Below are positions 1-64,000 of a DNA stretch of 64,000 nt, in pieces. The stretch covers positions 248,001 through 312,000 of the forward strand of contig NZ_CP144125.1 of NCBI RefSeq assembly GCF_036429475.1, read 5' to 3'. Source of the stretch: Halalkalicoccus sp. CGA53 (lineage in GTDB: Archaea; Halobacteriota; Halobacteria; Halobacteriales; Halalkalicoccaceae). The translations under genes were made by a program, and so were the position numbers. A model generated the notes under the pieces. The model made no database searches. It saw nothing but the letters and a program-made list of their open reading frames with translations, and had not been told where the DNA came from. Position 1 is the stretch's first letter, and each line of letters starts with the position of its first letter.

Positions 1-1
1 G

Positions 2-436
2 ACCCTCTCGGAGACCGAGTTCGACGTCCTGCTCGTCCCCGGTGGGGGCTGGTCGAGCCGTCCAGAACACGGCGCCTGGGGCGAGGCCGAACGCGGTGAC
101 CTCCCCCAGAGGATCGCTGTAGCGCACGAGGAGGGCGCGACGGTCGCCTCGGTCTGTACCGGTGGAATGCTCCTCTCGCGTGCGGGCGTCCTCGACGGCA
201 GGCCGGCGACGACCCACGCGAGCGCGCTCGCCGACCTCCGGGAGACGGACGCCGAGGTCGTGGAGGCACGCGTCGTCGACGACGGCGACGTGCTCACCGC
301 GGGCGGGGTCACCTCGGGGCTCGACCTCGCCCTTCACCTCGTCGAACGCGAGTGCGGAGCGGAGCTCGCCGAGCGAGTGGCGACGGAACTGGAGTACGAC
401 CGGCGCGAGGTCTACTCGTCGCGGACGACCTCGTGA
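2..436 (+). CDS. DJ-1/PfpI family protein (3' part)
   Basis: The gene enters from the left edge; only about 144 C-terminal residues are present. The frame reads through a glycine-rich strand (VPGGG) and a nucleophile elbow VCTGG near residue 55, whose cysteine is the reactive residue of DJ-1/PfpI class I glutamine amidotransferase-like proteins. Family members include amidases, chaperone or deglycase-like proteins and AraC-type regulator domains. No DNA-binding domain follows, so a stand-alone DJ-1/PfpI protein is most likely. Its 3' end overlaps the convergent gnd gene by 25 bases. The substrate cannot be told. Confidence 0.85.
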   Translation, partial: TLSETEFDVLLVPGGGWSSRPEHGAWGEAERGDLPQRIAVAHEEGATVASVCTGGMLLSRAGVLDGRPATTHASALADLRETDAEVVEARVVDDGDVLTAGGVTSGLDLALHLVERECGAELAERVATELEYDRREVYSSRTTS

Positions 437-1308
437 CGGCCGAAGCCGTACCGGAGCCTGTTGCAGAGCCGACGCGAGAACCGGCCCTCGTTGCGCGAGT
501 CGAAGCGCTCGGCGAGCGCCGCGTAGATCAGCGGGACCGGCACCTCCTGGGCCAGTGCCTCCTCGACGGTCCACGTCCCGGTCGAGCCGCCCTCGATCCG
601 GTCGGCGACGGTCCCGAGGTCGCTCCCCTCCTCGGCGAACGCCTCCTCGCAGAGTTCGAGGAGCCACGATCGAATCACCGCGCCGTTGTTCCAGGTGCGC
701 GCGACAGACTCGAGGTCGAGGTCGTACCGACCCTCGGCGAGCAGTTCGAACCCCTCGCCGTACGCTCCCATGAGCGCGTACTCGACGCCGTTGTGGACCA
801 TCTTCACGTAGTGGCCAGCACCGCTCTCCCCCATCCGGGCGTGTCCCTCGGGACCGGTCGCGACGGCGTCGAAGACGGGGACGCACTCCTCGTAGGCCCA
901 TTCGGGGCCACCGATCATGAGCGAGAACCCCTCCTCGGCGCTCGCCGGCCCGCCGGAGGTCCCGCAGTCGAGGTAGGTCCCCGAACAGGCCGCCGCGCGC
1001 TCGACCGAGCGCTCGAAGTGAGAGTTCCCGCCGTCGACGACCACGTCCGACTCCTCGAGGTGTGGATCGAGGTCCGCGAGGGTGGCGTCGACGGCGTCGC
1101 CCGCCGGGACCATCAGCCAGATCCGTTTCTCCTCGCCGAGGGCAGCACAGAGCTCCTCGATCGAGGATGCAGGTATCGCGCCCGCCTCCCCGACGGCCTC
1201 GACCGCCGCGTCCGAGAGGTCGTAGGCGACGACCTCGTGGCCGGCGGCGAGCGTTCTGTCGACGACGATCCGACCCATCCGCCCCAGTCCGGTGACGCCC
1301 AGTTGCAT
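412..1308 (-). CDS. gnd: 6-phosphogluconate dehydrogenase (decarboxylating), short form
   Basis: 298 aa. The protein begins directly with a Rossmann motif (VTGLGRMGR, residues 4-12), which fixes the ATG at 1308; longer frames upstream lack family sequence. The 6PGDH substrate signature is present (VDGGNSHFE, CGTSGGPASAE), as is the catalytic region with K and N in HYVKMVHNGVEY. The protein oxidises 6-phosphogluconate to ribulose 5-phosphate. Its length fits the short GndA-type enzymes used by haloarchaea in the oxidative pentose phosphate pathway rather than the ~470-aa form. It is monocistronic, convergent with the DJ-1 gene and divergent from a lipoprotein gene. Confidence 0.93.
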   Translation of the reverse strand: MQLGVTGLGRMGRIVVDRTLAAGHEVVAYDLSDAAVEAVGEAGAIPASSIEELCAALGEEKRIWLMVPAGDAVDATLADLDPHLEESDVVVDGGNSHFERSVERAAACSGTYLDCGTSGGPASAEEGFSLMIGGPEWAYEECVPVFDAVATGPEGHARMGESGAGHYVKMVHNGVEYALMGAYGEGFELLAEGRYDLDLESVARTWNNGAVIRSWLLELCEEAFAEEGSDLGTVADRIEGGSTGTWTVEEALAQEVPVPLIYAALAERFDSRNEGRFSRRLCNRLRYGFGRHEVVRDE

Positions 1309-1400
1309 ACCGGGTGGTATCGGGGGGTCGGCGTAGTGATTCCGGTCCGTCGCGGCGGAGCGGGCCACTTATTTTCACGTGTTCCCAACCGATCGATGAG

Positions 1401-2027
1401 ATGCCACACGACAGTGACGGCCGGTCGATACGGTACTCGCGACGAGGCGTCCTGCTCACGGGATCGGCGGTCAGCGCCACGGCGCTCGCCGGCTGTCTCG
1501 ACGACGATCAGGAGGAGACCGAACCGGACGACGGGACGGAGACGGACGCCGACGGCGCTGACGACGAGGACGACGGAGAGGTATCCGATGACGACGCGGA
1601 GGACGAGGAGGCAGACGACGACTACGACGTCGCCGACCAGCCGGAGGACGCGAGCGTCTCGTTCGTCGAGCCGGGCGACGGCGACACCGTCGAGACGCCG
1701 GTGCACTTTGAGTTCGAGACCGAGGGCTTCGAGCTCGCCTCCGTCGATGAGGACCCGGCGGTCGGCGAGGGCCACCTGCACGTCCTCGGCGAGGACGACT
1801 GTTATCCCGACGGCGAGGTCATCCCCGGACCGGCCGACGACCTGGAGGAGGACAACGAGGTATGGCACCTGAGCGACGGCTCGGACACCGCGGAGATCGA
1901 GATGGACCCCGGCGAGTACGACGTCTGCGTGCAGATCGGGGACACCCTCCACCGGGCGTTCGGCGAGACCGACGAGATCTCGATCACCGTCGTCGACGAG
2001 GGCGAGGGTGAGGGTGACGACGCCTGA
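1401..2027 (+). CDS. Tat lipoprotein with DUF4399-like domain
   Basis: 208 aa. The N-terminus is a Tat lipoprotein signal (RRGVLLTGSAVS, then lipobox LAGC with the lipidated Cys near residue 31). An Asp/Glu-rich spacer of about 55 residues follows, typical of haloarchaeal surface lipoproteins. The C-terminal ~120 residues (VSFVEPGDGDTVETPVHFEF through GHLHVLGEDD) resemble DUF4399, an Ig-like fold of unknown function. The ATG at 1401 was chosen because it precedes the twin arginine and lies about 27 nt after a TTATTTT box (1369-1375), suggesting a leaderless transcript. The protein is probably anchored outside the membrane. Confidence 0.8.
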   Translation: MPHDSDGRSIRYSRRGVLLTGSAVSATALAGCLDDDQEETEPDDGTETDADGADDEDDGEVSDDDAEDEEADDDYDVADQPEDASVSFVEPGDGDTVETPVHFEFETEGFELASVDEDPAVGEGHLHVLGEDDCYPDGEVIPGPADDLEEDNEVWHLSDGSDTAEIEMDPGEYDVCVQIGDTLHRAFGETDEISITVVDEGEGEGDDA

Positions 2028-2132
2028 TAAGGACGGTTGTAACTGGCTGCCGGTGATAGCCGAGCCGGACAGGCGATCACCGGGGAAGAGACGACAACCC
2101 GTCCTTATGACGCGACCGCCGAGACGGCAACC

Positions 2133-2138
2133 TTTATG
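2133..2138 (+). promoter_or_regulatory. TATA-like element of the valS leader region
   Basis: TTTATG inside cctttatgaaa is the only TATA-like element between the upstream stop and valS. It lies about 27 nt before an ATG at 2163 but about 120 nt before the valS start, so the valS mRNA would have a leader of roughly 95 nt, unusual for leaderless-prone haloarchaea. Confidence 0.45.
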
Positions 2139-2162
2139 AAACGTGGTTGGTTTCTGTAGGGC

Positions 2163-2198
2163 ATGAGCGCGATCAGGTCGGTAGTACGTCGGCTCTGA
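2163..2198 (+). other. candidate valS leader mini-ORF (11 codons)
   Basis: An 11-codon frame (MSAIRSVVRRL, stop TGA at 2196) begins at the predicted transcription start of the valS mRNA. It contains two adjacent GTA valine codons, which are uncommon in this GTC/GTG-rich genome. The stop codon lies in the loop and 3' arm of a small hairpin (CGGCT 2190-2194 / AGCCG 2198-2202). An alternative stem uses the same 5' arm (GTCGGC 2188-2193 / GCCGAC 2205-2210). This geometry resembles a leader peptide with mutually exclusive stems. Translation is not demonstrated. Confidence 0.3.
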
Positions 2199-2255
2199 GC
2201 CGCTGCCGACACGACCGCGCGCGTTCTTCGACCGTCTCGCGATCAGGGAGAATAC

Positions 2256-4892
2256 ATGACAGGAATGGACGACAGCTACGACCCCGAGAGCGTCGAACGC
2301 CGCTGGCGAGCGAAGTGGCAGGAGACCGACGTCTACCGCTACGAGGACACCGGCGCGCCCGACTACCGAATCGACACACCGCCGCCGTACCCCACCGGGA
2401 ACTTCCATATCGGCAACGCGCTGGGCTGGTGTTACATGGACTTCGCCGCCCGTTACCGGCGGCTCGCGGGCTACGACGTGCTCTATCCGCAGGGCTGGGA
2501 CTGCCACGGCCTGCCGACGGAAGTAAAAGTCGAGGAGACCCACGACATCCACCGAACGGACGTCTCCAGAGAGGAGTTCCGAGATCTCTGTATCGAGCAC
2601 ACCGAGGAGCAGATCGACGCGATGCGCGAGACGATGCTCGACCTGGGATTCTCGCAGGACTGGAACCAGGAGTACGTCACGATGGACCCCGAGTACTGGG
2701 GGCTGACCCAGCGCTCGTTCGTCGAGATGGCCGAGGAGGAGTACGTCCACCGCGACGAACACCCGGTGAACTGGTGTCCGCGCTGTGAGACGGCGATCGC
2801 CGACGCCGAGGTCGAGGCCGTCGATCGGGAGGGAACGCTCCACTACGTCACCTTCGACGGGGTGGACAACGAGAGTATAGAGATCGCGACGACCCGTCCC
2901 GAACTGCTCGCCGCCTGTGTGGGGATGGCGGTCGAGCCGGAGGACGAGCGCTACGACGACCGGGTCGGCGACACGTTCGAGGTGCCACTCTTCGGCCAAG
3001 AGGTCGAACTGATCGCCGACAGCGACGTCGACGGCGAGTTCGGCACCGGCGCGGTGATGATCTGTACGTTCGGGGACAAACAGGACGTCACCTGGTGGGC
3101 CGAGTACGACCTGGATCTCAGGGCGGCGATCACCGAGGACGGCCGACTGAACGAGCTAGCGGGCGAGTACGCCGGCATCGAGATCGACGAGGCCAAAGAA
3201 CGGATCGCGGCGGATCTGGATGAGGCGGGCTATCTGGGCGAAACGGAGCCGACCGAGCAGTCGGTCGGCGCGTGCTGGCGGTGTGACACCCCGATCGAGA
3301 TCCTCTCGACCGAGCAGTGGTTCGTCCGGGTCGACCAGGAGGAGATCCTGGAGAAGGCGAGGGAGATCGAGTGGATCCCCGAACACATGTTCATCAGGCT
3401 GCAGGAGTGGACCGAGGGGATGGACTGGGACTGGGTGATCAGCCGCCAGCGGGTCTTCGCGACGCCGATCCCGGCCTGGTTCTGTGCGGACTGCGGGTAC
3501 GCACACGTCGCGACGGTCGAGGAGACGCCGGTCGACCCGACCGAGGACGGCCCCGAGGTCGGTGCCTGTCCCGAGTGCGGGGCAGAGGACTGGACCGGCG
3601 AGACCGACGTGATGGACACCTGGATGGACTCGTCGATCTCAGCGATGTACGTCGGCGGCTGGCCCGAGGCGGAGTTCGAACCCGTCCAGTTGAGAGAACA
3701 GGGCCACGACATCATCCGGACGTGGGCCTTCTACACGATCCTCCGGACCGCTGCGCTAGAGGACGAGATCCCGTGGGAGGAGGCGCTGATCAACGGCATG
3801 GTCTTCGGCGAGGACGGCCACAAGATGTCGAAGTCGCGGGGGAACACGATCGCGCCGATCGAGGTGGTCGAGGAACACGGCGCAGACGCCTTCCGACAGG
3901 CGATCGCGCTGGGCGGCCAGCCGGGCAGCGACATCCAGTTCCAGTCGAAGGAGGTCACCTCCGCCTCGCGATTCCTCACGAAGGTCTGGAACATCAGCAA
4001 GTTCGCGCTCGGCCACGTCGACGACCGGACGCCGGGGATCGACGCGCCGGCGTACCGCGCGGTCGACCGGTGGATACTCACCGAACTGGATCGGGTAGCC
4101 ACCTCCGTGGACGAGCACATGGAGGCCTACCGGTTCGACGCGGCGCTCCGTGAGATCCGCGAGTTCGTCTGGAGCGAACTCGCAGACGACTACCTCGAAC
4201 TCGTGAAGGGCAGGCTCTACGAGGGCCGGCCGGGCGAGCGAAACGCGGCGCGACACGCGCTCTACACCGCTCTCTCGGGGTCGCTCCGGATGCTCTCGCC
4301 GTTCGCGCCCTTCGTGACCGAGGAGGTCTGGAGCCACCTTCCGGGCACCGAGGGGAGCGTCCACGCCGCGGACTGGCCGTCGGTCGACCCGGCGGTCGAC
4401 TGGGATGACAGCGAGGCCGAGGCGGTCGGGTCGCTGATCGCCGACGTCGCGAGCACGGTCAGGGGCTGGAAGTCGGAGTCGGGGATGGCGCTCAACGCCG
4501 ACCTCGATCGGATCGAGGTGTACGTCTCGCTGGACGAGGAGTACGCGGTCGACACCTACGACCTCTCGGGGGCGGTGAACGCCCCGGTCTACGTCGAGTA
4601 CGGCACGCCCGACGTGGACCTGGTCCCGGTCGCGGTCGAGCCCGACCAGAGCGTGATCGGGCCGGAGTTCCGTTCGGAGGCTGGCGCGGTGATGGGCGCG
4701 CTCGGCGAGGCGGATCCCGCGGAGGTAAAGGCCCAGCTCGACTCCACGGGGGAAGTCGAACTGGACGTCGACGACCAGGTCGTCGTCCTCGAACCGGACG
4801 CACTGGAGGTCAGGGAGGAACTCCAGGCAGAGGGCGGCGAGGAGGTCGAGGTGCTGGAGACCGACGACGCGACGGTGCTGGTCTTCCCCTGA
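2256..4892 (+). CDS. valS: valyl-tRNA synthetase
   Basis: 878 aa class I aminoacyl-tRNA synthetase that charges tRNA-Val. The HIGH-type motif appears as HIGN (near residue 50, within [11 protein letters not shown]) and the KMSKS motif as HKMSKSRGN (near residue 525). Between them are the CP1 editing insertion ([12 protein letters not shown]) and Cys-pair zinc modules ([22 protein letters not shown]). A Val anticodon-binding C-terminal domain follows. Length is normal for archaeal ValS. The ATG at 2256 (MTGMDD) was chosen; the in-frame ATG at 2265 is equally possible. It is monocistronic, preceded by a ~95-nt leader with a candidate leader peptide. Confidence 0.97.
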
Positions 4893-4945
4893 GTCGGGAG
4901 GGGTGTGCAAACCTCCCGGATTCGGTCGGATTCGATCCGTCTCGA

Positions 4946-6133
4946 TCAGTCCCCGAGGGCCGTCGCCGTCGCCGCTGCGCCGGCCTCGACGTCCACGTCG
5001 GCACCCTCGTCGGCGAGGACGGAGCCGAACGCGGAGATAAAGCCCGTCGCCTTCGCCGGGCGCGCGGAGTGGCCCATACAGCCGACCCGGAAGATCTCGC
5101 CCGAGAGGTCGCCGAGCCCGCCGACGATCTCGATCTCGTGTTCGTCGAGCAGCCGCGAGATCACGACACCGTCGTCGACGCCCTCGGGAACGGAGACCGG
5201 GTTGAGCGTCGGCAGCCAGTGCTCCTCGCTCACGTTGAGCGAGAGCCCCATCGCCTCGACGCCAGCTTTCATCGCGCCCGCGACGCGGCGGTGGCGATCC
5301 CACGTCGACTCGATCCCTTCTTCCGCGAGCATCCGGAGCGACTCCCTGAGCGCGTACGTCGTCGAGATCGGTCCGGTGTGGTGGTAGGCGCGTTCGTCAC
5401 CCCAGTACTCCCAGACCCCTTCGAGGTCGAGGTACCACGACCGGACGGGCGTCTCCCGCGAGCGGACCTTCTCCATCGCGCGGTCGTTGATCGTGATCGG
5501 GCTCGCACCCGGTGGTGCCGAGAGACACTTCTGCGAGCCGGAGTAGACGACGTCGACGTCCCAGTCGTCGGTGTGGAACTCACAGCCGCCGAGCGACGCC
5601 ACCGTGTCGGCGACGGCGTACGCGTCGTACTCCTGTGCGATCCGGGTCAGTTCGTCGACGTCGGTCTGACGGACGCCCGTGCTCGTCTCGCCGTGGACGA
5701 ATCCGAAGACCGTGGGCTGGTACTCCTCGAAGGCTGCCTCGACCTCTGCGGGGTCGAGCGGTTCGCCCCAAGGTGCGTCGACCGTCACGACGTCGCCGCC
5801 GGCACGGGCGGCGATCTGGCCCATCCGGTCGCCGAAGTAGCCGTTGTCAGGTACCAAGACGGTCTCGCCCGGCTCGACGAGGTTCGCGAACGCGGTCTCC
5901 ATCGCGGCCGAGCCGGTACCGCTGACGGCGAGTGTGTACTCGTTCTCCGTGTCGAAGAGGTAGCGAAGTCCCTCCTGGACGTCGTCCATCACGTCGACGT
6001 AGAACTCGTCGAGGTAGCCGACCAGCGGGGTCGCCATCGATCGGAGCACGCGCGGGTGGACGTCGCTGGGGCCGGGACCCATGAGCGTTCGGTCCGGGGG
6101 TACGAGTTCGCCGATGTCTGGTGCGTCCCTCAT
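4946..6133 (-). CDS. class V aminotransferase (alanine-glyoxylate / serine-pyruvate type)
   Basis: 395 aa PLP enzyme. The start MRDAPDIG precedes the conserved [13 protein letters not shown] entry motif. The cofactor-binding segment is [10 protein letters not shown], and the Schiff-base lysine lies in [13 protein letters not shown]. The family transfers amino groups between alanine or serine and glyoxylate or pyruvate; haloarchaeal members are often assigned to serine/glycine interconversion. The true donor cannot be read from the sequence. It is divergent from the M29 aminopeptidase gene, with 123 bp between the starts. Confidence 0.9.
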
Positions 6134-6256
6134 ACCTCGGAGAGCTACCGCGAGGACGAAAACACCTCCGACCTGGATCGGGGATCGATCGACACACCGA
6201 GACGGTGGCCCGGGCGCGACCGCCGCCCTTTTCTCGCCGACGGGAGAGCCGGGCAC

Positions 6257-7354
6257 ATGGATCCACGGGTACGCGAGCACGCCGAGGTACTGGTCGACTG
6301 GAGCGCACGGGTCGAACGCGGCGACGACGTCGTCCTGAGCGTGGCGGAGGGGAGCCACGACCTCGCCGTCGCGGTCGCCGAGGCGCTCGGCGAACGGGGT
6401 GCGAACCTCGTCGCGACGTACGACTCCGACGAGGTACTCCGGGCGTATCTCACGAACTACGACGGCGAGTTCGAGGCGGACCCAGCGCACGAACGCGGGC
6501 TGATCGAGAACGCCGACGTCTACCTCCGGCTCGGCGGGGGGCGGAACACCTCCGCGATGGCCGACGTTCCCGGTGAAACCCGTCAGGCCTACAGCCGGGC
6601 ACGCGAGGGGCTTCGCGAGGCGCGCATGGCGACCGACTGGGTCTCGACTGTCCACCCCACGCGCTCGCTCGCTCAGCAGGCCGGGATGGCCACCGAGGAG
6701 TACCGCGAGTTCGCCTACAGCGCGATCCTCCGCGACTGGCAGGCGCTCGCCGAGGAGATGGCCGAGATGAAGGAAGTCCTCGACAAGGGGAGCGAGGTCC
6801 GACTCGAGAAGGAGGGGACCGACCTCACCACGTCGATCGAAGGGCGGACGGCGGTCAACAGCGCCGCCTCCGTCGTCTACGACTCGCACAACCTCCCCTC
6901 CGGAGAGGTGTTCACCGCACCCTACGACACGGAGGGTGAGGTGTTCTTCGACGTGCCGATGACGATCAACGGCAAGCGGTTGCAGGACGTCTCACTCACG
7001 TTCGAGGGCGGTGAGGTCGTCGATTACTCCGCCGGAGCGAACGAGGAGGAACTGACGACCATCTTGGAGACCGACGAGGGCGCCCGGTACCTCGGCGAGC
7101 TCGGGATCGGGATGAACCGCGGGATCGACCGCTTTACCGACAACGTCCTCTTCGACGAGAAGATGGGCGACACCGTTCACCTCGCGGTCGGTCGGGCGTA
7201 CGACGCCTGTCTCCCGGAGGGAGCGGAGGGCAACCAGTCTGCCGTTCACAATGACATGATCACCGACGTGAGCGAGGACTCGGTACTGGAGGTCGACGGC
7301 GAGGTGATCCAACGAGACGGAACCTTCCGGTGGGAGGAGGGCTTCGAGGGGTAG
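6257..7354 (+). CDS. M29 family metallo-aminopeptidase
   Basis: 365 aa. It matches the thermophilic M29 (AmpS/PepS, leucyl aminopeptidase) family. Metal-ligand motifs are in order: GEVFTAPYDTEG (Glu), LGELGIGMNRGI (Glu), MGDTVHLAVGRAYD (His) and VHNDMITDV (His/Asp). These cobalt or zinc enzymes trim N-terminal residues from peptides in the cytoplasm; no signal peptide is present. The ATG at 6257 starts the family's N-terminal helix (MDPRVREHAEVLVDWS). It is monocistronic and divergent from the aminotransferase gene. Confidence 0.92.
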   Translation: MDPRVREHAEVLVDWSARVERGDDVVLSVAEGSHDLAVAVAEALGERGANLVATYDSDEVLRAYLTNYDGEFEADPAHERGLIENADVYLRLGGGRNTSAMADVPGETRQAYSRAREGLREARMATDWVSTVHPTRSLAQQAGMATEEYREFAYSAILRDWQALAEEMAEMKEVLDKGSEVRLEKEGTDLTTSIEGRTAVNSAASVVYDSHNLPSGEVFTAPYDTEGEVFFDVPMTINGKRLQDVSLTFEGGEVVDYSAGANEEELTTILETDEGARYLGELGIGMNRGIDRFTDNVLFDEKMGDTVHLAVGRAYDACLPEGAEGNQSAVHNDMITDVSEDSVLEVDGEVIQRDGTFRWEEGFEG

Positions 7355-7463
7355 TCGTCGGAGAGACCTCTCCATTTCGTCGGAGAAGGAGTCGACCGGG
7401 AGGTTCGCGTCGTCGGAGGTCCGCACACACTAATCGACACCGAACGGGGATCCCTCGCGCTAT

Positions 7464-8552
7464 CTACGACAGGTCTGGCCCGATCCCGCTCATGACTTCC
7501 TCCAGGTCGAACGCCGCGACCGTCCTGTCGTTGTGGACCACGTAGAACGCTCCATCCGAGAACTGACCGAACGAACGCTGGGTGAGCCAGACGCCGTCCG
7601 TGTTCGCTGCCGTCTCGCCGGCGAACGTCGCGACCGGATCGAGCGATTCCCGGCCGTAGACGTGGAACCGGCTCTGTCCCCGATCGAAGACGAAGAGGTC
7701 GGGCTGTCCGGACTGCTCCGCGAACACCCACCACCCCGAACCGTTCTCGTTACGGTAGAGCGCGATCCCCTCCGGATCGTTCTCACCGAAAACCGAGGTC
7801 ACGACGTCGACGAACGTCCCGGAGAGATCGTAGAGTTTGACCACGTTCTCGTCCTCGTCGGCGATCATCAGCCGGTCGTGCTCCGGGTCGGGGAGGATCG
7901 ACTCCACCTTGTAGAGTGCTCCGGGATCGGTCGTCTCGCCGAAGCTCCGAACGTGCTGTGCCTCGACGGTGTCGTCGGAGACGGTGAACCGGTAGTGTTT
8001 CACGCGCTCGTCGAGGTCCGCGGGGTCGGACGCGTCGTAGTCGTCGGTGACGTACACCTCGTAACCCTCGGCACTCTCGTAGACCGCGCCCTCGTACGGT
8101 TTGCGCAGCTCGTCCTCGCCGAAGGTGCCGAGCGACTCGCCGTCCGGCAGTCGTAGCACCTGTACGCGACGGTTGTCGCGCTCGACGACGACCGCGAGGT
8201 CATCGATCACGAACAGTCCGTTCGGCCGCTGAAACTCGCCGGCTTCCGACCCCTCGCGTCCGATACTGGTGAGATACTCCCCGTCCGTCGCGTCGAAGAC
8301 GACGAGTTCGTGGCTCTCCTTCGCAGTGACCAGGAGCAGGTGTCGACTCTCGCCGTGCCACACCGCCGGTTGGTCGATGTTCTCGCCTTCCTCTGACGTG
8401 ATGAACGTCTCCGGAACGGTGAGTATCGAATCGTCCCCGCCGGACAGCCGCGAACAGCCGGCAACTCCCGCGGTCACCCCAACGGTTACCGCGCGTAACG
8501 CCTGCCGTCTCGAGACGTATCCCCTCTCCCCTCGGTCGCCTCCCCCTCTCAT
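7464..8552 (-). CDS. Tat lipoprotein with phytase-like six-bladed beta-propeller
   Basis: 362 aa. A Tat signal (SRRQALRAVTVG) and lipobox (VAGC) give a lipidated Cys near residue 33. The rest is a beta-propeller resembling beta-propeller phytases: QPAVWHGES near the start, NDPEGIALYRNENG in the fifth blade, and NTDGVWLTQ plus YVVHNDR near the end. Phytases bind several Ca2+ ions with acidic loops; whether the catalytic calcium site is complete here is not clear, and family 3-bladed repeats of the NHL type also score by eye (GEFQRPNGLFV). The likely location is outside the membrane. The start follows a strong TATA box by about 26 nt. Confidence 0.75.
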   Translation of the reverse strand: MRGGGDRGERGYVSRRQALRAVTVGVTAGVAGCSRLSGGDDSILTVPETFITSEEGENIDQPAVWHGESRHLLLVTAKESHELVVFDATDGEYLTSIGREGSEAGEFQRPNGLFVIDDLAVVVERDNRRVQVLRLPDGESLGTFGEDELRKPYEGAVYESAEGYEVYVTDDYDASDPADLDERVKHYRFTVSDDTVEAQHVRSFGETTDPGALYKVESILPDPEHDRLMIADEDENVVKLYDLSGTFVDVVTSVFGENDPEGIALYRNENGSGWWVFAEQSGQPDLFVFDRGQSRFHVYGRESLDPVATFAGETAANTDGVWLTQRSFGQFSDGAFYVVHNDRTVAAFDLEEVMSGIGPDLS

Positions 8553-8575
8553 CGTGGTAAGTACTGTCCACAATG

Positions 8576-8585
8576 ATATAAAAAT
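8576..8585 (-). promoter_or_regulatory. TATA box of the phytase-like lipoprotein gene
   Basis: On the minus strand this reads TTTTTATATC, one of the clearest TATA boxes in the window. Its centre is about 27 nt upstream of the ATG at 8552, so the transcript is predicted to be leaderless. The surrounding 30 bp are AT-rich against a GC-rich background. Confidence 0.6.
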
Positions 8586-8751
8586 TGGTATACTAATAGA
8601 ACGGCGCAGCCTGTCGACCGATGGCGTGCGTTCGGCTCTCGAGAGGTCACCTCCAACGAGCAACCGTGATCGTACCGGTCGTCACCGGGAGCGTCCATCG
8701 CTCCCTTTCCGCCTCCGGAACGACTTTACACCGCGCTCGCCCGGCCACTCT

Positions 8752-10164
8752 ATGGACAAACGGGCCGTTTTCGAGACGATCGATGCCGACCGCGAGCGTT
8801 TCGAGGAGGTAGCGAAGGCGATCTGGGAGACGCCGGAGCTCGGACTGCACGAGGAGCGCTCCTCGAAAGCGCTGATCGACCTGCTCGAAGCCGAGGGCTT
8901 CGAGATCGAAACCGATATCGGAGGAATGTCGACGGCGTTCGTCGCCGAGTACGGTTCGGGTGGTCCCGTGATCGGGATCCTCGGAGAGTACGACGCGTTG
9001 CCTGGGCTCTCGCAGTCGGCGAGTACGGAGCCGGACCCGATCGAACCCGGCGCACCGGGTCACGGCTGTGGGCACAACCTCTACGGGACGGCGTGTGCGT
9101 GGGCGGCGATCGCAGTCGCGCGGGCGATCGACGACGGCCTTCCGGGCACGATCCGATTCTACGGCTGTCCCGCCGAGGAGACGCTCGTGGGAAAGGTGTT
9201 CATGGCTCGGGCGGGCGCGTTCGACGACTGTGACACGGCGATCACCTGGCACCCGAGCGATCGAAACCGCCCGCAGCTGGGGAGTTCGCTCGCGCTCGAC
9301 TCGCTTTCGTTCTCCTATACGGGGACCGCCGCCCACGCGGGGGGATCGCCGGAATCGGGCCGAAGCGCACTCGACGGCGTCGAACTGCTCAACGCTGGCG
9401 TCGAGCGGATGCGCGAGCACGTGCCGGAGAAGACCCGGGTCCACTATGCGATCACCGACGGCGGGGGTGCGCCGAACGTCGTCCCCGCGGAGGCGAGCGT
9501 CTGGTACTTCGTCCGGGCACCCGATCGGGACGAGGTCGACCGGATCACGAAGTGGGTCACCGACATCGCGGACGCAGCGGCGCAGATGACACACACCTCG
9601 GTCGAACGCCGCTACATCACCGGCTGTTACGACTTCCTCCCGAACGAGACGGTCACGGACGCACTCTGGGAGAACATGCAGGAGGTAGGAGGAGTCGAGT
9701 TCACCGAGGAACAGGAGACGTTCGCCCGCGAGATCCAGGAGACGGTCGATCCCGACCGGATCGAGGCGACGCTGGAGAAACTGCCCGATGAGACGAGAGA
9801 GCGGGTGGAGGGTCGGGCGGTCTACGGCGAGCCGATCAAGGCGTACGACGAGGGCGAGGTAAGCGGCGGGTCGACCGACGTCGGCGACGTGAGCCACATC
9901 GTCCCGACGGCTCAGCTACGGGCGGCGACCTGGCCGGTCGGCACGCCGGGCCACAGCTGGCAGGCGGTCGCCGCCAACCACGAGTTCGGGGTCGAGGGCG
10001 CGCTCTACGCCGCGAAGGTGCAGGCCGGTACCGCAATCGACCTTCTCTCCGATCCCGACTTGGTCGATCGGGCACAGGCGGAGTTCGTTGAATCCAGAGA
10101 CGGCGAGTACGTGACGCCGCTTCCCGAGGACGTCGAACCACCGTTCGACGTCACAGCACCGTAG
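8752..10164 (+). CDS. M20 family amidohydrolase (AbgB-like)
   Basis: 470 aa cytoplasmic metallopeptidase-fold hydrolase. Di-metal ligand motifs are visible: EYDALPGLSQ (Asp), GHGCGHNLYG (His), PAEETLVGK (Glu pair), TWHPSDRN (His) and a C-terminal GHSWQAV (His). The large insertion after the VEFTEEQ segment and the overall length fit the AbgB branch (p-aminobenzoyl-glutamate or indoleacetyl-amino-acid hydrolases) rather than ArgE/DapE. It releases an amino acid from an N-acyl conjugate; the acyl group is unknown. The start is the only ATG preceding the conserved KAIWETPELGLHE segment. Confidence 0.88.
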   Translation: MDKRAVFETIDADRERFEEVAKAIWETPELGLHEERSSKALIDLLEAEGFEIETDIGGMSTAFVAEYGSGGPVIGILGEYDALPGLSQSASTEPDPIEPGAPGHGCGHNLYGTACAWAAIAVARAIDDGLPGTIRFYGCPAEETLVGKVFMARAGAFDDCDTAITWHPSDRNRPQLGSSLALDSLSFSYTGTAAHAGGSPESGRSALDGVELLNAGVERMREHVPEKTRVHYAITDGGGAPNVVPAEASVWYFVRAPDRDEVDRITKWVTDIADAAAQMTHTSVERRYITGCYDFLPNETVTDALWENMQEVGGVEFTEEQETFAREIQETVDPDRIEATLEKLPDETRERVEGRAVYGEPIKAYDEGEVSGGSTDVGDVSHIVPTAQLRAATWPVGTPGHSWQAVAANHEFGVEGALYAAKVQAGTAIDLLSDPDLVDRAQAEFVESRDGEYVTPLPEDVEPPFDVTAP

Positions 10165-10190
10165 CGGTCGGTCTCCGGTATCGGTCTCCC

Positions 10191-10544
10191 TCACGACGGC
10201 GGCTCCTCCAGTTCGTTCTCCCCGATCCCGAAGCCCTCCTCCGCGAGGTCGAGCAGCCGGTTCCGGACCCCCTCGATGGTTTCTTCGTCGATATCGTCGA
10301 TCGCCTCGACACCGTGTCCGCTGCTGTAGGCCGTCTGCAGCGCGTTCCTGTTGAGGTTCCCGTCGGGGTCGACGACCGGGAGCTGGAGGGCCGAGAAGCT
10401 CTCCGGCGGGACCGGACGACGAGAGCAGGAAGTGTCGTCCACCTCGCTCAGGTCGTCCATGTCGAAGTCGTACAGTTGTGGGTCGTCCCACTCCTCGTCG
10501 GTCGTATCCGAGTAGTCGACGGCGTGGACCTCGTACTCGGCCAT
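10191..10544 (-). CDS. small acidic protein with a virus-type 'DGNLNRNAL' domain
   Basis: 117 aa. The N-terminus is very acidic (EEWDDPQLYDFDMDDLSEVDD). The C-terminal half has the pattern LPVVDPDGNLNRNALQTAY followed by a helix ending LLDLAEEGFGI. That layout resembles a short module found in haloviral head/prohead-associated proteins and stand-alone archaeal proteins (progression to residues, ordered list of samples, then a helix ending in FGI). I make this comparison from memory of the pattern only. It opens an accessory-looking segment and has no obvious partner. It may be a leftover of a provirus or a host protein that uses the same module. Confidence 0.6.
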   Translation of the reverse strand: MAEYEVHAVDYSDTTDEEWDDPQLYDFDMDDLSEVDDTSCSRRPVPPESFSALQLPVVDPDGNLNRNALQTAYSSGHGVEAIDDIDEETIEGVRNRLLDLAEEGFGIGENELEEPPS

Positions 10545-11647
10545 GCGGAATGCGAGACGGTCGAGGGGTATCGCTCCGCTGCACGCGATCGCAACGCAGG
10601 AAGAACGGTCCGGTTCTATATCGCCATCGGTAGTTTATCTGCGCGATCGACCGTCAAACGGACTTCGAAGAGTGAGCCCGTCGCGCGGTCGAAAACAGCG
10701 GGTTGGACTCAATTCGTGAGGTACATGCGGATTCGACCCCATACGGGATAGCGTCCGAGAACGGTGTGGCCCACGAGTCGCAACCGGGTACGACCGGTCC
10801 CCTTCGCCAGCACGAATCGATTCCGAGAGCCAGTATTCCCAGCAGACGAGGAGGACACCGCCCCCCAACCGCACTGGGGCCGGGCGCGAGCGTCGGAGGT
10901 ATCTCGCCGCTCCACAACGGCTCTACAGCAGACTCGACCCCGGCTGGCCACGTCACTACCCAGGCTATTCCCGTGGCGAGCGCGACTCCGGTCCCAACCA
11001 CGAGGTTCGATCGAACCCCGACGTAGTCCACCGTCGAGTACCGTCCGTCCTGGTGGTGTAGGCCGCGACGACCGCGCGCCGGTACCGACGCGCAGCACGA
11101 ACAGTGCCGTCCGGGTTGATCCGACTCGGGCCGCCGATCAGATCCCCGAGGGTTTCGACGCCGACGACCTGCTGGCTCGGCACGAAGGCGAGGAGCGGGC
11201 CGCCGTTCGCGAACGAATAGAGGGAGGGAACGACGATCGGGCCTTAGAACGGGAGATCGGTTTGCGTCGCCCCCGGCGGTGACGTGTGCGAGTCCGACGC
11301 GGCGACGAGTGCGCCGACGACGATACAGCCCCGCCCACGTCGGGAGGTCGGCTCTAACGCCGATCGGGAGGTGATCGTATCCAATGGGGGACGACCGGAT
11401 GTACCGTATACGGATATATCAAAACCGCTTCCGGTCGCGGTCCAGAGATTGAGCGTTTGGAGTTCTACAAACCACTAGTTGGCTAACAGGTCCACCAGTC
11501 AGAGATTTCCTTGTAAACCAAAATTGACGTACCCCTCAGAAATATGGAAGAAAGGAGTTTACAGAAAGAAGGCAGAAATCCTATCTTGTTCAAGCCCTTA
11601 ATGATAGATCCCGACAATTTCTTGCTCGTTACCCTCCATTACTTTAC
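10545..11647. other. 1.1-kb segment without an intact gene
   Basis: Apart from the possible pseudogene, I see no intact gene. Composition changes near 11390: the left part is GC-rich, while the last ~250 bp before uspA (from tatatcaaaacc on) are AT-rich with no recognisable coding pattern. The segment probably records decay or insertion at the edge of the uspA/SLC13 block. Confidence 0.5.
10640..11190 (-). pseudogene. possible decayed membrane protein gene
   Basis: Reading leftwards, one frame gives HHQDGRYSTVDYVGVRSN and then a good hydrophobic helix (LVVGTGVALATGIAWVVTW, about 10990-11045). After the following segment the hydrophobic sequence continues in a different frame (GGVLLVCWEYWLS, near 10830-10870), and upstream protein-like sequence (VVGVETLGDLIGGPSRINP, near 11110-11180) lies in a third. 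No single frame has a sensible start and stop. I read this as a small membrane protein broken by frameshifts. An acidic plus-strand frame ending at 11282 overlaps the 5' part and cannot be excluded as the real gene. Confidence 0.28.
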
Positions 11648-12055
11648 ATGTATCGTTCGATCCTCGTCGCTACCGATGGGAGCCCTGATGCTACTCAAGC
11701 CCTCGATCAGGCGATCCAGATCGCAAGCAAATTCGACGCCGAACTCCACGCGGTGTATGTCATCGATACACGCCGTGCCAGCACTGCTGCTACGAAAGAT
11801 TCACTCCATGATCTCGGTGAACAAGCGATCAGATCCGCTAAAAAACGCGCGGCGCAGTGTGACGTGTCTCTGACCACAATGATTACCGAAGGAATACCAG
11901 CGGAGGAGATCCTTGCATACGCCGAGGACTATTCTATTGACCTTATCATCCTCGGAGCCAAGGGAAAGTCGGGTTTAGAGCGGTTTTTCTTCGGTACCGT
12001 TGCCGAACGTGTCGCGCGCCACGCGGATACCTCGGTACTTGTCGCCCGTCGGTGA
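11648..12055 (+). CDS. universal stress protein, UspA family
   Basis: 135 aa, single Usp domain. The N-terminus MYRSILVATDGSPDA is typical. The ATP-binding signature G-x2-G-x9-G-T is complete in GAKGKSGLERFFFGTVAE (residues about 105-122), so this should be an ATP-binding Usp. It ends 11 bp from the stop of the convergent anion transporter gene. Haloarchaea often pair Usp proteins with transporters, where Usp is thought to gate transport in response to adenylate; that role is inference here. Confidence 0.92.
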   Translation: MYRSILVATDGSPDATQALDQAIQIASKFDAELHAVYVIDTRRASTAATKDSLHDLGEQAIRSAKKRAAQCDVSLTTMITEGIPAEEILAYAEDYSIDLIILGAKGKSGLERFFFGTVAERVARHADTSVLVARR

Positions 12056-12066
12056 AGCGAGCAAAC

Positions 12067-13926
12067 TCAAACGCCCCAAAAAATGACGATTCCAGCAGTG
12101 GTTACGACAGTAAGGATCAGCTGGAGAGGGGCACCAACGCGGAAGAAATCCGTGAACTTGTATCCACCAGGTCCGTAAACCATCAGATTCGTCTGGTACC
12201 CGATGGGCGAGAGCATCGACGTGCTCGCGCCGAACGTCACCGCAAGGACGAACGCGAAGACGTTCGCGTCGATCTGAATCGCTGCATCGACGGCGACAGG
12301 GATCATCAGCACGACGCTCGCGTTGTTACTGATCAATTCCGTGATGAGTGCCGTCGCGAGGTAGAACAGCCCGAGAACGAGGACTGCCGAGAGCCCGGCG
12401 GAGGCGATGACGATCACCGAAGCGAGCCATGCCGCCGCTCCGGTCTGTTCCATCGCGATACCCAGGGGGATGAGCCCGGCCAGGAGGAAGATCACGTTCC
12501 AATCGACCGAATCGTACACCTCGGTGGGACGAACACAGCCCGTCGCGACCATCGCCACCATCCCACCGAGAGCGGTCACCATGATCGGGAACACCTCGAA
12601 CGCCGCCAAACCGATGACCCCAACGATTATCCCGAGAGCGATTGGAATCTTCGATGATCGAAAATCGGGACGCGTAACCTCTTGTGCGACGACAAAACTA
12701 CGATCAGCGTTCAGACGATTGACCGTCTGATCCGTTGCTTGGAGGAGTAGTGTGTCTCCGGGTCGGAGCGGTCGGTCGTCCATGCGCGCGTGAATGATTT
12801 CACCGCCACGGCGGATCGCGAGGACGGTCGCGTCGTAGCGATGGCGGAAGTTCAACGTCTCTAGCGTCTCTCCGATGATATTCGTATCCGGTGTGATGAT
12901 CACCTCGACCAGTCGCTGGGTACCCCGCTCGTCACGGCGGTCGAGTCTCACCTCCAAGTGGTCGTCGGTAACGTCAGCATCGGGCGCGAGAGCGAGTCCT
13001 TCGACGTTGAGGAGACCTACCAAACTCTCGCGACCCGTTCGGATGACGAGGATATCGTCCGGTTGAACTGTTTTTTGAGCGAGTGGTTCGGTGAACGTCT
13101 GGTCGTCGCGGACGAGCTGTACGATATCCGCCTCGAGTTCGAGTTCTTCGAGGCACTCGTGGACGGTCATTCCCGCGAGTGGTGAGCCTTCGCGGACGAC
13201 CACTTCGGTGAGGTAGTTCGCCATCTCGAACTCCTCCGTGAGTTGCTCTTCGACGTGGACGCGCTCTGGAATCAGGTGACGGCCGATGAGGAGGATGTAG
13301 AGACAGCCCGTAACGAGGACGAGGAAGCCGAGCTGTGTGAACTCGAACATTGTGAACGGGCGGTCGATGAGACGAGCGGAAACATCGCTGGCGAGGATGT
13401 TCGTCGAGGTGCCGATCAGCGTGAGCATCCCTCCGAGCATCGACGCGAACGAGACGGGAATGAGGAACTTCGACGGTGAGACGCCCGTCCGCTGGGAGAT
13501 GTCGTTCACCATCGGGATCATCAGGGCGACGACCGGCGTATTGTTGATGAAGCCAGCCGTCCCTCCCGAGAGGCCGACGACCGCAGCAAGTTGTTTCAGC
13601 GGGCTATCGCCGAACTGCTCGGCGATTTTCGATCCGAGGATGCTGATCAGCCCGGTTCGTCGAATCCCGTCGCTCAGGATGAACATCGCTAGGACAGTGA
13701 TGGTGGCGGAGCTGGAGAATCCGGAGACGCCATCGGAGGGACTGATCTGCGTCCACGGTTCGAGGACGATCAGCGTGACGAGGATTGCGACCGCTGTGAC
13801 GTCGATTGGGATTGGTTCAGTGACGAAGAGAACCAGTGCTACTGCGATAATTCCGAAGACGACGAGGATTTCGGTGGTAAGTGGCGGAAGTTCACCGGTT
13901 GTTTGAAGGATAAGAAATATTGACAT
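12067..13926 (-). CDS. SLC13/DASS family anion permease with two RCK_C domains
   Basis: 619 aa integral membrane protein. The N-terminal half has about six helices and the DASS hairpin motif GGTAGFINNTPVVALMIP, followed by GTSTNILAS. A soluble insert (about residues 215-410) holds two TrkA-C/RCK_C domains (VVVREGSPLAGMTVHE and VIITPDTNIIGETLETL). The second membrane half repeats the hairpin (ELISNNASVVLMIP, SPIGYQTNLMVYG). Such proteins move sulfate, phosphate or dicarboxylates, usually with Na+; RCK_C domains suggest regulation by a small ligand. A TATTATAC box (13942-13949) and a TTTATCC box (13968-13974) lie upstream. It belongs to the AT-richer block and sits tail-to-tail with uspA. Confidence 0.9.
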   Translation of the reverse strand: MSIFLILQTTGELPPLTTEILVVFGIIAVALVLFVTEPIPIDVTAVAILVTLIVLEPWTQISPSDGVSGFSSSATITVLAMFILSDGIRRTGLISILGSKIAEQFGDSPLKQLAAVVGLSGGTAGFINNTPVVALMIPMVNDISQRTGVSPSKFLIPVSFASMLGGMLTLIGTSTNILASDVSARLIDRPFTMFEFTQLGFLVLVTGCLYILLIGRHLIPERVHVEEQLTEEFEMANYLTEVVVREGSPLAGMTVHECLEELELEADIVQLVRDDQTFTEPLAQKTVQPDDILVIRTGRESLVGLLNVEGLALAPDADVTDDHLEVRLDRRDERGTQRLVEVIITPDTNIIGETLETLNFRHRYDATVLAIRRGGEIIHARMDDRPLRPGDTLLLQATDQTVNRLNADRSFVVAQEVTRPDFRSSKIPIALGIIVGVIGLAAFEVFPIMVTALGGMVAMVATGCVRPTEVYDSVDWNVIFLLAGLIPLGIAMEQTGAAAWLASVIVIASAGLSAVLVLGLFYLATALITELISNNASVVLMIPVAVDAAIQIDANVFAFVLAVTFGASTSMLSPIGYQTNLMVYGPGGYKFTDFFRVGAPLQLILTVVTTAGIVIFWGV

Positions 13927-14144
13927 AGGGCGTTGACCTCGTATTATACTCCAACTCTCCGGAGGGGTTTATCCTTATCTATGAATAATATACCTGTATT
14001 TTTGCTCCATGCACAAGAAATCAGTCCGGTAACTGATTCTCCTTATAAACAACAAGTAGGCATCACTAACAGAAAGGGTTAGATCTCTGCGCGGTCACGG
14101 GGAACCCGCGGAGACGAGGCGACCCGGATCGGTGACGCTGTCGG

Positions 14145-15056
14145 CTACGAGCGGTTCCTCCCGACGGATTCGACGTACAGGCGTGCGATCTCGGCGATCC
14201 CGTCCTCGATTTCGTACCCGAGGTCCGATCTGGCTGCCGAGACGTCGAGGTGCTGTGCCGACCAGCGAAGCGGTGGACCGTCATCGACCGTGACCTCCGC
14301 ACCTTGGACCACCTCCCTCACTGCCTCGGCCGCCTCACTCACGGTTCGGTACTCACCCCGGAGGTTGTAGACGGGCTGTGTGAGATCGTCCTCGTCCGCC
14401 CCGACGGCGGCGGCGAACCCGCTCGCGGCGTCCCGAACCGAGAGCCAGCTGATCGCGCCGTCGGCGGGCGAGACGGTGACTGCTTCGCCCCGCGTCGGCT
14501 TCTCGAACAGCTCAGCGAACTCGACGGCGTGACCAGCTCCGGGTCCGAAGACACCCGTTGGACGCAGCGCTACGACCGAGAGGTCGTGCTCCGCTTCGTA
14601 CTCCCGACCCAGTCGCTCGGAGAAGAGCTTCGCCGCCGCGTACGCGCTCTCGGGCTGGAGCAGCGAGTCCTCCGAGACCTGTTCCGCCACGTACGCAGAA
14701 TCCGGGGCGTAGACCGTCTCGCTGGAGGCGAGGGCGACTCTCTCGACCCCGGTTCTCCGGGCTGCTTCGAGCACGCTCCGCGGGCCGCCCGCGTTCACCG
14801 CCGCGCGCTCGCCGGACGATTGAGCGGAGCCGAGGACCGCCGCGAGGTGGGCGATTCGATCGACCTCGCGATCCTCGATCGCTCGTTCGAGCGCGGCCGT
14901 ATCGGTCACGTCGCCGCGGACGGCGGTGGGATCTCCGCCGGCCGGTTCGTCGGACGGATCGGTGTCGAACGCGATCGGATCGTGTCCCTCCCGTTTCAAC
15001 CGCTCGCAGAGCTCCGATCCGACGAACCCGGTTCCGCCGGTGACGAGTACGCGCAT
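14145..15056 (-). CDS. NAD-dependent epimerase/dehydratase (extended SDR)
   Basis: 303 aa. The start [16 protein letters not shown] is the NAD-binding GxxGxxG motif, which fixes the ATG at 15056. The catalytic region is [10 protein letters not shown], with Tyr/Lys in [12 protein letters not shown] (YxxxK). The C-terminal substrate domain has RPTGVFGPG. The family converts nucleotide sugars (UDP-glucose 4-epimerase and relatives); the substrate is not assignable. It is divergent from an MFS gene and starts just outside the AT-rich block. Confidence 0.9.
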
Positions 15057-15156
15057 GGCCGAGTTGAGTGAGGTATCGAGATAAACCCACGCGAGCGAAG
15101 CCGGCCACCCTCGCGGCTTCACGCAGGGTTTTGTCGGTGGCCGACCCACCGCCGTC

Positions 15157-16422
15157 GTGAGCAGGGCTGAGTCGGCTACCGGAGTACCACACGAGACGAC
15201 GGTCGTCGTCGGCCTCGTGAGCGGCTCGCACGTGATCAACCACACCTACCTCGTGCTCTTTCCACCGATCCTGGGCGTCCTCGCCGTGGAGTTCGACGTC
15301 GGTCTCGCCGCGCTCGGCGTCGCGATGGGCGTCCAGGCGTTCGTCAACACCGCCTTTCAGCTCCCGTTCGGCTACCTGGCCGATACCTACGACCGGACGC
15401 TCGCGCTGGAGCTCTGTCTCGGCCTCGGCGCGCTCGGCGCGTTCGTCCTCGCACTCGCGCCCACCTTCGAGTGGCTGCTCGTCGGCCAGGCGATTTTGGG
15501 GGTGGGAATCGCCGGCCACCACCCCGCACACTTCCCGCTGATCGCTGACTCGACGCCCGAACGGCTCCGGGGCCGTGCGTTCAGCGTCCACGGGTTCGCG
15601 GGGAACGTCGGCTTCGGCGCCGCACCCCTGCTCATCGTCGCGGTGATGGGACTGGGCTACTCCTGGCGGATCGCCTTCGCGCTGCTCGGGGCACTCGGCC
15701 TCGCCTACGCCCTGCTCGCGTTCGTCGTCCTCACCCGGTTCGTCGATCGCTCGATCAGGGTTCCGGAGCGTGGTGCTTCACGGGAGGGGTCACCCGTTCA
15801 GCGCGTCCGCAGCGGGATCCGGGCGGTGTTCGAGGCGCCGGGCATCCTCGCGCTCGGGCTGTTCGCGCTCGTCGGCTCGACCGCCGGCTGGGGGATCACC
15901 TCGTTCGTCGTCACCCTCCTGGAGGAGGGCTACGGCGTCGCGCCGAACGTCGCGAGCCTCACCCTCTCTGCGATGTTCGGTGCGGGTGCGATCCTGATGC
16001 TCGCCGGCGGCGACCTCTCGGATCGGTTCTCCCCCGGCCCGGTGATCGTCGGGAGCTACGGGCTGCTCGTCGTCTTCGTTCTCACCCTCTCCTCGCTCGC
16101 GGTCTCGCCACTGGTGGCGATCGTCGCGGCGATCCTCGCCGGGAGCGTCACGAGCCTCGCGATCCCCGCCCGCGACACGCTTGCCGACGCCCTCTCGGGG
16201 CGGGCTGACCTCGGCCGGAACTTCGCGATCATCACCATCGGGATCATGATCGGCAGCACGATCGCCCCGCCGCTGTTCGGGTTCGTCATCGAGACCGCCG
16301 GGTTCAGGGCCGCGTTCACTTCGATTGCGGGCGTCGCGGGCCTCGCCGTGGTGATCACCGCGTGGATCGTCCGGACGTGGGGAGACGGGCACGGTTCGGA
16401 GAAGGCGGTCCCGAGCGACTAA
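15157..16422 (+). CDS. MFS transporter (fosmidomycin-resistance/exporter type)
   Basis: 421 aa with 12 predicted helices in two six-helix halves separated by a charged loop around residues 200-225. The loop 2-3 motif GYLADTYDR matches the MFS A-motif (GxLaDrxGrr), and its second-half counterpart is [10 protein letters not shown]. The early [15 protein letters not shown] segment resembles Fsr-like exporters. GTG at 15157 is the start; no ATG precedes the first helix. The substrate is unknown. The stop overlaps the end of the convergent ABC permease gene by four bases. Confidence 0.88.
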
Positions 16423-17393
16423 CGCGAGACGAGGAGGGCGACGAGGTAGATCGCGATCGCCGTGAGGACGATCGTCGCGCCCGTCGCGATCGACCACTGA
16501 TACGAGAAGAGGATACCGAAGATCACCGAGAGCTCGCCGAACACCACGGAGAGCGCCATCCCCTGGGTGAACGAGTTCGTGAGCTGCATCGCCCCGGCGA
16601 CCGGGACGACGAGCATCGCGGCGACGAGGATCGCCCCGAGGATCTGCATCGCCGCGACGATCACCAGCGCGGTGAGCACGATGAGCAGCGTGTCGTAGAA
16701 CCAGACGTCGATCCGTGCGAGCCGTGCGGCCTCGCGGTCGAACGTGATGAACAGGAGCTGTTTGTGAGTGAGCCCGACCATCCCCAGCACGGCGAGCGTG
16801 AGCCCGACCATGAGCTGGACGTTCCCGAACGGGACGAAGAGGATGTCGCCGAAGAGATAGCTGTTGATCTCGCGGCCGAAGGCGATCCCGTAGGAGACGA
16901 CGGCGATCCCGAGCGCGAACCCGCCGGTGAGCATGATCGCGATCGGCACGTCGGCGTGGGAGTCGGTGTGGACCGAGATGTACTGGATACCGAGTGCCGC
17001 GATCGCGGCGACGACGAGCGCGGTGAACAGGGGAAACGATCCCCACTCGACGAACGAGCCGAGGAAGATCCCGATCGCGACGCCCGCGAACGCGGTGTGT
17101 GCGAGCGCCTCCCCGATCAGCGCCATCTGTCGGTTGACGAGATAGGTACCGACGATCGGCGCGGCGATCCCGATGAGTAGCCCCGTGGTGAACCCGCGCT
17201 GGAGGAAGCCGCTGCAGACGAGCCAGCTCCCGACCGCGCTACACGTCGCCCCCCAGAACGCCTCGTAGAGCGTCGGGAAGACGCCGTAGATGAACGCGTA
17301 GAGCCCGATAGCGGCGAGCGGCACCCCGGCGACGACTCCGACGAGTCGACGACGCGAACCGGCGAGGTTCGTGAGGGACGCTCGGACGGTCAT
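16419..17393 (-). CDS. metal ABC transporter permease (ZnuB/MntB family)
   Basis: 324 aa with 8-9 membrane helices. The family hallmark stretch VNRQMALIGEALAHTAFAGV is present, followed by the typical DVPIAIMLTGG and GDILFVP loops. It forms the membrane channel for Mn2+ or Zn2+ with the ATPase encoded just upstream; the two genes overlap by four bases (17390-17393), so they are translationally coupled. The gene order SBP-ATPase-permease and the DtxR-family gene next door match the haloarchaeal Mn uptake system (YcdH/ZurA/ZurM with SirR in Halobacterium). Mn is therefore the better guess over Zn. Confidence 0.92.
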   Translation of the reverse strand: MTVRASLTNLAGSRRRLVGVVAGVPLAAIGLYAFIYGVFPTLYEAFWGATCSAVGSWLVCSGFLQRGFTTGLLIGIAAPIVGTYLVNRQMALIGEALAHTAFAGVAIGIFLGSFVEWGSFPLFTALVVAAIAALGIQYISVHTDSHADVPIAIMLTGGFALGIAVVSYGIAFGREINSYLFGDILFVPFGNVQLMVGLTLAVLGMVGLTHKQLLFITFDREAARLARIDVWFYDTLLIVLTALVIVAAMQILGAILVAAMLVVPVAGAMQLTNSFTQGMALSVVFGELSVIFGILFSYQWSIATGATIVLTAIAIYLVALLVSR

Positions 17394-18142
17394 GAGCGCT
17401 GTCTCTGCAGGGCGGGTCGACCCTCCCTCTCCCCGAAGCCGTACGCCTGGGCGAGCGCGTCGCTCTCGGCGAACGCCTCGGGGCTGCCGTGGTGGAGCAG
17501 CTCGCGGTTGATACAGACGACGGTGTCGACGTGTTCGGTGACGACGCCGATGTCGTGTTCGATCAGGACGATCGTGATCCCGCGGTCGTTCAGTTCGTTC
17601 AGGAGATCGTAGAACCGATCACGGGAGTCGGCGTCGATACCGACCGTCGGTTCGTCGAGCGCGAGCAGGTCGGCCTCGCCAGCGAGCGCCCGGGCGATGT
17701 ACGCCCGCTGTCTCTGTCCTCCCGAGAGGCGGTTGATCCGACGGTCGGCGAGGTCGGCGATCCCGACGCGGTCGAGGGCGTCGTCGACGATCTCCCTGTC
17801 CTCGGTGCCCAGTCGGCGCAGGCCGACGTGCGGGTACCGACCCATCGTCACGACCTCTCGAACCGTGATCGGCATCGTCTGGTCCGCCTGTGTCGACGTC
17901 TGCGAGACGTAGCCCAGGCGTTCACCCTCCCTGAACTCGCTCGCCGACTCCCCGAACAGCCGAACCGTCCCCGAGTCCGGCCGTCGCAGGCCGAGCAAGA
18001 GCTTGAGCAGCGTCGTCTTCCCCGAGCCGTTCGGGCCGATCAGCCCGACGAACTCCCCCTCGGAGACGGTCAGGCTGACGTCCTCGACGACCGGCTGTTC
18101 CTCGTAGGCGAACGTGACGCCATCTGCCTCGATTACATTCAT
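17390..18142 (-). CDS. metal ABC transporter ATP-binding protein
   Basis: 250 aa cytoplasmic ATPase. Walker A is GPNGSGKTT (residues 36-44), Q-loop GYVSQ, signature LSGGQRQR, Walker B LLALDEPT and H-loop VLIEHD are all intact. It belongs to the ZnuC/MntB metal-uptake group by neighbourhood. It lies second in a three-gene unit; the 90-bp gap after the substrate-binding protein gene holds a perfect hairpin (CCGGT-CGT-ACCGG, 18201-18213) that could lower expression of the downstream genes relative to the binding protein. Confidence 0.94.
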   Translation of the reverse strand: MNVIEADGVTFAYEEQPVVEDVSLTVSEGEFVGLIGPNGSGKTTLLKLLLGLRRPDSGTVRLFGESASEFREGERLGYVSQTSTQADQTMPITVREVVTMGRYPHVGLRRLGTEDREIVDDALDRVGIADLADRRINRLSGGQRQRAYIARALAGEADLLALDEPTVGIDADSRDRFYDLLNELNDRGITIVLIEHDIGVVTEHVDTVVCINRELLHHGSPEAFAESDALAQAYGFGEREGRPALQRQRS

Positions 18143-18200
18143 GCTCTCTCAACGAATCGTTCGATGCGTCTACCTAGGGGTTTCACGGGTAACAACCCTT

Positions 18201-18213
18201 CCGGTCGTACCGG
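18201..18213 (-). terminator. intercistronic hairpin between metal-binding protein and ATPase genes
   Basis: CCGGT-CGT-ACCGG is a perfect 5-bp stem with a 3-nt loop in the 90-bp gap. It may act as a processing site or partial terminator that sets the ratio of binding protein to transporter. Short and GC-rich, so chance is possible. Confidence 0.3.
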
Positions 18214-18232
18214 GTCGCTCCGACCACAGGTC

Positions 18233-19171
18233 TCACTCCACCTCGAGGGCGAGTTCGAGGGTCTCGAGGTTGATCTCGCGCTGGTGCTCGAGGTAGCCCC
18301 ACTCCTCGTCCATCTCCTCGGTCACGCCTTCGATCGGCGACAGCGGCAGGACCTCCGTACCCGTCTCCTCGGCGAGCGACTCGGCGAGGTTCGTCGGCTC
18401 CAGCATGTCGTAGAGGATGTACTTGACGCCGTGTTCCTCGACGAGCCGTTCGACCTCCTCCAGCTCGGCGGCCGACGCCTCGTCGTCGGGCGAGATGCCG
18501 ACCGGCGAGTAGATGTCGAAGCCGTACTCGTCCCACCACCACTGAAACGAATCGTGGCTCCCGATGATGATCTGGTCCTGCTGTCGCTGATCCGCGAGCT
18601 CCTGGAACTCCCCGTGGACCGCGTCGAGTTCGTCGATGAAAGCCTCCGCGTTCTCCTCGTAGGCCTCCTGGTTGTCGGAGTCGAGTTCCACCAGCCCGTC
18701 GAGGACGTTCTCGGCGCCGTCACGCATGATGCGCGGGTTCATCCAGAAGTGCTCGTCGTTCTCCTCGGCGGGGCTGTCGATGAACGTGATCCCGTCGGAG
18801 ATCTCGATGACGAGTATCTCCTCGTCGTCTTCGAGTTCGTCGGCCGCGTCGTCCTGCCAGCTCGAGAACCCTCGCGTGTAGACGAAGGCGTCGGCGCTCT
18901 CGATCCGTTCGACGATCCCGGGATCCGGGTCCCAGTCGTGGCCGTGCTCGCCGGCTGGAACGAGGTCCTCGAGGGCCACGTGGTCGCCCGCGATCTGCTG
19001 TGTGACGTCGTACGGCATGAAGAACGACGCTGCGACGGAGTACTCGCCGCCGTCATCACCGCTCCCGCTCGGGTTGTCGTTCCCGTCGAGACAGCCCGCG
19101 AGCGCCGCTCCGAAGAGCCCACCGCCCGCGGACAGCACCTGTCGTCGTGAGAGACCGCCGTCGGTGTCCAT
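18233..19171 (-). CDS. metal ABC transporter substrate-binding lipoprotein
   Basis: 312 aa. A Tat signal (SRRQVLSAGGGLFGAA) ends in lipobox LAGC. The cluster A-I fold is clear: SVAASFFMPYDVTQQIAGD, then metal-ligand His residues in GEHGHDWDPDP, HFWMNPRIM and IGSHDSFQW, and an acidic position near LYDMLEP. It binds Mn2+ or Zn2+ outside the membrane and hands it to the permease. Its ATG lies only 9 nt from an operator palindrome (19180-19193). It is the first gene of the importer unit. Confidence 0.93.
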   Translation of the reverse strand: MDTDGGLSRRQVLSAGGGLFGAALAGCLDGNDNPSGSGDDGGEYSVAASFFMPYDVTQQIAGDHVALEDLVPAGEHGHDWDPDPGIVERIESADAFVYTRGFSSWQDDAADELEDDEEILVIEISDGITFIDSPAEENDEHFWMNPRIMRDGAENVLDGLVELDSDNQEAYEENAEAFIDELDAVHGEFQELADQRQQDQIIIGSHDSFQWWWDEYGFDIYSPVGISPDDEASAAELEEVERLVEEHGVKYILYDMLEPTNLAESLAEETGTEVLPLSPIEGVTEEMDEEWGYLEHQREINLETLELALEVE

Positions 19172-19179
19172 TACCTGTT

Positions 19180-19193
19180 TTAGACTAGTCTAA
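19180..19193. promoter_or_regulatory. TTAGA-N4-TCTAA operator of the metal importer
   Basis: TTAGACTAGTCTAA is a perfect 14-bp palindrome overlapping the expected start-site region of the importer operon, directly next to AT-rich TATA-like sequence (aatatta). The same TTAGA-N4-TCTAA core lies in front of the adjacent DtxR-family gene, so this is very likely that regulator's binding site. Confidence 0.75.
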
Positions 19194-19302
19194 TATTAGT
19201 ATTTTGCGCCTCTCCTTCTCGAGTCGATCGAAGCCCGACGCCCGTCTCCGCACGCCGGAAACAGGGAACCGGTCGGGCCCGGTTCTCGATCTCCGACTCG
19301 GC

Positions 19303-19986
19303 TCACGTCGCCTCCGCGAGCGCGGTGACGCGGACGTGTCGGGCGACTTCCTCGGGGAGGGAGACGCTCTCCCGGTGGCCCTCGGCCCGGGCGGTCACCA
19401 TCCCGAATGGGGCGACCTCCTCGATCTCGAGTTCCGTGCCCGGGTCGACCCCGTGGTCGGAGAGGTACTCCAGTACCGCTGGATCGTGGTCGCTGACCTC
19501 CTCGACCCGCACCACGGTGCCCTCCTCGAACTCCGAGAGCGCGGTCGCGGGCCGGCGCTCGGGCGGCTCGAGATCGGCGTTCGGGATCGGCGCGCCGTGC
19601 GGGTCGACGGTCGGGTCGGCGAGCGCCGCGGCGACCCGGGCCTCGAACTCCTCCGAGATGTGGTGTTCGAGACGGTCGGCTTCGTCGTGGACCTCCTCCC
19701 AGGAGTAGTCGAGGTGTTCGGTGAGGTAGGCCTCGAGCAGTCGGTGGTGGCGGATCACTTCGAGCGCGACACGCTCGCCGTCGGAGGTGAGCGTCACCCC
19801 CTTGTACTTCTCCCGGTCGACCAGCCCCCGCTCTTCGAGCTTGTCGAGCATGCTCGTTACCGTCGGCGAGGTCACCCCGACGTGGTCTGCGATCTCCGAC
19901 GTCCGGATCCGCTGGCCGCCGTCGCGCTCGGATTGAAGGGTGTATATCGCCTTCAGGTAGTCCTCCATGACGGCGCTCAGCATCAT
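19303..19986 (-). CDS. DtxR/MntR-family metal-dependent repressor (SirR-like)
   Basis: 227 aa. Residues 1-65 are a winged helix (MEDYLKAIYTLQ, then TSPTVTSMLDKLEERGLVD). The dimerisation and metal-binding domain follows (VIRHHRLLEAYLTEHL, EVHDEADRLEHHIS), and a C-terminal FeoA/SH3-like domain begins near residue 150. With metal bound it should repress uptake genes. Two ATGs are adjacent (19986 and 19983). Its own promoter has a 20-bp inverted repeat four bases before the start, implying autoregulation. The importer it probably controls is 130 bp away in the same direction. Confidence 0.93.
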   Translation of the reverse strand: MMLSAVMEDYLKAIYTLQSERDGGQRIRTSEIADHVGVTSPTVTSMLDKLEERGLVDREKYKGVTLTSDGERVALEVIRHHRLLEAYLTEHLDYSWEEVHDEADRLEHHISEEFEARVAAALADPTVDPHGAPIPNADLEPPERRPATALSEFEEGTVVRVEEVSDHDPAVLEYLSDHGVDPGTELEIEEVAPFGMVTARAEGHRESVSLPEEVARHVRVTALAEAT

Positions 19987-19990
19987 GAGT

Positions 19991-20010
19991 GGTTTAGATG
20001 GTTCTAAACC
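19991..20010. promoter_or_regulatory. operator upstream of the DtxR-family gene
   Basis: GGTTTAGATGGTTCTAAACC is a perfect inverted repeat with 8-bp arms and a 4-nt spacer. Its core (TTAGA-N4-TCTAA) equals the operator of the metal importer. Position immediately before the start codon fits autorepression. Confidence 0.75.
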
Positions 20011-20214
20011 CTAAATCTATCGGGGGCGTCGCCGTCGAGAAGGTGTCTGAAGTACAACAGTAATCGGCTGCGGAGAACGCTCTTGTACCGTTCGGTCGAA
20101 CGACCCGTCGGGGAGGTACACGGTGCTACCGGTCGGAGGTCGGGCACGGGGCCTCCGGTCCCCACGATGTCTCGAACGGAGAAGGGACACGCACAGAGGT
20201 ATCTCGAGAGCGGT

Positions 20215-20628
20215 GTGGCTGCGGGGAGTAAGCCCCCTTCTGTTTTCGTACCCGGCATTCGGCTGAGCGCCCGCGTCCGCGTCCGGGCTACCTGTGGACG
20301 CGGGCTTGCACCGGCGAGGGTGGCCGTTCCATCCGTTCGCTCCCGTTCGTTCGCGGCTCACGCCGCTCGCATGAACGCGACATTCGATCGCGCTTCCCTC
20401 GGCGGGTTAACTCCCTCCCCTCTCGGGTCGGTTCGCACGCCTCATCGGTCGGGGAGCGGGGTCTCGTCTCTGTTCCAGAGCCGGCGGTCTCCCGCCCCGG
20501 GCTTGCGCCCGGTCGCCTGCCCGGACGGTGGGGGGACTTTCCTCATGTGCGTGGTCCGCCGGCACGAGCGTGCCCGCCTGCACGAGCGTGCCTACCGGCA
20601 CGGCACACGGGGACCGGGCTCCCGCTGC
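20215..20628 (-). ncRNA. rnpB: RNase P RNA
   Basis: On the minus strand the conserved RNase P elements appear in order: CR-I GAGGAAAGTCCC (20534-20545), the ACAGAGACGAGACC segment of CR-III near 20460-20475, and the 3' CR-V ACAGAAGGGGGCTTA (20229-20243). The ends can pair as helix P1: GCGGGAG (20619-20625) with CTCCCCGC (20221-20228). The ~414-nt length fits haloarchaeal type A RNase P RNA. The RNA is the catalytic part of the enzyme that matures tRNA 5' ends. Ends are approximate to about 10 nt. Open frames across it are not genes. Confidence 0.93.
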
Positions 20629-20723
20629 CGGTCGGTGTAGACACCGCTCGCACCTAACTCTTCGCGTCTGACGATCGGACGCAAAGGGAAGCGTTGAAGT
20701 CCGATCCGTACCTTCCCCGGTGC

Positions 20724-21329
20724 ATGTCCGAGGCACAGGGTGTCACCCTCTCGTTCGAGGACGGCGCGCGGGCCGTCGAACTGGCGCGGGAGGCCATCGA
20801 AGGCTACGTTCTCCACGGCCAGCGCGAACAGCCCGGGAGCATGCGCGAGGCGTTCTACCAGCGAACCGGTGCGCTCGTCCGGATCGAGTCGACCCGCGGA
20901 CCGGGGGCGCTCCGCGGCTGTTCCGGGCAGTACCACAGCTCGGATCAGCTGGGTCACGTCATCGTCGACGCGGCGATCACCGCCGCGAGCGACGACTCCT
21001 GCGGGTCGGAGGTACGCGGCGCCGAACTCGACAACGTCGTCGTCTCCACCTGCATCGTCCGGAACGTGGTCCTCACCGACGACCCGCTGGCCGACCTCGA
21101 ACTCGGCCGCCACGGCGTCGCCGTCGACGCCGGTGGAACGGGCGGCTGGCTCTACCCCACCATCCCGGTCGAGAACGGCTGGTCGAAAGAGGAGTACCTC
21201 ACCCGGACCTGCCGGAAGGCACGGCTCTCGCCGCTCGCCTGGCAGGACGAGGACACCGTCGTCACGCTCTTCGAGGGCGAGGTCTTCCGCGAGCGGAGCC
21301 CCCGCGGTCCCGTCGAACACCTCGGCTAG
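20724..21329 (+). CDS. AMMECR1 domain protein
   Basis: 201 aa, a full-length stand-alone AMMECR1 protein. The family signature LRGCSGQY (usually LRGCIG) is at residues about 63-70, and the GGWLYPTIPVENGWSKEEYL region matches the conserved C-terminal half. The molecular function of the family is unknown; archaeal homologues have been linked to radical or methyl chemistry by neighbourhood only. The ATG at 20724 precedes the first helix. Its stop overlaps that of the convergent nicotinate phosphoribosyltransferase gene. Confidence 0.9.
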   Translation: MSEAQGVTLSFEDGARAVELAREAIEGYVLHGQREQPGSMREAFYQRTGALVRIESTRGPGALRGCSGQYHSSDQLGHVIVDAAITAASDDSCGSEVRGAELDNVVVSTCIVRNVVLTDDPLADLELGRHGVAVDAGGTGGWLYPTIPVENGWSKEEYLTRTCRKARLSPLAWQDEDTVVTLFEGEVFRERSPRGPVEHLG

Positions 21330-22468
21330 TACACCGCCGAACAGTCCTCGCGTAGCCGGGCGCGTGCGCCCTCCCAGTCCGTCTCTCGAACGACCTCCCC
21401 GTCGCGGAGCAGCGGCTCGAACAGCGCCTCCCCGTCCTCCGGACCGTCCCTCCCCCTGAGCCCCACGTGGTGCCCGCCGTCGGCGGTACGATAGACCTCC
21501 TTCACGCCCGAGAGCTTCCCGCGTTTCGAGATCGCCTCCCCCGCTATCTCCACGATGTCGAGCGCGAAGTCGACCGGTGGGGCGTCCGTGATCGCCGAGC
21601 CGATCCCGAATCCGTCGACGACGTCCCTGATCTCCCGCATCGTCTCGGGAGTGATGCCGCCGCTCGCGAACAGCTCGACGTGCTCGAAGCCACGCGAGTC
21701 GAGTTCCCACCTAACCTCGCGGAGGATGTGTCTGAAGTCGCCACGACGCGACCCGGTCGTGTCGATTCGCACCCCCGAGAGCCGGTCGCCGAGCGCCTCC
21801 GCCGCACGCAGCGTCTCGTCGGCCTCGTCGGTGAACGTATCACAGAGCGCGATCCTCGGTACCGACTCCCCGACCGCCTCGTCGAAGGCGAGCCAGGCCG
21901 CCTCCTGTTCACCCCGGCCGAAACAGAGCACGAGCGCGTGTGGCATCGTCCCGGACGCCTCGTGACCGAGCAGTTCGCCCGCCGCGACGTGCGAAATGCC
22001 GTCGAGTCCGGCGATCAGCGCCGACCGCTCGACGACCGCCGCGAGCGCCGGGTGGACGTGACGCGCGCCGAAGCTCAGGACGGTGGCGTCGGGGGCCGCC
22101 CGACGGACCGAGAGCGCGCCCGTGGCGAAGGCGCTCGCCTGCGAGAGGAAGCCGAGCAGCGAGGTCTCGAACCGGGCGAACTCGAGGTAGCGGCCCTCGA
22201 TCCGGAGCACCGGCCCCCCGTCGAAGAGCGTTCCTTCGGGGATGGCGTCCACGTCGAGGTCGCGGTCTGCGAACAGCGCCGTGACGTCCGGCAGGCCACA
22301 GAGCACCTCGAACTCACCCGTTGGAAACTGGTCGGCGGTCACCTCCGCGACGACGTGCGGGTTCTTCCCCGCGTGTTCGAGGGTCGTCTCGGTCCGGAGG
22401 AAGTACGCGTCCGTCGCCCGCCCGTCGAGGATCGCCTCGTCGGGGACGGTGTCGAACGGCTGGTCCAT
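21326..22468 (-). CDS. pncB: nicotinate phosphoribosyltransferase
   Basis: 380 aa. It makes nicotinate mononucleotide from nicotinate and PRPP in NAD salvage. Typical segments are visible: the N-terminal TDAYFLRTE, the SFGARHVHP loop, GTMPHALV, RIDTTGSRRGD and the phosphate-binding ELFASGGI, then GFGIGSAITDAPPVDF. Length fits the short archaeal form. The gene is divergent from the CobT-like gene (79 bp between starts); CobT uses the nicotinate mononucleotide made here. Confidence 0.9.
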   Translation of the reverse strand: MDQPFDTVPDEAILDGRATDAYFLRTETTLEHAGKNPHVVAEVTADQFPTGEFEVLCGLPDVTALFADRDLDVDAIPEGTLFDGGPVLRIEGRYLEFARFETSLLGFLSQASAFATGALSVRRAAPDATVLSFGARHVHPALAAVVERSALIAGLDGISHVAAGELLGHEASGTMPHALVLCFGRGEQEAAWLAFDEAVGESVPRIALCDTFTDEADETLRAAEALGDRLSGVRIDTTGSRRGDFRHILREVRWELDSRGFEHVELFASGGITPETMREIRDVVDGFGIGSAITDAPPVDFALDIVEIAGEAISKRGKLSGVKEVYRTADGGHHVGLRGRDGPEDGEALFEPLLRDGEVVRETDWEGARARLREDCSAVY

Positions 22469-22547
22469 ACCCCGGGTTCGGCGCGGAACCGCTTGTAGGC
22501 ACCCGTTCGACCGGTGCGGTTATCGCCCCGTCCTCCGACCTCCCACC

Positions 22548-23528
22548 ATGCGATTCGTGCTCGTCGCGGGGGCGACCGAAACCGCGGGGATAGCGGGGAT
22601 CAGCGCCGCGGGAGCCACCCGAGAGGCGATGGTCCACACCCCGAGCGCCGACGCCGAGATCCTCGTCTACGGCACGCCGGTCTCCTCGTCGCTCGTTCCG
22701 GTGAGCCCGACCGGCTGTCCCACCCCGGCGGCGATCACCCGCGCGGTCCGGGAGTCGGTCGACTTCCCCGTCACCGTCCTCGACGCCGGTCTCGCCCGAC
22801 CGACCGCGGCCCCCACCGTCGTGCTCGCCGGCCAGCCGGGCGGCGACGTCCGCGATCCCCTCCCCGTGCCGAACGCGGCCGAGGTGTTCGAGACCGCCCG
22901 GACGCTCGGCGAGGGGCTCCCGGACGATCGGATCGTGATCGGCGAGACGATTCCGGGTGGGACGACGACCGCTCTGGGGGCCCTCACGGCGCTCGGCGAG
23001 CGCGAGGTCGTCTCCTCCTCGCTCGCCGAGAACCCGCTCTCGCTGAAACGCGAGGTCGTCGAGGATGGACTGACTGCGAGCGACCTCGAACGTGGCGAGT
23101 GCGCGGATGATCCGATCCGTGCGGTCGAACGGATGGGCGATCCCGTCCTGGCGGGGGTCGCCGGGCTCGCCGTCGGTGCGCTCGACTCCGGCACCGGGGT
23201 GACGCTCGGTGGCGGCACACAGATGGTCGCCGCAGCGGCGCTCGTCCGCCACGCCGGGATCGAGTCCTCGCTGTCGCTCGCGACCACCTCGTTCGTCGCG
23301 ACGGACGTTGACCTCGATCCGGTGGTCGAGAGCCTCGACCTCTTGCTGTCGGTCACGGACCCCGAGTTCGCCACAGCGAACCACGAGTCGATGGCGCGCT
23401 ACGTCGCGGGCGAGGCGAAAGAGGGCGTCGGGATGGGCGGCGCGCTCGCCGAGTACGCCGACTCCGGGGACGCGGTCCCCGAACTTCACGACCGGATCGT
23501 CGCGGTCTACGATCGGCTCCTCCGGTGA
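22548..23528 (+). CDS. cobT: CobT-like nicotinate-nucleotide phosphoribosyltransferase (archaeal, UPF0284/TIGR00303)
   Basis: 326 aa. It matches the archaeal CobT family by the N-terminal AGATETAGIAGISAAGAT, the GETIPGGTTTALG loop and the VTLGGGTQMVAAAAL segment. The family moves the ribose phosphate of nicotinate mononucleotide to the lower-ligand base of cobamides. The archaeal branch was long unassigned, so the exact base is uncertain. It is the first of three closely spaced co-directional genes, but the next two have no clear cobamide role. Confidence 0.82.
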   Translation: MRFVLVAGATETAGIAGISAAGATREAMVHTPSADAEILVYGTPVSSSLVPVSPTGCPTPAAITRAVRESVDFPVTVLDAGLARPTAAPTVVLAGQPGGDVRDPLPVPNAAEVFETARTLGEGLPDDRIVIGETIPGGTTTALGALTALGEREVVSSSLAENPLSLKREVVEDGLTASDLERGECADDPIRAVERMGDPVLAGVAGLAVGALDSGTGVTLGGGTQMVAAAALVRHAGIESSLSLATTSFVATDVDLDPVVESLDLLLSVTDPEFATANHESMARYVAGEAKEGVGMGGALAEYADSGDAVPELHDRIVAVYDRLLR

Positions 23529-23557
23529 GTTAGGTAGCTCCGGGCCCGAGAGCAGAC

Positions 23558-24613
23558 GTGTCGACCCTGATCTACGGCGCGACCGGCTACACGGGAGAGC
23601 TGATCGCTCGCGAGATGACGGACCGCGGTCGTCGGCCCACGATCGCCGGTCGGGACCGCGAGGGAGTGACGAAGATCGCTACGGAGCTCGACTGTCCCTC
23701 CGAGGTCGTCTCGCTCGACGAGCCGATACGGCTCCGGGACGCGCTCGCCGTTCACGACGTCGTCCTCCACTGCGCCGGGCCGTTCGTCCACACCGCCGAG
23801 GCGATGGTCGAGGCGTGTCTCGACGCCGGGACCCACTACCTCGACGTAACGGGGGAGATACCGGTCTTCGAGCGCCTCGCCGACCGCGACGAGGTCGCTC
23901 GTGACGCGGGCGTAACGCTGCTTCCGGGCGTCGGCTTCGACGTCGTTCCGACCGACTGTCTCGCCCGCTCGCTCGCCGATCGGTGTGCGGAGCCACGCGA
24001 ACTCCGGCTTGCGGTCGACACCTCCGGACGGCTCTCGCGCGGGACGCTCCGTACGGCGATCGAGGGCCTCGGGACCGGAGCGCTCGTCAGGCGCGACGGA
24101 CGGCTGGTCAACGTCCCGATCGGCTGGGGGACGCGTCGGGTGTCCTTCGACGGTGACGAGCGGATCGTGACGACCGTCCCGCTCGGCGACCTCTCGACGG
24201 CGTATCGCAGTACGGGGATCGAGACCATCGAAACCGCGGTGACGATCCCGAACTGGGCGCGACTCGGGCTCTCGATCGCGCGCCACGCGGAGGCGCTTCT
24301 GTCCTCGGAACCGGTCCGCAGCGGTGCTCGCCGACTGATCGAGGCGTTCCCCGAGGGACCGAGCGAAGACGAACGCGAGCGCGAATCGACGCGGATCCAC
24401 GGCGAGGTCGTCGAGGGGGAGCGAAGCGTCTCCGGCCTCCTCTCGGCGCCGGAGCTGTACTCGACGACCGTCCGGACGGCGATCGCTGCCGTCGAGGGGA
24501 CACTCGACGGGGTGGAGCCGGGGTTTCTGACGCCAGCGACGGCGTTCGGACCCGAGTTCGTGGACGGGATCGAGCGAATCGAGTGGGTGAGAGAGCCGGA
24601 GGAGACAATATGA
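23558..24613 (+). CDS. saccharopine dehydrogenase-like reductase (trans-acting enoyl reductase type)
   Basis: 351 aa. The N-terminus STLIYGATGYTGELIAREM is a Rossmann dinucleotide motif, and CAGPFVHTAEAMVEACLDAG followed by HYLDVTGE is the hallmark of the saccharopine dehydrogenase-like family that includes actinobacterial trans-acting enoyl reductases. Substrate unknown; in haloarchaea such proteins may act on lipids or polyketide-like chains, which is inference. GTG at 23558 is the start, because it begins the first beta strand. It is followed 22 bp later by the DUF502 gene. Confidence 0.82.
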   Translation: MSTLIYGATGYTGELIAREMTDRGRRPTIAGRDREGVTKIATELDCPSEVVSLDEPIRLRDALAVHDVVLHCAGPFVHTAEAMVEACLDAGTHYLDVTGEIPVFERLADRDEVARDAGVTLLPGVGFDVVPTDCLARSLADRCAEPRELRLAVDTSGRLSRGTLRTAIEGLGTGALVRRDGRLVNVPIGWGTRRVSFDGDERIVTTVPLGDLSTAYRSTGIETIETAVTIPNWARLGLSIARHAEALLSSEPVRSGARRLIEAFPEGPSEDERERESTRIHGEVVEGERSVSGLLSAPELYSTTVRTAIAAVEGTLDGVEPGFLTPATAFGPEFVDGIERIEWVREPEETI

Positions 24614-24635
24614 CGCGCGTCATACGACGGTGCAG

Positions 24636-25274
24636 ATGGAGTCGTGGACGCGGGACGTGGCGAGCGGGCTCGTCGTGCTCGTTCCGCTACTGGTGACGTT
24701 GTACGCGGTGTTCTGGCTGTTCTCGGTCATCGCGAGCCTCCCGCTCGTCGGGGTGATCGAGCCGCCGCTCCTCCGCGTCGCCGTCACGATCACGCTCTTC
24801 CTCCTCGCCATCGTCCTAGTGGGTGCCGGGACGCGAACGGCCGGTGGCGCGCTCGCGAGCGCCGAACTCGACGCGTGGATGAACCGCATCCCGATCGTCC
24901 GCGTCGTCTACAACGCCTCGAAGCTCGCGGTCGAGACCGCGGTCACCGAGAACGCCCAGCCGAAGGAGCCGGTCCGCGTCGAGACGTGGAACGGCCTGCG
25001 GATGACGGCGTTCTCGACGGGGAAGACGACCGAGGACGGCCGGCTGATCTGCTTCCTCCCGACCGCGCCGAACATAACCAGCGGCTACGTGATCGAGGTC
25101 GACCCGGCCGACGTCCACCCGACCGGCGAGGGCGTCGAGACCGCGCTCACCCGGGTGATCAGCGCCGGCTTCGGCGAGCAGAACGACCGCTCGGTCGACA
25201 TCCCGGTGACCGACGGGGAGGCCGGTCGGCGCCGCGACGCCAATTCCCACCCGGCAGGAACGGCCGAAGACTGA
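24636..25274 (+). CDS. DUF502 family membrane protein
   Basis: 212 aa. Two N-terminal helices (about residues 8-30 and 45-65) precede a soluble DUF502 domain with the conserved NRIPIVRVVYNASKLAVE stretch and FLPTAPNITSGYVIEVD. The family is widespread and of unknown function. The ATG at 24636 is used; a GTG six bases earlier is an alternative. The stop directly abuts the stop of the convergent FAH gene (25272-25277). Confidence 0.85.
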   Translation: MESWTRDVASGLVVLVPLLVTLYAVFWLFSVIASLPLVGVIEPPLLRVAVTITLFLLAIVLVGAGTRTAGGALASAELDAWMNRIPIVRVVYNASKLAVETAVTENAQPKEPVRVETWNGLRMTAFSTGKTTEDGRLICFLPTAPNITSGYVIEVDPADVHPTGEGVETALTRVISAGFGEQNDRSVDIPVTDGEAGRRRDANSHPAGTAED

Positions 25275-26090
25275 TCACCGCTCGGCGGTCGCTTCGACGC
25301 TCCCGATCCCCTCGACCTCGGCGCGAACGCGGTCGCCCGGGCGGATCACGCCCGCACCGGGCGTGCCCGTGCTGATCAGGTCGCCCGGTTCGAGCGTCAT
25401 CACCCGCGAGTGGAACGCGACGAGCTCGGGCGGCGAGAAGAGCATCCGGTCGACCGTGTTCTCCGCGATCACCTCCTCACCGACCTCGGTCTTCACCGAG
25501 ATCGAGTCGAGGTCGACCTCGCCGACGACGATCCGATCACCCACGACGAGGAACGTGTCGTAGCTCTTCGCCCGGGTGAGGAATCGCGGGTTGCGCTCGA
25601 GGACGTCCTCGGCGGTCATGTCGATCACCGGGACGTAGCCTGCGACGACACCGTCGACCTCCGATTCGTCGACGTTCCGACAGCGGCGGCCGATCACGAC
25701 GCCGAGTTCGGCCTCGGCGGTCACTCGCTCGGACTCGGATTCCGGGGGGAGTCGGATCGGCCCGCCGGGTCCAACGAGCGCCGTCGCCGGTTTCATGAAG
25801 CTCGCCGGTTCGTCCGGGCGAACCTCGTCGAGGTCCGCCGCGTGATCCGCGTAGTTGAGCCCGATCCCCCAGAGCTTCCCGAACCGGGAAAGCGGCGCAC
25901 CGAAGGAGATGCCCTCCTCGGTGACTCTCGATGCGGTCGCGTCGTCCACCGACGGGAGGTCGTCGGCCGCCGCCCGTGAAAGCGCCTCGCGGACGCTCTC
26001 GAGACCGGGGTCGGCCGCCGAGAGCGGAACGAACCCCTCGGTATCGCCGAGCAGCGGGCGTCCCTCGGCACTCCGGGCGAGAAACGTCAT
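25275..26090 (-). CDS. fumarylacetoacetate hydrolase family protein
   Basis: 271 aa. The C-terminal FAH catalytic domain starts near residue 70 (IGLNYADHAADL). Metal-ligand acidic residues lie in TAEAELGVVIG and PVIDMTAED, and STGTPGAGV closes the domain. Members cleave C-C bonds or hydrate beta-diketo and 2-keto-3-deoxy sugar acids. It is the last gene of an SDR-cupin-FAH unit with 4-base overlaps, which suggests oxidation of a hydroxy acid or sugar acid followed by hydrolytic cleavage. Confidence 0.88.
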   Translation of the reverse strand: MTFLARSAEGRPLLGDTEGFVPLSAADPGLESVREALSRAAADDLPSVDDATASRVTEEGISFGAPLSRFGKLWGIGLNYADHAADLDEVRPDEPASFMKPATALVGPGGPIRLPPESESERVTAEAELGVVIGRRCRNVDESEVDGVVAGYVPVIDMTAEDVLERNPRFLTRAKSYDTFLVVGDRIVVGEVDLDSISVKTEVGEEVIAENTVDRMLFSPPELVAFHSRVMTLEPGDLISTGTPGAGVIRPGDRVRAEVEGIGSVEATAER

Positions 26091-26431
26091 TCCCGGTCGG
26101 TCCAGAAGTCGAACGATCGGCCGGGCGCGAAGACGTCCAGCCCGACCGCGCGTTCGGTACCCGTGTTCTCGACGCGGTGGCCCTCCCAGGACTCCAGCCA
26201 GACCGAGTCGTACTGCCCGAGGGTTACCTCGTCGTCCTCGGTGACGACGGTGAGCTCGCCCTCCAGGCAGAGACAGACCTGTTCGTTCTCGTGGTCGTGC
26301 ATCGGGGAGCTGTGTCCCGGCGGTTTCTCGAACCACTCGAAGGCGAACGCGTCGCTTCCGGCCATCGAGACCCGCCGCCAGCCCTCGTCCGGCTCGTACG
26401 TCTCCGCCTCGTCGAAGCTCACTTCCTTCAT
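26087..26431 (-). CDS. single-domain cupin protein
   Basis: 114 aa. The cupin metal-binding motif is MHDHENEQVCLCLEGEL (two His, one Glu) and the second motif contains EGHRVEN (His), so a metal site is probably intact. It overlaps the genes on both sides by four bases (26087-26090 and 26428-26431). It may be an isomerase or a substrate sensor for the pathway; the sequence does not decide. Confidence 0.85.
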   Translation of the reverse strand: MKEVSFDEAETYEPDEGWRRVSMAGSDAFAFEWFEKPPGHSSPMHDHENEQVCLCLEGELTVVTEDDEVTLGQYDSVWLESWEGHRVENTGTERAVGLDVFAPGRSFDFWTDRE

Positions 26432-27219
26432 AGGTTCGACGCCCCGCTGCCGCCGTCGATCGGGACCGCCACGCCGTTGATGAATCCGGAGTTGGGCGAG
26501 GAGAGGAAGGCGACGGTGTCGCCGAGCTCCATCGGGTCGCCGATCCGCTCCACCGGGATCCCCTCGCCCCAGCCCGCAAGCCCCTCCTCGTAGGTGTCGT
26601 AGTCGCCACGCTCGACCGCCTGCTCGACGAGTTCCTGAATCCTCGACGTCTCGTGCGGTCCCGGCAGCACCGCGTTCGCGCGCACCTCGGGCGCAAGTTC
26701 GGTCGAGAGCGTCTTCTCTAACCCTATTACGCTCATCCGCACCGCGTTCGAGAGGACGAGGCTGTCGATCGCCTCCTTCACGCTCCGGGAGGTGATCGTC
26801 ACGATCGTGCCGCCGTCGCCCGCCCTGAGGTGTTCTTCGGCCTCGTGGACCAGTCGGACGACGCTCATCACGAGCAGGTCGTAGGCGTGGTACCACTCTT
26901 CTTCCGCTATATCGAGGAACTGGCCGCTCGGGGGGCCGCCCGCGCTGGTGACGAGGTGGTCGAGGCCACCGAACTCGGAGACGGTCGTTTCGACCATCGC
27001 TTCGATGTCCGCCGGCTCGGTCAGGTCGCCCGGCTGGGCGACGACCTCGCCGGTCGCGACCGATTCGATCTCCTCGACCGCCTCCGCGAGACGCTCCTCG
27101 TCCCGGCCGTTCACGACGACGTTCGCGCCCTCTCTCGCGAGCGCGGTCGCCGACGCCTTTCCGAGCCCGCTCGACGAGGCGGTCACGAGCGCCGCGTTCC
27201 CCGCTATCTGTAGGTCCAT
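26428..27219 (-). CDS. SDR family oxidoreductase lacking the canonical YxxxK
   Basis: 263 aa. The cofactor motif is VTASSSGLGKASA (TGxxxGxG-like with Ser in place of the first Gly) and NVVVNGRDEERL suggests NADP. Ser of ITSRS is in place, but where YxxxK is expected the sequence is LSNAVRMSVIGLEKTLS, so Tyr and Lys are replaced by an S-N-x-x-R arrangement known from a divergent beta-ketoacyl-reductase-like SDR group. First gene of the SDR-cupin-FAH unit. It probably binds NAD(P), but its chemistry may differ from classical SDRs. Confidence 0.87.
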   Translation of the reverse strand: MDLQIAGNAALVTASSSGLGKASATALAREGANVVVNGRDEERLAEAVEEIESVATGEVVAQPGDLTEPADIEAMVETTVSEFGGLDHLVTSAGGPPSGQFLDIAEEEWYHAYDLLVMSVVRLVHEAEEHLRAGDGGTIVTITSRSVKEAIDSLVLSNAVRMSVIGLEKTLSTELAPEVRANAVLPGPHETSRIQELVEQAVERGDYDTYEEGLAGWGEGIPVERIGDPMELGDTVAFLSSPNSGFINGVAVPIDGGSGASNL

Positions 27220-27430
27220 GTCGTCCGTACGCGCGCCCGGAACCGGCAAAAGGGTTCCCGTGGCGGAAACGTCTGCAACGGAGCGTTCGCCCGGAGTGGA
27301 ACTCTACGGATCGGTACGAAATTGAGGAGTAAGACGAAAAACGATCGACTTTATCCATATATACGGAACTATCCGGGGTAGAATCCGCGAGAGGTGAAAC
27401 GTATTTACAGTTAGAGGGTACAACGTGGGT

Positions 27431-27631
27431 ATGCTCGCGACCCGATCGTCCGGAGCCGATCCGATCGAGCCAGACACGACGCTCTCCTGTCCCTCCTGTC
27501 GCTTCGAGGGCGAGCGCTACCGCGACTGGGCGCCGACGTTCGACGGCGGGCGCGTCGCCTACGCCTGCCCGGACTGCGCCGACCTCGTCGCCGGTCGCGC
27601 CCGTCGACTGACCGACGGCGGGGACCGGTAG
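27431..27631 (+). CDS. small zinc-ribbon protein
   Basis: 66 aa. Two Cys pairs, CPSC (residues 18-21) and CPDC (near 48-51), form a zinc ribbon around a short strand-turn segment. No enzyme motif is visible; small zinc fingers of this size are common in haloarchaea. The ATG at 27431 was chosen over a GTG six bases earlier because a TATTTA box lies about 30 nt upstream (27401-27406), which suits a leaderless start. Confidence 0.72.
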   Translation: MLATRSSGADPIEPDTTLSCPSCRFEGERYRDWAPTFDGGRVAYACPDCADLVAGRARRLTDGGDR

Positions 27632-27641
27632 TCGACGCCGG

Positions 27642-27648
27642 TTTTATA
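27642..27648 (+). promoter_or_regulatory. TATA box of the 123-aa protein gene
   Basis: TTTTATA lies 24-30 nt before the ATG at 27672, predicting a leaderless mRNA. Confidence 0.6.
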
Positions 27649-27671
27649 CCGCTGGCGAGCGCGCCTCGCGT

Positions 27672-28043
27672 ATGACCAGCCTGCTCGACGACGAGAGCGC
27701 GGAGATGATCGCGACGACCTGTCGGACCACCGTCGGCGACAGTTGCCGGTCGGTCACCTACTTCACCCGTGACGACTACGACCAGCTCTACCTCAGAGAG
27801 GACCTCGAACAGGACGCCGACCTCACGAGCTTCATCGGCAACGAGTGGCGCGGCTTCCAGATCACCCAGGACGCGTATCGGGGATCGGAACTCGGCGCCT
27901 ACGAGTACACGATTCGGAGCTTCGAGCGGGGGTATCTGGTGCGTGTGACGACCGACCGGGAGGGGGTGTTCGTCACCACCGACGGGATCAGCATGCAGGA
28001 CTTCGAGGCGCTGGCGGCTGCACTGAAGTCGGTGCTCCGCTGA
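27672..28043 (+). CDS. conserved haloarchaeal protein of unknown function (123 aa)
   Basis: 123 aa soluble alpha/beta protein with no catalytic motif I recognise. It has the look of a small sensor-like domain: an N-terminal helix with CRTTVGDSCRSVTYFT, a central RGFQITQDAYRGSELG segment, then strands GYLVRVTTDREGVFVTTD. Proteins with this pattern are frequent in haloarchaea as single-domain hypotheticals. It has its own TATA box and ends one base before the stop of the convergent oxidoreductase gene. Confidence 0.75.
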   Translation: MTSLLDDESAEMIATTCRTTVGDSCRSVTYFTRDDYDQLYLREDLEQDADLTSFIGNEWRGFQITQDAYRGSELGAYEYTIRSFERGYLVRVTTDREGVFVTTDGISMQDFEALAAALKSVLR

Positions 28044-29105
28044 CTACAGCCCCACCGCGTCGCCGGTCTCGGACGAGCGGTAGATGGCCTCCATCACCCG
28101 CTGAACGGTCAGCGCCTCCTCGACCGTGTTCGACTCCGGAGCCGTTCCCTCCGCGACCGCATCCAGAAACAGCTTGTCCGAGCCACGCCAGCCGTCGGGC
28201 TCGAGACTCCCCTCGTGGGTACACTCGCGGTAGTGGTCGACGCCCTGCGAGCCCGTGTCGTAAATCGTCAGTTCGTCGCCACCGAGGGCGAGTCGCGCGC
28301 CGGCGTCGGTCCCCCTCACGAAGAACTCGTCCGTCTCCTCCCGTGTCGCCGCCCACGACACCTCCAGCGAGATCGTCTGACCGCCCGCACAGCGAACGAG
28401 CGCCGTCACCGAGTCCTCGACCTCGAACCCGCCGGTGCCGTCGCCCCAGCCGTCCGGGTCGACGTAGCCCTCGCGCGTGCCGAACTCGGCGCGGGTGACA
28501 CCGAAGACGGACTCGACCTCGGGGTAGTCGAGCGAGTAAAGCGCGAAATCGATCGCGTGGACGCCGATGTCGACGAGCGCGCCGCCGCCGGCGAGTTCGC
28601 GGCTCGTGAACCAGGTCCCCAGTCCCGGAATCCCCCGACGGCGGACGTAGTTCGCCTCGACGTGCGTCACATCGCCGAAACGGCCCTCGGCCTGGTACTC
28701 CTTCAGCATCGCCGCCGCTCCGGAGAGCCGGTTGTGGAAGTTCACCGCACAGAACCCCTCGGCCTCGCGAGCGGCCCCGGCGATCCGCTCGGCGCTCTCG
28801 AGCGTGTGCGCGAGCGGTTTCTCACAGAACACGTCGAGGCCCATCTCCAGCGCCGGGACCACGGCCTCCTCGTGGAACGCGTTCGGCGTCGAGACCGTCA
28901 CCGCGTCCAGCCCCTCGCTCCCGTACATCTCCGTCGCGCTCCCGTAGGTCGCCGCGTCGAACATCTCCGCGAACTCCCCCCTCGCGTCCTCCGCGACGTC
29001 GACGCCGGCGACGACCTCGTGGCCGAACTCCTCGGCGTTGCGCGCGTGTGTTGACCCCATGAATCCCAGACCGACGACGCCGACTCGCACTCGCTCTTCG
29101 TTCAT
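28044..29105 (-). CDS. Gfo/Idh/MocA family oxidoreductase
   Basis: 353 aa. The Rossmann motif GVVGLGFMGSTHARN is at the N-terminus and the family signature DVFCEKPLAHTLESAERI near residue 90. The C-terminal dimer domain carries GGGALVDIGVHAID, the usual catalytic His region. Members oxidise or reduce sugars, inositols or tetrapyrroles with NAD(P). No neighbour narrows the substrate. The ATG at 29105 was chosen because it directly precedes the first beta strand. Confidence 0.9.
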   Translation of the reverse strand: MNEERVRVGVVGLGFMGSTHARNAEEFGHEVVAGVDVAEDARGEFAEMFDAATYGSATEMYGSEGLDAVTVSTPNAFHEEAVVPALEMGLDVFCEKPLAHTLESAERIAGAAREAEGFCAVNFHNRLSGAAAMLKEYQAEGRFGDVTHVEANYVRRRGIPGLGTWFTSRELAGGGALVDIGVHAIDFALYSLDYPEVESVFGVTRAEFGTREGYVDPDGWGDGTGGFEVEDSVTALVRCAGGQTISLEVSWAATREETDEFFVRGTDAGARLALGGDELTIYDTGSQGVDHYRECTHEGSLEPDGWRGSDKLFLDAVAEGTAPESNTVEEALTVQRVMEAIYRSSETGDAVGL

Positions 29106-29406
29106 ATCACCTGAACTCGACAGCGAGTAAAATAGCTGTCCGTCCACGACCGACGGGGGTCGTTACCGGCCCTCGATTCGGCTCTCGTCCATCCTCGAGA
29201 TCACGGGGGGGGAGGACCCCAACGGTCACCTGGTTCTCGCGGACCTCGCCGACCGACGCGTCGAGGGATCGGTCGTTCAGCAGGCCTCGGAGACCGCTCC
29301 AGCCATCGACCTCGAACGAAGCCCCTATTCCCGAGATACGATAAATACTATAAAGATCATGAGATGCAGGATGTGACAGTCGGCTAATCGAAACGGTGAG
29401 CGCCCG
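29106..29406. other. intergenic region with possible gene remnant
   Basis: 300 bp between divergent genes. An open minus-strand frame (about 29130-29330) reads protein-like (SFEVDGWSGLRGLL, then VREN-QVTVGVLPP) but has no start, so it may be the tail of a lost gene or chance. An 8-G run sits at 29205-29212. The plus-strand promoter of the PadR-like gene is probably the AT-rich ataaatactataaag at 29341-29355. Confidence 0.35.
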
Positions 29407-29919
29407 ATGACGTCGGACCGTGCGGTCGACGAGCTAGTGATCGAGTCGACACACGAGGACTGCCCGTCGGTCGAGCGGAGCAGCGAGGAGGCGAGCGTGG
29501 CCGAACGCCTCCACGAACCCCTCCCGGCCGACGACGAGCGGTTCGGCTCCCTCTTCGGCACGGACCCCGGGTTCGACGAGCACGTCGTGAAGGAAAACCC
29601 GGAGGAGATCGTCCTCCTGCTCGTCGCGCTGCGCGGCTCGACACACGGTACGGAGCTCGTCTCCGACCTCACGCTGTGTTTCGACGCACGACGCAGCCCC
29701 GGCACGGTCTACCTCTGTCTTCACGGTCTGGAAGAAGAGGGGGTCCTCACCGTCTACAACTGCGTCCGAACGAAGGAGTACTCGATCGCCGATCCCGAAC
29801 GCACCCGTGCCCGTCTCGGCGCACGGATGCGCCAGCAGCTACTCGGGCTCTGCTTCTCGGCCTGCCTCGGCCACCGGTTGATCGAGGACGCGGCGGGAAC
29901 CGAGACGTCCGTCTTCTGA
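29407..29919 (+). CDS. PadR-like winged-helix regulator
   Basis: 170 aa. The central part (about residues 60-130) is a PadR-type winged helix: EEIVLLLVALRGSTHGTELVSDL, then SPGTVYLCLHGLEEEGVL, the recognition-helix and wing pattern of the family. An acidic 55-residue N-terminal tail and a short Cys-containing C-terminus (LLGLCFSACLG) are extra. It probably represses a nearby or own promoter. Its 3' end faces that of sufB, 4 bp away. Confidence 0.78.
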   Translation: MTSDRAVDELVIESTHEDCPSVERSSEEASVAERLHEPLPADDERFGSLFGTDPGFDEHVVKENPEEIVLLLVALRGSTHGTELVSDLTLCFDARRSPGTVYLCLHGLEEEGVLTVYNCVRTKEYSIADPERTRARLGARMRQQLLGLCFSACLGHRLIEDAAGTETSVF

Positions 29920-29923
29920 GCCG

Positions 29924-31342
29924 CTACCCGAGGCTGCCCTCCATCTCGAGTTCGATCAGCCTGTTCAGCTCGACGGCGTACTCGATCGGTAGCTCTTCGG
30001 TGATCGGCTCGATGAACCCCGAGACGATCATCTGTTTCGCGTCGTCGTCGTCGAGTCCTCTCGTTTGTAAGTAGAAGATGTCCTCGTCGCCGATCTTCCC
30101 CACCGTCGCCTCGTGCGCGACGTCGACCGTCGACTCGTTGATCTCCATGTACGGCATCGTGTCCGAGATCGACTCGTTGTCGAACATCAGCGCGTCACAC
30201 TCCACCGCCGTCGACGAGTCGTGCGCGCCGTCGGCGATGTGGACCAACCCTCTGTAGTTCGTCCGACCGCCGTCCTTCGAGATGCTCTTCGACTCGATCG
30301 TCGAATTAGTACGAGGAGCGTTGTGGTAGACTTTCGCCCCCGTGTCGATGTCCTGACCCTCGCCCGCGAACGCGATCGAGATGTGGTTCGCCGACGCTCC
30401 GCGACCCTTGAGAATCGAACACGGGTAGAGCATCGTCGCTTTCGAGCCCATGCTTCCAGAGACCCACTCCATCCGCCCGCCGCGGTCGACGATCGCTCGC
30501 TTCGTGTTCAGGTTGAACGTGTTCTTCGACCAGTTCTGCACCGTCGAGTACTGCACGTGGGCGTCCTCACCCACAAAGACCTCGACACCGCCCGAGTGCA
30601 GGTTGATCACGTTGTACTTCGGCGCCGAACACCCCTCGATGTAGTGGACTTCCGAGCCCTCTTCAGCCACTATCAACGTGTGTTCGAACTGGCCCATCCC
30701 TTCGGAGTTCATCCGGAAGTACGCCTGAACGGGCATCTCCACCGTCACCCCCTCGGGCACGTAGACGAACGAGCCACCACTCCACACGGCGCCGTGCAGC
30801 GCGGCGAACTTGTTGTCGCTCGGTGGGACGCACGTCGTCATGAAGTACTCCTTGACGATCTCGGGGTGGTCTTGCACCGCTTGATCCATGTTCATGAAGA
30901 CCACGCCCTTGTCCTCCCACTGCTCTTTCATGTTCTGGTAGACGATCTCGGACTCGTACTGCGCGCCTACCCCGGAGAGGGATTTGCGCTCTGCCTCGGG
31001 GATGCCGAGTTTCTCGAACGTGTCTTTGATCTCGTCGGGGACCTCCTCCCAGGAGTCGACGCCGCCACGGGTTTCGACGTCGGGGCGGATGTACGGGACG
31101 ATCTCCGAGACGTCCAGCTCCGAGAGGTCGGGCTGGCCGGGCCAGTCGGTCGGCATCGGCATCCGCTGGTAGTGTTTCAACGCGCGCAGACGCCGCTCGA
31201 GCATCCACTCCGGTTCCTCCTTGTCTTCGCTGATCAGCCGGACGACCTCCTCGGTCAGCCCCTTCTCCGAGCGGAACGCCGATCGCTCCTCGTTCTTGTG
31301 ATCGAAGCGCTCCTGGTTCTTCGTGAGTTCTTCTGAGCTCAT
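29924..31342 (-). CDS. sufB: Fe-S cluster assembly scaffold SufB
   Basis: 472 aa. It is SufB rather than SufD by length and by its typical segments: SGVGAQYESEIVYQN, FMTTCVPPSDNKFAALH, YIEGCSAP and the C-terminal VAHEATVGKIGDEDIFYLQ. The position of the E. coli acceptor Cys405 is Leu here, as in many archaeal and Gram-positive SufB. SufB normally works with the ATPase SufC and with SufD in a SufBCD scaffold. Here neither sufC nor sufD adjoins it: a PadR gene is downstream and a divergent methyltransferase gene upstream. Confidence 0.96.
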   Translation of the reverse strand: MSSEELTKNQERFDHKNEERSAFRSEKGLTEEVVRLISEDKEEPEWMLERRLRALKHYQRMPMPTDWPGQPDLSELDVSEIVPYIRPDVETRGGVDSWEEVPDEIKDTFEKLGIPEAERKSLSGVGAQYESEIVYQNMKEQWEDKGVVFMNMDQAVQDHPEIVKEYFMTTCVPPSDNKFAALHGAVWSGGSFVYVPEGVTVEMPVQAYFRMNSEGMGQFEHTLIVAEEGSEVHYIEGCSAPKYNVINLHSGGVEVFVGEDAHVQYSTVQNWSKNTFNLNTKRAIVDRGGRMEWVSGSMGSKATMLYPCSILKGRGASANHISIAFAGEGQDIDTGAKVYHNAPRTNSTIESKSISKDGGRTNYRGLVHIADGAHDSSTAVECDALMFDNESISDTMPYMEINESTVDVAHEATVGKIGDEDIFYLQTRGLDDDDAKQMIVSGFIEPITEELPIEYAVELNRLIELEMEGSLG

Positions 31343-31502
31343 CGGTCTATCTACACGCGCCTAGGGAACACGGACCTATGAACCTATGGCCGCCGCACCG
31401 ACGAAGTAACCGGTTTCGGTTTCTTCTCGCCGGTGACGTGCCCGTCCGTACCGTCGATCGGTGACGGAACCGTGAAGTGTCGGGAGGGGAACGGGTAGAC
31501 GC

Positions 31503-32294
31503 ATGCGCCCCGGAGAGGTGGCCGACCGCGTTCGCACGGGCGGTCGAGCGGCGCTCTCCGGGGCCTACTACCGCGTCCAGGCGCTGAACTACCGCTACGA
31601 ACTCCTCGCGCCGAAGAAACGTGCCGGAACGTCGGCGTACCGGAGCTACGACCTCGCGGACTCGCACGGCGACGACCCCCTGTTGACCGCGCTCCTCTCG
31701 CGGATCGCAGCCGGGGAGGTCGTCGTGGACGTGGGTGCGAACACCGGTGGGTACGCGCTCGCGGTCGCCACGGTCGAACCCTCCGCGCGGGTGATCGCGA
31801 TCGAACCCGATCCGGCGATCGTGGACCGGCTCCGCCGGAACGTCGCGCTGAACGAGGTCGGAGATCGGGTGAGCGTCCTCCCGGTCGCTGCGGGTGCCGA
31901 GGCGGGCGAGAGGTCGTTCTACCGATCGACGTACCCCCAGCTCGGTTCGCTCGACCGGTTCAACGCCGAGCGGTGGGGTGCACGGATCGCGGAGGTCGTC
32001 TCGGTCCCGGTCGAACCGCTGGACGCGCTCCTCGCGGCCGGCCGCATCGCCCCGCCCGATCACCTGAAGGTCGACGTTGAAGGGACCGGTCACGAGGTGC
32101 TCGCCGGGGCGAGCGGAGTCCTCGACGACCACCGTCCGATCGTCTACGTCGAGCCGCACGCCTCCGGTCCGGACGAGACCGACGGAGGCGGTGTGCCCGC
32201 GACCCGGATGCGGACGCTCCTCGACGAGCGCGAGTACCGGGTCCGGTCGGTCGGCGACGGCTTGCTCTGTACCCCCCGGAGTGAACGGCGATGA
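31503..32294 (+). CDS. FkbM family SAM-dependent methyltransferase
   Basis: 263 aa. SAM motif I is VVDVGANTGGYALA (residues about 76-89), motif II IAIEPDP, and the FkbM signature LKVDVEGTGHEVL near residue 190. FkbM enzymes O-methylate sugars or alcohols. It is the first of six co-directional genes, overlapping the next by four bases (32291-32294). Together with a glycosyltransferase in the same unit it suggests methylation of a glycan or glycolipid. Confidence 0.88.
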   Translation: MRPGEVADRVRTGGRAALSGAYYRVQALNYRYELLAPKKRAGTSAYRSYDLADSHGDDPLLTALLSRIAAGEVVVDVGANTGGYALAVATVEPSARVIAIEPDPAIVDRLRRNVALNEVGDRVSVLPVAAGAEAGERSFYRSTYPQLGSLDRFNAERWGARIAEVVSVPVEPLDALLAAGRIAPPDHLKVDVEGTGHEVLAGASGVLDDHRPIVYVEPHASGPDETDGGGVPATRMRTLLDEREYRVRSVGDGLLCTPRSERR

Positions 32295-33070
32295 GCGACC
32301 TCCGGGTGCGCTCGATCCGCTCGCTTCGGCTCCGGTGGGGGCTCCTCGCGCTCGCGACCACGGGGGGGATCGCGGCGGTCTACGTCGGGATCGCACCGTT
32401 TCTCTCGGACGACCACGCCGGTCGCTGGCTGGTCGGCACGGGGGCGGTCCTCGCGGTCGAACTCGGGCTCCTCTGGTACTTCATCCCGCGAAACCACGGC
32501 GACGGGGAGGCCCTCGCACCCTCGTTCGGGCCGGCCACGCTCGTCACACTCCTCAGGGGGGTGTTCGTCGCCTGTCTCGCCGGTTTCCTGCTCGTGCCGT
32601 GGCTCGAGGGCCCACTCGCCTGGGCTCCGGTCTCCCTCTACGCGGCCGCGGCCACGCTCGACGCCGTCGACGGCGCGCTCGCCCGGGCGACCGACCGGGC
32701 GACGGTTCTCGGCGCGCGCCTCGACACCGAGATCGACGCGCTCGGGGTTCTGCTCGCGGTCTCGCTCGCGGTCGGCTACGGCCAGCTCCCGCTCCCCTTC
32801 CTCGCGATCGGATTCGCCCGCTACGTCTTCGTCGTCGGGTCGTGGTTCCGCCGGCTGCGAGGGCTCCCGGTCTACGACCTCCCGTCCCGGCGGATCGGCC
32901 GAACGCTCGCGGGCCTCCAGATGGCCGTCCTCGCCGTGGCGCTCCTGCCCGTGGTTTCGCCGTCGGTCGCGACGCTCCTCGCCACGCTCGTCGCGGTCCC
33001 GTTCCTCGCGGGCTTTCTCCGCGACTGGCTTCACCACGCCGGTCACCTGGGCCGTGCGGAACACCGATGA
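32291..33070 (+). CDS. CDP-alcohol phosphatidyltransferase
   Basis: 259 aa membrane protein with about 6-7 helices. The catalytic CDP-alcohol motif D-G-x2-A-R-x8-G-x3-D-x3-D is intact in DAVDGALARATDRATVLG followed by ARLDTEID. It transfers a phospho-alcohol from a CDP-activated donor (CDP-archaeol or a CDP-polyol) to an alcohol acceptor. The long N-terminal extension (about 75 residues, two extra helices) is unlike the core family. Second gene of the cluster, with ATGA coupling to the next. Confidence 0.88.
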   Translation: MSDLRVRSIRSLRLRWGLLALATTGGIAAVYVGIAPFLSDDHAGRWLVGTGAVLAVELGLLWYFIPRNHGDGEALAPSFGPATLVTLLRGVFVACLAGFLLVPWLEGPLAWAPVSLYAAAATLDAVDGALARATDRATVLGARLDTEIDALGVLLAVSLAVGYGQLPLPFLAIGFARYVFVVGSWFRRLRGLPVYDLPSRRIGRTLAGLQMAVLAVALLPVVSPSVATLLATLVAVPFLAGFLRDWLHHAGHLGRAEHR

Positions 33071-34065
33071 GGGACTCGGCCGTAGGAGGGGGTGTGTCCC
33101 GGAGGCTGCTTCGATTCGTCGGGCCGGGAGAGATCGAGATCGACACCGAACCGATCCCGACACCCGACCCGGGGGAAGTCCTCGTCGAGACGGCCTGCTC
33201 CGGGATCAGCCCCGGCACCGAACTCATGCTCTTTCGCGGCGAGGCTCCGACCGACCTCCCGGCGGACGAGACGATCGCCGCGCTCTCCGGGGACCTCTCG
33301 TACCCGACCACCTACGGCTACGCCTGCGTCGGCCGCGTGAGCGAGGTCGGAGGGGGGGTCGCGGAGGAGTGGCTCGACCGCCGAGTCTTCGCCTTCCAGC
33401 CCCACGCGAGTCACTTCACCGCCTCGCCCGACGAGCTCGTCCCGATCGGGGACTACTCCCCCGATCGGGCAACGCTCCTCCCCCACGTCGAGACGGCGCT
33501 CTCGATCTGTATGGACGCCAGGCCGACGATCGGCGAACGAGCGGGGGTGTTCGGCCAGGGGCTGATCGGCCTGCTCACGACGCAGATGCTCGCTGCCCAC
33601 CCGCTCGCCGAACTCTCGACGGTCGACGGCTCCGAGGACCGACGCGAGCGTTCGCTCGCGCTCGGCGCCGATCGCTCGGTCGGCTCTGAAGAACTCCTCT
33701 CGGAACTCGACTGTGCGATCGAGCTCTCCGGGAACCCCGCGGCACTCGACTCGGCGATCGGCGCGACGGGCTACGGTGGACGGGTGATCGTCGGCTCGTG
33801 GTACGGCGCAAAGCGCGTGGACCTCGACCTCGGCGGGCGGTTCCACCGCAGCCGGATCTCGATCGAGTCGAGTCAGGTGAGCACCATCGCCCCCCGTCTC
33901 CGGGGACGGTGGGACACCGACCGCCGGCTCTCGATCGCGACGGCGTGGCTCTCGCGGGTCGATCCCGACACGTTTCTCACCCACCAGTTCTCCGTGGAGG
34001 AGGCGACCGAGGCCTTCCGACTGCTCGACCGACGCGAGGCCGTCGGGGTGGTCCTCACCTACTGA
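33067..34065 (+). CDS. zinc-type medium-chain dehydrogenase homologue
   Basis: 332 aa MDR-fold protein. CSGISPGTELMLFRGEAP and YPTTYGYACVGRVSEVG are typical of a branch related to BchC and other uncharacterised dehydrogenases. The nucleotide-binding segment is VFGQGLIGLLTTQ. The usual GHE catalytic-zinc motif is GYA here and the four-Cys structural zinc loop is missing, so zinc dependence is doubtful. It probably oxidises or reduces an alcohol in the product of the cluster. ATGA overlap with the preceding gene. Confidence 0.85.
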   Translation: MRDSAVGGGVSRRLLRFVGPGEIEIDTEPIPTPDPGEVLVETACSGISPGTELMLFRGEAPTDLPADETIAALSGDLSYPTTYGYACVGRVSEVGGGVAEEWLDRRVFAFQPHASHFTASPDELVPIGDYSPDRATLLPHVETALSICMDARPTIGERAGVFGQGLIGLLTTQMLAAHPLAELSTVDGSEDRRERSLALGADRSVGSEELLSELDCAIELSGNPAALDSAIGATGYGGRVIVGSWYGAKRVDLDLGGRFHRSRISIESSQVSTIAPRLRGRWDTDRRLSIATAWLSRVDPDTFLTHQFSVEEATEAFRLLDRREAVGVVLTY

Positions 34066-34094
34066 TTTTTCACGCTCCCGTCCCTTCCCTCGTC

Positions 34095-34472
34095 ATGTAC
34101 GCCGTCGCCGTCGAGACGGAGTTCGTCGCACAGCACTTCCTCACGGTGCCCGACTGCGACCCCGAGAACGAGCGCCACTCTCACCACTACGGACTCGACG
34201 TCGCCTTCGAGGGGAGCGAACTCGACGACCGCGGCTACCTACTCGACATCGAGTGGATCGAAGAGGAGCTAGAGCGGATCGAGTCGCGCTACCGCGACGA
34301 GACGCTCAACGACCTCCCCGAGTTCGAGGGGCTCAACCCGAGCGTCGAGCACTTCTCGCGGGTCGTCGCCGAGTCGGTCGCCGAGTCGATCCCGACCGGC
34401 CGACTGGACGCGATCACCGTCACCGTGAGCGAGGACGACGTCGCCCGAGCGGCCTACACGCACTCTCCCTGA
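34095..34472 (+). CDS. 6-pyruvoyl-tetrahydropterin synthase/QueD family protein
   Basis: 125 aa, a single T-fold domain. Zinc-ligand His residues are in VAQHFL and ERHSHHYGLDV, the candidate catalytic Cys in PDCDPENERH, and the pterin-anchoring Glu in LNPSVEHFSRVV, preceded by the typical LNDLPEF. The family converts dihydroneopterin triphosphate to 6-pyruvoyl- or 6-carboxy-tetrahydropterin. A queD or pterin gene between a dehydrogenase and a glycosyltransferase is unusual and hints at a modified pterin or a recruited T-fold enzyme. It overlaps the next start by one base. Confidence 0.88.
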   Translation: MYAVAVETEFVAQHFLTVPDCDPENERHSHHYGLDVAFEGSELDDRGYLLDIEWIEEELERIESRYRDETLNDLPEFEGLNPSVEHFSRVVAESVAESIPTGRLDAITVTVSEDDVARAAYTHSP

Positions 34473-35521
34473 TGCGGATCGGTTTCGTGATCTACGGCGA
34501 CATCGACGCCAGATCGGGTGGGTTCCTCTACGACCGCGAGATAGTCGACCGGTTCAGAGCGCGCGGCGAGTGCGAGGTGCTCTCGCTGCCCTGGCGGGAA
34601 ACGGCGTCGAGAGCGCTCGCGGACGACCTCCGGTCGCTGCTTCGCGACCGGGACGAGGAGTTCGACGTCTTCCTCCAGGACGAACTCGCCCACCGCTCGC
34701 TCTCGCTTTCGAACCGCTGGCTCGACACCCCGACGGTCGCGCTCGTCCACATGCTCCGCTGGCCGACGTGTTCGGGAGCGAACCGACGCCTCGCGCGGTC
34801 GGTCGAACGGCGATATCTCGCCAGCGTGAACGGCTTCGTCTTCAACAGCCGAGCCACGAGAAGAGCAGTCGAGAGCGTAACCGACCCATCGCCGAGCGTC
34901 GTCGCCTATCCGGCGGGCGATCGGTTCGGCGTCGAAACCGACGCCGAGACGGTCCGCTCCAGAGCGATCGAGGGCCCACTCCGGGTGGTCTTCCTCGGGA
35001 ACGTGATCCGGAGGAAGGGGCTCGATACGCTCCTCGAGGCTCTGGCGAGACTGGAACCACCGTGGCGGCTGACCGTCGTCGGCGACCTCGGGGCGGAACC
35101 CGGCTACACCCACGATATCCGCGACCTGATCGGACGGCTCGGGATCCGGGACAGCGTCGCACTCGCCGGGGGTATCTCGGACGAAGCGCTCGCCGACGTG
35201 CTCCGCGAGAACCACGTCATCGCTCTCCCCTCGCGCTACGAACCGTTCGGGATCGCGCTGCTCGAGGGGATGTCCGCGGGACTGGTACCGCTCGCGACGA
35301 CCGCCGGTGGGCCGCCGGAGTTCGTCAGCCACGGCGAGAGCGGACTGCTCGTCCAGCCCGGAAGTCCGGAAACGATCGCGATGGCGCTGGAGGCGCTCGC
35401 CGCCGACCGCGAACGGCTCGCGACGATGGGCGTCGCCGCCCGCGAACGCGCGGCGCGTCACCCGTCGTGGGACGAGACCGCCGACCGGGTCCACGGCCTG
35501 CTCCGACGGGTGATCCGATGA
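34472..35521 (+). CDS. GT4 family glycosyltransferase
   Basis: 349 aa GT-B enzyme. The N-terminal domain begins IGFVIYGDIDARSGGFLYD, the donor domain has VVFLGNVIRRKGLDTLLEA, and the E-x7-E motif is in RYEPFGIALLEGMSAG. It transfers a sugar from a nucleotide donor with retention of configuration; the acceptor is unknown. Fifth gene of the cluster, with ATGA overlap to the last gene (35518-35521). Confidence 0.92.
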   Translation: MRIGFVIYGDIDARSGGFLYDREIVDRFRARGECEVLSLPWRETASRALADDLRSLLRDRDEEFDVFLQDELAHRSLSLSNRWLDTPTVALVHMLRWPTCSGANRRLARSVERRYLASVNGFVFNSRATRRAVESVTDPSPSVVAYPAGDRFGVETDAETVRSRAIEGPLRVVFLGNVIRRKGLDTLLEALARLEPPWRLTVVGDLGAEPGYTHDIRDLIGRLGIRDSVALAGGISDEALADVLRENHVIALPSRYEPFGIALLEGMSAGLVPLATTAGGPPEFVSHGESGLLVQPGSPETIAMALEALAADRERLATMGVAARERAARHPSWDETADRVHGLLRRVIR

Positions 35522-36387
35522 CCGAGTTCTCCCACGAGCGCTACCTGCGCGCGAAGCGGACGGTCGACGACCGCGCGATCGACCGCCGGACGTTCGACCG
35601 ACTTCGGGGTGCGCTATCCGGGAGAGAGAGCCTCTCGATCGTCGAGATCGGCTGCGGGATCGGCACGGGGTTCACGCGACTCGTCGACTGGGGGCTCTTT
35701 CCCGCCGGGTCGGTGGTGGAGTACGTGGGCGTCGATCGGCGACCGGGAACGGTCGCCCGGGCGCACAGACACGTCACGTCGTGGGCGGAGGGTGCCGGCC
35801 ACGAGGTCCGGACCGACGAGGATCGTCAGGTGGTCGGGACCGACGAACGCTCGTTCTCGGTCCGGTTCCTCGCGGACGACGCCCGTTCCGTCCTCGACGA
35901 GGCGACCGATGTCGACCTGCTCGTGGGACAGGCGATCTTCGACCTGCTCGACCTCGAGCGTGCGCTCTCGGCCTGCCGGTCGGCGCTCCGTTCGGGTGGA
36001 CTGCTCTACGCCCCGATCACGTTCGACGGCCTGACGGCGTTCGAACCGGCGCACCCGCTCGACGAGCGGCTACTGAAGAGATACCACGCGAGCATGGACG
36101 AGCGTACCGGCCACAGCGAGACCGGGAGACGGCTGCTGACGGCGCTACCCACGTCGGGAATGGAGCTCCTCGCCGCGGGCGGCTCCGACTGGATCGTCTT
36201 CCCTCCCTATTCGGCCGACGAGGCGTACTTCCTCGCCCACCTCACGGAGTTCGTCCGACGCGAACTCGTCGACGCCGATCCGAACCCGGAGGTCGAGCGG
36301 TGGGTAGAGACGCGTCGCTCGCAGATCGAGCGCGAGGAACTGGTCCTCGTCGCGCACAACCTCGACGTGCTCGGGCGCGTTCGTTAA
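35518..36387 (+). CDS. class I SAM-dependent methyltransferase
   Basis: 289 aa. Motif I is IVEIGCGIGTGFTRLV (residues about 41-56), followed by EYVGVDRRPGTV and LLVGQAIFDLLDLE (acidic post-motifs). The C-terminal third (YHASMDERTGHSETGR, FLAHLTEFVRREL) is specific and not recognised. Last gene of the six-gene cluster; the second methyltransferase in it. Its stop overlaps that of a convergent small gene. Acceptor unknown. Confidence 0.87.
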   Translation: MTEFSHERYLRAKRTVDDRAIDRRTFDRLRGALSGRESLSIVEIGCGIGTGFTRLVDWGLFPAGSVVEYVGVDRRPGTVARAHRHVTSWAEGAGHEVRTDEDRQVVGTDERSFSVRFLADDARSVLDEATDVDLLVGQAIFDLLDLERALSACRSALRSGGLLYAPITFDGLTAFEPAHPLDERLLKRYHASMDERTGHSETGRRLLTALPTSGMELLAAGGSDWIVFPPYSADEAYFLAHLTEFVRRELVDADPNPEVERWVETRRSQIEREELVLVAHNLDVLGRVR

Positions 36388-36539
36388 TCCGCGTGCCGCG
36401 GCGGCTCCTCACAGCTCTCCAGGCCGATCTCGACGAGCTGACTGAGTACCTCGCTCTCGGTGAGACCGTGCCGTCTCGCGAGCGACCCCACCCGTCCCGC
36501 GACCTCGTCCTCGCAGACGAGGCGGTACCGTTTCGCCAT
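36384..36539 (-). CDS. 51-aa putative ribbon-helix-helix protein
   Basis: A short frame, MAKRYRLVCEDEVAGRVGSL..., 51 residues, with a strand of alternating polar and hydrophobic residues, then two helices (EVAGRVGSLARRHGLTESE and VLSQLVEIGLESC). That strand-helix-helix layout is like CopG/Arc-type DNA-binding proteins. Codon use is normal for the genome (third positions mostly G/C). Its stop overlaps the methyltransferase stop, and pgi follows downstream of its promoter side. It might regulate the six-gene cluster or nothing nearby. Confidence 0.62.
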   Translation of the reverse strand: MAKRYRLVCEDEVAGRVGSLARRHGLTESEVLSQLVEIGLESCEEPPRHAD

Positions 36540-36597
36540 TACGTACTACTCGGTCCGCGAGGTCTTAACCGTATGGCAGACGGTTGTCGTACTCCAG

Positions 36598-37890
36598 CTA
36601 CTCGACGACGAGACGGGTCTTCTCGCCGACGCGGGCGGCTTCCGTCGAGCCCTCGTCGCCGAGCAGGCCCCGGGCGGCGCGCTTTCCCCACTCCACGGCG
36701 GGCTGCGTGAACGTCTCGACGCCGAACAGTTCGCCCGCGAGCACGCAGGCCGCCTCCATCCCGTAGAGCAGTTCGCCGAGTCCGCGCTCGTCGATCCGAT
36801 CCACCTCGACTCTCACGTTCGGCCGGCCGGCGGTGGCGAGGCTCGCCTCCGTCGCCTCGAACTCGGCCTCGAGTACCGTCCCCAGGTCCGTCCCGCCGAG
36901 GTACCCGATCCCCTCCAGTTCCGTCTCGGGGATCGGACACGGTTCGCGCTCGCTCGGGCGTACCAGCGTCACCATCGCGTCGCGCGGGCCGGCCCGCCAG
37001 TACTGGAGCTGTGAGTGCTGGTCTGTCGCGCCGACCGCTCGGCTCGGGAGCTGTCCCAGACCGTCCTTCCCGAGGCTCTCCGCCCAGAGCTGGGCGAACC
37101 ACTCGGAGAAGGTCTCCAAGGACTCGGCGTACGGACACATCGCGTTCACCCGCCAGCCCCGCAGCGCGAGCGCGTAGCTGGTCGCGCCGTAGGCGTACGC
37201 CGGGCAGGAAAACAGCGAGTCCGAGAGCGTCTCGAACTCCTCGCGTGCCCCCGCGAGCAGCGCGTCGAGGTCGGCACCGGCCATCGCCGCCGCGGGTAAC
37301 GCGACCGACGAGAGCGCCGAGAACCGGCCCGGAACCCCGGCGGGAACGTCGAGCACCGGCAGGTCGCGTCGGTCGGCGAGCGCTCTCAGGTTCCCCTCTG
37401 AGCCCGTCGTGACCAGCGTCCGCTCGGCCCAGTCGACGTCCGCTCGCTCGAACGCCTCCCGGAGGACGAGGAAGGTCGCGAGCGTCTCCGCGGTCGTCCC
37501 GGATCGCGAGACGACGTGCATCGCCGTCCGTTCGAGGTCGAGGGTCGAGAGGACCCGTCGGGTGTGATCCGGATCGACGTTGTCGAGTACCACGGAGTCG
37601 AACTCGGGCGAGAGCGCGTCACAGAGCGTCGCCGCGCCGAGCGCGCTGCCGCCGATGCCGACGGTGACGAGCGTCTCGCACTCCGATAGGGGCGCGACCG
37701 CCGCGCGGATCTCGTCCGTATCGACCGTCCCGGGGAGCGCGAGCGCCGCGTAGCCGTGCTCGCGCTCCTCGATCCCGCGTTCGATCCGCTCGTGGGCGGT
37801 CGCGACGCGCTCGTCGAGTCCGTCGAGCGCGTCGCGCGGGACGCCCGGCGTCGCCTCCGCGGCGAGCGCGTTGCCGATGTCGACTTTCAT
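36598..37890 (-). CDS. pgi: glucose-6-phosphate isomerase
   Basis: 430 aa, bacterial-type PGI fold rather than the cupin-type found in some archaea. Sugar-phosphate motifs VGIGGSALG and SRSGTTAETLA, and the signature GKDGLGQLPSRAVGATDQHS with catalytic Glu/His positions, are present. It interconverts glucose 6-phosphate and fructose 6-phosphate, used here mostly for gluconeogenesis, and links to the gnd gene at the left end through glucose 6-phosphate. Monocistronic. Confidence 0.96.
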   Translation of the reverse strand: MKVDIGNALAAEATPGVPRDALDGLDERVATAHERIERGIEEREHGYAALALPGTVDTDEIRAAVAPLSECETLVTVGIGGSALGAATLCDALSPEFDSVVLDNVDPDHTRRVLSTLDLERTAMHVVSRSGTTAETLATFLVLREAFERADVDWAERTLVTTGSEGNLRALADRRDLPVLDVPAGVPGRFSALSSVALPAAAMAGADLDALLAGAREEFETLSDSLFSCPAYAYGATSYALALRGWRVNAMCPYAESLETFSEWFAQLWAESLGKDGLGQLPSRAVGATDQHSQLQYWRAGPRDAMVTLVRPSEREPCPIPETELEGIGYLGGTDLGTVLEAEFEATEASLATAGRPNVRVEVDRIDERGLGELLYGMEAACVLAGELFGVETFTQPAVEWGKRAARGLLGDEGSTEAARVGEKTRLVVE

Positions 37891-37986
37891 GCGTGAGAGG
37901 CACCCCCGCGTCGCAAAAGGGTGTCCCTTCGGGAGCTCGGGAGTCGGCGGTCGACGTCGGGAACGAGAGAGAAGAGAGCCGCGGGT

Positions 37987-38553
37987 TCAGCCGAGGAGGT
38001 ACCTGGTTTTCGGGTAGCGCTCGACGAGCGGCTGGCCCCCAACGTCGATCCCCTCGATGTATCGGTCGAGCCCAAGGATCCGCCCCGCGCCGAACGCCGC
38101 GACCGCGAGGAACACCACGAGGTAGACCAGGTTCGAGTTCACGAACCCCAGCGGCCCCGCGACGTCCCAGCTCCCCAGGTAGAACATCGCCATCTGCAGC
38201 GCCCCGCCGAGCGCCGCCAGTCGGACGAACGCCCCTGTAATGAGGGCGATCCCGATCAGCACCTGCGTCACCGGGACGACGACGTTCACCACCTCCATCA
38301 GCATCGTGCTCGCGGCCATCGCCGCGTAGATCCCCGCGACGGGACCCTCCGAACCCATGAGGTAGCCCGCCGCGTCGAAGGACTCGCCCGAGACGAACGC
38401 GACCTTCCCGAGGCCAGCCCCGAGAAACGCCCCGCCCATGACGAGCCGCAACGCGACGACGAACCACGCGGAAAGCGCGTGTGGCGTTCCGGTGAGCGTG
38501 AGCCCGCCGATCCTGCTCTCGAGTCTGTTCTCAGTCGGTGTGGATATGGACAT
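37987..38553 (-). CDS. DoxX family membrane protein
   Basis: 188 aa with four helices. RLVMGGAFLGAGLGKVAF is the DoxX entry motif and PVTQVLIGIALITGAFVRLAAL the third helix. DoxX proteins were first described as a quinol oxidase subunit, but most are of unknown function in membrane redox balance. An extended loop between helices 1 and 2 (about residues 55-80) carries a GSEGPVAG segment. Promoter sequence is probably in the 225-bp gap upstream. Confidence 0.85.
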   Translation of the reverse strand: MSISTPTENRLESRIGGLTLTGTPHALSAWFVVALRLVMGGAFLGAGLGKVAFVSGESFDAAGYLMGSEGPVAGIYAAMAASTMLMEVVNVVVPVTQVLIGIALITGAFVRLAALGGALQMAMFYLGSWDVAGPLGFVNSNLVYLVVFLAVAAFGAGRILGLDRYIEGIDVGGQPLVERYPKTRYLLG

Positions 38554-38778
38554 GATCGGTCTCTCCTTACAACTACTGATACACCCACCGAGTACTTAGA
38601 CCACGGAGCGGATTCCCAAACCCTGAGAAACGGCCGAAGTGGGCCTCCTCGACCGCACTGGGAGGAAATCACTCGGTTCGAAGGAAAGGTCACGTTCCCG
38701 TATCCGAACGATCGATCGTCGTCGTGTCGGTCGCCCCGAAAGAGCATCCCTTATCCTCGCACCCGCCCTCGTTCGCAC

Positions 38779-39291
38779 ATGGGCGAGAGCGAGACGACCT
38801 ACCGCGGGGTCCCCGGCGCGTTCGTCTACTCCTACCGACAGAGCGCGTCGCGGGCCTACCGGCTCTACGCCGTCGTGAGCGCGCTCGTCCTCGGTCTCGT
38901 CGGCCTGCTGTTCGCGTTCGGGCTGATCGGCATCGTCGCCGGCACGCTGGGGGCGTCGGAGCTCGTCACGCTCGTGCGCTCCTTTTTCGTCCTGCTGGCG
39001 GCGGTCGTCGCCGCTCCGATCCTCGCGCCGGTGTTGCTCGTCGCCCGTCGCCACCGGCGCGAGGGCTCGACCGCCGAGTACGATGCCGCGCTCGCGGTCG
39101 GCGGGTTCGTCTTCGTCCTCGCGCTCTACCTCGGCCTCGCGATGAGTATCCCGCCGGAGCTCCAGAGCGCACCCTCCGGACTCCTCGCACCGATCGAGGC
39201 GACGGTCTACGCCGCCCCCCGGTTCGCGGGCGTGATCCCGCCGGTCCTCGCGACCCTTCTCATCCTGTCGTTCCACCGTCAGTACCGCTAG
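38779..39291 (+). CDS. four-helix membrane protein of unknown function
   Basis: 170 aa. Four predicted helices (about residues 28-55, 65-90, 103-122, 140-160) with a short cytoplasmic basic loop RRHRREG. No motif is recognised; similar small membrane proteins are widely conserved in haloarchaea. The ATG at 38779 lies 25-30 nt after a CTTATCC box. The stop overlaps the end of a convergent lipoprotein gene by four bases. Confidence 0.75.
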   Translation: MGESETTYRGVPGAFVYSYRQSASRAYRLYAVVSALVLGLVGLLFAFGLIGIVAGTLGASELVTLVRSFFVLLAAVVAAPILAPVLLVARRHRREGSTAEYDAALAVGGFVFVLALYLGLAMSIPPELQSAPSGLLAPIEATVYAAPRFAGVIPPVLATLLILSFHRQYR

Positions 39292-39707
39292 TCCTCGACC
39301 GAGAGCACGTACCGATCGACCTCGCCCTCGGGATCGAAGACGAGACGCACGTCGAGGCTCGCTCCCGGATCGAGCGCCTCCGGTAGGTCGTCGTCGAGCG
39401 GATCTCCCCCCGGAGTCGAGAGCGTCGCCTCGGCCTCAGCGAGTTCAGTGTCGCCGGCGAAGAACCGACCGAGCACGCTCGGAACCTCGCTCGCGTCGTC
39501 ACCCTCGTTCGTGAGCAGCGCGCCGACGACCAGCCGGGCGGCCGGTTCGAGGTCACCTCCCGAACTCCAGTGTTCGACCCCCGAGAGCGAGAACGGCTCG
39601 CGCACCTCGACCTCGCCCGTGACCGCGTCCGCGTCGATCCCACCGAGACAGCCGGCGAGCGGGGCGAGGAGGACGGCGGTGAGCACCGCCCGTCGTGTCG
39701 GGGTCAT
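39288..39707 (-). CDS. small lipoprotein of unknown function
   Basis: 139 aa. A twin-arginine signal (MTPTRRAVLTAVLLAPLAGC) places the lipidated Cys at residue 20. The mature part looks like a single beta-sandwich (FTxxx-type strands around EVREPFSLSGVEHWSSGG and RLVVGALLTNEGDDASEVP), similar to FxLYD-type domains. No ligand motif is visible. It is probably anchored outside the membrane. Confidence 0.78.
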   Translation of the reverse strand: MTPTRRAVLTAVLLAPLAGCLGGIDADAVTGEVEVREPFSLSGVEHWSSGGDLEPAARLVVGALLTNEGDDASEVPSVLGRFFAGDTELAEAEATLSTPGGDPLDDDLPEALDPGASLDVRLVFDPEGEVDRYVLSVED

Positions 39708-39798
39708 ACCCGATGGAGGGAACGAGCGGGAAAAAGCGTCTCGAACCGCCGAGCCACGGAAACGAAACCCCGAAGCCCGTTCCCCAGCTCCCGCACGT

Positions 39799-40269
39799 AT
39801 GGACGAGAAATCAGGGACGTTCCTCGTGACCCATGCCGACGGGGAGGCGGCGGTCGCCGTCGACACGGCCGACGGGCAGGTCCACACCCTCTCGGAACAC
39901 CCCGATCTCGAAGTCGGCGAGGCGATCGAGGCGACGCTCGAACCCGACCCGCCGCTCGATGCGACCTGGATGGTGATCGAGGTCGACCGTCGCTGGGAGC
40001 CATCCGTCGAGGCGAGCGACGAGCCACCGACCGCCCGCTCGATGGAGGTCGCGGCGGGTCTGGAGGTCGGCGATCTGGATCGAACCGAACGCGAGGACTA
40101 CGGCGAGGTCCACGTGATCAGCGTTCCGTCGGAGACCGCAGCACAGGCCGTCTCGGACGTCGTGACCGACGAGGCGACGCTCGTTCGGGCCGCCCGTTAC
40201 GGCGCGCGCCGGGTCGAGGTCCGTGTCGACGAGGACGAGGGCGTGCTCAGCGTTCGTTACCTCCCCTGA
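39799..40269 (+). CDS. conserved haloarchaeal protein, probably DUF5812
   Basis: 156 aa soluble acidic protein. An N-terminal small beta-barrel-like segment (GTFLVTHADGEAAVAVDTADG) is followed by a C-terminal alpha/beta part (VISVPSETAAQAVSDVV, RRVEVRVDEDEG). I associate this layout with DUF5812, from memory. Function unknown. Its 3' end overlaps the convergent peptidase gene by 13 bases. Confidence 0.7.
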   Translation: MDEKSGTFLVTHADGEAAVAVDTADGQVHTLSEHPDLEVGEAIEATLEPDPPLDATWMVIEVDRRWEPSVEASDEPPTARSMEVAAGLEVGDLDRTEREDYGEVHVISVPSETAAQAVSDVVTDEATLVRAARYGARRVEVRVDEDEGVLSVRYLP

Positions 40270-42059
40270 TCGGCATCGATACCGCCGACGTGTTCCTCCA
40301 AGAACGCCGCGATCCGCTCGAACTGTTCGATACGGTTCTCCAGACTCGTCGTGTGGTGGCCTTCGTCCTCGAAGATGCAGGTCTCGACGGGAATCCCCTT
40401 TCCCGAAAGTGACTCCGCGATCGCCTCCGCCTCGCTCACCGGTACCCTGGGATCGTTCGCGCCGTGCTGGACGAACAGCGGACAGGCGACCCGGTCGATC
40501 CTCCGAAGCGGGCTGATCTCCTCGAGGACCTCACGGTCCTCGGCCAGCGAGCCGTACTCGCGCTCTCGGTGCGAGCGTCGCCACTCGCTCGTGTTCTCGA
40601 GAAAGGTGACGAAGTCGCCGATACCGACGAACTCGACGGCTGCGGCCCAGAGTTCGGGGTACTCCGTGATCGCCGCGAGCACCATGAACCCGCCGTAGGA
40701 GCGGCCGTAGGCGACGGTCCGCTCGCCGTCGATCTCGGGCTGCTCTCCCAGCCAGCGGACTCCGTACCGGATATCGGTCACCGAATCCATCCGTTTCTCC
40801 ACGTCGTCTAACTGGGTGTACTCCCGCCCGTACCCCGACGACCCACGGACGTTCGGCTCGAAGACGGCGTAGCCCGAATCGAGGAAGGACTGCTTGACGG
40901 GGTTGAACCACGGCCGCTGCTGGTGCTGCGGGCCACCGTGGATGTCGACGATCACCGGTGCGCCCCCCTCGGAGACTTCCCGAGGAAACGTGAGGTACGC
41001 CGGGATCTCCCGCCCGTCGAACGTGTCGTACCTGACGATCTCGGGCGACTGGAACTGCGACTCGGGGATGCCGGCGGTCGACGGGTGGGTCCATCGGATC
41101 GTCCCCTGCCCGTCACCTGTACCCACGTCCACGACGTAGACCGACGAGGGTCGACTCGGCGTCGAGAGCGTCACCAGCCCCCGGCCCCTCTCGATCGAGA
41201 GCCCTTCGATCACGCCCCGTGGGAGGTCGACTTCTTCCGCTTCGACCCCGATCGGATCGGTGAGTTCCCCGACGTGAAGCACCGAGTAGCCGTCGACGTT
41301 GTGGGCGTACGCGACCTCTCCTCCGGAACCGATCGCGGCGTGTTCGATCCCCCACTCCTCCGACGCGATCACGGGCTCGACCTCGTCTCCCAGTCGGACG
41401 AGCGCGAGGTGATCGGAGTGGCGGTCGCTCGTCGCGTAGAGCGAGCCATCCGGAGCCCAGCTCACGTTCTCGTACCGGAACTCGCCCTCGCTCACCTGCA
41501 CGCGCTCGCCCGTCTCGGCGTCGAGTACCGAGACCTCCTGCCAGTCACTGCCGTGGGCTTCCGTCACCGCGAGGCGGCTTCCGTCGGGCGAGAACCCCTC
41601 GACCGAGAGCCGACCGCCGCCCTCGGCGGTGACGAGGCGTTCTCCTCCCTCTCGATCCCCGACGTAGACGTCGAACGTGGCGTACTCGCGGCGGTTCGCG
41701 GCGAAGGCGAACCGCTCTCCGTCGGGATGCCACCCGCCCCACGTGTGGATCACCTCGGGATCGTCGGTGACCTCCTCCACAGCCGAGTCCGCACAGTCGA
41801 CGAGCAGCAACTGGTCGTGCTCGTCGCTTCCCCGGTCCATCCCGACCATCACCTCCTCGCGAGTCGGCGAGGCGTCGACGAACGACATCCGCTCGTCGTA
41901 GTGGGTGCGCTGGACGGGCCACGCGCCGGGTTCGGAGACGGTCCAGAGCTGTGGCGTGCCGGTGGCGTCCGAGAGGAAGGCGAGCGTCCCGTCGGGGGTG
42001 AACGACGGCTGGGTCGTCGCCCGCGCGGTGAGATACCGCTTCAGGTCGTACGTTCGCAT
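40257..42059 (-). CDS. S9 family serine peptidase (acylaminoacyl/prolyl oligopeptidase type)
   Basis: 600 aa. Residues 1-330 are a WD/TolB-like beta-propeller (WHPDGERFAFAANRR, FSPDGSRLAVTEA, WAPDGSLYATSDR); residues 350-600 are the alpha/beta-hydrolase domain. The catalytic Ser is in GRSYGGF, the Asp in GANDPRVPV and the His in EDEGHH; IDIHGGP-type oxyanion motif is IVDIHGGPQ. No signal peptide, so it should be a cytoplasmic oligopeptidase or acyl-peptide hydrolase. Confidence 0.94.
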   Translation of the reverse strand: MRTYDLKRYLTARATTQPSFTPDGTLAFLSDATGTPQLWTVSEPGAWPVQRTHYDERMSFVDASPTREEVMVGMDRGSDEHDQLLLVDCADSAVEEVTDDPEVIHTWGGWHPDGERFAFAANRREYATFDVYVGDREGGERLVTAEGGGRLSVEGFSPDGSRLAVTEAHGSDWQEVSVLDAETGERVQVSEGEFRYENVSWAPDGSLYATSDRHSDHLALVRLGDEVEPVIASEEWGIEHAAIGSGGEVAYAHNVDGYSVLHVGELTDPIGVEAEEVDLPRGVIEGLSIERGRGLVTLSTPSRPSSVYVVDVGTGDGQGTIRWTHPSTAGIPESQFQSPEIVRYDTFDGREIPAYLTFPREVSEGGAPVIVDIHGGPQHQQRPWFNPVKQSFLDSGYAVFEPNVRGSSGYGREYTQLDDVEKRMDSVTDIRYGVRWLGEQPEIDGERTVAYGRSYGGFMVLAAITEYPELWAAAVEFVGIGDFVTFLENTSEWRRSHREREYGSLAEDREVLEEISPLRRIDRVACPLFVQHGANDPRVPVSEAEAIAESLSGKGIPVETCIFEDEGHHTTSLENRIEQFERIAAFLEEHVGGIDADQGR

Positions 42060-42142
42060 ACCGTCGTTCGCACCGGCTGGTTCATCAACCCCGGCGTTCC
42101 GGCAGCGCCGGTCGGTGTGACTCCGTAGCAGGCAGACCGTTC

Positions 42143-43204
42143 ATGCCGCTCGTGGCTGTACCCCAAGAGGTGAGCGAGCCCGATGCGCCGTCGGCCGCAC
42201 AGCCGGACCGGAGCCTGTGGGATCGACTCGAGGTCGGGGGGCTCTCGCGCTGGCTCTTTCTCACCGGCGACCGCCACTACCTCTCCGCGCTCCTCCTGGC
42301 TCTCGTCTTTGCCGTCTCCCTGCTCTTGATCTACGCTGGGACGATCACGCCCGCCGAGGAGGGCGGTATCACCGACCTCTCTGCCTCGCTGATCGGGGGG
42401 ATGCTCCCGTTCATCACCGTCGTCCTCGCGATCAACCAGCTCATCCTCTCGGAGGAGTTCGGCACGGCGGGGACGTTCTTCGAGCGTCTCGACGAGACGC
42501 GTGACTTCCGGCGGACGATCGAGGACCACACCGGATCGCGTCCGAGCCCCGTCGATCCGGCCGAGTTCCTCCGGACGCTGATCGAGGCGAAACGGCGGGC
42601 CGCCCTCGGCATGCAGAACGTCTGTCGGGCGGAGTCACGGTCGGTACAGGCCGCGGTCGACGAGTACGTCAGCTCCACCGCGTCGGTCGACGCCGACGCG
42701 ATCGACACGCTCGGCGAGGCGACGTTCGGAACGTTCGCGGTCATCGCCGTCATCCTCGACTACAACGACCCGTGGCAGCTCCAGGTCGTCCGTCGCATCC
42801 GCGAGGACTACCGTCACGACCTCACGGAGCCGATGGATCGCCAGGCAGACCGCGTCGAGGACCTGCTTCGGGACATCCACATCGCCCGGCAGTACTTCAA
42901 GACGGTCTACATGCAACAGGAGCTCGCGGACCTCTCGAAGATCCTGCTCTACGTCGGCTTCCCGACGCTGCTCGGCGGCGCGTTCGTCGTCCTGGCCTAC
43001 GACAACCTGCTCGCGCTCGGCCTCCACCCGTGGGTCTACGCGGCGGTCGTCGCGCTCACGATCACGGCGCTGTTCAGCCCGTTCGCCGTCCTGCTCTTTT
43101 ACGTACTCAGGATCGCGACGATCGCCAGACGGACCGCCGCGGACTTCGGGCCGTTCGTCCTCCAGAAGGAACTCCCGTCGGAGGACAGAGAGACGACGGA
43201 GTGA
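42143..43204 (+). CDS. membrane protein of unknown function (353 aa)
   Basis: 353 aa. Two N-terminal helices (about residues 47-70 and 85-108), a ~150-residue soluble helical region with conserved-looking RRTIEDHTGSRPSPVDPAEF and IARQYFKTVYMQQELADLSK, and two C-terminal helices (about 270-330). The layout is of a sensor-like or channel-like haloarchaeal protein family with no named function. It is divergent from the S9 peptidase gene (83 bp) and is not in an operon. Confidence 0.78.
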   Translation: MPLVAVPQEVSEPDAPSAAQPDRSLWDRLEVGGLSRWLFLTGDRHYLSALLLALVFAVSLLLIYAGTITPAEEGGITDLSASLIGGMLPFITVVLAINQLILSEEFGTAGTFFERLDETRDFRRTIEDHTGSRPSPVDPAEFLRTLIEAKRRAALGMQNVCRAESRSVQAAVDEYVSSTASVDADAIDTLGEATFGTFAVIAVILDYNDPWQLQVVRRIREDYRHDLTEPMDRQADRVEDLLRDIHIARQYFKTVYMQQELADLSKILLYVGFPTLLGGAFVVLAYDNLLALGLHPWVYAAVVALTITALFSPFAVLLFYVLRIATIARRTAADFGPFVLQKELPSEDRETTE

Positions 43205-43293
43205 TACGGACTGCCGTACTCCGTACCGCTCAGCTCGGTACCCGCCTCTCGGTCCGAGCGGTACACAGGGACAGCAGTCCGTTTGAGTCGTTC

Positions 43294-43608
43294 TCACCCG
43301 CGGGCTGGCCCGCCAGCGCTCTGCACCCGCCAGCTCCCCTGCACCCCACAGGCCTCACGCACTTCGTACTCGACTTCGGTGTCCATATCGACCGTCCGAC
43401 CACCCTCGACCCGCTCGATTCTCAGCGGTACGTCGAGCGTGTTGCCACAGCAGCCGACGCCGACGAACTCCTCGCGAACCTCGCCCTCGCGCACGTCGCC
43501 CAGGGTCTTTCGCAGGTAGGCGCGGAACGACGGCTTCTCCACCTGAAATCGCCCCCACGTACTCAGGTCCTCCGGGTACGAGACGGTCACGCGGGTCGCT
43601 TCGGTCAT
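43294..43608 (-). CDS. conserved haloarchaeal small protein with CC motif
   Basis: 104 aa soluble protein. The mid-section VGVGCCGNTLDVPLRIE has adjacent cysteines, and a third Cys lies in REACGVQG; these could form a metal or redox site. N-terminal TRVTVSYPEDLSTWGRF is a strand-rich start. No family function is known to me. Divergent from secF, whose promoter lies between. Confidence 0.7.
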   Translation of the reverse strand: MTEATRVTVSYPEDLSTWGRFQVEKPSFRAYLRKTLGDVREGEVREEFVGVGCCGNTLDVPLRIERVEGGRTVDMDTEVEYEVREACGVQGSWRVQSAGGPARG

Positions 43609-43702
43609 GGACGTGCTACGTCGTGACGGGGTAAAAGCACGGCCCCGCGAGAGCGGACCGTGGAACTTTCGTTCACAGGTCCCCTCCCGTTGGATAAGAA
43701 AG

Positions 43703-43708
43703 TTTATT
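43703..43708 (+). promoter_or_regulatory. TATA box of secF-secD
   Basis: TTTATT lies 25-30 nt before the secF ATG at 43733, predicting a leaderless secFD transcript. Confidence 0.55.
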
Positions 43709-43732
43709 CGCGGCGGCTTCGGAGCCGGGGGC

Positions 43733-44593
43733 ATGTCGGACTCGCCAGTACCGGTCGTCGACTACACCCGGTACTCGAACCGCCAGCTGGTCGCGGTTCC
43801 GCTGGCGCTCTTTCTCGTCGCGCTCCTCGTCATCACGGGGACGTGGGCGACGACCGGCGCACCCGCGTACCTCGGCATCGACTTCACCGGCGGCACCGAG
43901 ATCCAGATCGAAACCGACGCGTCACAGGACGAGATCAGGGCGGCCTTCGACGCCGAGGTCGAGTCGATCACGCCGATCCCCGCCGAGGACGACCAGTACC
44001 TCGTCGAGTTCCAGTCCACGGACGTCTCCGAGATCGAGTCGGACGCCGAGGCCGCCGGCTTCGGCGTCATCTCGATCGCCGGCACCTCCGCGACGTTCGG
44101 CGCGGACACCCAGGTCCAGGCGCTGATCGGCCTCCTGCTCGCCTTCCTGGGGATGAGCGTCATCGTCGCCGCCCTCTTTCGCACGCTGATCCCGAGCGTC
44201 GCCGTCATCGCGTCGGCGGCGAGCGACCTGGTGATCCCGCTCGCGCTGATGAACCTCTTCGAGATCCAGCTCACGCTCGGGACCGTCGCCGCCCTCCTCA
44301 TGCTGATCGGCTACAGCGTCGACTCCGACCTGCTTCTCAACACGCACGTCCTGCGACGGCGCGGCGACTTCTACGAGTCGGTCAGGAGAGCGATGCGGAC
44401 CGGCGTGACGATGACGACGACGGCGATCATCGCCATGCTCGTCATGACCCTCGTCGCGACCTACTTCGGGATCCCCCTCTTACCCGAGATCGGGCTCGTG
44501 CTCGTCTTCGGCCTGCTCGCGGACCTGATGAACACCTACCTGCTGAACGTGAGCCTGCTCCGCTGGTACAAGTTCGAGGGGGTAAACCGATGA
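43733..44593 (+). CDS. secF: protein translocase subunit SecF
   Basis: 286 aa with six predicted helices. The first periplasmic-type loop has GIDFTGGTEIQIE, the SecF D-motif, and the helix 4 region DLVIPLALMNLFEIQL with GYSVDSDLLLNTHVLRRR is typical. SecDF helps the Sec pathway export proteins. secF precedes secD, the archaeal order, and the two overlap by four bases (44590-44593). Confidence 0.95.
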   Translation: MSDSPVPVVDYTRYSNRQLVAVPLALFLVALLVITGTWATTGAPAYLGIDFTGGTEIQIETDASQDEIRAAFDAEVESITPIPAEDDQYLVEFQSTDVSEIESDAEAAGFGVISIAGTSATFGADTQVQALIGLLLAFLGMSVIVAALFRTLIPSVAVIASAASDLVIPLALMNLFEIQLTLGTVAALLMLIGYSVDSDLLLNTHVLRRRGDFYESVRRAMRTGVTMTTTAIIAMLVMTLVATYFGIPLLPEIGLVLVFGLLADLMNTYLLNVSLLRWYKFEGVNR

Positions 44594-46179
44594 GCGACGA
44601 CGAGCACGGAGTGCTCAGAAAACACTGGCGCATCTCGCTGCTCGTCGTACTCGTCCTCCTGAGCGCCGCGTTCCTCTTCCTCCCGACGTTCGCACCCGAC
44701 GACGGCGACGAGGGCGAGGAGGGTGCCCAGCAGCAGATCGAGACGACCGGGCTGACGAACCTCCAGTTCGGCCTCGACCTCGCGGGCGGCTCCAGGGTGA
44801 GGGCACCACTCGCCGGCCTCACCGCCGAGGGACTGACGATCGACCCGGGAGAGACGGGCGAGGTCGAGGAGGCGATAGCAACGGAGCTCGACCTCTCGAC
44901 GCGCGACGTGCGTGCGTACCACGGCGACGGGGGTGAGGGTCAGGGAACGATCGAGCTCCGGACGGACGAGGTGAGCACCGAGGAGTTCGAGGCCGCGCTC
45001 TCCACCACCGGCTTCGAGGGCGGCGAGATCAGGTACGGAGTGACGGAGGAGACCACCGACGAGGCGGTCGAGGTGATGCAGGACAAGATCAGCGAGTCAC
45101 CCTTCGCCCGCGGGGACGCCTCGAAGGCGACCGCGGCCGACGGCCAGCACTTCGTCGTCGTCGAGATCCCCGGGGTCACGCTCGAGGAGGTGATCGACCT
45201 GATCGGGGACCAGGGCGTCGTCGAACTCCACATCACGTATCCCGACGGCGAGGGCGGCTACGAGGAGCGCCTGCTGCTCGAAGACGACGACATCGCGGAC
45301 GTCGGCTTCGCGACCGAGGAGGGTCAGCAGGGCCCTCGCGTCCCGGTGACGCTCACCAACGACGGCGCGGTAACGTTCGCGAACGCGATGCGAGACGAGG
45401 GCTTCACGACGGAGGGGATCCAGCAGGGCTGTGCCTACCAGGAGGACGCCGACGAGCCGGGCTACTGCCTGCTCACGGTCGTCGACGGCGAGGTGGTCGA
45501 CGCCCACAGCCTCGGTCCCGACCTCGCCCAGGGGGTCGAGTCGAGCGAGTTCGAGAGCGACCCCCAGTTCGTCATGCTCGCGCCGTCGATGGACGACGCC
45601 AGAAACCTCCAGATCAACCTCCGGGCGGGCGCGCTACCCGCGCCGCTCGACCTCGACGCCGGCACGCAGAGCTTCCTCGGACCGAGTCAGGCCGAGGAGT
45701 TCAAGTTCCTCTCGCTCGCGACCGGCTTCGTCGCCGTCCTCGCCGTCTCCGGCGTCGTCGCCGCTCGGTACCGTGATCCCAGGGTGGGAGGACCGATGAT
45801 CGTCACCGCCGCCTCCGAGGTCTTTCTCTTACTGGGCTTCGCCGCCCTCGTCGGCTACCCGCTCGACCTCGCCGCCATCGCCGGCTTCATCGCCGTCGTC
45901 GGGACGGGAGTGGACGACCTGATCATCATCGCCGACGAGATCCTCCAGGAGGGCGACGTGAGTACGGGAAGAGTGTTCGAGAGCCGGTTCCGGAAGGCGT
46001 TCTGGGTGATCGGCGCGGCTGCCGCGACGACGATCGTCGCGATGTCTCCCCTCGCAGTGTTGAGCCTCGGCGACCTCACCGGCTTCGCGCTGTTCACCAT
46101 CGTCGGCGTGCTGATCGGCGTTCTCGTGACCAGACCCGCCTACGGCGACATCCTCCGCGTCCTGCTCACCGGGCGATGA
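44590..46179 (+). CDS. secD: protein translocase subunit SecD
   Basis: 529 aa. Helix 1 is near residues 14-32, then GLDLAGGSRVRAPL (D-motif), a large extracytoplasmic domain (about residues 60-365) and five C-terminal helices with AVVGTGVDDLIIIADEIL, the SecD signature. It works with SecF at the membrane. It overlaps secF upstream and a HAD hydrolase gene downstream by four bases each, so all three are likely co-translated. Confidence 0.95.
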   Translation: MSDDEHGVLRKHWRISLLVVLVLLSAAFLFLPTFAPDDGDEGEEGAQQQIETTGLTNLQFGLDLAGGSRVRAPLAGLTAEGLTIDPGETGEVEEAIATELDLSTRDVRAYHGDGGEGQGTIELRTDEVSTEEFEAALSTTGFEGGEIRYGVTEETTDEAVEVMQDKISESPFARGDASKATAADGQHFVVVEIPGVTLEEVIDLIGDQGVVELHITYPDGEGGYEERLLLEDDDIADVGFATEEGQQGPRVPVTLTNDGAVTFANAMRDEGFTTEGIQQGCAYQEDADEPGYCLLTVVDGEVVDAHSLGPDLAQGVESSEFESDPQFVMLAPSMDDARNLQINLRAGALPAPLDLDAGTQSFLGPSQAEEFKFLSLATGFVAVLAVSGVVAARYRDPRVGGPMIVTAASEVFLLLGFAALVGYPLDLAAIAGFIAVVGTGVDDLIIIADEILQEGDVSTGRVFESRFRKAFWVIGAAAATTIVAMSPLAVLSLGDLTGFALFTIVGVLIGVLVTRPAYGDILRVLLTGR

Positions 46180-46772
46180 GTCGGGCGATCGTCTTCGACC
46201 TCGACGGCACGCTGCTCTCGTTCGACCGGCCCTACGGAACGGTCCTCTCCGAGACGTTCGAGCGATCCGTCGGTGAGAGTCGCCAGGAGTGGGTCGACAC
46301 CTACTCCGAGAGCTTCTTCGAGCGGTTCCGGGCGCTCGACCCCGAGCCGGTGCGGCGTGCGTTCGCGGCGGTCGGAGTCGGCGATCCAGGGGAGCTGAGA
46401 GGGACGCTGCTCGAACGCGAGATCGCCGCGAGCGAACCGCCGAGCGGAGCGCACGATGACCTCGAACGGCTGGCCGCGGAGTACCGGCTGGGCGTACTCA
46501 CGAACGGCCTCCCGGACTGGCAGCTCGCGAAGCTCCGGGCACACGACGTGGAGGGGCGGTTCGATGCGGTCGTCACCTCCTACGAGGTCGGCGCACACAA
46601 GCCCGATCCGGCGCCGTTTCGCGAGGTAGAGCGCCGGATCGAGGGAGAGGGATACGCGATGGTCGGGGATTCCGACGGGGATATCGAGGGAGCTCGCGGC
46701 GTGGGCTGGAGCGCCCTCCGGTACGACGGCGGCGGGTTCGGAGGGGTACCCGGGAAACTCGGGTACGGGTAG
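46176..46772 (+). CDS. HAD superfamily hydrolase
   Basis: 198 aa. HAD motif I is VFDLDGTLLSF (Asp nucleophile near residue 8), motif II VLTNG, motif III lysine in AHKPDP and motif IV GDSDGDIEGA. The helical cap (residues about 17-90) places it in subfamily I, typical of small phosphatases. The substrate is unknown. Coupled to secD by a four-base overlap but without a functional link I know of. Confidence 0.9.
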   Translation: MSRAIVFDLDGTLLSFDRPYGTVLSETFERSVGESRQEWVDTYSESFFERFRALDPEPVRRAFAAVGVGDPGELRGTLLEREIAASEPPSGAHDDLERLAAEYRLGVLTNGLPDWQLAKLRAHDVEGRFDAVVTSYEVGAHKPDPAPFREVERRIEGEGYAMVGDSDGDIEGARGVGWSALRYDGGGFGGVPGKLGYG

Positions 46773-46788
46773 GCGTAATTCGAGGGGT

Positions 46789-49700
46789 TCAGAGCCCACA
46801 CGAGGTCGGCGTCGAGACGCCCGCGACCCCGAGCAGGTTGTCGAAGATCTGGAACACCATCGCTCTGAACGCGGCGGCCCCGCCGAAGACGTCGAACACG
46901 CCGAGGGTGATCTGCCAGGCGAGCCCACAGACCATCCCCGCGAGCGCCTGCTGGAGCGCGAGGTCGAGGTGACGGGCGTCCATCGTCATCAGGACGAGGG
47001 TGACGCCCGCGTAGACCCGAGCGAGCTGCTGGCCGTAGAGCGCGACGATCCCGAGCGAGGCTGCCCCGAGCCCGGAGATCGCCCCACCACCCCCTGCGGC
47101 CATCAGCAGGAGGTTGTACCCGCTCATCACCTGACTCAGCCGGTCGAGGCGCTCTTCGATCTCCCGGTAGCGCCGTCCCCCGCCGGTCCCGTCGTCGATG
47201 ACGCCCGTGAGCGTTCCGGTCGACGGATCGACGTTCCAGAACGCGAACGCGGAGCCGTCGGCCGGGACCAGCTGGTGGTCCCGCCGGGTGAACCCGGCAC
47301 GAGCGACGAGATCGGCGTAACTCGCCCGGTGATCGTGGTCGGCGTCGAACTCCGAGAGCGGGACGAGGTCGGCCCCGTCGAGCAGCGACGCCGTCGAGAC
47401 CTCGTAGGCGGCGGCCTCGACGGCCGCGATCCGCGCCGTCCGCGAGAGCGTCGTGAAAAAGCGCTCCTCGGGCTCCTCGGCCGTCGTCGTCGCCGTCGTG
47501 AGCGGGAGTACGTCGACCGACTGTTCCAGCCGATCGGTCCCGAGCAGTGGTTTCTGCTGGACGAGCGCGACCCGCGCGTGTTCGAAGAACGTCACGCCCC
47601 GCTCGTTCGCGACCTCCGGCAGTCGCGACTGGACGAGCAGCAGTTCGTACGGGATCGTCACCCCACCCCGTTCGATCGCGGCGTCCATCGTCTCGCGGTC
47701 GCCCGAGACCGCCGCGGCGTCCACGTGCGCGAACGTCCCGTTCGCCCCGAGGACGTCGTCGAGGGCGACGGAGTAGGACACGCCGTCGCCCTCGAACGAG
47801 AGCGTCACCCCGCCGAGCAGCGCACCGTGGACGTCGAGCGCGTGCGCCTGCGCCTCGCCGACCTCTCCCGCGAGGTCGGTGTCGGGGTCGTCCCGGTAGG
47901 GGTTCCACCCCCCGTCGAGGGCCGGGTCCCAGCCGCCGAGGGTGCGCGTCACCTCCCGTCCGCCCGACTCGACGGTGAGGTAGAGGCCGACGAGCGTCCG
48001 CGGGATCGGGTTTCGGGACCGGGGTTCGTACGTCGCCGACGCCTCCTCGCCCCCCAGAGAGACCTCGACGGTTCGCTCGCCGACCTCGCTATCTGGAACG
48101 TGGTAGTCGAAGCGGTAGGTCGGGAGGTCGAGGCCGTCGAGCGCCTCGATCACGGCGTCGTGGACCGTCCCGGTCTCGCCCATCGGCACCGCGACGCCGC
48201 CGGTGAGCTCCGCCTGGGCGAGCACCGTCTCGCTCTCGACCGGCGAGGACTCGTCGTACGCGCTGAGCAGCACCGTCGGCGGCGCCTCCGCGAGGATCTC
48301 GTCCATCGTCTCGACGTACTCGTCGGTCTCCTCGCCGTCGTGGGCGTAGACGATCAGGTCGGGACCGTCGGCGACCGCGTCGGTGAGGTGCGTCCACATG
48401 TCCGAATCCGCCTCCCGGTACTCGAGGTCGATCGCGGACTCGTGGCCCGTGATGACCGAGCGAAGGTCGTCGTACCACTCGTCGTCGGTCGCGGCGTCGA
48501 CGCCCCGGCCCATGCTACCCGACTCGTCGCGGACGTACATCACGTGCGCTCGCGCGCTCGTCTCGGTCATCGTCGGCACCACCGCTCGCTCCTCGTCGCT
48601 CACTGAGAAAGCGGAGGCGGGTATCCTCTCGACGTGCTCGCCCTCGCCGTCGGTGGCGGTCACCTCCAGTCGGATCGTCGGGTAGTCGACGGGGTCGGCC
48701 ACGACCGAGAGCGACTCCACCCGCTCGGGGTCGGCGTCGCCCTCAGGGTAGACGAACGGCTCCCCGTTCCGGGAGACGATCCCGTCGTCGGTGGCCGAGA
48801 GTCGGTCGCCGTGGAGCGTGAACGGGTCGCCGAACACGGAGGCCTCGGCCGCCTCCTCCGGCGTGAGATCCAGTCCCTGCAGCGCGAGCGCGGGGGTGAA
48901 CATGTCCACGTCGCCGATCGTCGCCTCCGGCTGCTCGTACGGCGCGACGACCGACGGCGTCCCGACGAGCAGCTGGCGACCGAGTAGCTCCGTCACCGGC
49001 CACTCCCCGGAGACGAGTTCGATCGGCTCGTCGCGCTCCCGGGGCGTCACCGCGGAGAGGCTCACCCGCACCGTCTCCGGCTCCTCGCGCTCGCGTATCC
49101 CCGAGACATCGCCGCCGGCCTCGCCGAACGGGACGTCGGCGAAGAGGTTCGCGTACCGGGACTCGCCGCCGACGGGCACCTCGACGACCGGCGTGCCGAC
49201 GTTCCGTCCGCCCCACTCCCAGGAGAACGGGTCCGGACCGTCGAGTTCGTAGAGGGCCGCGCGAACGGTCTCCGCGATCGCGGCGCTCTCCTCGCCGTCG
49301 TCGTCCACGACGGTGAACTCGCCCTCCTCTGAGCCGTCGGCGCCGAGACGCTCCAGCCAGTCCGAAAGCGTCTCCTCGTCGATCTCGGGGTCGAACGTCC
49401 GATCCACGGTTCGAGTGTAGTGGTCTCTCACCTCGTCCTCGGAGAACTCGGCGTCGACGGCCACCACGGTCGCCTCGTAGCCCGCTCGCCGGTAGAGGTC
49501 GGCGAGCAGGTCGGCCTTGTCGCGTGGCGTGCCCATCCCACACCGGAGCGTCCCTCGTACCCCCCACCGGGTCCCGGTCTCGGTGTCCCTCGTGCTATCG
49601 GCGCTCGTCGGGACGGTCACGACCTCGTCGCGCACGAACTCGAAGATCGCTTCGAGGTCGCCGTCGGCCACCAGCGTGCTGGCGCGTCCGGGCAGGTGAT

Positions 49701-49995
49701 CCGGGCTGGTCCGCAGCCGCTCTCGCAGCTCCTCCCAGACCGAGAAGGGGACGTGGTCCTCGGGGAGCTCCCCCTCGGCCGCCGCGACCGGATCGCTCCG
49801 GTCGAACAGCTCGTCGCTGCGGAAGTAGTAGGCGGTCGCGCCCGCACCCACGCCCGCGCCGACGCCGAAGGCTGCCCCCGCGAGCAACGCCCGGCGGCTC
49901 ACCGGGAGCCCTCGCTCGTCGTCGTCCTCCTCCGTCGGCACGTCCGGCTCGCTCTCGGCTGCCTCCGGATCCCCCGAACCGGTCGTTCGGCTCAC
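46789..49995 (-). CDS. 1068-aa transglutaminase-like / VWA-like membrane protein
   Basis: An acidic N-terminus is followed by a twin-arginine anchor helix (VSRRALLAGAAFGVGAG, about residues 32-55). Residues ~90-185 are transglutaminase-like: LRCGMGTPRDKADLLADLYR aligns with the catalytic stretch, but the residue at the nucleophile position appears to be Pro or Thr rather than Cys, with one Cys five residues earlier. Residues ~480-630 look like a degenerate VWA domain (VMYVRDESGSMG, a DxSxS-type MIDAS). The C-terminus (about 955-1060) has several helices. It is the last gene of a four-gene unit headed by lipoprotein 1 and overlaps the multipass protein gene by four bases. Probably a surface assembly or sensing protein. 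Confidence 0.82.
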   Translation of the reverse strand: MSRTTGSGDPEAAESEPDVPTEEDDDERGLPVSRRALLAGAAFGVGAGVGAGATAYYFRSDELFDRSDPVAAAEGELPEDHVPFSVWEELRERLRTSPDHLPGRASTLVADGDLEAIFEFVRDEVVTVPTSADSTRDTETGTRWGVRGTLRCGMGTPRDKADLLADLYRRAGYEATVVAVDAEFSEDEVRDHYTRTVDRTFDPEIDEETLSDWLERLGADGSEEGEFTVVDDDGEESAAIAETVRAALYELDGPDPFSWEWGGRNVGTPVVEVPVGGESRYANLFADVPFGEAGGDVSGIREREEPETVRVSLSAVTPRERDEPIELVSGEWPVTELLGRQLLVGTPSVVAPYEQPEATIGDVDMFTPALALQGLDLTPEEAAEASVFGDPFTLHGDRLSATDDGIVSRNGEPFVYPEGDADPERVESLSVVADPVDYPTIRLEVTATDGEGEHVERIPASAFSVSDEERAVVPTMTETSARAHVMYVRDESGSMGRGVDAATDDEWYDDLRSVITGHESAIDLEYREADSDMWTHLTDAVADGPDLIVYAHDGEETDEYVETMDEILAEAPPTVLLSAYDESSPVESETVLAQAELTGGVAVPMGETGTVHDAVIEALDGLDLPTYRFDYHVPDSEVGERTVEVSLGGEEASATYEPRSRNPIPRTLVGLYLTVESGGREVTRTLGGWDPALDGGWNPYRDDPDTDLAGEVGEAQAHALDVHGALLGGVTLSFEGDGVSYSVALDDVLGANGTFAHVDAAAVSGDRETMDAAIERGGVTIPYELLLVQSRLPEVANERGVTFFEHARVALVQQKPLLGTDRLEQSVDVLPLTTATTTAEEPEERFFTTLSRTARIAAVEAAAYEVSTASLLDGADLVPLSEFDADHDHRASYADLVARAGFTRRDHQLVPADGSAFAFWNVDPSTGTLTGVIDDGTGGGRRYREIEERLDRLSQVMSGYNLLLMAAGGGGAISGLGAASLGIVALYGQQLARVYAGVTLVLMTMDARHLDLALQQALAGMVCGLAWQITLGVFDVFGGAAAFRAMVFQIFDNLLGVAGVSTPTSCGL

Positions 49996-50978
49996 GTCGT
50001 CCCTTCCGCTGGAACGTCGCTCTCCGTAGGGGCGTCGTCGCGACTGCCGGGAACCTCGCTGTCGGCTCTCTCTCTCAGCTCGCGGAACTTCGGCGAGCTG
50101 TCCGCGATGAACTCCATCGTCCGGTTGTCGGGCGTCAGGTCACGGGATTCGATCAGGAACGTCGTGATCACGACCGTCTTCACCCACGGTCTGAGCACCC
50201 CGAGGTAGATCGAAAGCGCCAGTCCCGCCACCGCAACCCAGCCGAGTACCTCGTAGGTGGGCGAGAGGCCGCCGAAGACGGTCGCGAGCGGGGCCAGCGC
50301 CAGCAGCATCACGAACGCGACCGCGTACATCGCGAGGACGATCAAGAGCGTCGACCCCAACACCGATTTCCAGGTCATACCGTAGAGGACGAGCCCATCG
50401 CGTGCCGCCCGCCAGTTGTTCTCCTCCTCGGCGATGAACACGTGTGCGATGATCGCCTCGTCGATGTACGAGGCCGCGAGCCCGACGGCCCGACGGAGCA
50501 CCGTGAGGATGTTGTTGAGACTCGGGACGAAGCTGAGCATGTTCGACAGCGAGATCACCCGGCGGTTGAACTGCCTGAGGACCGACTTCACCAGTTGATC
50601 GACGACGAACAGTGCGTTCGCCTCCGCGAAGTGTGATTTCACCTGCCGGGTGCCGAACGCGAGCTGGTTCGACGGCGTCTCGCCCGTGTCGACGATGTGG
50701 GCGATGATCGCGATGTGACCCGCGGCGACCATGTAGAGGACGTAGCGGCGGGCGAACCGCATCGCGGCGAGGAAGATCACCGTCGCGATCAGCAGTCCGA
50801 TTCCCCCGATCGGCCCGGAGACGGTCCCCGCCTCCAGGAGCGTGAGTACCAGCCAGCCGACGACCCCGAAGTAGACGACGGTGATCAGGCCCAGCAATCC
50901 CCCGACGACGATCCGGAGCGCGACGAACGGGAGCGTCCTGAAGAAGACGCCGGTCGCTCTGACGAAGTGAAGCACCAT
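49992..50978 (-). CDS. multipass membrane protein paired with the transglutaminase-like protein
   Basis: 328 aa with about 6-7 helices, in three clusters (residues ~15-65, 75-95, 205-275). Between them is an amphipathic region with GTRQVKSHFAEANALFVVDQLVKSVLRQF and SYIDEAIIAHVFIAEEENNWRAARDG. The alternation of helices and the EEENNWRAARDGLVLYGMTWKS stretch recall choline-transporter-like (CTL/SLC44) proteins, but I am not sure of this. It begins 2 nt after the stop of a 50-aa peptide gene and overlaps the transglutaminase-like gene by four bases. Confidence 0.78.
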   Translation of the reverse strand: MVLHFVRATGVFFRTLPFVALRIVVGGLLGLITVVYFGVVGWLVLTLLEAGTVSGPIGGIGLLIATVIFLAAMRFARRYVLYMVAAGHIAIIAHIVDTGETPSNQLAFGTRQVKSHFAEANALFVVDQLVKSVLRQFNRRVISLSNMLSFVPSLNNILTVLRRAVGLAASYIDEAIIAHVFIAEEENNWRAARDGLVLYGMTWKSVLGSTLLIVLAMYAVAFVMLLALAPLATVFGGLSPTYEVLGWVAVAGLALSIYLGVLRPWVKTVVITTFLIESRDLTPDNRTMEFIADSSPKFRELRERADSEVPGSRDDAPTESDVPAEGTT

Positions 50979-50980
50979 CC

Positions 50981-51133
50981 TTAGACCTCCGGTCGCATCG
51001 CCTGTGGCGGCGAGTCTGCGTTCGTTTCGTTCTCCGTTCGGTTCCGCGAGTGCCGTTCGATCTCTCTCATGGTCGTATCCCCATCGATCCGCGCTCCGTG
51101 TTCGGTCGGGGTTGTCCCGCTCTGTCGGCTCAT
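50981..51133 (-). CDS. 50-aa peptide in the lipoprotein 1 unit
   Basis: Fifty codons, starting MSRQSGTTPTEHGARIDGDT and ending SPPQAMRPEV. Its ATG overlaps the lipoprotein 1 stop (ATGA, 51130-51133), and its stop is two bases before the start of the multipass protein gene, so it fits exactly in the operon. It is hydrophilic with no helix long enough to cross a membrane. Function unknown; it may serve as a coupling peptide or a small partner of the membrane complex. Confidence 0.6.
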   Translation of the reverse strand: MSRQSGTTPTEHGARIDGDTTMREIERHSRNRTENETNADSPPQAMRPEV

Positions 51134-51993
51134 GCTCCCCACCGATCCATCCATCCCTCGTCCGCGCGTGCCCCGAACTCGAACGCCGTCCCTGCCGGTA
51201 TCTTGGACTGTCCGGGGTCGTCGATCGTGCCGGTCGCCGTGAGGACGCCTGAGCGGTCGATCCGCAGGAACGGCTCCTCTCCGTAGGTCGTTATCGGCGA
51301 GTCGCGCTCCTCCGCGGAGCCGTCAGCGGCCTCGCGGTAGACGTACTTCATCATCTCCGTCAGGCCGGGCCACCAGATCTCGACCTCGTCGGAGTTCACG
51401 TAGCGGAAATCGTTTCCGGACCACCCGACCATCCGCCGGAAGAACCGGACGTTGTAGCCGTCCTCCTCGAGACCGTGCTCTTCCTTGCTCTCATCGGTCA
51501 CCTGGAAGATCCCGTCCATGAGGAAGTAGACCCCATCCCCCTCGAACTCGTCCGCCTCCCGGACGATGTCGTATATCTCCTCTCTCGGCCCACCGCTGAA
51601 GTCGCCGTCCATCTCGTACCGGTCGTCACCGAGGACGAGGACTGCCCGTCCCGGTTCGTCCGGGACCTCGACATCCGGGTGGTCGTCGTTCCAGGCGTCA
51701 TCGGGTTCGAGGTCCAACTCGGACGGACGGAGGCCGGGGGCGTCACCCTCGGTATTCTCCGTGTCGTCCTCGATGCCGTCGTCTTCCATCCCCTCGTCAG
51801 GGGTGTCTCCCGAGTCGTCCGCAGTCTCTTCGGCGTCGTCCGCGTCGGCCGACTCCTGTGTTTCGGCCTCCGCGTCCTCGCCACCCAGACAGCCGGCGAG
51901 ACCGACGACGCCCAGACCGCTCACGCTCGAGAGAACCGTCCGTCGGTTCACCCCCCTGGGTCCGGCCGCGGGATCGTGGTTTAATGATCTCAT
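51130..51993 (-). CDS. Tat lipoprotein 1 of the TCACGSCGTGA regulon
   Basis: 287 aa. Twin arginine (NRRTVLSSVSGLG) and lipobox LAGC give a lipidated Cys near residue 35, then an acidic spacer to about residue 85. The mature domain has strands around RAVLVLGDDRYEMDGDFSGG and FEGDGVYFLMDGIFQVT, with a Trp-rich segment VEIWWPGLTEMMKYVY. I do not recognise the fold. First gene of a four-gene unit. The ATG at 51993 is 28 nt from the conserved promoter box (52022-52036). Confidence 0.8.
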   Translation of the reverse strand: MRSLNHDPAAGPRGVNRRTVLSSVSGLGVVGLAGCLGGEDAEAETQESADADDAEETADDSGDTPDEGMEDDGIEDDTENTEGDAPGLRPSELDLEPDDAWNDDHPDVEVPDEPGRAVLVLGDDRYEMDGDFSGGPREEIYDIVREADEFEGDGVYFLMDGIFQVTDESKEEHGLEEDGYNVRFFRRMVGWSGNDFRYVNSDEVEIWWPGLTEMMKYVYREAADGSAEERDSPITTYGEEPFLRIDRSGVLTATGTIDDPGQSKIPAGTAFEFGARADEGWMDRWGA

Positions 51994-52021
51994 TAGCCCT
52001 GCACCTATCCAGGAACGGACA

Positions 52022-52036
52022 GTACCTAACCGCACC
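52022..52036 (-). promoter_or_regulatory. promoter box of lipoprotein 1
   Basis: On the minus strand GGTGCGGTTAGGTAC. The same 15-bp box (10 positions invariant) precedes lipoproteins 2 and 3, always 31-32 nt downstream of the palindrome. It probably contains the BRE/TATA region. Confidence 0.6.
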
Positions 52037-52068
52037 GTGTGAGAGGATATCGACAGAGAGGGTGGATT

Positions 52069-52079
52069 TCACGCCGTGA
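52069..52079. promoter_or_regulatory. TCACGCCGTGA palindrome, site 1
   Basis: In context TTTCACGCCGTGAGA. It lies 32 nt upstream of the lipoprotein 1 promoter box and matches the shared operator consensus TCTCACGCCGTGAGA at 13 of 15 or more positions. Confidence 0.65.
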
Positions 52080-52148
52080 GACCGTTCCGCGTCGTGAGCG
52101 CTCCATCGGGGCCTCGGTTCGGTCGACCGGCCCGTCGGCCGATCCGGC

Positions 52149-52889
52149 TCACGCGCAGGTGATGGCGACCCACGTCTCGCCGTAGTCCACACCCCCCTGA
52201 TCCGAGAGGTCGAACCCGATGCCACCGTACCAGGTCTCGGCCTCCCTGACGACGAACGCGGACCGACCCTCGGCACCCTCTTCGGGTTTGATGGGGCGAA
52301 TGCTCCGAGGGACTGCGGCCTCCTCGAACTGACTCTCCTCGTCGGGGTTCGGTACGGTGAGGGTTATGGTGTTCTGGAGGTCGTCGAGGTCGTCGCCCCT
52401 GCTCAGTTCGACCCCGGACGCCTCGCCGTCGTCGAACTCGAAGACGCCCTCTGCGGTCCCTCTCTCCGGGTCGTCGGGGTCGGCACTGTCCGCACCACAC
52501 TCGATCTCCTCGGTCTGGTACTCGCCCTCGTTTTCGAACACCACGACGCCGGTGCCCGGGTCGGGAGCCGAGAGGTTCGCCATGGCGTTCTCCAGTTCCT
52601 CGCGGAGATACGGGTCCTCGTCACCGCCGTTCGCGTCGTCGGTGTCTCCGTCGTCCGCTTCGGGGTCGTCAGTGTCCTCGCCCGCCACTTCGGAGTCGTC
52701 GGAGTCCCCGTCGTCTGCGTCAGTACTGCCGGAATCGTCCTCGCTATCGCTGTCTACACCGTCCTCGTCGTCGTTACCGAGACAGCCTGCGAGCCCTGCG
52801 AGACTCACACCTCCCATAGCCCGCAGAACTGTCCGTCGTTCGATTCGGTTCTCCACTCCGGCCAGCCGACCGAGGTCATCTCCCTTCAT
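52149..52889 (-). CDS. Tat lipoprotein 2 of the TCACGSCGTGA regulon
   Basis: 246 aa. The Tat signal is ERRTVLRAMGGVSLAG with lipobox LAGC; the next ~55 residues are almost all Asp, Glu, Ser and Gly (low complexity). The folded part begins near residue 92 (PYLREELENAMANLSAP) and ends with a CGGIGF-like strand and ETWVAITCA; two Cys residues (ECGADS and the last ITCA) might pair. Not homologous by eye to lipoproteins 1 or 3. It has its own promoter box and palindrome and is divergent from regulator 1. Confidence 0.78.
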   Translation of the reverse strand: MKGDDLGRLAGVENRIERRTVLRAMGGVSLAGLAGCLGNDDEDGVDSDSEDDSGSTDADDGDSDDSEVAGEDTDDPEADDGDTDDANGGDEDPYLREELENAMANLSAPDPGTGVVVFENEGEYQTEEIECGADSADPDDPERGTAEGVFEFDDGEASGVELSRGDDLDDLQNTITLTVPNPDEESQFEEAAVPRSIRPIKPEEGAEGRSAFVVREAETWYGGIGFDLSDQGGVDYGETWVAITCA

Positions 52890-52930
52890 CTCTTCACTCT
52901 TCTCCTCTTCTCACTTCTTCGAGAGGTCGG

Positions 52931-52945
52931 GTATCTAACTGCACC
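52931..52945 (-). promoter_or_regulatory. promoter box of lipoprotein 2
   Basis: On the minus strand GGTGCAGTTAGATAC, 31 nt downstream of palindrome site 2a and 41 nt before the ATG at 52889. Confidence 0.6.
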
Positions 52946-52976
52946 CGGTGAGGGTATACGACGGCGTAAGGGCGGC

Positions 52977-52987
52977 TCACGCCGTGA
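52977..52987. promoter_or_regulatory. TCACGCCGTGA palindrome, site 2a
   Basis: In context GCTCACGCCGTGATA, between the divergent lipoprotein 2 and regulator 1 genes. A second site follows 18 bp away centre to centre, which is close to two helical turns. Confidence 0.65.
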
Positions 52988-52992
52988 TAGCA

Positions 52993-53007
52993 TCTCGCGG
53001 CGTGAGA
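52993..53007. promoter_or_regulatory. palindrome site 2b (one mismatch)
   Basis: TCTCGCGGCGTGAGA differs from TCTCACGGCGTGAGA at one base. It forms a pair with site 2a in the same divergent promoter region. Confidence 0.5.
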
Positions 53008-53179
53008 GTCACGCTCAAGACCAGCGATCTCCACCCACGAGACCCACCCGGACGCGAGCTTCCACCACCTGAACACATATATCACGGACCGTCGTACGTA
53101 TCAGTCCAGTGTGGGATCCTGAATCTCCCACGGTTCGGGATCGGAGGACGGCGGCGAATCCCACGACGAGGTACCGATA

Positions 53180-54130
53180 ATGAAGGACGAAGGAGCGTTC
53201 GACGGGATCGAACCGGGCGGAGTGACGCCCACGGAGGCGTTCTCGATCCTCGGCAACGGGACCCGCGTCGCGATCCTCCAGGCGCTCTGGGAGGGCGAGG
53301 AGCCGATGAGCTTCTCCGACCTCCGGGAGGCCGTCGGCGTCGACAAGGGGAACTTCAACTACCATCTGAACGAGCTATCGCACTTCGTTCGCCGGAGGGA
53401 GGGGGGCTACGAACTCAGGGAGACCGGAAACCAGGTGATCCGCGCCGTTCTCACGGGTGTGATCACCGACGTCCCCGAACTGGACCCCGTTCCGATCGGC
53501 CGGCCCTGTCCGTTCTGTGACTCGCCGATCGAACTCCGCTACGAGGACGAGACGATGATGGCGAGCTGTGAGAGCTGTGCGGGGACCAGCGGCGGGGACC
53601 TCCCACGCGGCGTGTTCATGAGCATCGACGGCTTTCCGCCCGCGGGGCTCGCGGGTCGGTCGCTCCCGGAGGTGCTGGAGGTCGCGCACCTGCTCTTCGA
53701 GGCGAGCGCCGCGACGATGGTACAGGGCGTCTGCCCGGAGTGTGCCGTGGAGACCGACACCGAGATACTCGTCTGCGAGGAGCACGCGATCGGCCCCGAC
53801 GGGCTCTGTGAGTCCTGCGGTCGCGTCCCGGAGCTGCTGGTCGAGTTCACCTGCCCGAACTGTGAGACCGCCTCCCGGCCCGTGCTCTGGATGCCCGCGA
53901 TCTACCACCCGGCGGCGATCGCCCTCTTCTACGAGCGCTGGGGGTTCGACACCTTCCGGGAGCTGCAGCGGCTGTTCTTCACGAACCCCGAGTACGTCGA
54001 GGCGATCTCCGAAGAGGTCGTCTCGACCGATCCCCTGCGCGTTCGCGTCGAGTTCCCGGCCGAGACGGGACGGCTCGGGCTGACGTTCGACGAGGGGTTC
54101 GACGTCGTCGAGATCGAGCGACCGGGCTAG
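53180..54130 (+). CDS. winged-helix / zinc-ribbon regulator 1
   Basis: 316 aa. Residues 20-85 are an ArsR-like winged helix (FSILGNGTRVAILQALWEG, then the recognition region VDKGNFNYHLNEL). Downstream come several zinc-binding Cys pairs: CPFC, CESC, CPEC, CESCG and CPNC, then a C-terminal domain (AIYHPAAIALFYERWGFDTF). The family is common in haloarchaea without known ligand. The first 65 domain residues are encoded by DNA identical over 191 bp to regulator 2. A TATA-like ACATATATC (53075-53083) leaves a ~95-nt leader. Confidence 0.86.
   Translation: MKDEGAFDGIEPGGVTPTEAFSILGNGTRVAILQALWEGEEPMSFSDLREAVGVDKGNFNYHLNELSHFVRRREGGYELRETGNQVIRAVLTGVITDVPELDPVPIGRPCPFCDSPIELRYEDETMMASCESCAGTSGGDLPRGVFMSIDGFPPAGLAGRSLPEVLEVAHLLFEASAATMVQGVCPECAVETDTEILVCEEHAIGPDGLCESCGRVPELLVEFTCPNCETASRPVLWMPAIYHPAAIALFYERWGFDTFRELQRLFFTNPEYVEAISEEVVSTDPLRVRVEFPAETGRLGLTFDEGFDVVEIERPG
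53234..53424 (+). repeat. 191-bp perfect repeat, copy in regulator 1
   Basis: Identical base for base to 55821-56011. It covers almost exactly the winged-helix DNA-binding segment. Sequence diverges abruptly on both sides (amino-acid identity of the C-terminal parts is roughly half by eye), which suggests recent gene conversion. Confidence 0.9.
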
Positions 54131-54199
54131 GCGCTCACTCCGACCGTCTCCCCCGCCGGAGATTACCCGGATCTCGCGGCGGAGTGTCTCATATCGATC

Positions 54200-54643
54200 T
54201 CAGACGTAGTTCTTCGCCATATCGCCGGTGACCGGCAGGCCGTCCCTGTCGCCCTTGTACGCCTTGTACGTCAGCACGAGCCAGAGCACGAAGGCGACCG
54301 GCATCAACAGCAGCGACACCAGTCCCGTCAGGAGCGCGAAGAGTAGGCCCACGACCGGGATCACGTCGAGGACGAACCCGAAGACGAACAGCCCCATCGA
54401 GAGCGCGATCATCCCTCCGAAGATGATGATGCTCTGGACCGCGTGGAACCGGACGAACTCGTTGTCCTCCTCGATGAAGTAGAAGACGATGGCGAGCAGG
54501 GGCGGGAAGAGATACGCGAGCGCACCCACGATGTTCTCGTCCAGCCCGCCGACGGAGGTCGGCGTCTCGTCGCCCGTCGCCGGCTCGGTCTCGATTCGAT
54601 CGTTGCTCAGTTCCGCTTCGACGTCCGCGTCTTTCGTACTCAT
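54200..54643 (-). CDS. DUF4870 (Tic20-like) membrane protein
   Basis: 147 aa. An acidic N-terminal tail (about 35 residues) precedes three to four helices: NIVGALAYLFPPLLAIVFYF, EFVRFHAVQSIIIFGGMIAL and the glycine-rich VIPVVGLLFALLTGL. FVRFHAVQS is the DUF4870 hallmark. Family function unknown, often near surface or stress genes. It starts 22 bp after the lipoprotein 3 stop and is probably co-transcribed with it. Confidence 0.88.
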   Translation of the reverse strand: MSTKDADVEAELSNDRIETEPATGDETPTSVGGLDENIVGALAYLFPPLLAIVFYFIEEDNEFVRFHAVQSIIIFGGMIALSMGLFVFGFVLDVIPVVGLLFALLTGLVSLLLMPVAFVLWLVLTYKAYKGDRDGLPVTGDMAKNYV

Positions 54644-54664
54644 GATTGTATCCGTGTGGTCTCT

Positions 54665-55471
54665 CTAGTCTCGTTCGTATCCAACCAGTTCCATCTCGAA
54701 TGCGACCTCGCCGGTCTCCTCGTAGTAGGCCACGTAGGCCGGGAAGGCGAGGTCGGGCGAGAGGCAGCTCTCGTGGACGACCTGTTCGTCTACCTCGGTG
54801 ACGGCCACGTAACACTCCGTGCCGACGTAGGTTTCGGTCCCGTCGACGGCGTACCGAAAACTCCCCTCGGAGGTGCTGTAGCTCCACTCGTAACCGACGT
54901 ACGCCTCGTCCTCGTAGGCCCCGACGTGTGGCGAGTAGAGCCCGGACCAGAGGAACACCGCCGCGGGCGTCACCATCAGGTCCGAGAAGACGTCGTCCTC
55001 GGTGCCGGTCACCGTCTGCGAGAAGCCCTCGCCGTTCTCGAACTCCATCGACGTCTCGACGGTCAGCAGCTCGCCGTCGACCTCCTCGACGCTCCAGAGG
55101 AACGTTCCGGGGCCGTCCTCGGCGGTGTGAACGCGGTACTCGTAGCGTTCACCCGCCTCGAACTCGTAGAGGCGCCACTCCTCCTCGCTCCCCCCGTCGG
55201 GTGCGTCCTCGGGGGGGTCACCTTCGCTCGCGGCCGCCGACCCGTCCCCGCCCGGTGGGCTCTCCGCGTCGGCCAGGTCGGCGATCGACTCGACCTGCTC
55301 CGGATCGAGGCCGACCCCGTCCGCGACCTCGTCGAGGCCCACACAGCCAGCGAGCATGCCGACCCCACCGAAGAGGACCAGCGCGCCGCGCCGACTCGTC
55401 GTCCACGTCTTCCTCCGCGTCGCTCCGGGTTTCAACCCCAGCTCCGTCCGTGTCATCGCGTCTCCTTTCAT
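54665..55471 (-). CDS. Tat lipoprotein 3 of the TCACGSCGTGA regulon
   Basis: 268 aa. Twin arginine (TTSRRGALVLFGGVGM) and lipobox LAGC put the Cys near residue 43. A spacer rich in Gly, Asp and Pro leads to a beta-rich domain with YEYRVHTAEDGPGTFLW, ETSMEFENGEGFSQTV and two Cys residues (GTECYVAV, ESCLSP) that may pair. An in-frame ATG at 55456 is an alternative start. It has the conserved promoter box, but with a longer leader (72 nt). Divergent from regulator 2. Confidence 0.8.
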   Translation of the reverse strand: MKGDAMTRTELGLKPGATRRKTWTTSRRGALVLFGGVGMLAGCVGLDEVADGVGLDPEQVESIADLADAESPPGGDGSAAASEGDPPEDAPDGGSEEEWRLYEFEAGERYEYRVHTAEDGPGTFLWSVEEVDGELLTVETSMEFENGEGFSQTVTGTEDDVFSDLMVTPAAVFLWSGLYSPHVGAYEDEAYVGYEWSYSTSEGSFRYAVDGTETYVGTECYVAVTEVDEQVVHESCLSPDLAFPAYVAYYEETGEVAFEMELVGYERD

Positions 55472-55543
55472 ATCGGTGGAATGATACACCGACGTCCTGT
55501 CATGTCGGGTGTGTGTCCTCCTCACTCTCGGTGGTGAGTCACG

Positions 55544-55558
55544 GACCCTAAACGCACC
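55544..55558 (-). promoter_or_regulatory. promoter box of lipoprotein 3
   Basis: On the minus strand GGTGCGTTTAGGGTC, 31 nt downstream of palindrome site 3. Third member of the conserved box set. Confidence 0.6.
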
Positions 55559-55589
55559 TACCAAGACGGTTTCGCCCCGCGAATTCCTC

Positions 55590-55600
55590 TCACGCCGTGA
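55590..55600. promoter_or_regulatory. TCACGCCGTGA palindrome, site 3
   Basis: In context TCTCACGCCGTGAAA, between divergent lipoprotein 3 and regulator 2. The right flank (AACCCGTTCG) resembles that of sites 1 and 4 (GACCGTTCC, GACCCGCTCG). Confidence 0.65.
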
Positions 55601-55766
55601 AACCCGTTCGTCCCCTCCGGAGCGCCCCGTCGTGTGTAGAAGTACCGAACCACAAGAGATATTCACGCAGAGAACGTGTCACAAATCAGGTCATCCGAAT
55701 CCGACGCAAAGGGCGGCTGTCAGCTCCGACGTATCGGCTTCGGTGGTATGTAGAGGGAACGATCAC

Positions 55767-56714
55767 ATGGAGGAACCGGAGGCCGTCGGACGCATCGAGC
55801 CGGGCGGGGTGAGTCCGACCGAGGCGTTCTCGATCCTCGGCAACGGGACCCGCGTCGCGATCCTCCAGGCGCTCTGGGAGGGCGAGGAGCCGATGAGCTT
55901 CTCCGACCTCCGGGAGGCCGTCGGCGTCGACAAGGGGAACTTCAACTACCATCTGAACGAGCTATCGCACTTCGTTCGCCGGAGGGAGGGGGGCTACGAA
56001 CTCAGGGAGACGGGGACGCAGGTGATGCGTGCGGTCGTCGCCGGGACGATCACCGAGGACCCCGAACTCGGCCCCGTGAAGGCCGGCCACCCCTGCCCGT
56101 TCTGTGGCTCGTCGGTCGAGTTGCTGTACAGAAACGAACACATCACCGTCCGCTGTCGGGACTGTGCGGGCGTCCTCGGCGGAGACCTCCCCGACGGCGC
56201 GTTCATGCACTACGCCTTCCCGCCGGCGGGCCTCGCGGATCGGTCGCTCCCGGAGGTGGTCGAGGCTGCCCACGTCCTCTTCGAGGCGCACGTCGCGACG
56301 ATGATGCAGGGGGTCTGTCCGGCCTGCACGGCACGGACCGAACGGGAGGTGCTCGTCTGCGAGGACCACCAGATCGGGGCCGAGGGCGTCTGTGAGTGCT
56401 GTGGCTCGGTCCCGCGGATCTGGGCGACGTTCACCTGTCGAAACTGCCGGTACGGACGCCGGGCGATGCTCTGGCTGGTCGCCGTCTACCACCCGGCGGC
56501 GATCACGGCGCTCTCCGAACGCTGGGAGTTCGATACGTTCCTCGAGCTCCAGCGACTGCTCTTTTCGAACCCGGACTACCTCGCGAGCGTCTCCGAGCGG
56601 GTGGTCTCGACCGACCCGCTCAGGCTCCGGGTCGACCTCCCCACCGACTCCGGGGCGCTCTCGCTCCGATACGACGAACACCTCCAAGTCCTCGACGTGA
56701 CGCGAGAGGGGTGA
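55767..56714 (+). CDS. winged-helix / zinc-ribbon regulator 2
   Basis: 315 aa paralogue of regulator 1 with the same order: winged helix (residues 18-82), then Cys pairs CPFC, CRDC, CPAC, CECCG and CRNC, and a C-terminal domain (AVYHPAAITALSERWEFDTF). The two proteins are nearly identical in the DNA-binding part and clearly divergent elsewhere, so they should read the same operator but different signals. A TATA-like AGATATTC (55657-55664) leaves a ~105-nt leader. Operator site 4 follows its stop codon directly. Confidence 0.86.
   Translation: MEEPEAVGRIEPGGVSPTEAFSILGNGTRVAILQALWEGEEPMSFSDLREAVGVDKGNFNYHLNELSHFVRRREGGYELRETGTQVMRAVVAGTITEDPELGPVKAGHPCPFCGSSVELLYRNEHITVRCRDCAGVLGGDLPDGAFMHYAFPPAGLADRSLPEVVEAAHVLFEAHVATMMQGVCPACTARTEREVLVCEDHQIGAEGVCECCGSVPRIWATFTCRNCRYGRRAMLWLVAVYHPAAITALSERWEFDTFLELQRLLFSNPDYLASVSERVVSTDPLRLRVDLPTDSGALSLRYDEHLQVLDVTREG
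55821..56011 (+). repeat. 191-bp perfect repeat, copy in regulator 2
   Basis: Identical to 53234-53424 over the full length, at an offset of 2587 bp. The first differences are immediate on each side (acg/acc before, cgg/ggg after). Confidence 0.9.
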
Positions 56715-56716
56715 TC

Positions 56717-56727
56717 TCACGGCGTGA
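56717..56727. promoter_or_regulatory. TCACGGCGTGA palindrome, site 4
   Basis: In context TCTCACGGCGTGAGA, a symmetric 15-mer apart from its centre, starting three bases after the regulator 2 stop. It has no promoter box at 31 nt on either side; it may control regulator 3 from a distance. Confidence 0.55.
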
Positions 56728-56833
56728 GACCCGCTCGCCGCGCGAACCGCGCTCACGGGAAACCGCTTTGCCACCTGGCGTGAACAACGGTGATGCGGGA
56801 GAGCGCGAGGACGCGGGCCACGCGTACGTGTCA

Positions 56834-56863
56834 GTTAGCCTGGAGCATCGGGCTGCTCCTAAC
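56834..56863. promoter_or_regulatory. interrupted inverted repeat upstream of regulator 3
   Basis: GTTA (56834-56837) and GGAGCA (56842-56847) face TGCTCC (56854-56859) and TAAC (56860-56863). The repeat ends at a TATA-like AGTAATACC (56864-56872), and a perfect TGCGTACGCA palindrome (56880-56889) lies between TATA and ATG. Both are good operator candidates for the regulator 3 promoter. Confidence 0.4.
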
Positions 56864-56895
56864 AGTAATACCTACCGGTTGCGTACGCAGGTGAC

Positions 56896-57783
56896 ATGGG
56901 ACGAGGTAGTTCTCCGGATTCTGGAGGGAGGGAGGGTGCACTGGAGGACGTGGCGTTCCTCGCGCGCTCGTCGAACCGGCTCGCGCTCCTCCGCATGCTC
57001 GGCGAAGGGCCACACGACAGACGCGAACTCCGGGAGACGACCTCGATGAGCGCGCCGACGCTCGCACGTATCCTCGGTGAGTTCGAGGATCACGGCTGGA
57101 TCGAACGCGATGGGGGGTCCTACCGCGCCACGACCGCCGGCAGGCTCGTCGCGGGTGGTGTGCTCGCGGCGGTCGACCGTGCCGACGCGGTCCGCCGGCT
57201 TCGCCCGCTGTTGCGAGCGGTTCCGACGGACGGGCCAGAACTGGACGTCGAGGCGCTTTCGAACGCTCGGGTCACGGTCGCCGAGCCCAGTTCGCCGCTC
57301 GGACCTGCGAACCGGTTCGCCTCGCTCACGAGGGAGAGCGAGACGCTTCGCGAGTTCAACGCGGCGTCGGTCCAGTTCTTCGACGCAAGCGTGCTCCGAA
57401 CCCGCGTCGAGGAGGGGCGACGGACGGAGCTGCTCTACGAGCGCGGCGTCGTCGAGGCGCTGCTCTCCGACCATCCGGAGCTCTTGGCCGCGCTGATCGA
57501 CAGCCCAGCGGTCGAGGTCTCGCTCCGGGAGTCGGTCCCGTTCGGGCTCTCGCTGTTCGACGACCGGATCGGGGTGTGCGGCTACGACCGCGAGAGCGGG
57601 GCACTCACCGTCTTCGTCGACACCGACGACTACGAGGCGAGACGGTGGGCCGAGCGCCTCTACGAGAGCGTTCGATCCGAGGCGATGCCGATCACGAACC
57701 CCGACCCCACGGCGATCGAGCCCTCCCCGACGCGACCGCCCGAGACGCCCGTCGAGTTCGGACCCGTGCCGCTCGACCGCTGA
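56896..57783 (+). CDS. winged-helix regulator 3 (FilR1-domain type)
   Basis: 295 aa. An N-terminal winged helix (SSNRLALLRMLGEGPHDRRELRE, then SAPTLARILGEFEDHGWIE) is followed by a C-terminal domain with LLYERGVVEALLSDHPELL and VPFGLSLFDDRIGVCGYD, the pattern of FilR1/DUF1724-type regulators common in haloarchaea. It is unrelated to regulators 1 and 2 beyond the wHTH. A TATA box about 28 nt before the ATG suggests a leaderless transcript. It lies next to operator site 4. Confidence 0.85.
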   Translation: MGRGSSPDSGGREGALEDVAFLARSSNRLALLRMLGEGPHDRRELRETTSMSAPTLARILGEFEDHGWIERDGGSYRATTAGRLVAGGVLAAVDRADAVRRLRPLLRAVPTDGPELDVEALSNARVTVAEPSSPLGPANRFASLTRESETLREFNAASVQFFDASVLRTRVEEGRRTELLYERGVVEALLSDHPELLAALIDSPAVEVSLRESVPFGLSLFDDRIGVCGYDRESGALTVFVDTDDYEARRWAERLYESVRSEAMPITNPDPTAIEPSPTRPPETPVEFGPVPLDR

Positions 57784-57801
57784 TCGCCGCGCCCTTCCTC
57801 A

Positions 57802-58449
57802 CTACACGAACTCGGAGAGCGCACGCTGGCGGGCCGCAGCGAGCACGTCCTCACAGGTCGACCACGACCGCCTCGCACACGCCGGGAGGTCGCCGGTCTC
57901 GTCCACGACGCGCGCGAGGAACTCCCTCGTGGCCGGATCGCCCGGATAGCCGCTGCCGACCGGACCGTACTCCTCGGTGAGCGCGCCGATCCGTTCGTCT
58001 CGCTCGACCTTCGCGACGACGCTCGCGGCGGCGACTTCTCGGTGCCGGGCGTCCGCACCGTGTTCGGCGACCAGCGAGACGTCGGCCGGGAGCCGCTTCC
58101 CGACACGACGGGCGAAGCGTTCCGGATCCGTGTCGCAGGCGTCGACGATCCCGCGCTCGCCGCCGGCGACGACCTCCCCGATCGCCGCCGTCTGCGCCTC
58201 GACGGTCAGCGTGTTCATGTCTGTCTCCGGGTCGTCGATCCGCTCGACTGGGACGACGGAAATCCCGATCTCGACCCCCTCGGCTGCACCGAGCGCCTTC
58301 GAGAGCGACTCGCGACGAGTCGGCGTGAGCCGTTTCGAATCGTCGATCTCCTCCGGGAGTAGCTCGAGCCCGTCGACGGCGACCGCCGCCGCGACCATCG
58401 GGCCGAGGACGGGCCCACGCCCCGCCTCGTCCGCCCCGAACCGGATCAT
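57802..58449 (-). CDS. rnhB: ribonuclease HII
   Basis: 215 aa. The N-terminal GADEAGRGPVLGPMV carries the catalytic DEAGRG, with further acidic residues in EIDDSKRLTPTRRE and IVDACDTDPERF. It removes RNA from RNA-DNA hybrids and single ribonucleotides in DNA. The second gene of a pair: its start overlaps the pus10 stop by four bases. Confidence 0.94.
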   Translation of the reverse strand: MIRFGADEAGRGPVLGPMVAAAVAVDGLELLPEEIDDSKRLTPTRRESLSKALGAAEGVEIGISVVPVERIDDPETDMNTLTVEAQTAAIGEVVAGGERGIVDACDTDPERFARRVGKRLPADVSLVAEHGADARHREVAAASVVAKVERDERIGALTEEYGPVGSGYPGDPATREFLARVVDETGDLPACARRSWSTCEDVLAAARQRALSEFV

Positions 58450-59774
58450 CCGTCGAGGAAGAAGTCGGGGTGCTCGAACGGCTCGTCCTCACCCTCGACC
58501 GCGAGCACGTCGAGCGCCGTCACGACCGCATCGACGCCGAGCTGTTCGGAGAGACTCGGTCGCGTCCGTCCCCGGTCGCCACTCACGAGCTCCTTCACGT
58601 AGAGCCCGCCCGCGCCGTGGACCGTCAGGTCCGCGTGGCGCTCGTCGACCAGCTCGCCCTCGGCGGCGAAGACTTCGCGGGTACGGGTGAGGTTCGCCCG
58701 GCGGTGCGAGACGCGCTGTGGGGTGTCCTGTTCGATCGTGGCCCCGTCCAACTCGGCGAGCGCTCCGGCGAGCGCGTCGTCGCTCACGGGTTCGGCGAAC
58801 TCGACGTCCATCCGGTAGGTCTTCGACGCCTCCAGCTCCTTCACCCGTTCGACCATGTCGTGAGTCGCGAGGCGAAGGCCCTCGACCTCTGCCGCGCCGT
58901 CGGCGTACTCGTTGATCGTCCGTTCGAGTGCCTCTACATCGGGCGAGCGTGTTCGGGGGTTTTTCACCTCGATCACGAACGGTCGGCCCGTCCCGAGCAT
59001 CAGCGCATCGACGTCCTCGCGTCCTGCACCGTGGAAGACACCCTCTTCGCCGTCCATCGCCTCCACCACCGTCGGAACGGTGAGTCCCTCGACGCTCCTG
59101 TCGTAGCGGTAGCCCGTCCCGTCACAGCCGTCACAGGGCTCCTCGCCACCGCCCCGAGCCAGCTGGATCCCGGTCGCCCCGCAGTCGGTACACGGCCACT
59201 CGGTCTGGGGGATGTCGCGTTCGAGCTTTCGGTATCTCCCGTAGACGAACGCCGCGTTCACCTGTACCTCGACGGCGTGCGAGGAGATCTCCCTTCGGTC
59301 GTTCACTCCTCGATCCACGTCGAGCAGCGCGAGCACGTCCGGCCGCTCGAAGTCGACTTCGGTTCCGGTCCGCGCGCCGACGCGCTTTCCCACCTCCCGG
59401 TTCATCTCGGACTTGAACGGCTCGCCGGCGTCCTCGGGCAGTCCGGCCGACTCCCGCAGGAGCCGCTCGTTCTCCTCGATCAGCGGCGGCGCCCGGGTGC
59501 CGACCTGGTAGGTCGCGAAGTCCAGACCGGAGAGGCCCTCGCAGACGAGGTCGGCCCACTCGTCGAACCGGGCGCTGTGACCCTCACAGACCCAGCAGTC
59601 CTCCGCTTCGGGTTTCTCCGCTGGTTCGTCGTCCTCCAGGGCGACCGTCACCCGGAGCGCCGTCCCGCGCTCGTCGTTCGTCAGCCCGAAGCTCCGGTCG
59701 GCGAACACCCGGCCGAGACAGGCGTCGCATGGCTCCTCGGCGAGCACCGCCCTCGCGTCCTCCAGAACGCTCAT
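58446..59774 (-). CDS. pus10: tRNA pseudouridine synthase Pus10
   Basis: 442 aa. The N-terminal part has zinc-type Cys pairs (CDACLGRVF, CWVC) and a THUMP-like region; a second zinc module (CTDCGATG, CDGCDGTG) lies mid-protein. The catalytic domain contains HGAGREDVDALMLGTGRP with the catalytic Asp. Archaeal Pus10 makes pseudouridine 54 and 55 in the T loop of tRNAs. The divergent neighbour trmY methylates pseudouridine 54, so the two enzymes of m1-pseudouridine-54 synthesis are adjacent. Confidence 0.94.
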   Translation of the reverse strand: MSVLEDARAVLAEEPCDACLGRVFADRSFGLTNDERGTALRVTVALEDDEPAEKPEAEDCWVCEGHSARFDEWADLVCEGLSGLDFATYQVGTRAPPLIEENERLLRESAGLPEDAGEPFKSEMNREVGKRVGARTGTEVDFERPDVLALLDVDRGVNDRREISSHAVEVQVNAAFVYGRYRKLERDIPQTEWPCTDCGATGIQLARGGGEEPCDGCDGTGYRYDRSVEGLTVPTVVEAMDGEEGVFHGAGREDVDALMLGTGRPFVIEVKNPRTRSPDVEALERTINEYADGAAEVEGLRLATHDMVERVKELEASKTYRMDVEFAEPVSDDALAGALAELDGATIEQDTPQRVSHRRANLTRTREVFAAEGELVDERHADLTVHGAGGLYVKELVSGDRGRTRPSLSEQLGVDAVVTALDVLAVEGEDEPFEHPDFFLDG

Positions 59775-59923
59775 CGTGCCCTCCGGACACCGCGTGTGTG
59801 GGGGTGTCGGTATCGCTCGATAGGCATCGCCCTGTGAGAGACGGTCACGGGCTAAGTCGTTGTCCTTTCGGCCCTCATTCCGCCGTTCGACGGACTCATC
59901 GACCTGTAGCGGCGACTCCCCAC

Positions 59924-60514
59924 ATGCGCCGGTTCATCGTCATCGGACACGACGCACCGACCACCGACGCGTTCTCGCTCGACGACCTCGCCGGGGGTGC
60001 GGGCCGCCTCGACGTGCTCTGTCGGTGCGTCTCGTCGAGTTTCTTCCTCTCGCACGCCATTCGCGAGGAGATCGGGCTCTTTCTCGTGCTCTCCGACGAG
60101 TTCACGGTCCGCTTCGAGGGATCGGAACTCAGACGACTGAACCCCGACGAGCGCTCGACGGCCGCGCTGATCCGTGCTGCACTCGCCGCCCGTGAGGAGG
60201 CGATCGGTCACGTGGAGGTCGAGAGCACGCCCGGCGTGTTCCTCTCCCGACGCGGGTTCGCAGACGTACTCGACGCCGTCGGAGGGACCGTGATTCAGCT
60301 CCACGAGGACGGTACACCGATTTCGGAGGCCGAGATACCAGAGAACCCGACGTTCGTACTCTCGGACCACCACGACTTCACCGAGTGCGAGGCGGAACGG
60401 CTCTCGGAACGGGCGGATGCCAGGCTCAGCGTCGGTCCGGAGGCGTTACACGCGAACCACGCGATCACGGTGGTTCACAACTGGCTGGACACCGGTGGCT
60501 TCGCGAACTACTGA
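59924..60514 (+). CDS. trmY: tRNA (pseudouridine-54-N1)-methyltransferase TrmY
   Basis: 196 aa SPOUT methyltransferase. Recognisable segments are RRFIVIGHDAPTTDAFSLDDL at the start (ATG at 59924), GTVIQLHEDGTPI, FVLSDHHDFTECE and the C-terminal SVGPEALHANHAITVVHNWLD. It converts pseudouridine 54 to N1-methylpseudouridine, the archaeal counterpart of ribothymidine. Divergent from pus10-rnhB (149 bp between starts); a tRNA-Pro gene follows. Confidence 0.93.
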   Translation: MRRFIVIGHDAPTTDAFSLDDLAGGAGRLDVLCRCVSSSFFLSHAIREEIGLFLVLSDEFTVRFEGSELRRLNPDERSTAALIRAALAAREEAIGHVEVESTPGVFLSRRGFADVLDAVGGTVIQLHEDGTPISEAEIPENPTFVLSDHHDFTECEAERLSERADARLSVGPEALHANHAITVVHNWLDTGGFANY

Positions 60515-60528
60515 ACCCATTCGGAACG

Positions 60529-60534
60529 TTTAAC
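60529..60534 (+). promoter_or_regulatory. TATA box of the tRNA-Pro gene
   Basis: TTTAAC lies 27-32 nt before the tRNA 5' end (60561). Confidence 0.55.
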
Positions 60535-60560
60535 AGCGGCACTCGCTTCCCTGGGGATGC

Positions 60561-60633
60561 GGGCCGGTGGGGTAGCCTGGTATCCTTCGGCCTTCGGGTG
60601 GCCGTAACCTCAGTTCGAATCTGAGCCGGCCCA
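60561..60633 (+). tRNA. tRNA-Pro (anticodon CGG)
   Basis: 73 nt without intron or encoded CCA. Acceptor stem GGGCCGG (60561-60567) pairs with CCGGCCC (60626-60632), discriminator A at 60633. The anticodon stem is CGGCC/GGCCG with loop TTCGGGT, anticodon CGG at 60595-60597. The T arm is CTCAG-TTCGAAT-CTGAG, so position 54 (60614) is a target for the Pus10/TrmY pair encoded next door. The D stem has a G-T pair and one mismatch. Confidence 0.96.
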
Positions 60634-60691
60634 CTTCTCCCGCAATTCTAAGCGACGAGCGGAAGCGAGGAGCCGGAATTGCGGAGAAGTG
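60632..60691 (+). terminator. long hairpin directly behind tRNA-Pro
   Basis: CACTTCTCCCGCAATTC (60632-60648) pairs with GAATTGCGGAGAAGTG (60676-60691): 16 bp with a single bulged C. The 27-nt loop contains gcgacgagcgg-aagcgagg. The left arm includes the last base pair partner and the discriminator of the tRNA. It may terminate or process the tRNA transcript, or it may be a remnant of an inserted element. Confidence 0.5.
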
Positions 60692-60787
60692 CACCCCAAG
60701 CAGGTTCCAACCGGTCCGTGTCTCCGCGTACTAAGCGCGCGGACGAGTGAGAAGGGGCGGCGGGTCGTTCGTCGTTTCCCCGCGTCC

Positions 60788-61267
60788 TCACTCGCGCTCG
60801 GTCGACCGTTCCGGAGCGAGGTGCTGGAGCGGCGACCGATACGTCGCCCGGACGATCGCCTCCTCCTCAATCCTCGCGCCGAGGGCGTCGAGTCGTCGGG
60901 CGACCTCGGTCACGTCGTCCGCGTGCTCGCCGACGACCTCGACGAGGAGGTTCTCCCGCCCGGTCGTCCGTTCCGAGACGCGCACGACACCAGGAATCCG
61001 TGCCGCCTCCTCCGCGATCCGCTCGCGCTCGGTGATCGGTGCGGTACAGGTGAGGTGGAACGGCCGGTGAAACCCCGCCCGCTCGTAGTCGACGATCGGA
61101 CGGTAACCCCGGACGACGCTGCCCTCCTCCAGATCCCGGAGGCGGTTTCTGACCGTCGTATCGGATACACCGATCGACGCGCCGATCTCGGTCGCGGTGT
61201 ACCGGGCGTTCTTCTGGAGCAGGTAGAGGATCTCCCGGTCGACCTTCGAGACGCAGTCTCCGGACAT
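60788..61267 (-). CDS. Lrp/AsnC family transcription regulator
   Basis: 159 aa. Residues 8-60 are the Lrp helix-turn-helix (VDREILYLLQKNARYTATEIG, then VSDTTVRNRLRDLEE) and residues about 70-140 the ligand-binding RAM domain (HLTCTAPITERERIAEEAARI, LLVEVVGEHADDV). It probably senses an amino acid. The upstream 215 bp are AT-rich, with a TTTTTTAAT box near 61290-61298 as its likely TATA box. Confidence 0.92.
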   Translation of the reverse strand: MSGDCVSKVDREILYLLQKNARYTATEIGASIGVSDTTVRNRLRDLEEGSVVRGYRPIVDYERAGFHRPFHLTCTAPITERERIAEEAARIPGVVRVSERTTGRENLLVEVVGEHADDVTEVARRLDALGARIEEEAIVRATYRSPLQHLAPERSTERE

Positions 61268-61482
61268 GTGCGTGTTTTTATCACCCGAAATTAAAAAACG
61301 TAATTGTTTCTAACATCGTGAACAAATCGACGGGCGGGCGGGGTCCGGAGGTCGGCTCGGAGTGGATCGAATCATTCGTCAGATTGTTTCATTAAGATTT
61401 AGAAGAATAAATGATTGTTACTTCGGAATAAATCTGATCAAATAGGATAAGGTTAACGTTGGATGTGTCATCGTTGAACGGC

Positions 61483-61851
61483 ATGGGCAACGAACAGTGG
61501 TGGGGCGGATCCGAGGACCGAACGCTCAGCGAGACGGTGGTGTTCGAGGTGGCAGCGCTCGAGGGGGTCGATCCGCTCGACCTCCCACCGCTGTTCGAGG
61601 CGGTCGATCCGGAGTCGCTCGACGGTCTGTTCTCGGGACGTCCCTCCTCGTACCCCGGGAAGCCGGGGGACTCACACCTCACGGTGAGGTTCGTCTATCA
61701 CGGCTACGGGATCACGGCCAGTAACGACGGGACGCTCCTCGTCGAGCGTCTCGGTGCGGAACGGGACGGTTCGGCACACCGGGCGGAACTCCGGGCGGAG
61801 GAGGTGCCGACAGAGCGGCTTTACGGCTTGGACTCCTCCTCTCGGGAGTGA
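61483..61851 (+). CDS. HalOD1-like output domain protein
   Basis: 122 aa. It has the pattern of haloarchaeal HalOD1 output domains: SETVVFEVAALEGVDPLDLPPLFEAVDPESLDGLF, cut here into VVFEVAALEGVDPLDLPPLF and VDPESLDGLF, then the strand pair LTVRFVYHGYGITASNDG. Domains of this type are thought to act as outputs in two-component or signalling proteins; stand-alone copies are common. The ATG at 61483 was chosen over an upstream TTG. It overlaps the next gene by four bases (GTGA, 61848-61851). Confidence 0.78.
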   Translation: MGNEQWWGGSEDRTLSETVVFEVAALEGVDPLDLPPLFEAVDPESLDGLFSGRPSSYPGKPGDSHLTVRFVYHGYGITASNDGTLLVERLGAERDGSAHRAELRAEEVPTERLYGLDSSSRE

Positions 61852-62576
61852 TCGACGTCAGCGACATCGGGCTCTCGGACCCCCACGAGGCCGGAGAACG
61901 CCGAGACGAACTCGTCGCCGAGGTGACCGACCACGCGGGACGGATGGCCCACGGTCTCGCGCTACTCCAGGGCGGCGACTACGGCGACCGGACGTTTCAG
62001 ACCGAAGTAGGGGAGTGGACGCTCAAGTACGAGGGCGGGGCGGTGCAGTACCTCCGCTTCGACCCTCGATCGGGCGAGTCCGTCTACGTCGTCTCGACGA
62101 AACAGCCGCCGGAACCCGCCGCGCTCGCGAGGGCGCTCTCGGATTACGACGCGTTCGTCGCGGCGTACAACGAGTACGTCGACTCGCTGTCGGGACTGCT
62201 CGACGAGATACGAGGGGAGTTTCCCGAGCCGGCCTCGACCGAGGCGGTCGCCGCCGAACGCGACCGGATCGTCGACGGGATCGAGGAGACGTCCGACGCG
62301 ATCGCCGGACAGCTCCACCGTCTCGACGGGAGCGAGTACGAGACGTTCACCGTCCGGGTTTCGGGGACCCGCTGGGAGCTGAAACGCGAGGGCGACGTCA
62401 CCGCCTACCTCCGGATCGGGGGCGACGGCGGGGCCTACCTCCTCTCACAGTACGGTCCGCCCTCGGTGGAGGTCGTCCGTGAGCACGCTGGGGAGTTCGC
62501 CGGGTTCGTCGACGCGTACAACGAGTACGTCGCCGATCTCGACGTCTCGCTCTCGAAGATCGACCTCGGTACCTAG
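61848..62576 (+). CDS. internally duplicated protein of unknown function
   Basis: 242 aa, GTG start overlapping the HalOD1-like stop. The protein is two copies of a ~103-residue module: residues 17-121 and 137-239. Matching parts are WTLKYEGGAVQYLR (57-70) with WELKREGDVTAYLR (176-189), and FVAAYNEYVDSL (103-114) with FVDAYNEYVADL (220-231). The module has an N-terminal helix, a small beta sheet and a C-terminal helix. I do not recognise it. Translational coupling suggests joint function with the HalOD1-like protein. Confidence 0.8.
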   Translation: MIDVSDIGLSDPHEAGERRDELVAEVTDHAGRMAHGLALLQGGDYGDRTFQTEVGEWTLKYEGGAVQYLRFDPRSGESVYVVSTKQPPEPAALARALSDYDAFVAAYNEYVDSLSGLLDEIRGEFPEPASTEAVAAERDRIVDGIEETSDAIAGQLHRLDGSEYETFTVRVSGTRWELKREGDVTAYLRIGGDGGAYLLSQYGPPSVEVVREHAGEFAGFVDAYNEYVADLDVSLSKIDLGT

Positions 62577-62953
62577 CCCTGAAAGCCCGCGAGCGCCCAG
62601 CTCATCTCGTTGTCGCCCGTGGCCTCGATCAGGTCGGGCGCGCTCACGAGGACGAACGTGCTCTCCTCGTCGCCGTTTCTGATCTGTCGGGTCGAGTCGT
62701 GGTCGATCCAGACGGCGTCGCCGGGGGAGAGCGAGACCGGTTCGTCGTCGACGACGACGCTCGCCTCGCCGTCGATCAGCACGTAGACCTCCTCGTGGCA
62801 GTTCTCCGCGTGGTCGTGTTTCTGGCCGATCCAGCCCGGTTCGCACTTCGCGATCGTCACGCCGACCTGTTCGCAGTCGAGCGGTTCGCGCAGGAAGTGC
62901 ATCGCCCCCGAGACCCGCTCGACGTCGGCGTAGTTCACCTTCCTGTATGCCAT
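62573..62953 (-). CDS. cupin domain protein
   Basis: 126 aa. The cupin motifs are QKHDHAENCHEEVYVLIDGE (His, His, Glu metal ligands) and DAVWIDHDSTRQI (His), so a metal site is likely. The N-terminal MAYRKVNYADVERV and the C-terminal helix are short. A small isomerase, dioxygenase or sensor cannot be told apart. Its stop overlaps that of the duplicated protein gene; the start has a clean upstream region. Confidence 0.85.
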   Translation of the reverse strand: MAYRKVNYADVERVSGAMHFLREPLDCEQVGVTIAKCEPGWIGQKHDHAENCHEEVYVLIDGEASVVVDDEPVSLSPGDAVWIDHDSTRQIRNGDEESTFVLVSAPDLIEATGDNEMSWALAGFQG

Positions 62954-63069
62954 ACCCCTCCGTAGGACCGGGTGACCTCTTACCTCTTTGCCCCCGGTCG
63001 TCCGTTCGGGGCGGTTGTTGATCCGAAGTCTTCCGCGCGAACTTTGACCCCATCCCTCGAATCCGGCCC

Positions 63070-63399
63070 GTGAACGTCCACGGCCACCCGGTCGGGGGTG
63101 TCGACGTCGGGCCCGAGACCCGGTGTGAGCACCACCACACCGCCCGCGACGTGATCGCGATCCGCTTTCGATGTTGTCTCACCTACTACCCCTGTTTCGC
63201 GTGCCACGAGACGAGCGCGGACCACGAGGCCGAGCGCTGGTCACGCGAGCAGTGGGATCGGGAGGCGGTGCTCTGTGGGGTCTGTGGGACCGAACTCACG
63301 ATCCGAGAGTACCTCGACTCCCCCGCTCGCTGTCCGACCTGCGAGGCGACGTTCAACCCCGGGTGTGTCGCTCACCACGACCGCTACTTCGAGCCCTGA
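63070..63399 (+). CDS. CHY-type zinc finger protein
   Basis: 109 aa. The CHY zinc-finger ligands are in order: RCEHHHTARDVIAIRF, CCLTYYPCFACHET, AVLCGVCGTEL and ARCPTCEATFNPGC, with the final HHDRY. GTG at 63070 is the start (NVHGHPVGGVDVG). The archaeal stand-alone proteins are of unknown function; eukaryotic CHY fingers sit in ubiquitin ligases. It probably binds two or three zinc ions. Confidence 0.88.
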   Translation: MNVHGHPVGGVDVGPETRCEHHHTARDVIAIRFRCCLTYYPCFACHETSADHEAERWSREQWDREAVLCGVCGTELTIREYLDSPARCPTCEATFNPGCVAHHDRYFEP

Positions 63400-63447
63400 C
63401 TCCCGGCGGACCGGTGAGCTTTCGCCGATGCCCACTCCAGTGCCCGC

Positions 63448-63996
63448 ATGGACGACCCGCTCGCCTGGGAGACGCTCGACCGACGGATCACCTACCGCTG
63501 TCCCGGCTTCGACGTCGTCACCGAGGACGTCAGACTACCCGACGGGGAAGAGACGGAGTTCGACTACCTCTCGGAGCCCGAGAGCGTCTGTATCCTGCCG
63601 TTCACGCCCGAGGGAGACGTGGTCTGCATCGAGGAGTGGCGACAGGCCGTCTCGCGGGTGAGCTACGGTCTCCCGGTCGGCGGGGTCGAACCCGGGGACA
63701 CGGACCTGGAGGCGGCTGCCGGTCGCGAGCTGGCCGAGGAGACGGGCCACGAAGCGGAGTCGCTCTCTCCCTTGCTCACCGTCGAGCCCGCCAACGGTAT
63801 CGCGGACTCGGTGATGCACTTCTTCGTCGCCCGGGGCTGTCGCGACCGCGCCGAACAGCGACTCGACTTCGACGAGAGCATCCGCGTCAGCACCACGACG
63901 TTTCCCGACCTCCGCGAGGCGGTCGCCGCGGGCGAAGTGAGAGATGGAAGAACGGTACTCGCGCTCTCGTACTACGAGGCGTTCGCCGGTCGATGA
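63448..63996 (+). CDS. Nudix hydrolase
   Basis: 182 aa, complete, ending four bases before the right edge. The Nudix box is in VEPGDTDLEAAAGRELAEET, with the catalytic REL-x-EE core; one residue more than usual separates the GD(E) position from R, and the first Glu of the motif is Asp. LPVGGVEPG and the FVARGC segment fit the ADP-ribose pyrophosphatase branch (GDP-mannose or ADP-ribose), which is inference. Confidence 0.9.
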   Translation: MDDPLAWETLDRRITYRCPGFDVVTEDVRLPDGEETEFDYLSEPESVCILPFTPEGDVVCIEEWRQAVSRVSYGLPVGGVEPGDTDLEAAAGRELAEETGHEAESLSPLLTVEPANGIADSVMHFFVARGCRDRAEQRLDFDESIRVSTTTFPDLREAVAAGEVRDGRTVLALSYYEAFAGR

Positions 63997-64000
63997 GACG

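Follow-up and report, generated by a model that had tools for sequence, protein, structure and literature searches.

Evidence for recurrent gene conversion of the winged helix in tandem haloarchaeal regulators with a candidate common operator

Two regulators with an identical winged-helix tract

We analysed a 64,000-nucleotide stretch of DNA (the window) from a haloarchaeal genome of 4.04 Mb assembled in 2 contigs. The locus studied here carries two tandem regulator genes, A and B, among genes for Tat-signal lipoproteins, with the following genes and tracts.

51130..51993, minus strand: Tat-signal lipoprotein gene 1; no family; likely target
52149..52889, minus strand: Tat-signal lipoprotein gene 2, divergent from A; likely target
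53180..54130, plus strand: regulator A, 316 aa; DUF7347 winged helix and DUF7351 C-terminal domain; favoured as conversion recipient
53234..53424, plus strand: tract in A, 191 bp, identical to B; very probably converted
54200..54643, minus strand: small membrane protein, downstream of lipoprotein gene 3; weak DUF4870-like match
54665..55471, minus strand: Tat-signal lipoprotein gene 3, divergent from B; likely target, with 55471 or 55456 as its start
55767..56714, plus strand: regulator B, 315 aa; architecture as in A; likely donor
55821..56011, plus strand: tract in B, 191 bp, identical to A; likely source
56896..57783, plus strand: HVO_A0261_N and FilR1_middle regulator (FilR1-like); rival candidate binder of the palindrome described below

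A and B belong to the haloarchaeal DUF7347–DUF7351 regulators, which have an ArsR/HTH_20-like winged helix. Both Pfam domains score above the gathering score and cover most of each protein (PF24038, E 3.7e-27 in A and 3.6e-27 in B; PF24042, E 3.5e-32 and 5.7e-34). The DUF7351 domain of A is a predicted sensor with CxxC pairs. Against the ArsR/SmtB metalloregulator model NF033788, the two proteins score 24.5–25.2 bits, below the curated cut-off of 55. In the PDB, Foldseek returned no full-length match that was confident. With E above 0.001, the winged helix is similar to that of BigR, NolR and other ArsR/MarR-type regulators.

Consistent with the original prediction, 53234–53424 and 55821–56011 match at every base, and the identity extends no further than these 191 bp, which comprise codons 19–82. 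An AlphaFold model (mean pLDDT 79.8, about 86–90 over most of the winged helix) places helices at residues 17–24, 27–38, 45–52 and 56–65, wing strands at 70–73 and 76–79, and then a helix at 81–91. On this model, the tract begins with the first helix, takes in everything up to the second wing strand and stops within the first turn of helix 81–91, which agrees with the claim that it covers the winged helix almost exactly. Outside the tract the genes are far diverged, as had also been stated: coding identity is 0.65 in the 5' 54 nt and 0.69 in the rest, amino-acid identity is 56–58%, and dS, which is 0 in the tract, is about 0.6 in the rest and 1.7–1.9 in the 5' part. A genome search for a third close copy, which could have served as a donor, found none, the next best match being 71%.

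Gene conversion between A and B

For comparison we used two MAGs of the same genus, labelled Halococcaceae: MAG 185 (contig SKWB01000117.1) and MAG 235 (SKXI01000452.1). Both keep an A-locus and a B-locus gene (185A and 185B in MAG 185; the B-locus gene of MAG 235 is 235B; the window's own genes are winA and winB). The intergenic regions of the A locus align over their full length across the three genomes, as do those of the B locus, so the positional orthology of the two loci is secure. The MAG 185 orthologue of A is 89% identical, and the B orthologues in both MAGs are 84–86% identical. A sister genus has no close homologue of A or B (none at E <= 1e-40).

We found that the tract and the remainder of the genes have different histories. 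Among these six genes, the 191-bp run spans 57 consecutive polymorphic sites, against a longest run of 24 in 20,000 site permutations (p < 5e-5). Outside the tract, dS is 0.23 for winA–185A and 0.44 for winB–185B. Inside it, winA is more distant from 185A (dS 0.46) than from 185B (0.24), and winB–235B has a dS of 0.48. At sites that split 185A from 185B, winA matches A over B by 173:32 outside the tract but by 8:17 inside it (p = 9e-8). By contrast, winB shows no significant switch at the same sites (37:163 outside, 8:17 inside; p = 0.12). The tree of the rest of the genes groups winA with 185A (support 100/100) and winB with 185B and 235B (100/99), and rejects the joining of winA and winB (p-AU 2e-62). 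The tract groups by genome and its flanks by gene. The tree of the tract, a short one, has poor resolution, with a p-AU of 0.08 against joining winA, winB and 185B.

These results strongly support recent gene conversion as the cause of the A/B tract identity. Uniform duplication, which the original prediction had set aside on the contrast within one genome, is ruled out by the comparison with relatives, the dS contrast and the trees; aligned with their counterparts in MAGs 185 and 235, the paralogues do not show even divergence along the genes. Because winA switches from A-like to B-like in the tract and winB does not, the sequences favour a non-reciprocal transfer from B to A, a direction read from one close outgroup pair and the poorly resolved tract tree. 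At residue 27, both winA and winB carry an E-to-G change (GNGTR, compared with GNETR in the other four genes), which illustrates how a change in the winged helix can reach both regulators.

Homogenisation in other genomes

The A-locus protein of MAG 235 has an A-type promoter and N-terminus, and its sensor domain, 37% identical to that of 235B, falls outside the A+B clade, where pairing with 235B is rejected (p-AU 7e-4). Over codons 9–64 of this pair, 44/50 same-residue codons are identical, compared with 49/85 outside (p 2e-4, with borders chosen after looking); tested with the window's own tract borders, the pair gives p = 0.0016. The homogenisation here is independent and older, with different borders. 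In MAG 185 there is a trace over codons 9–34 (p 0.008, with borders likewise chosen after looking), which is not significant by permutation (p = 0.2). The homogenised stretches of the window, MAG 235 and MAG 185 all lie within the winged helix. Conversion recurs in more than one lineage, the MAG 185 trace being shorter and weaker.

The regulator at 1473–2423 of locus L017 is a mosaic of an A-type promoter and N-terminus, a B-like winged helix and a sensor outside the A+B clade.

We also looked at other tandem DUF7347 pairs. In one from another genus (G237), the winged helices of the paralogues are 0.865 identical, compared with 0.845 and 0.816 to orthologues, with an unresolved tree; unlike the winged helix, the rest of the paralogues is not more alike than the orthologues. 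With the signal in one of the two species that have this unrelated pair (G237 and G331), the case is only suggestive. No conversion was found in Halosimplex (L020) or at two further places in the window's own genome (L106 and L107). The G237/G331 pair, a tandem of DUF7347–DUF7351 genes, is at L085 5335–7351 and L086 5595–7611. L107 6904–8323 (genome about 776900–778310) holds a short DUF7347-only ORF just 5' of a full DUF7347–DUF7351 gene.

A candidate operator next to both regulators

The intergenic regions of the locus contain a palindrome, TCACGSCGTGA, arranged in tandem with 18-bp centre spacing.

52069..52097, no strand: candidate operator upstream of lipoprotein gene 1
52977..53005, no strand: candidate operator between A and its divergent lipoprotein gene; tandem TCACGCCGTGA-N7-TCGCGGCGTGA, with a third, weaker copy at 52959
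55572..55600, no strand: candidate operator between B and its divergent lipoprotein gene; a perfect palindrome and a decayed one
56717..56745, no strand: candidate operator between B and the FilR1-like gene; palindrome and weak second copy

Across all 4.04 Mb, the exact 11-mer TCACG(C/G)CGTGA is found at only 9 sites, and a 4.7-kb interval (52069–56727) holds 4 of these. On its own this count is biased, because the motif was first spotted by eye at this locus; conservation in relatives is the independent check. With up to 3 mismatches allowed (<=3), the tandem arrangement has 7 matches in the genome, 5 of which fall at the locus (4 arrays, with two matches overlapping), and a reversed-motif control gave 0 matches. 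The array at 52977..53005 is retained by MAG 185 and partly by MAG 235, which has one perfect palindrome at A and a perfect tandem at B; the B-side candidate consists of two perfect palindromes in both MAGs. The same motif adjoins both regulators in all three genomes. In the sister genus, the tandem occurs 0–1 times per genome. The palindrome is absent upstream of about 40 more distant homologues; ones with the same recognition helix also lack it, which counts against a shared operator.

Three of the five exact copies elsewhere in the genome are in coding sequence. Another precedes an unlinked Tat-type lipoprotein gene, where the palindrome is accompanied by a decayed second copy (L129 4019, genome 3517818). 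The fifth has a FilR1-like regulator on one side and a nitroreductase-like gene on the other. The related palindrome at this place, TTTCACGCCGTGAAAGGGTTTCACGCGG (L126 3149–4100, genome 763230), sits directly 5' of a TATA-like box.

It had been proposed that conversion keeps both regulators on one operator. Independent backing for this comes from a rare tandem palindrome that adjoins both regulators in three genomes; as an operator it is a candidate, for which the FilR1-like regulator is a rival binder. On the sequence evidence, it is reasonably likely that A and B read it in common. Probable targets are the divergent lipoprotein genes beside A and B and, in addition, the regulators themselves.

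The lipoproteins have no match among the families searched, and the small membrane protein, conserved at 78–81% in the MAGs, has a DUF4870-like match (E 9.6e-4) below the gathering score. Comparing 52149–52889 in the window with L018 1977–2636 and L017 up to about 1203, we found that the lipoprotein gene divergent from A has a constant promoter and Tat signal in the three genomes and a variable mature part. For the body of the window's lipoprotein 2 (52149–52889), the 72% match is at another place in MAG 185. It seems that promoter and signal stay fixed while the lipoprotein bodies behind them are exchanged.

Alternative explanations

One possible explanation for the position of the tract is neutral: ectopic recombination would succeed only where the tandem paralogues are still alike, and the result would persist without special selection, whether or not an operator is shared. 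The event is common to this account and the explanation that we favour; the two differ in why it happened at this position. In 185A–185B, the least converted pair, identity is 0.85 in the winged helix against 0.70 outside it. The top values per 60 nt (0.77–0.95, compared with about 0.7 elsewhere) and the longest exact runs (28, 35 and 26 nt) all lie in or just before the tract, and haloarchaeal gene conversion is very efficient (PMC8223754). Since the winged helix was already the most alike part, no selection is needed to place the tract there, and homology alone could confine conversion to it. Of the proposal that conversion is limited to, or selected in, the DNA-binding part, the limitation is supported, whereas selection is no more than a possible reason, given this pre-existing similarity. 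However, other alike stretches show no conversion (about 0.82 near alignment nt 480–540 and 0.78–0.80 near 720–870), the shared, conserved palindrome offers a functional reason, and the 191-bp tract is notably short compared with Haloferax allelic tracts, usually > 600 bp (PMC8223754). The neutral account is a real possibility, somewhat short of probable.

A different alternative concerns the binder of the palindrome. The FilR1-like regulator (56896–57783) may bind it and control A, B and the lipoproteins, with A and B binding something else. MAG 185 has a site 5' of the counterpart of this gene, and MAG 235 has one at the equivalent position; the gene's orthologues (79–80% identical) are confined to the genus that has the motif; and another FilR1-like gene borders the unlinked copy described above. 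By contrast, the full tandem arrays adjoin A and B, and the FilR1-side copy is among the weaker ones; in MAG 185, A sits about 8 kb away and retains its array; and the genome has only 9 exact sites, against 36 FilR1-like candidates in a first look. We consider this alternative unlikely.

Repeat collapse during assembly could also have made the copies identical, but the assembly is near-finished, with 2 contigs, each copy has unique flanks, and an independent MAG shows homogenisation of the same domain without identity, which makes such an artefact very unlikely. Purifying selection or codon constraint on the winged helix, whose protein sequence is better conserved among homologues than any other part, is refuted by the orthologue comparison, because orthologous tracts gain synonymous changes normally (10–16% of bases differ, with synonymous divergence about as in the rest) and 60/60 same-residue codons are identical in winA–winB and in no other pair.

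Discussion

Taken as a whole, the best explanation is probably repeated conversion of the winged helix in regulators with two sensors, one candidate operator and a shared set of lipoproteins. A and B would be old tandem paralogues in which ectopic gene conversion overwrites the winged helix again and again and the DUF7351 domains drift apart. The most recent event in the window lineage would have copied codons 19–82 of B over A. If DUF7351 senses, as we infer, the two regulators would differ in what they sense and read the same tandem TCACGSCGTGA operator. Placed between each regulator and a divergent Tat-lipoprotein gene, that operator would let two signals act on one set of surface lipoproteins, and the converted domain may persist because the common operator is kept.

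Ectopic gene conversion and concerted evolution are already known in prokaryotes. In intragenomic concerted evolution of rRNA operons and tuf genes (PMC8223754; survey in PMC6053082), paralogues within a genome likewise resemble each other, over a few hundred bases, more closely than they resemble their orthologues; A and B differ in that one protein domain is homogenised while the other has diverged (37–58% amino-acid identity). The polyploid Haloferax volcanii, of the same organism class, undergoes intermolecular (allelic) conversion (PMC8223754, PMC11276520) and probably shares the recombination machinery. That process equalises chromosome copies, mostly in tracts > 600 bp, and converts whole diverged genes (PMC8223754), whereas the A/B event is ectopic, between paralogues and 191 bp long. 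In the open-access papers searched, we found no report in which paralogous prokaryotic regulators undergo repeated conversion confined to the DNA-binding domain; none of these papers names DUF7351 or gives a function for a DUF7347–DUF7351 member.

More tentatively, recurrent conversion of the DNA-binding module may act as a lock that holds both paralogues on one operator while their sensors diverge or are swapped, as in MAG 235, giving a two-input switch for one lipoprotein regulon. We regard this as possible rather than probable. The usual view is that regulators, once duplicated, either divide up their targets or disappear. Periodic re-copying of the DNA-binding domain, combined with divergence of the sensor, would be a route to new inputs on one regulon with target specificity kept, and the conserved operator candidate makes this idea directly testable in a haloarchaeal host.
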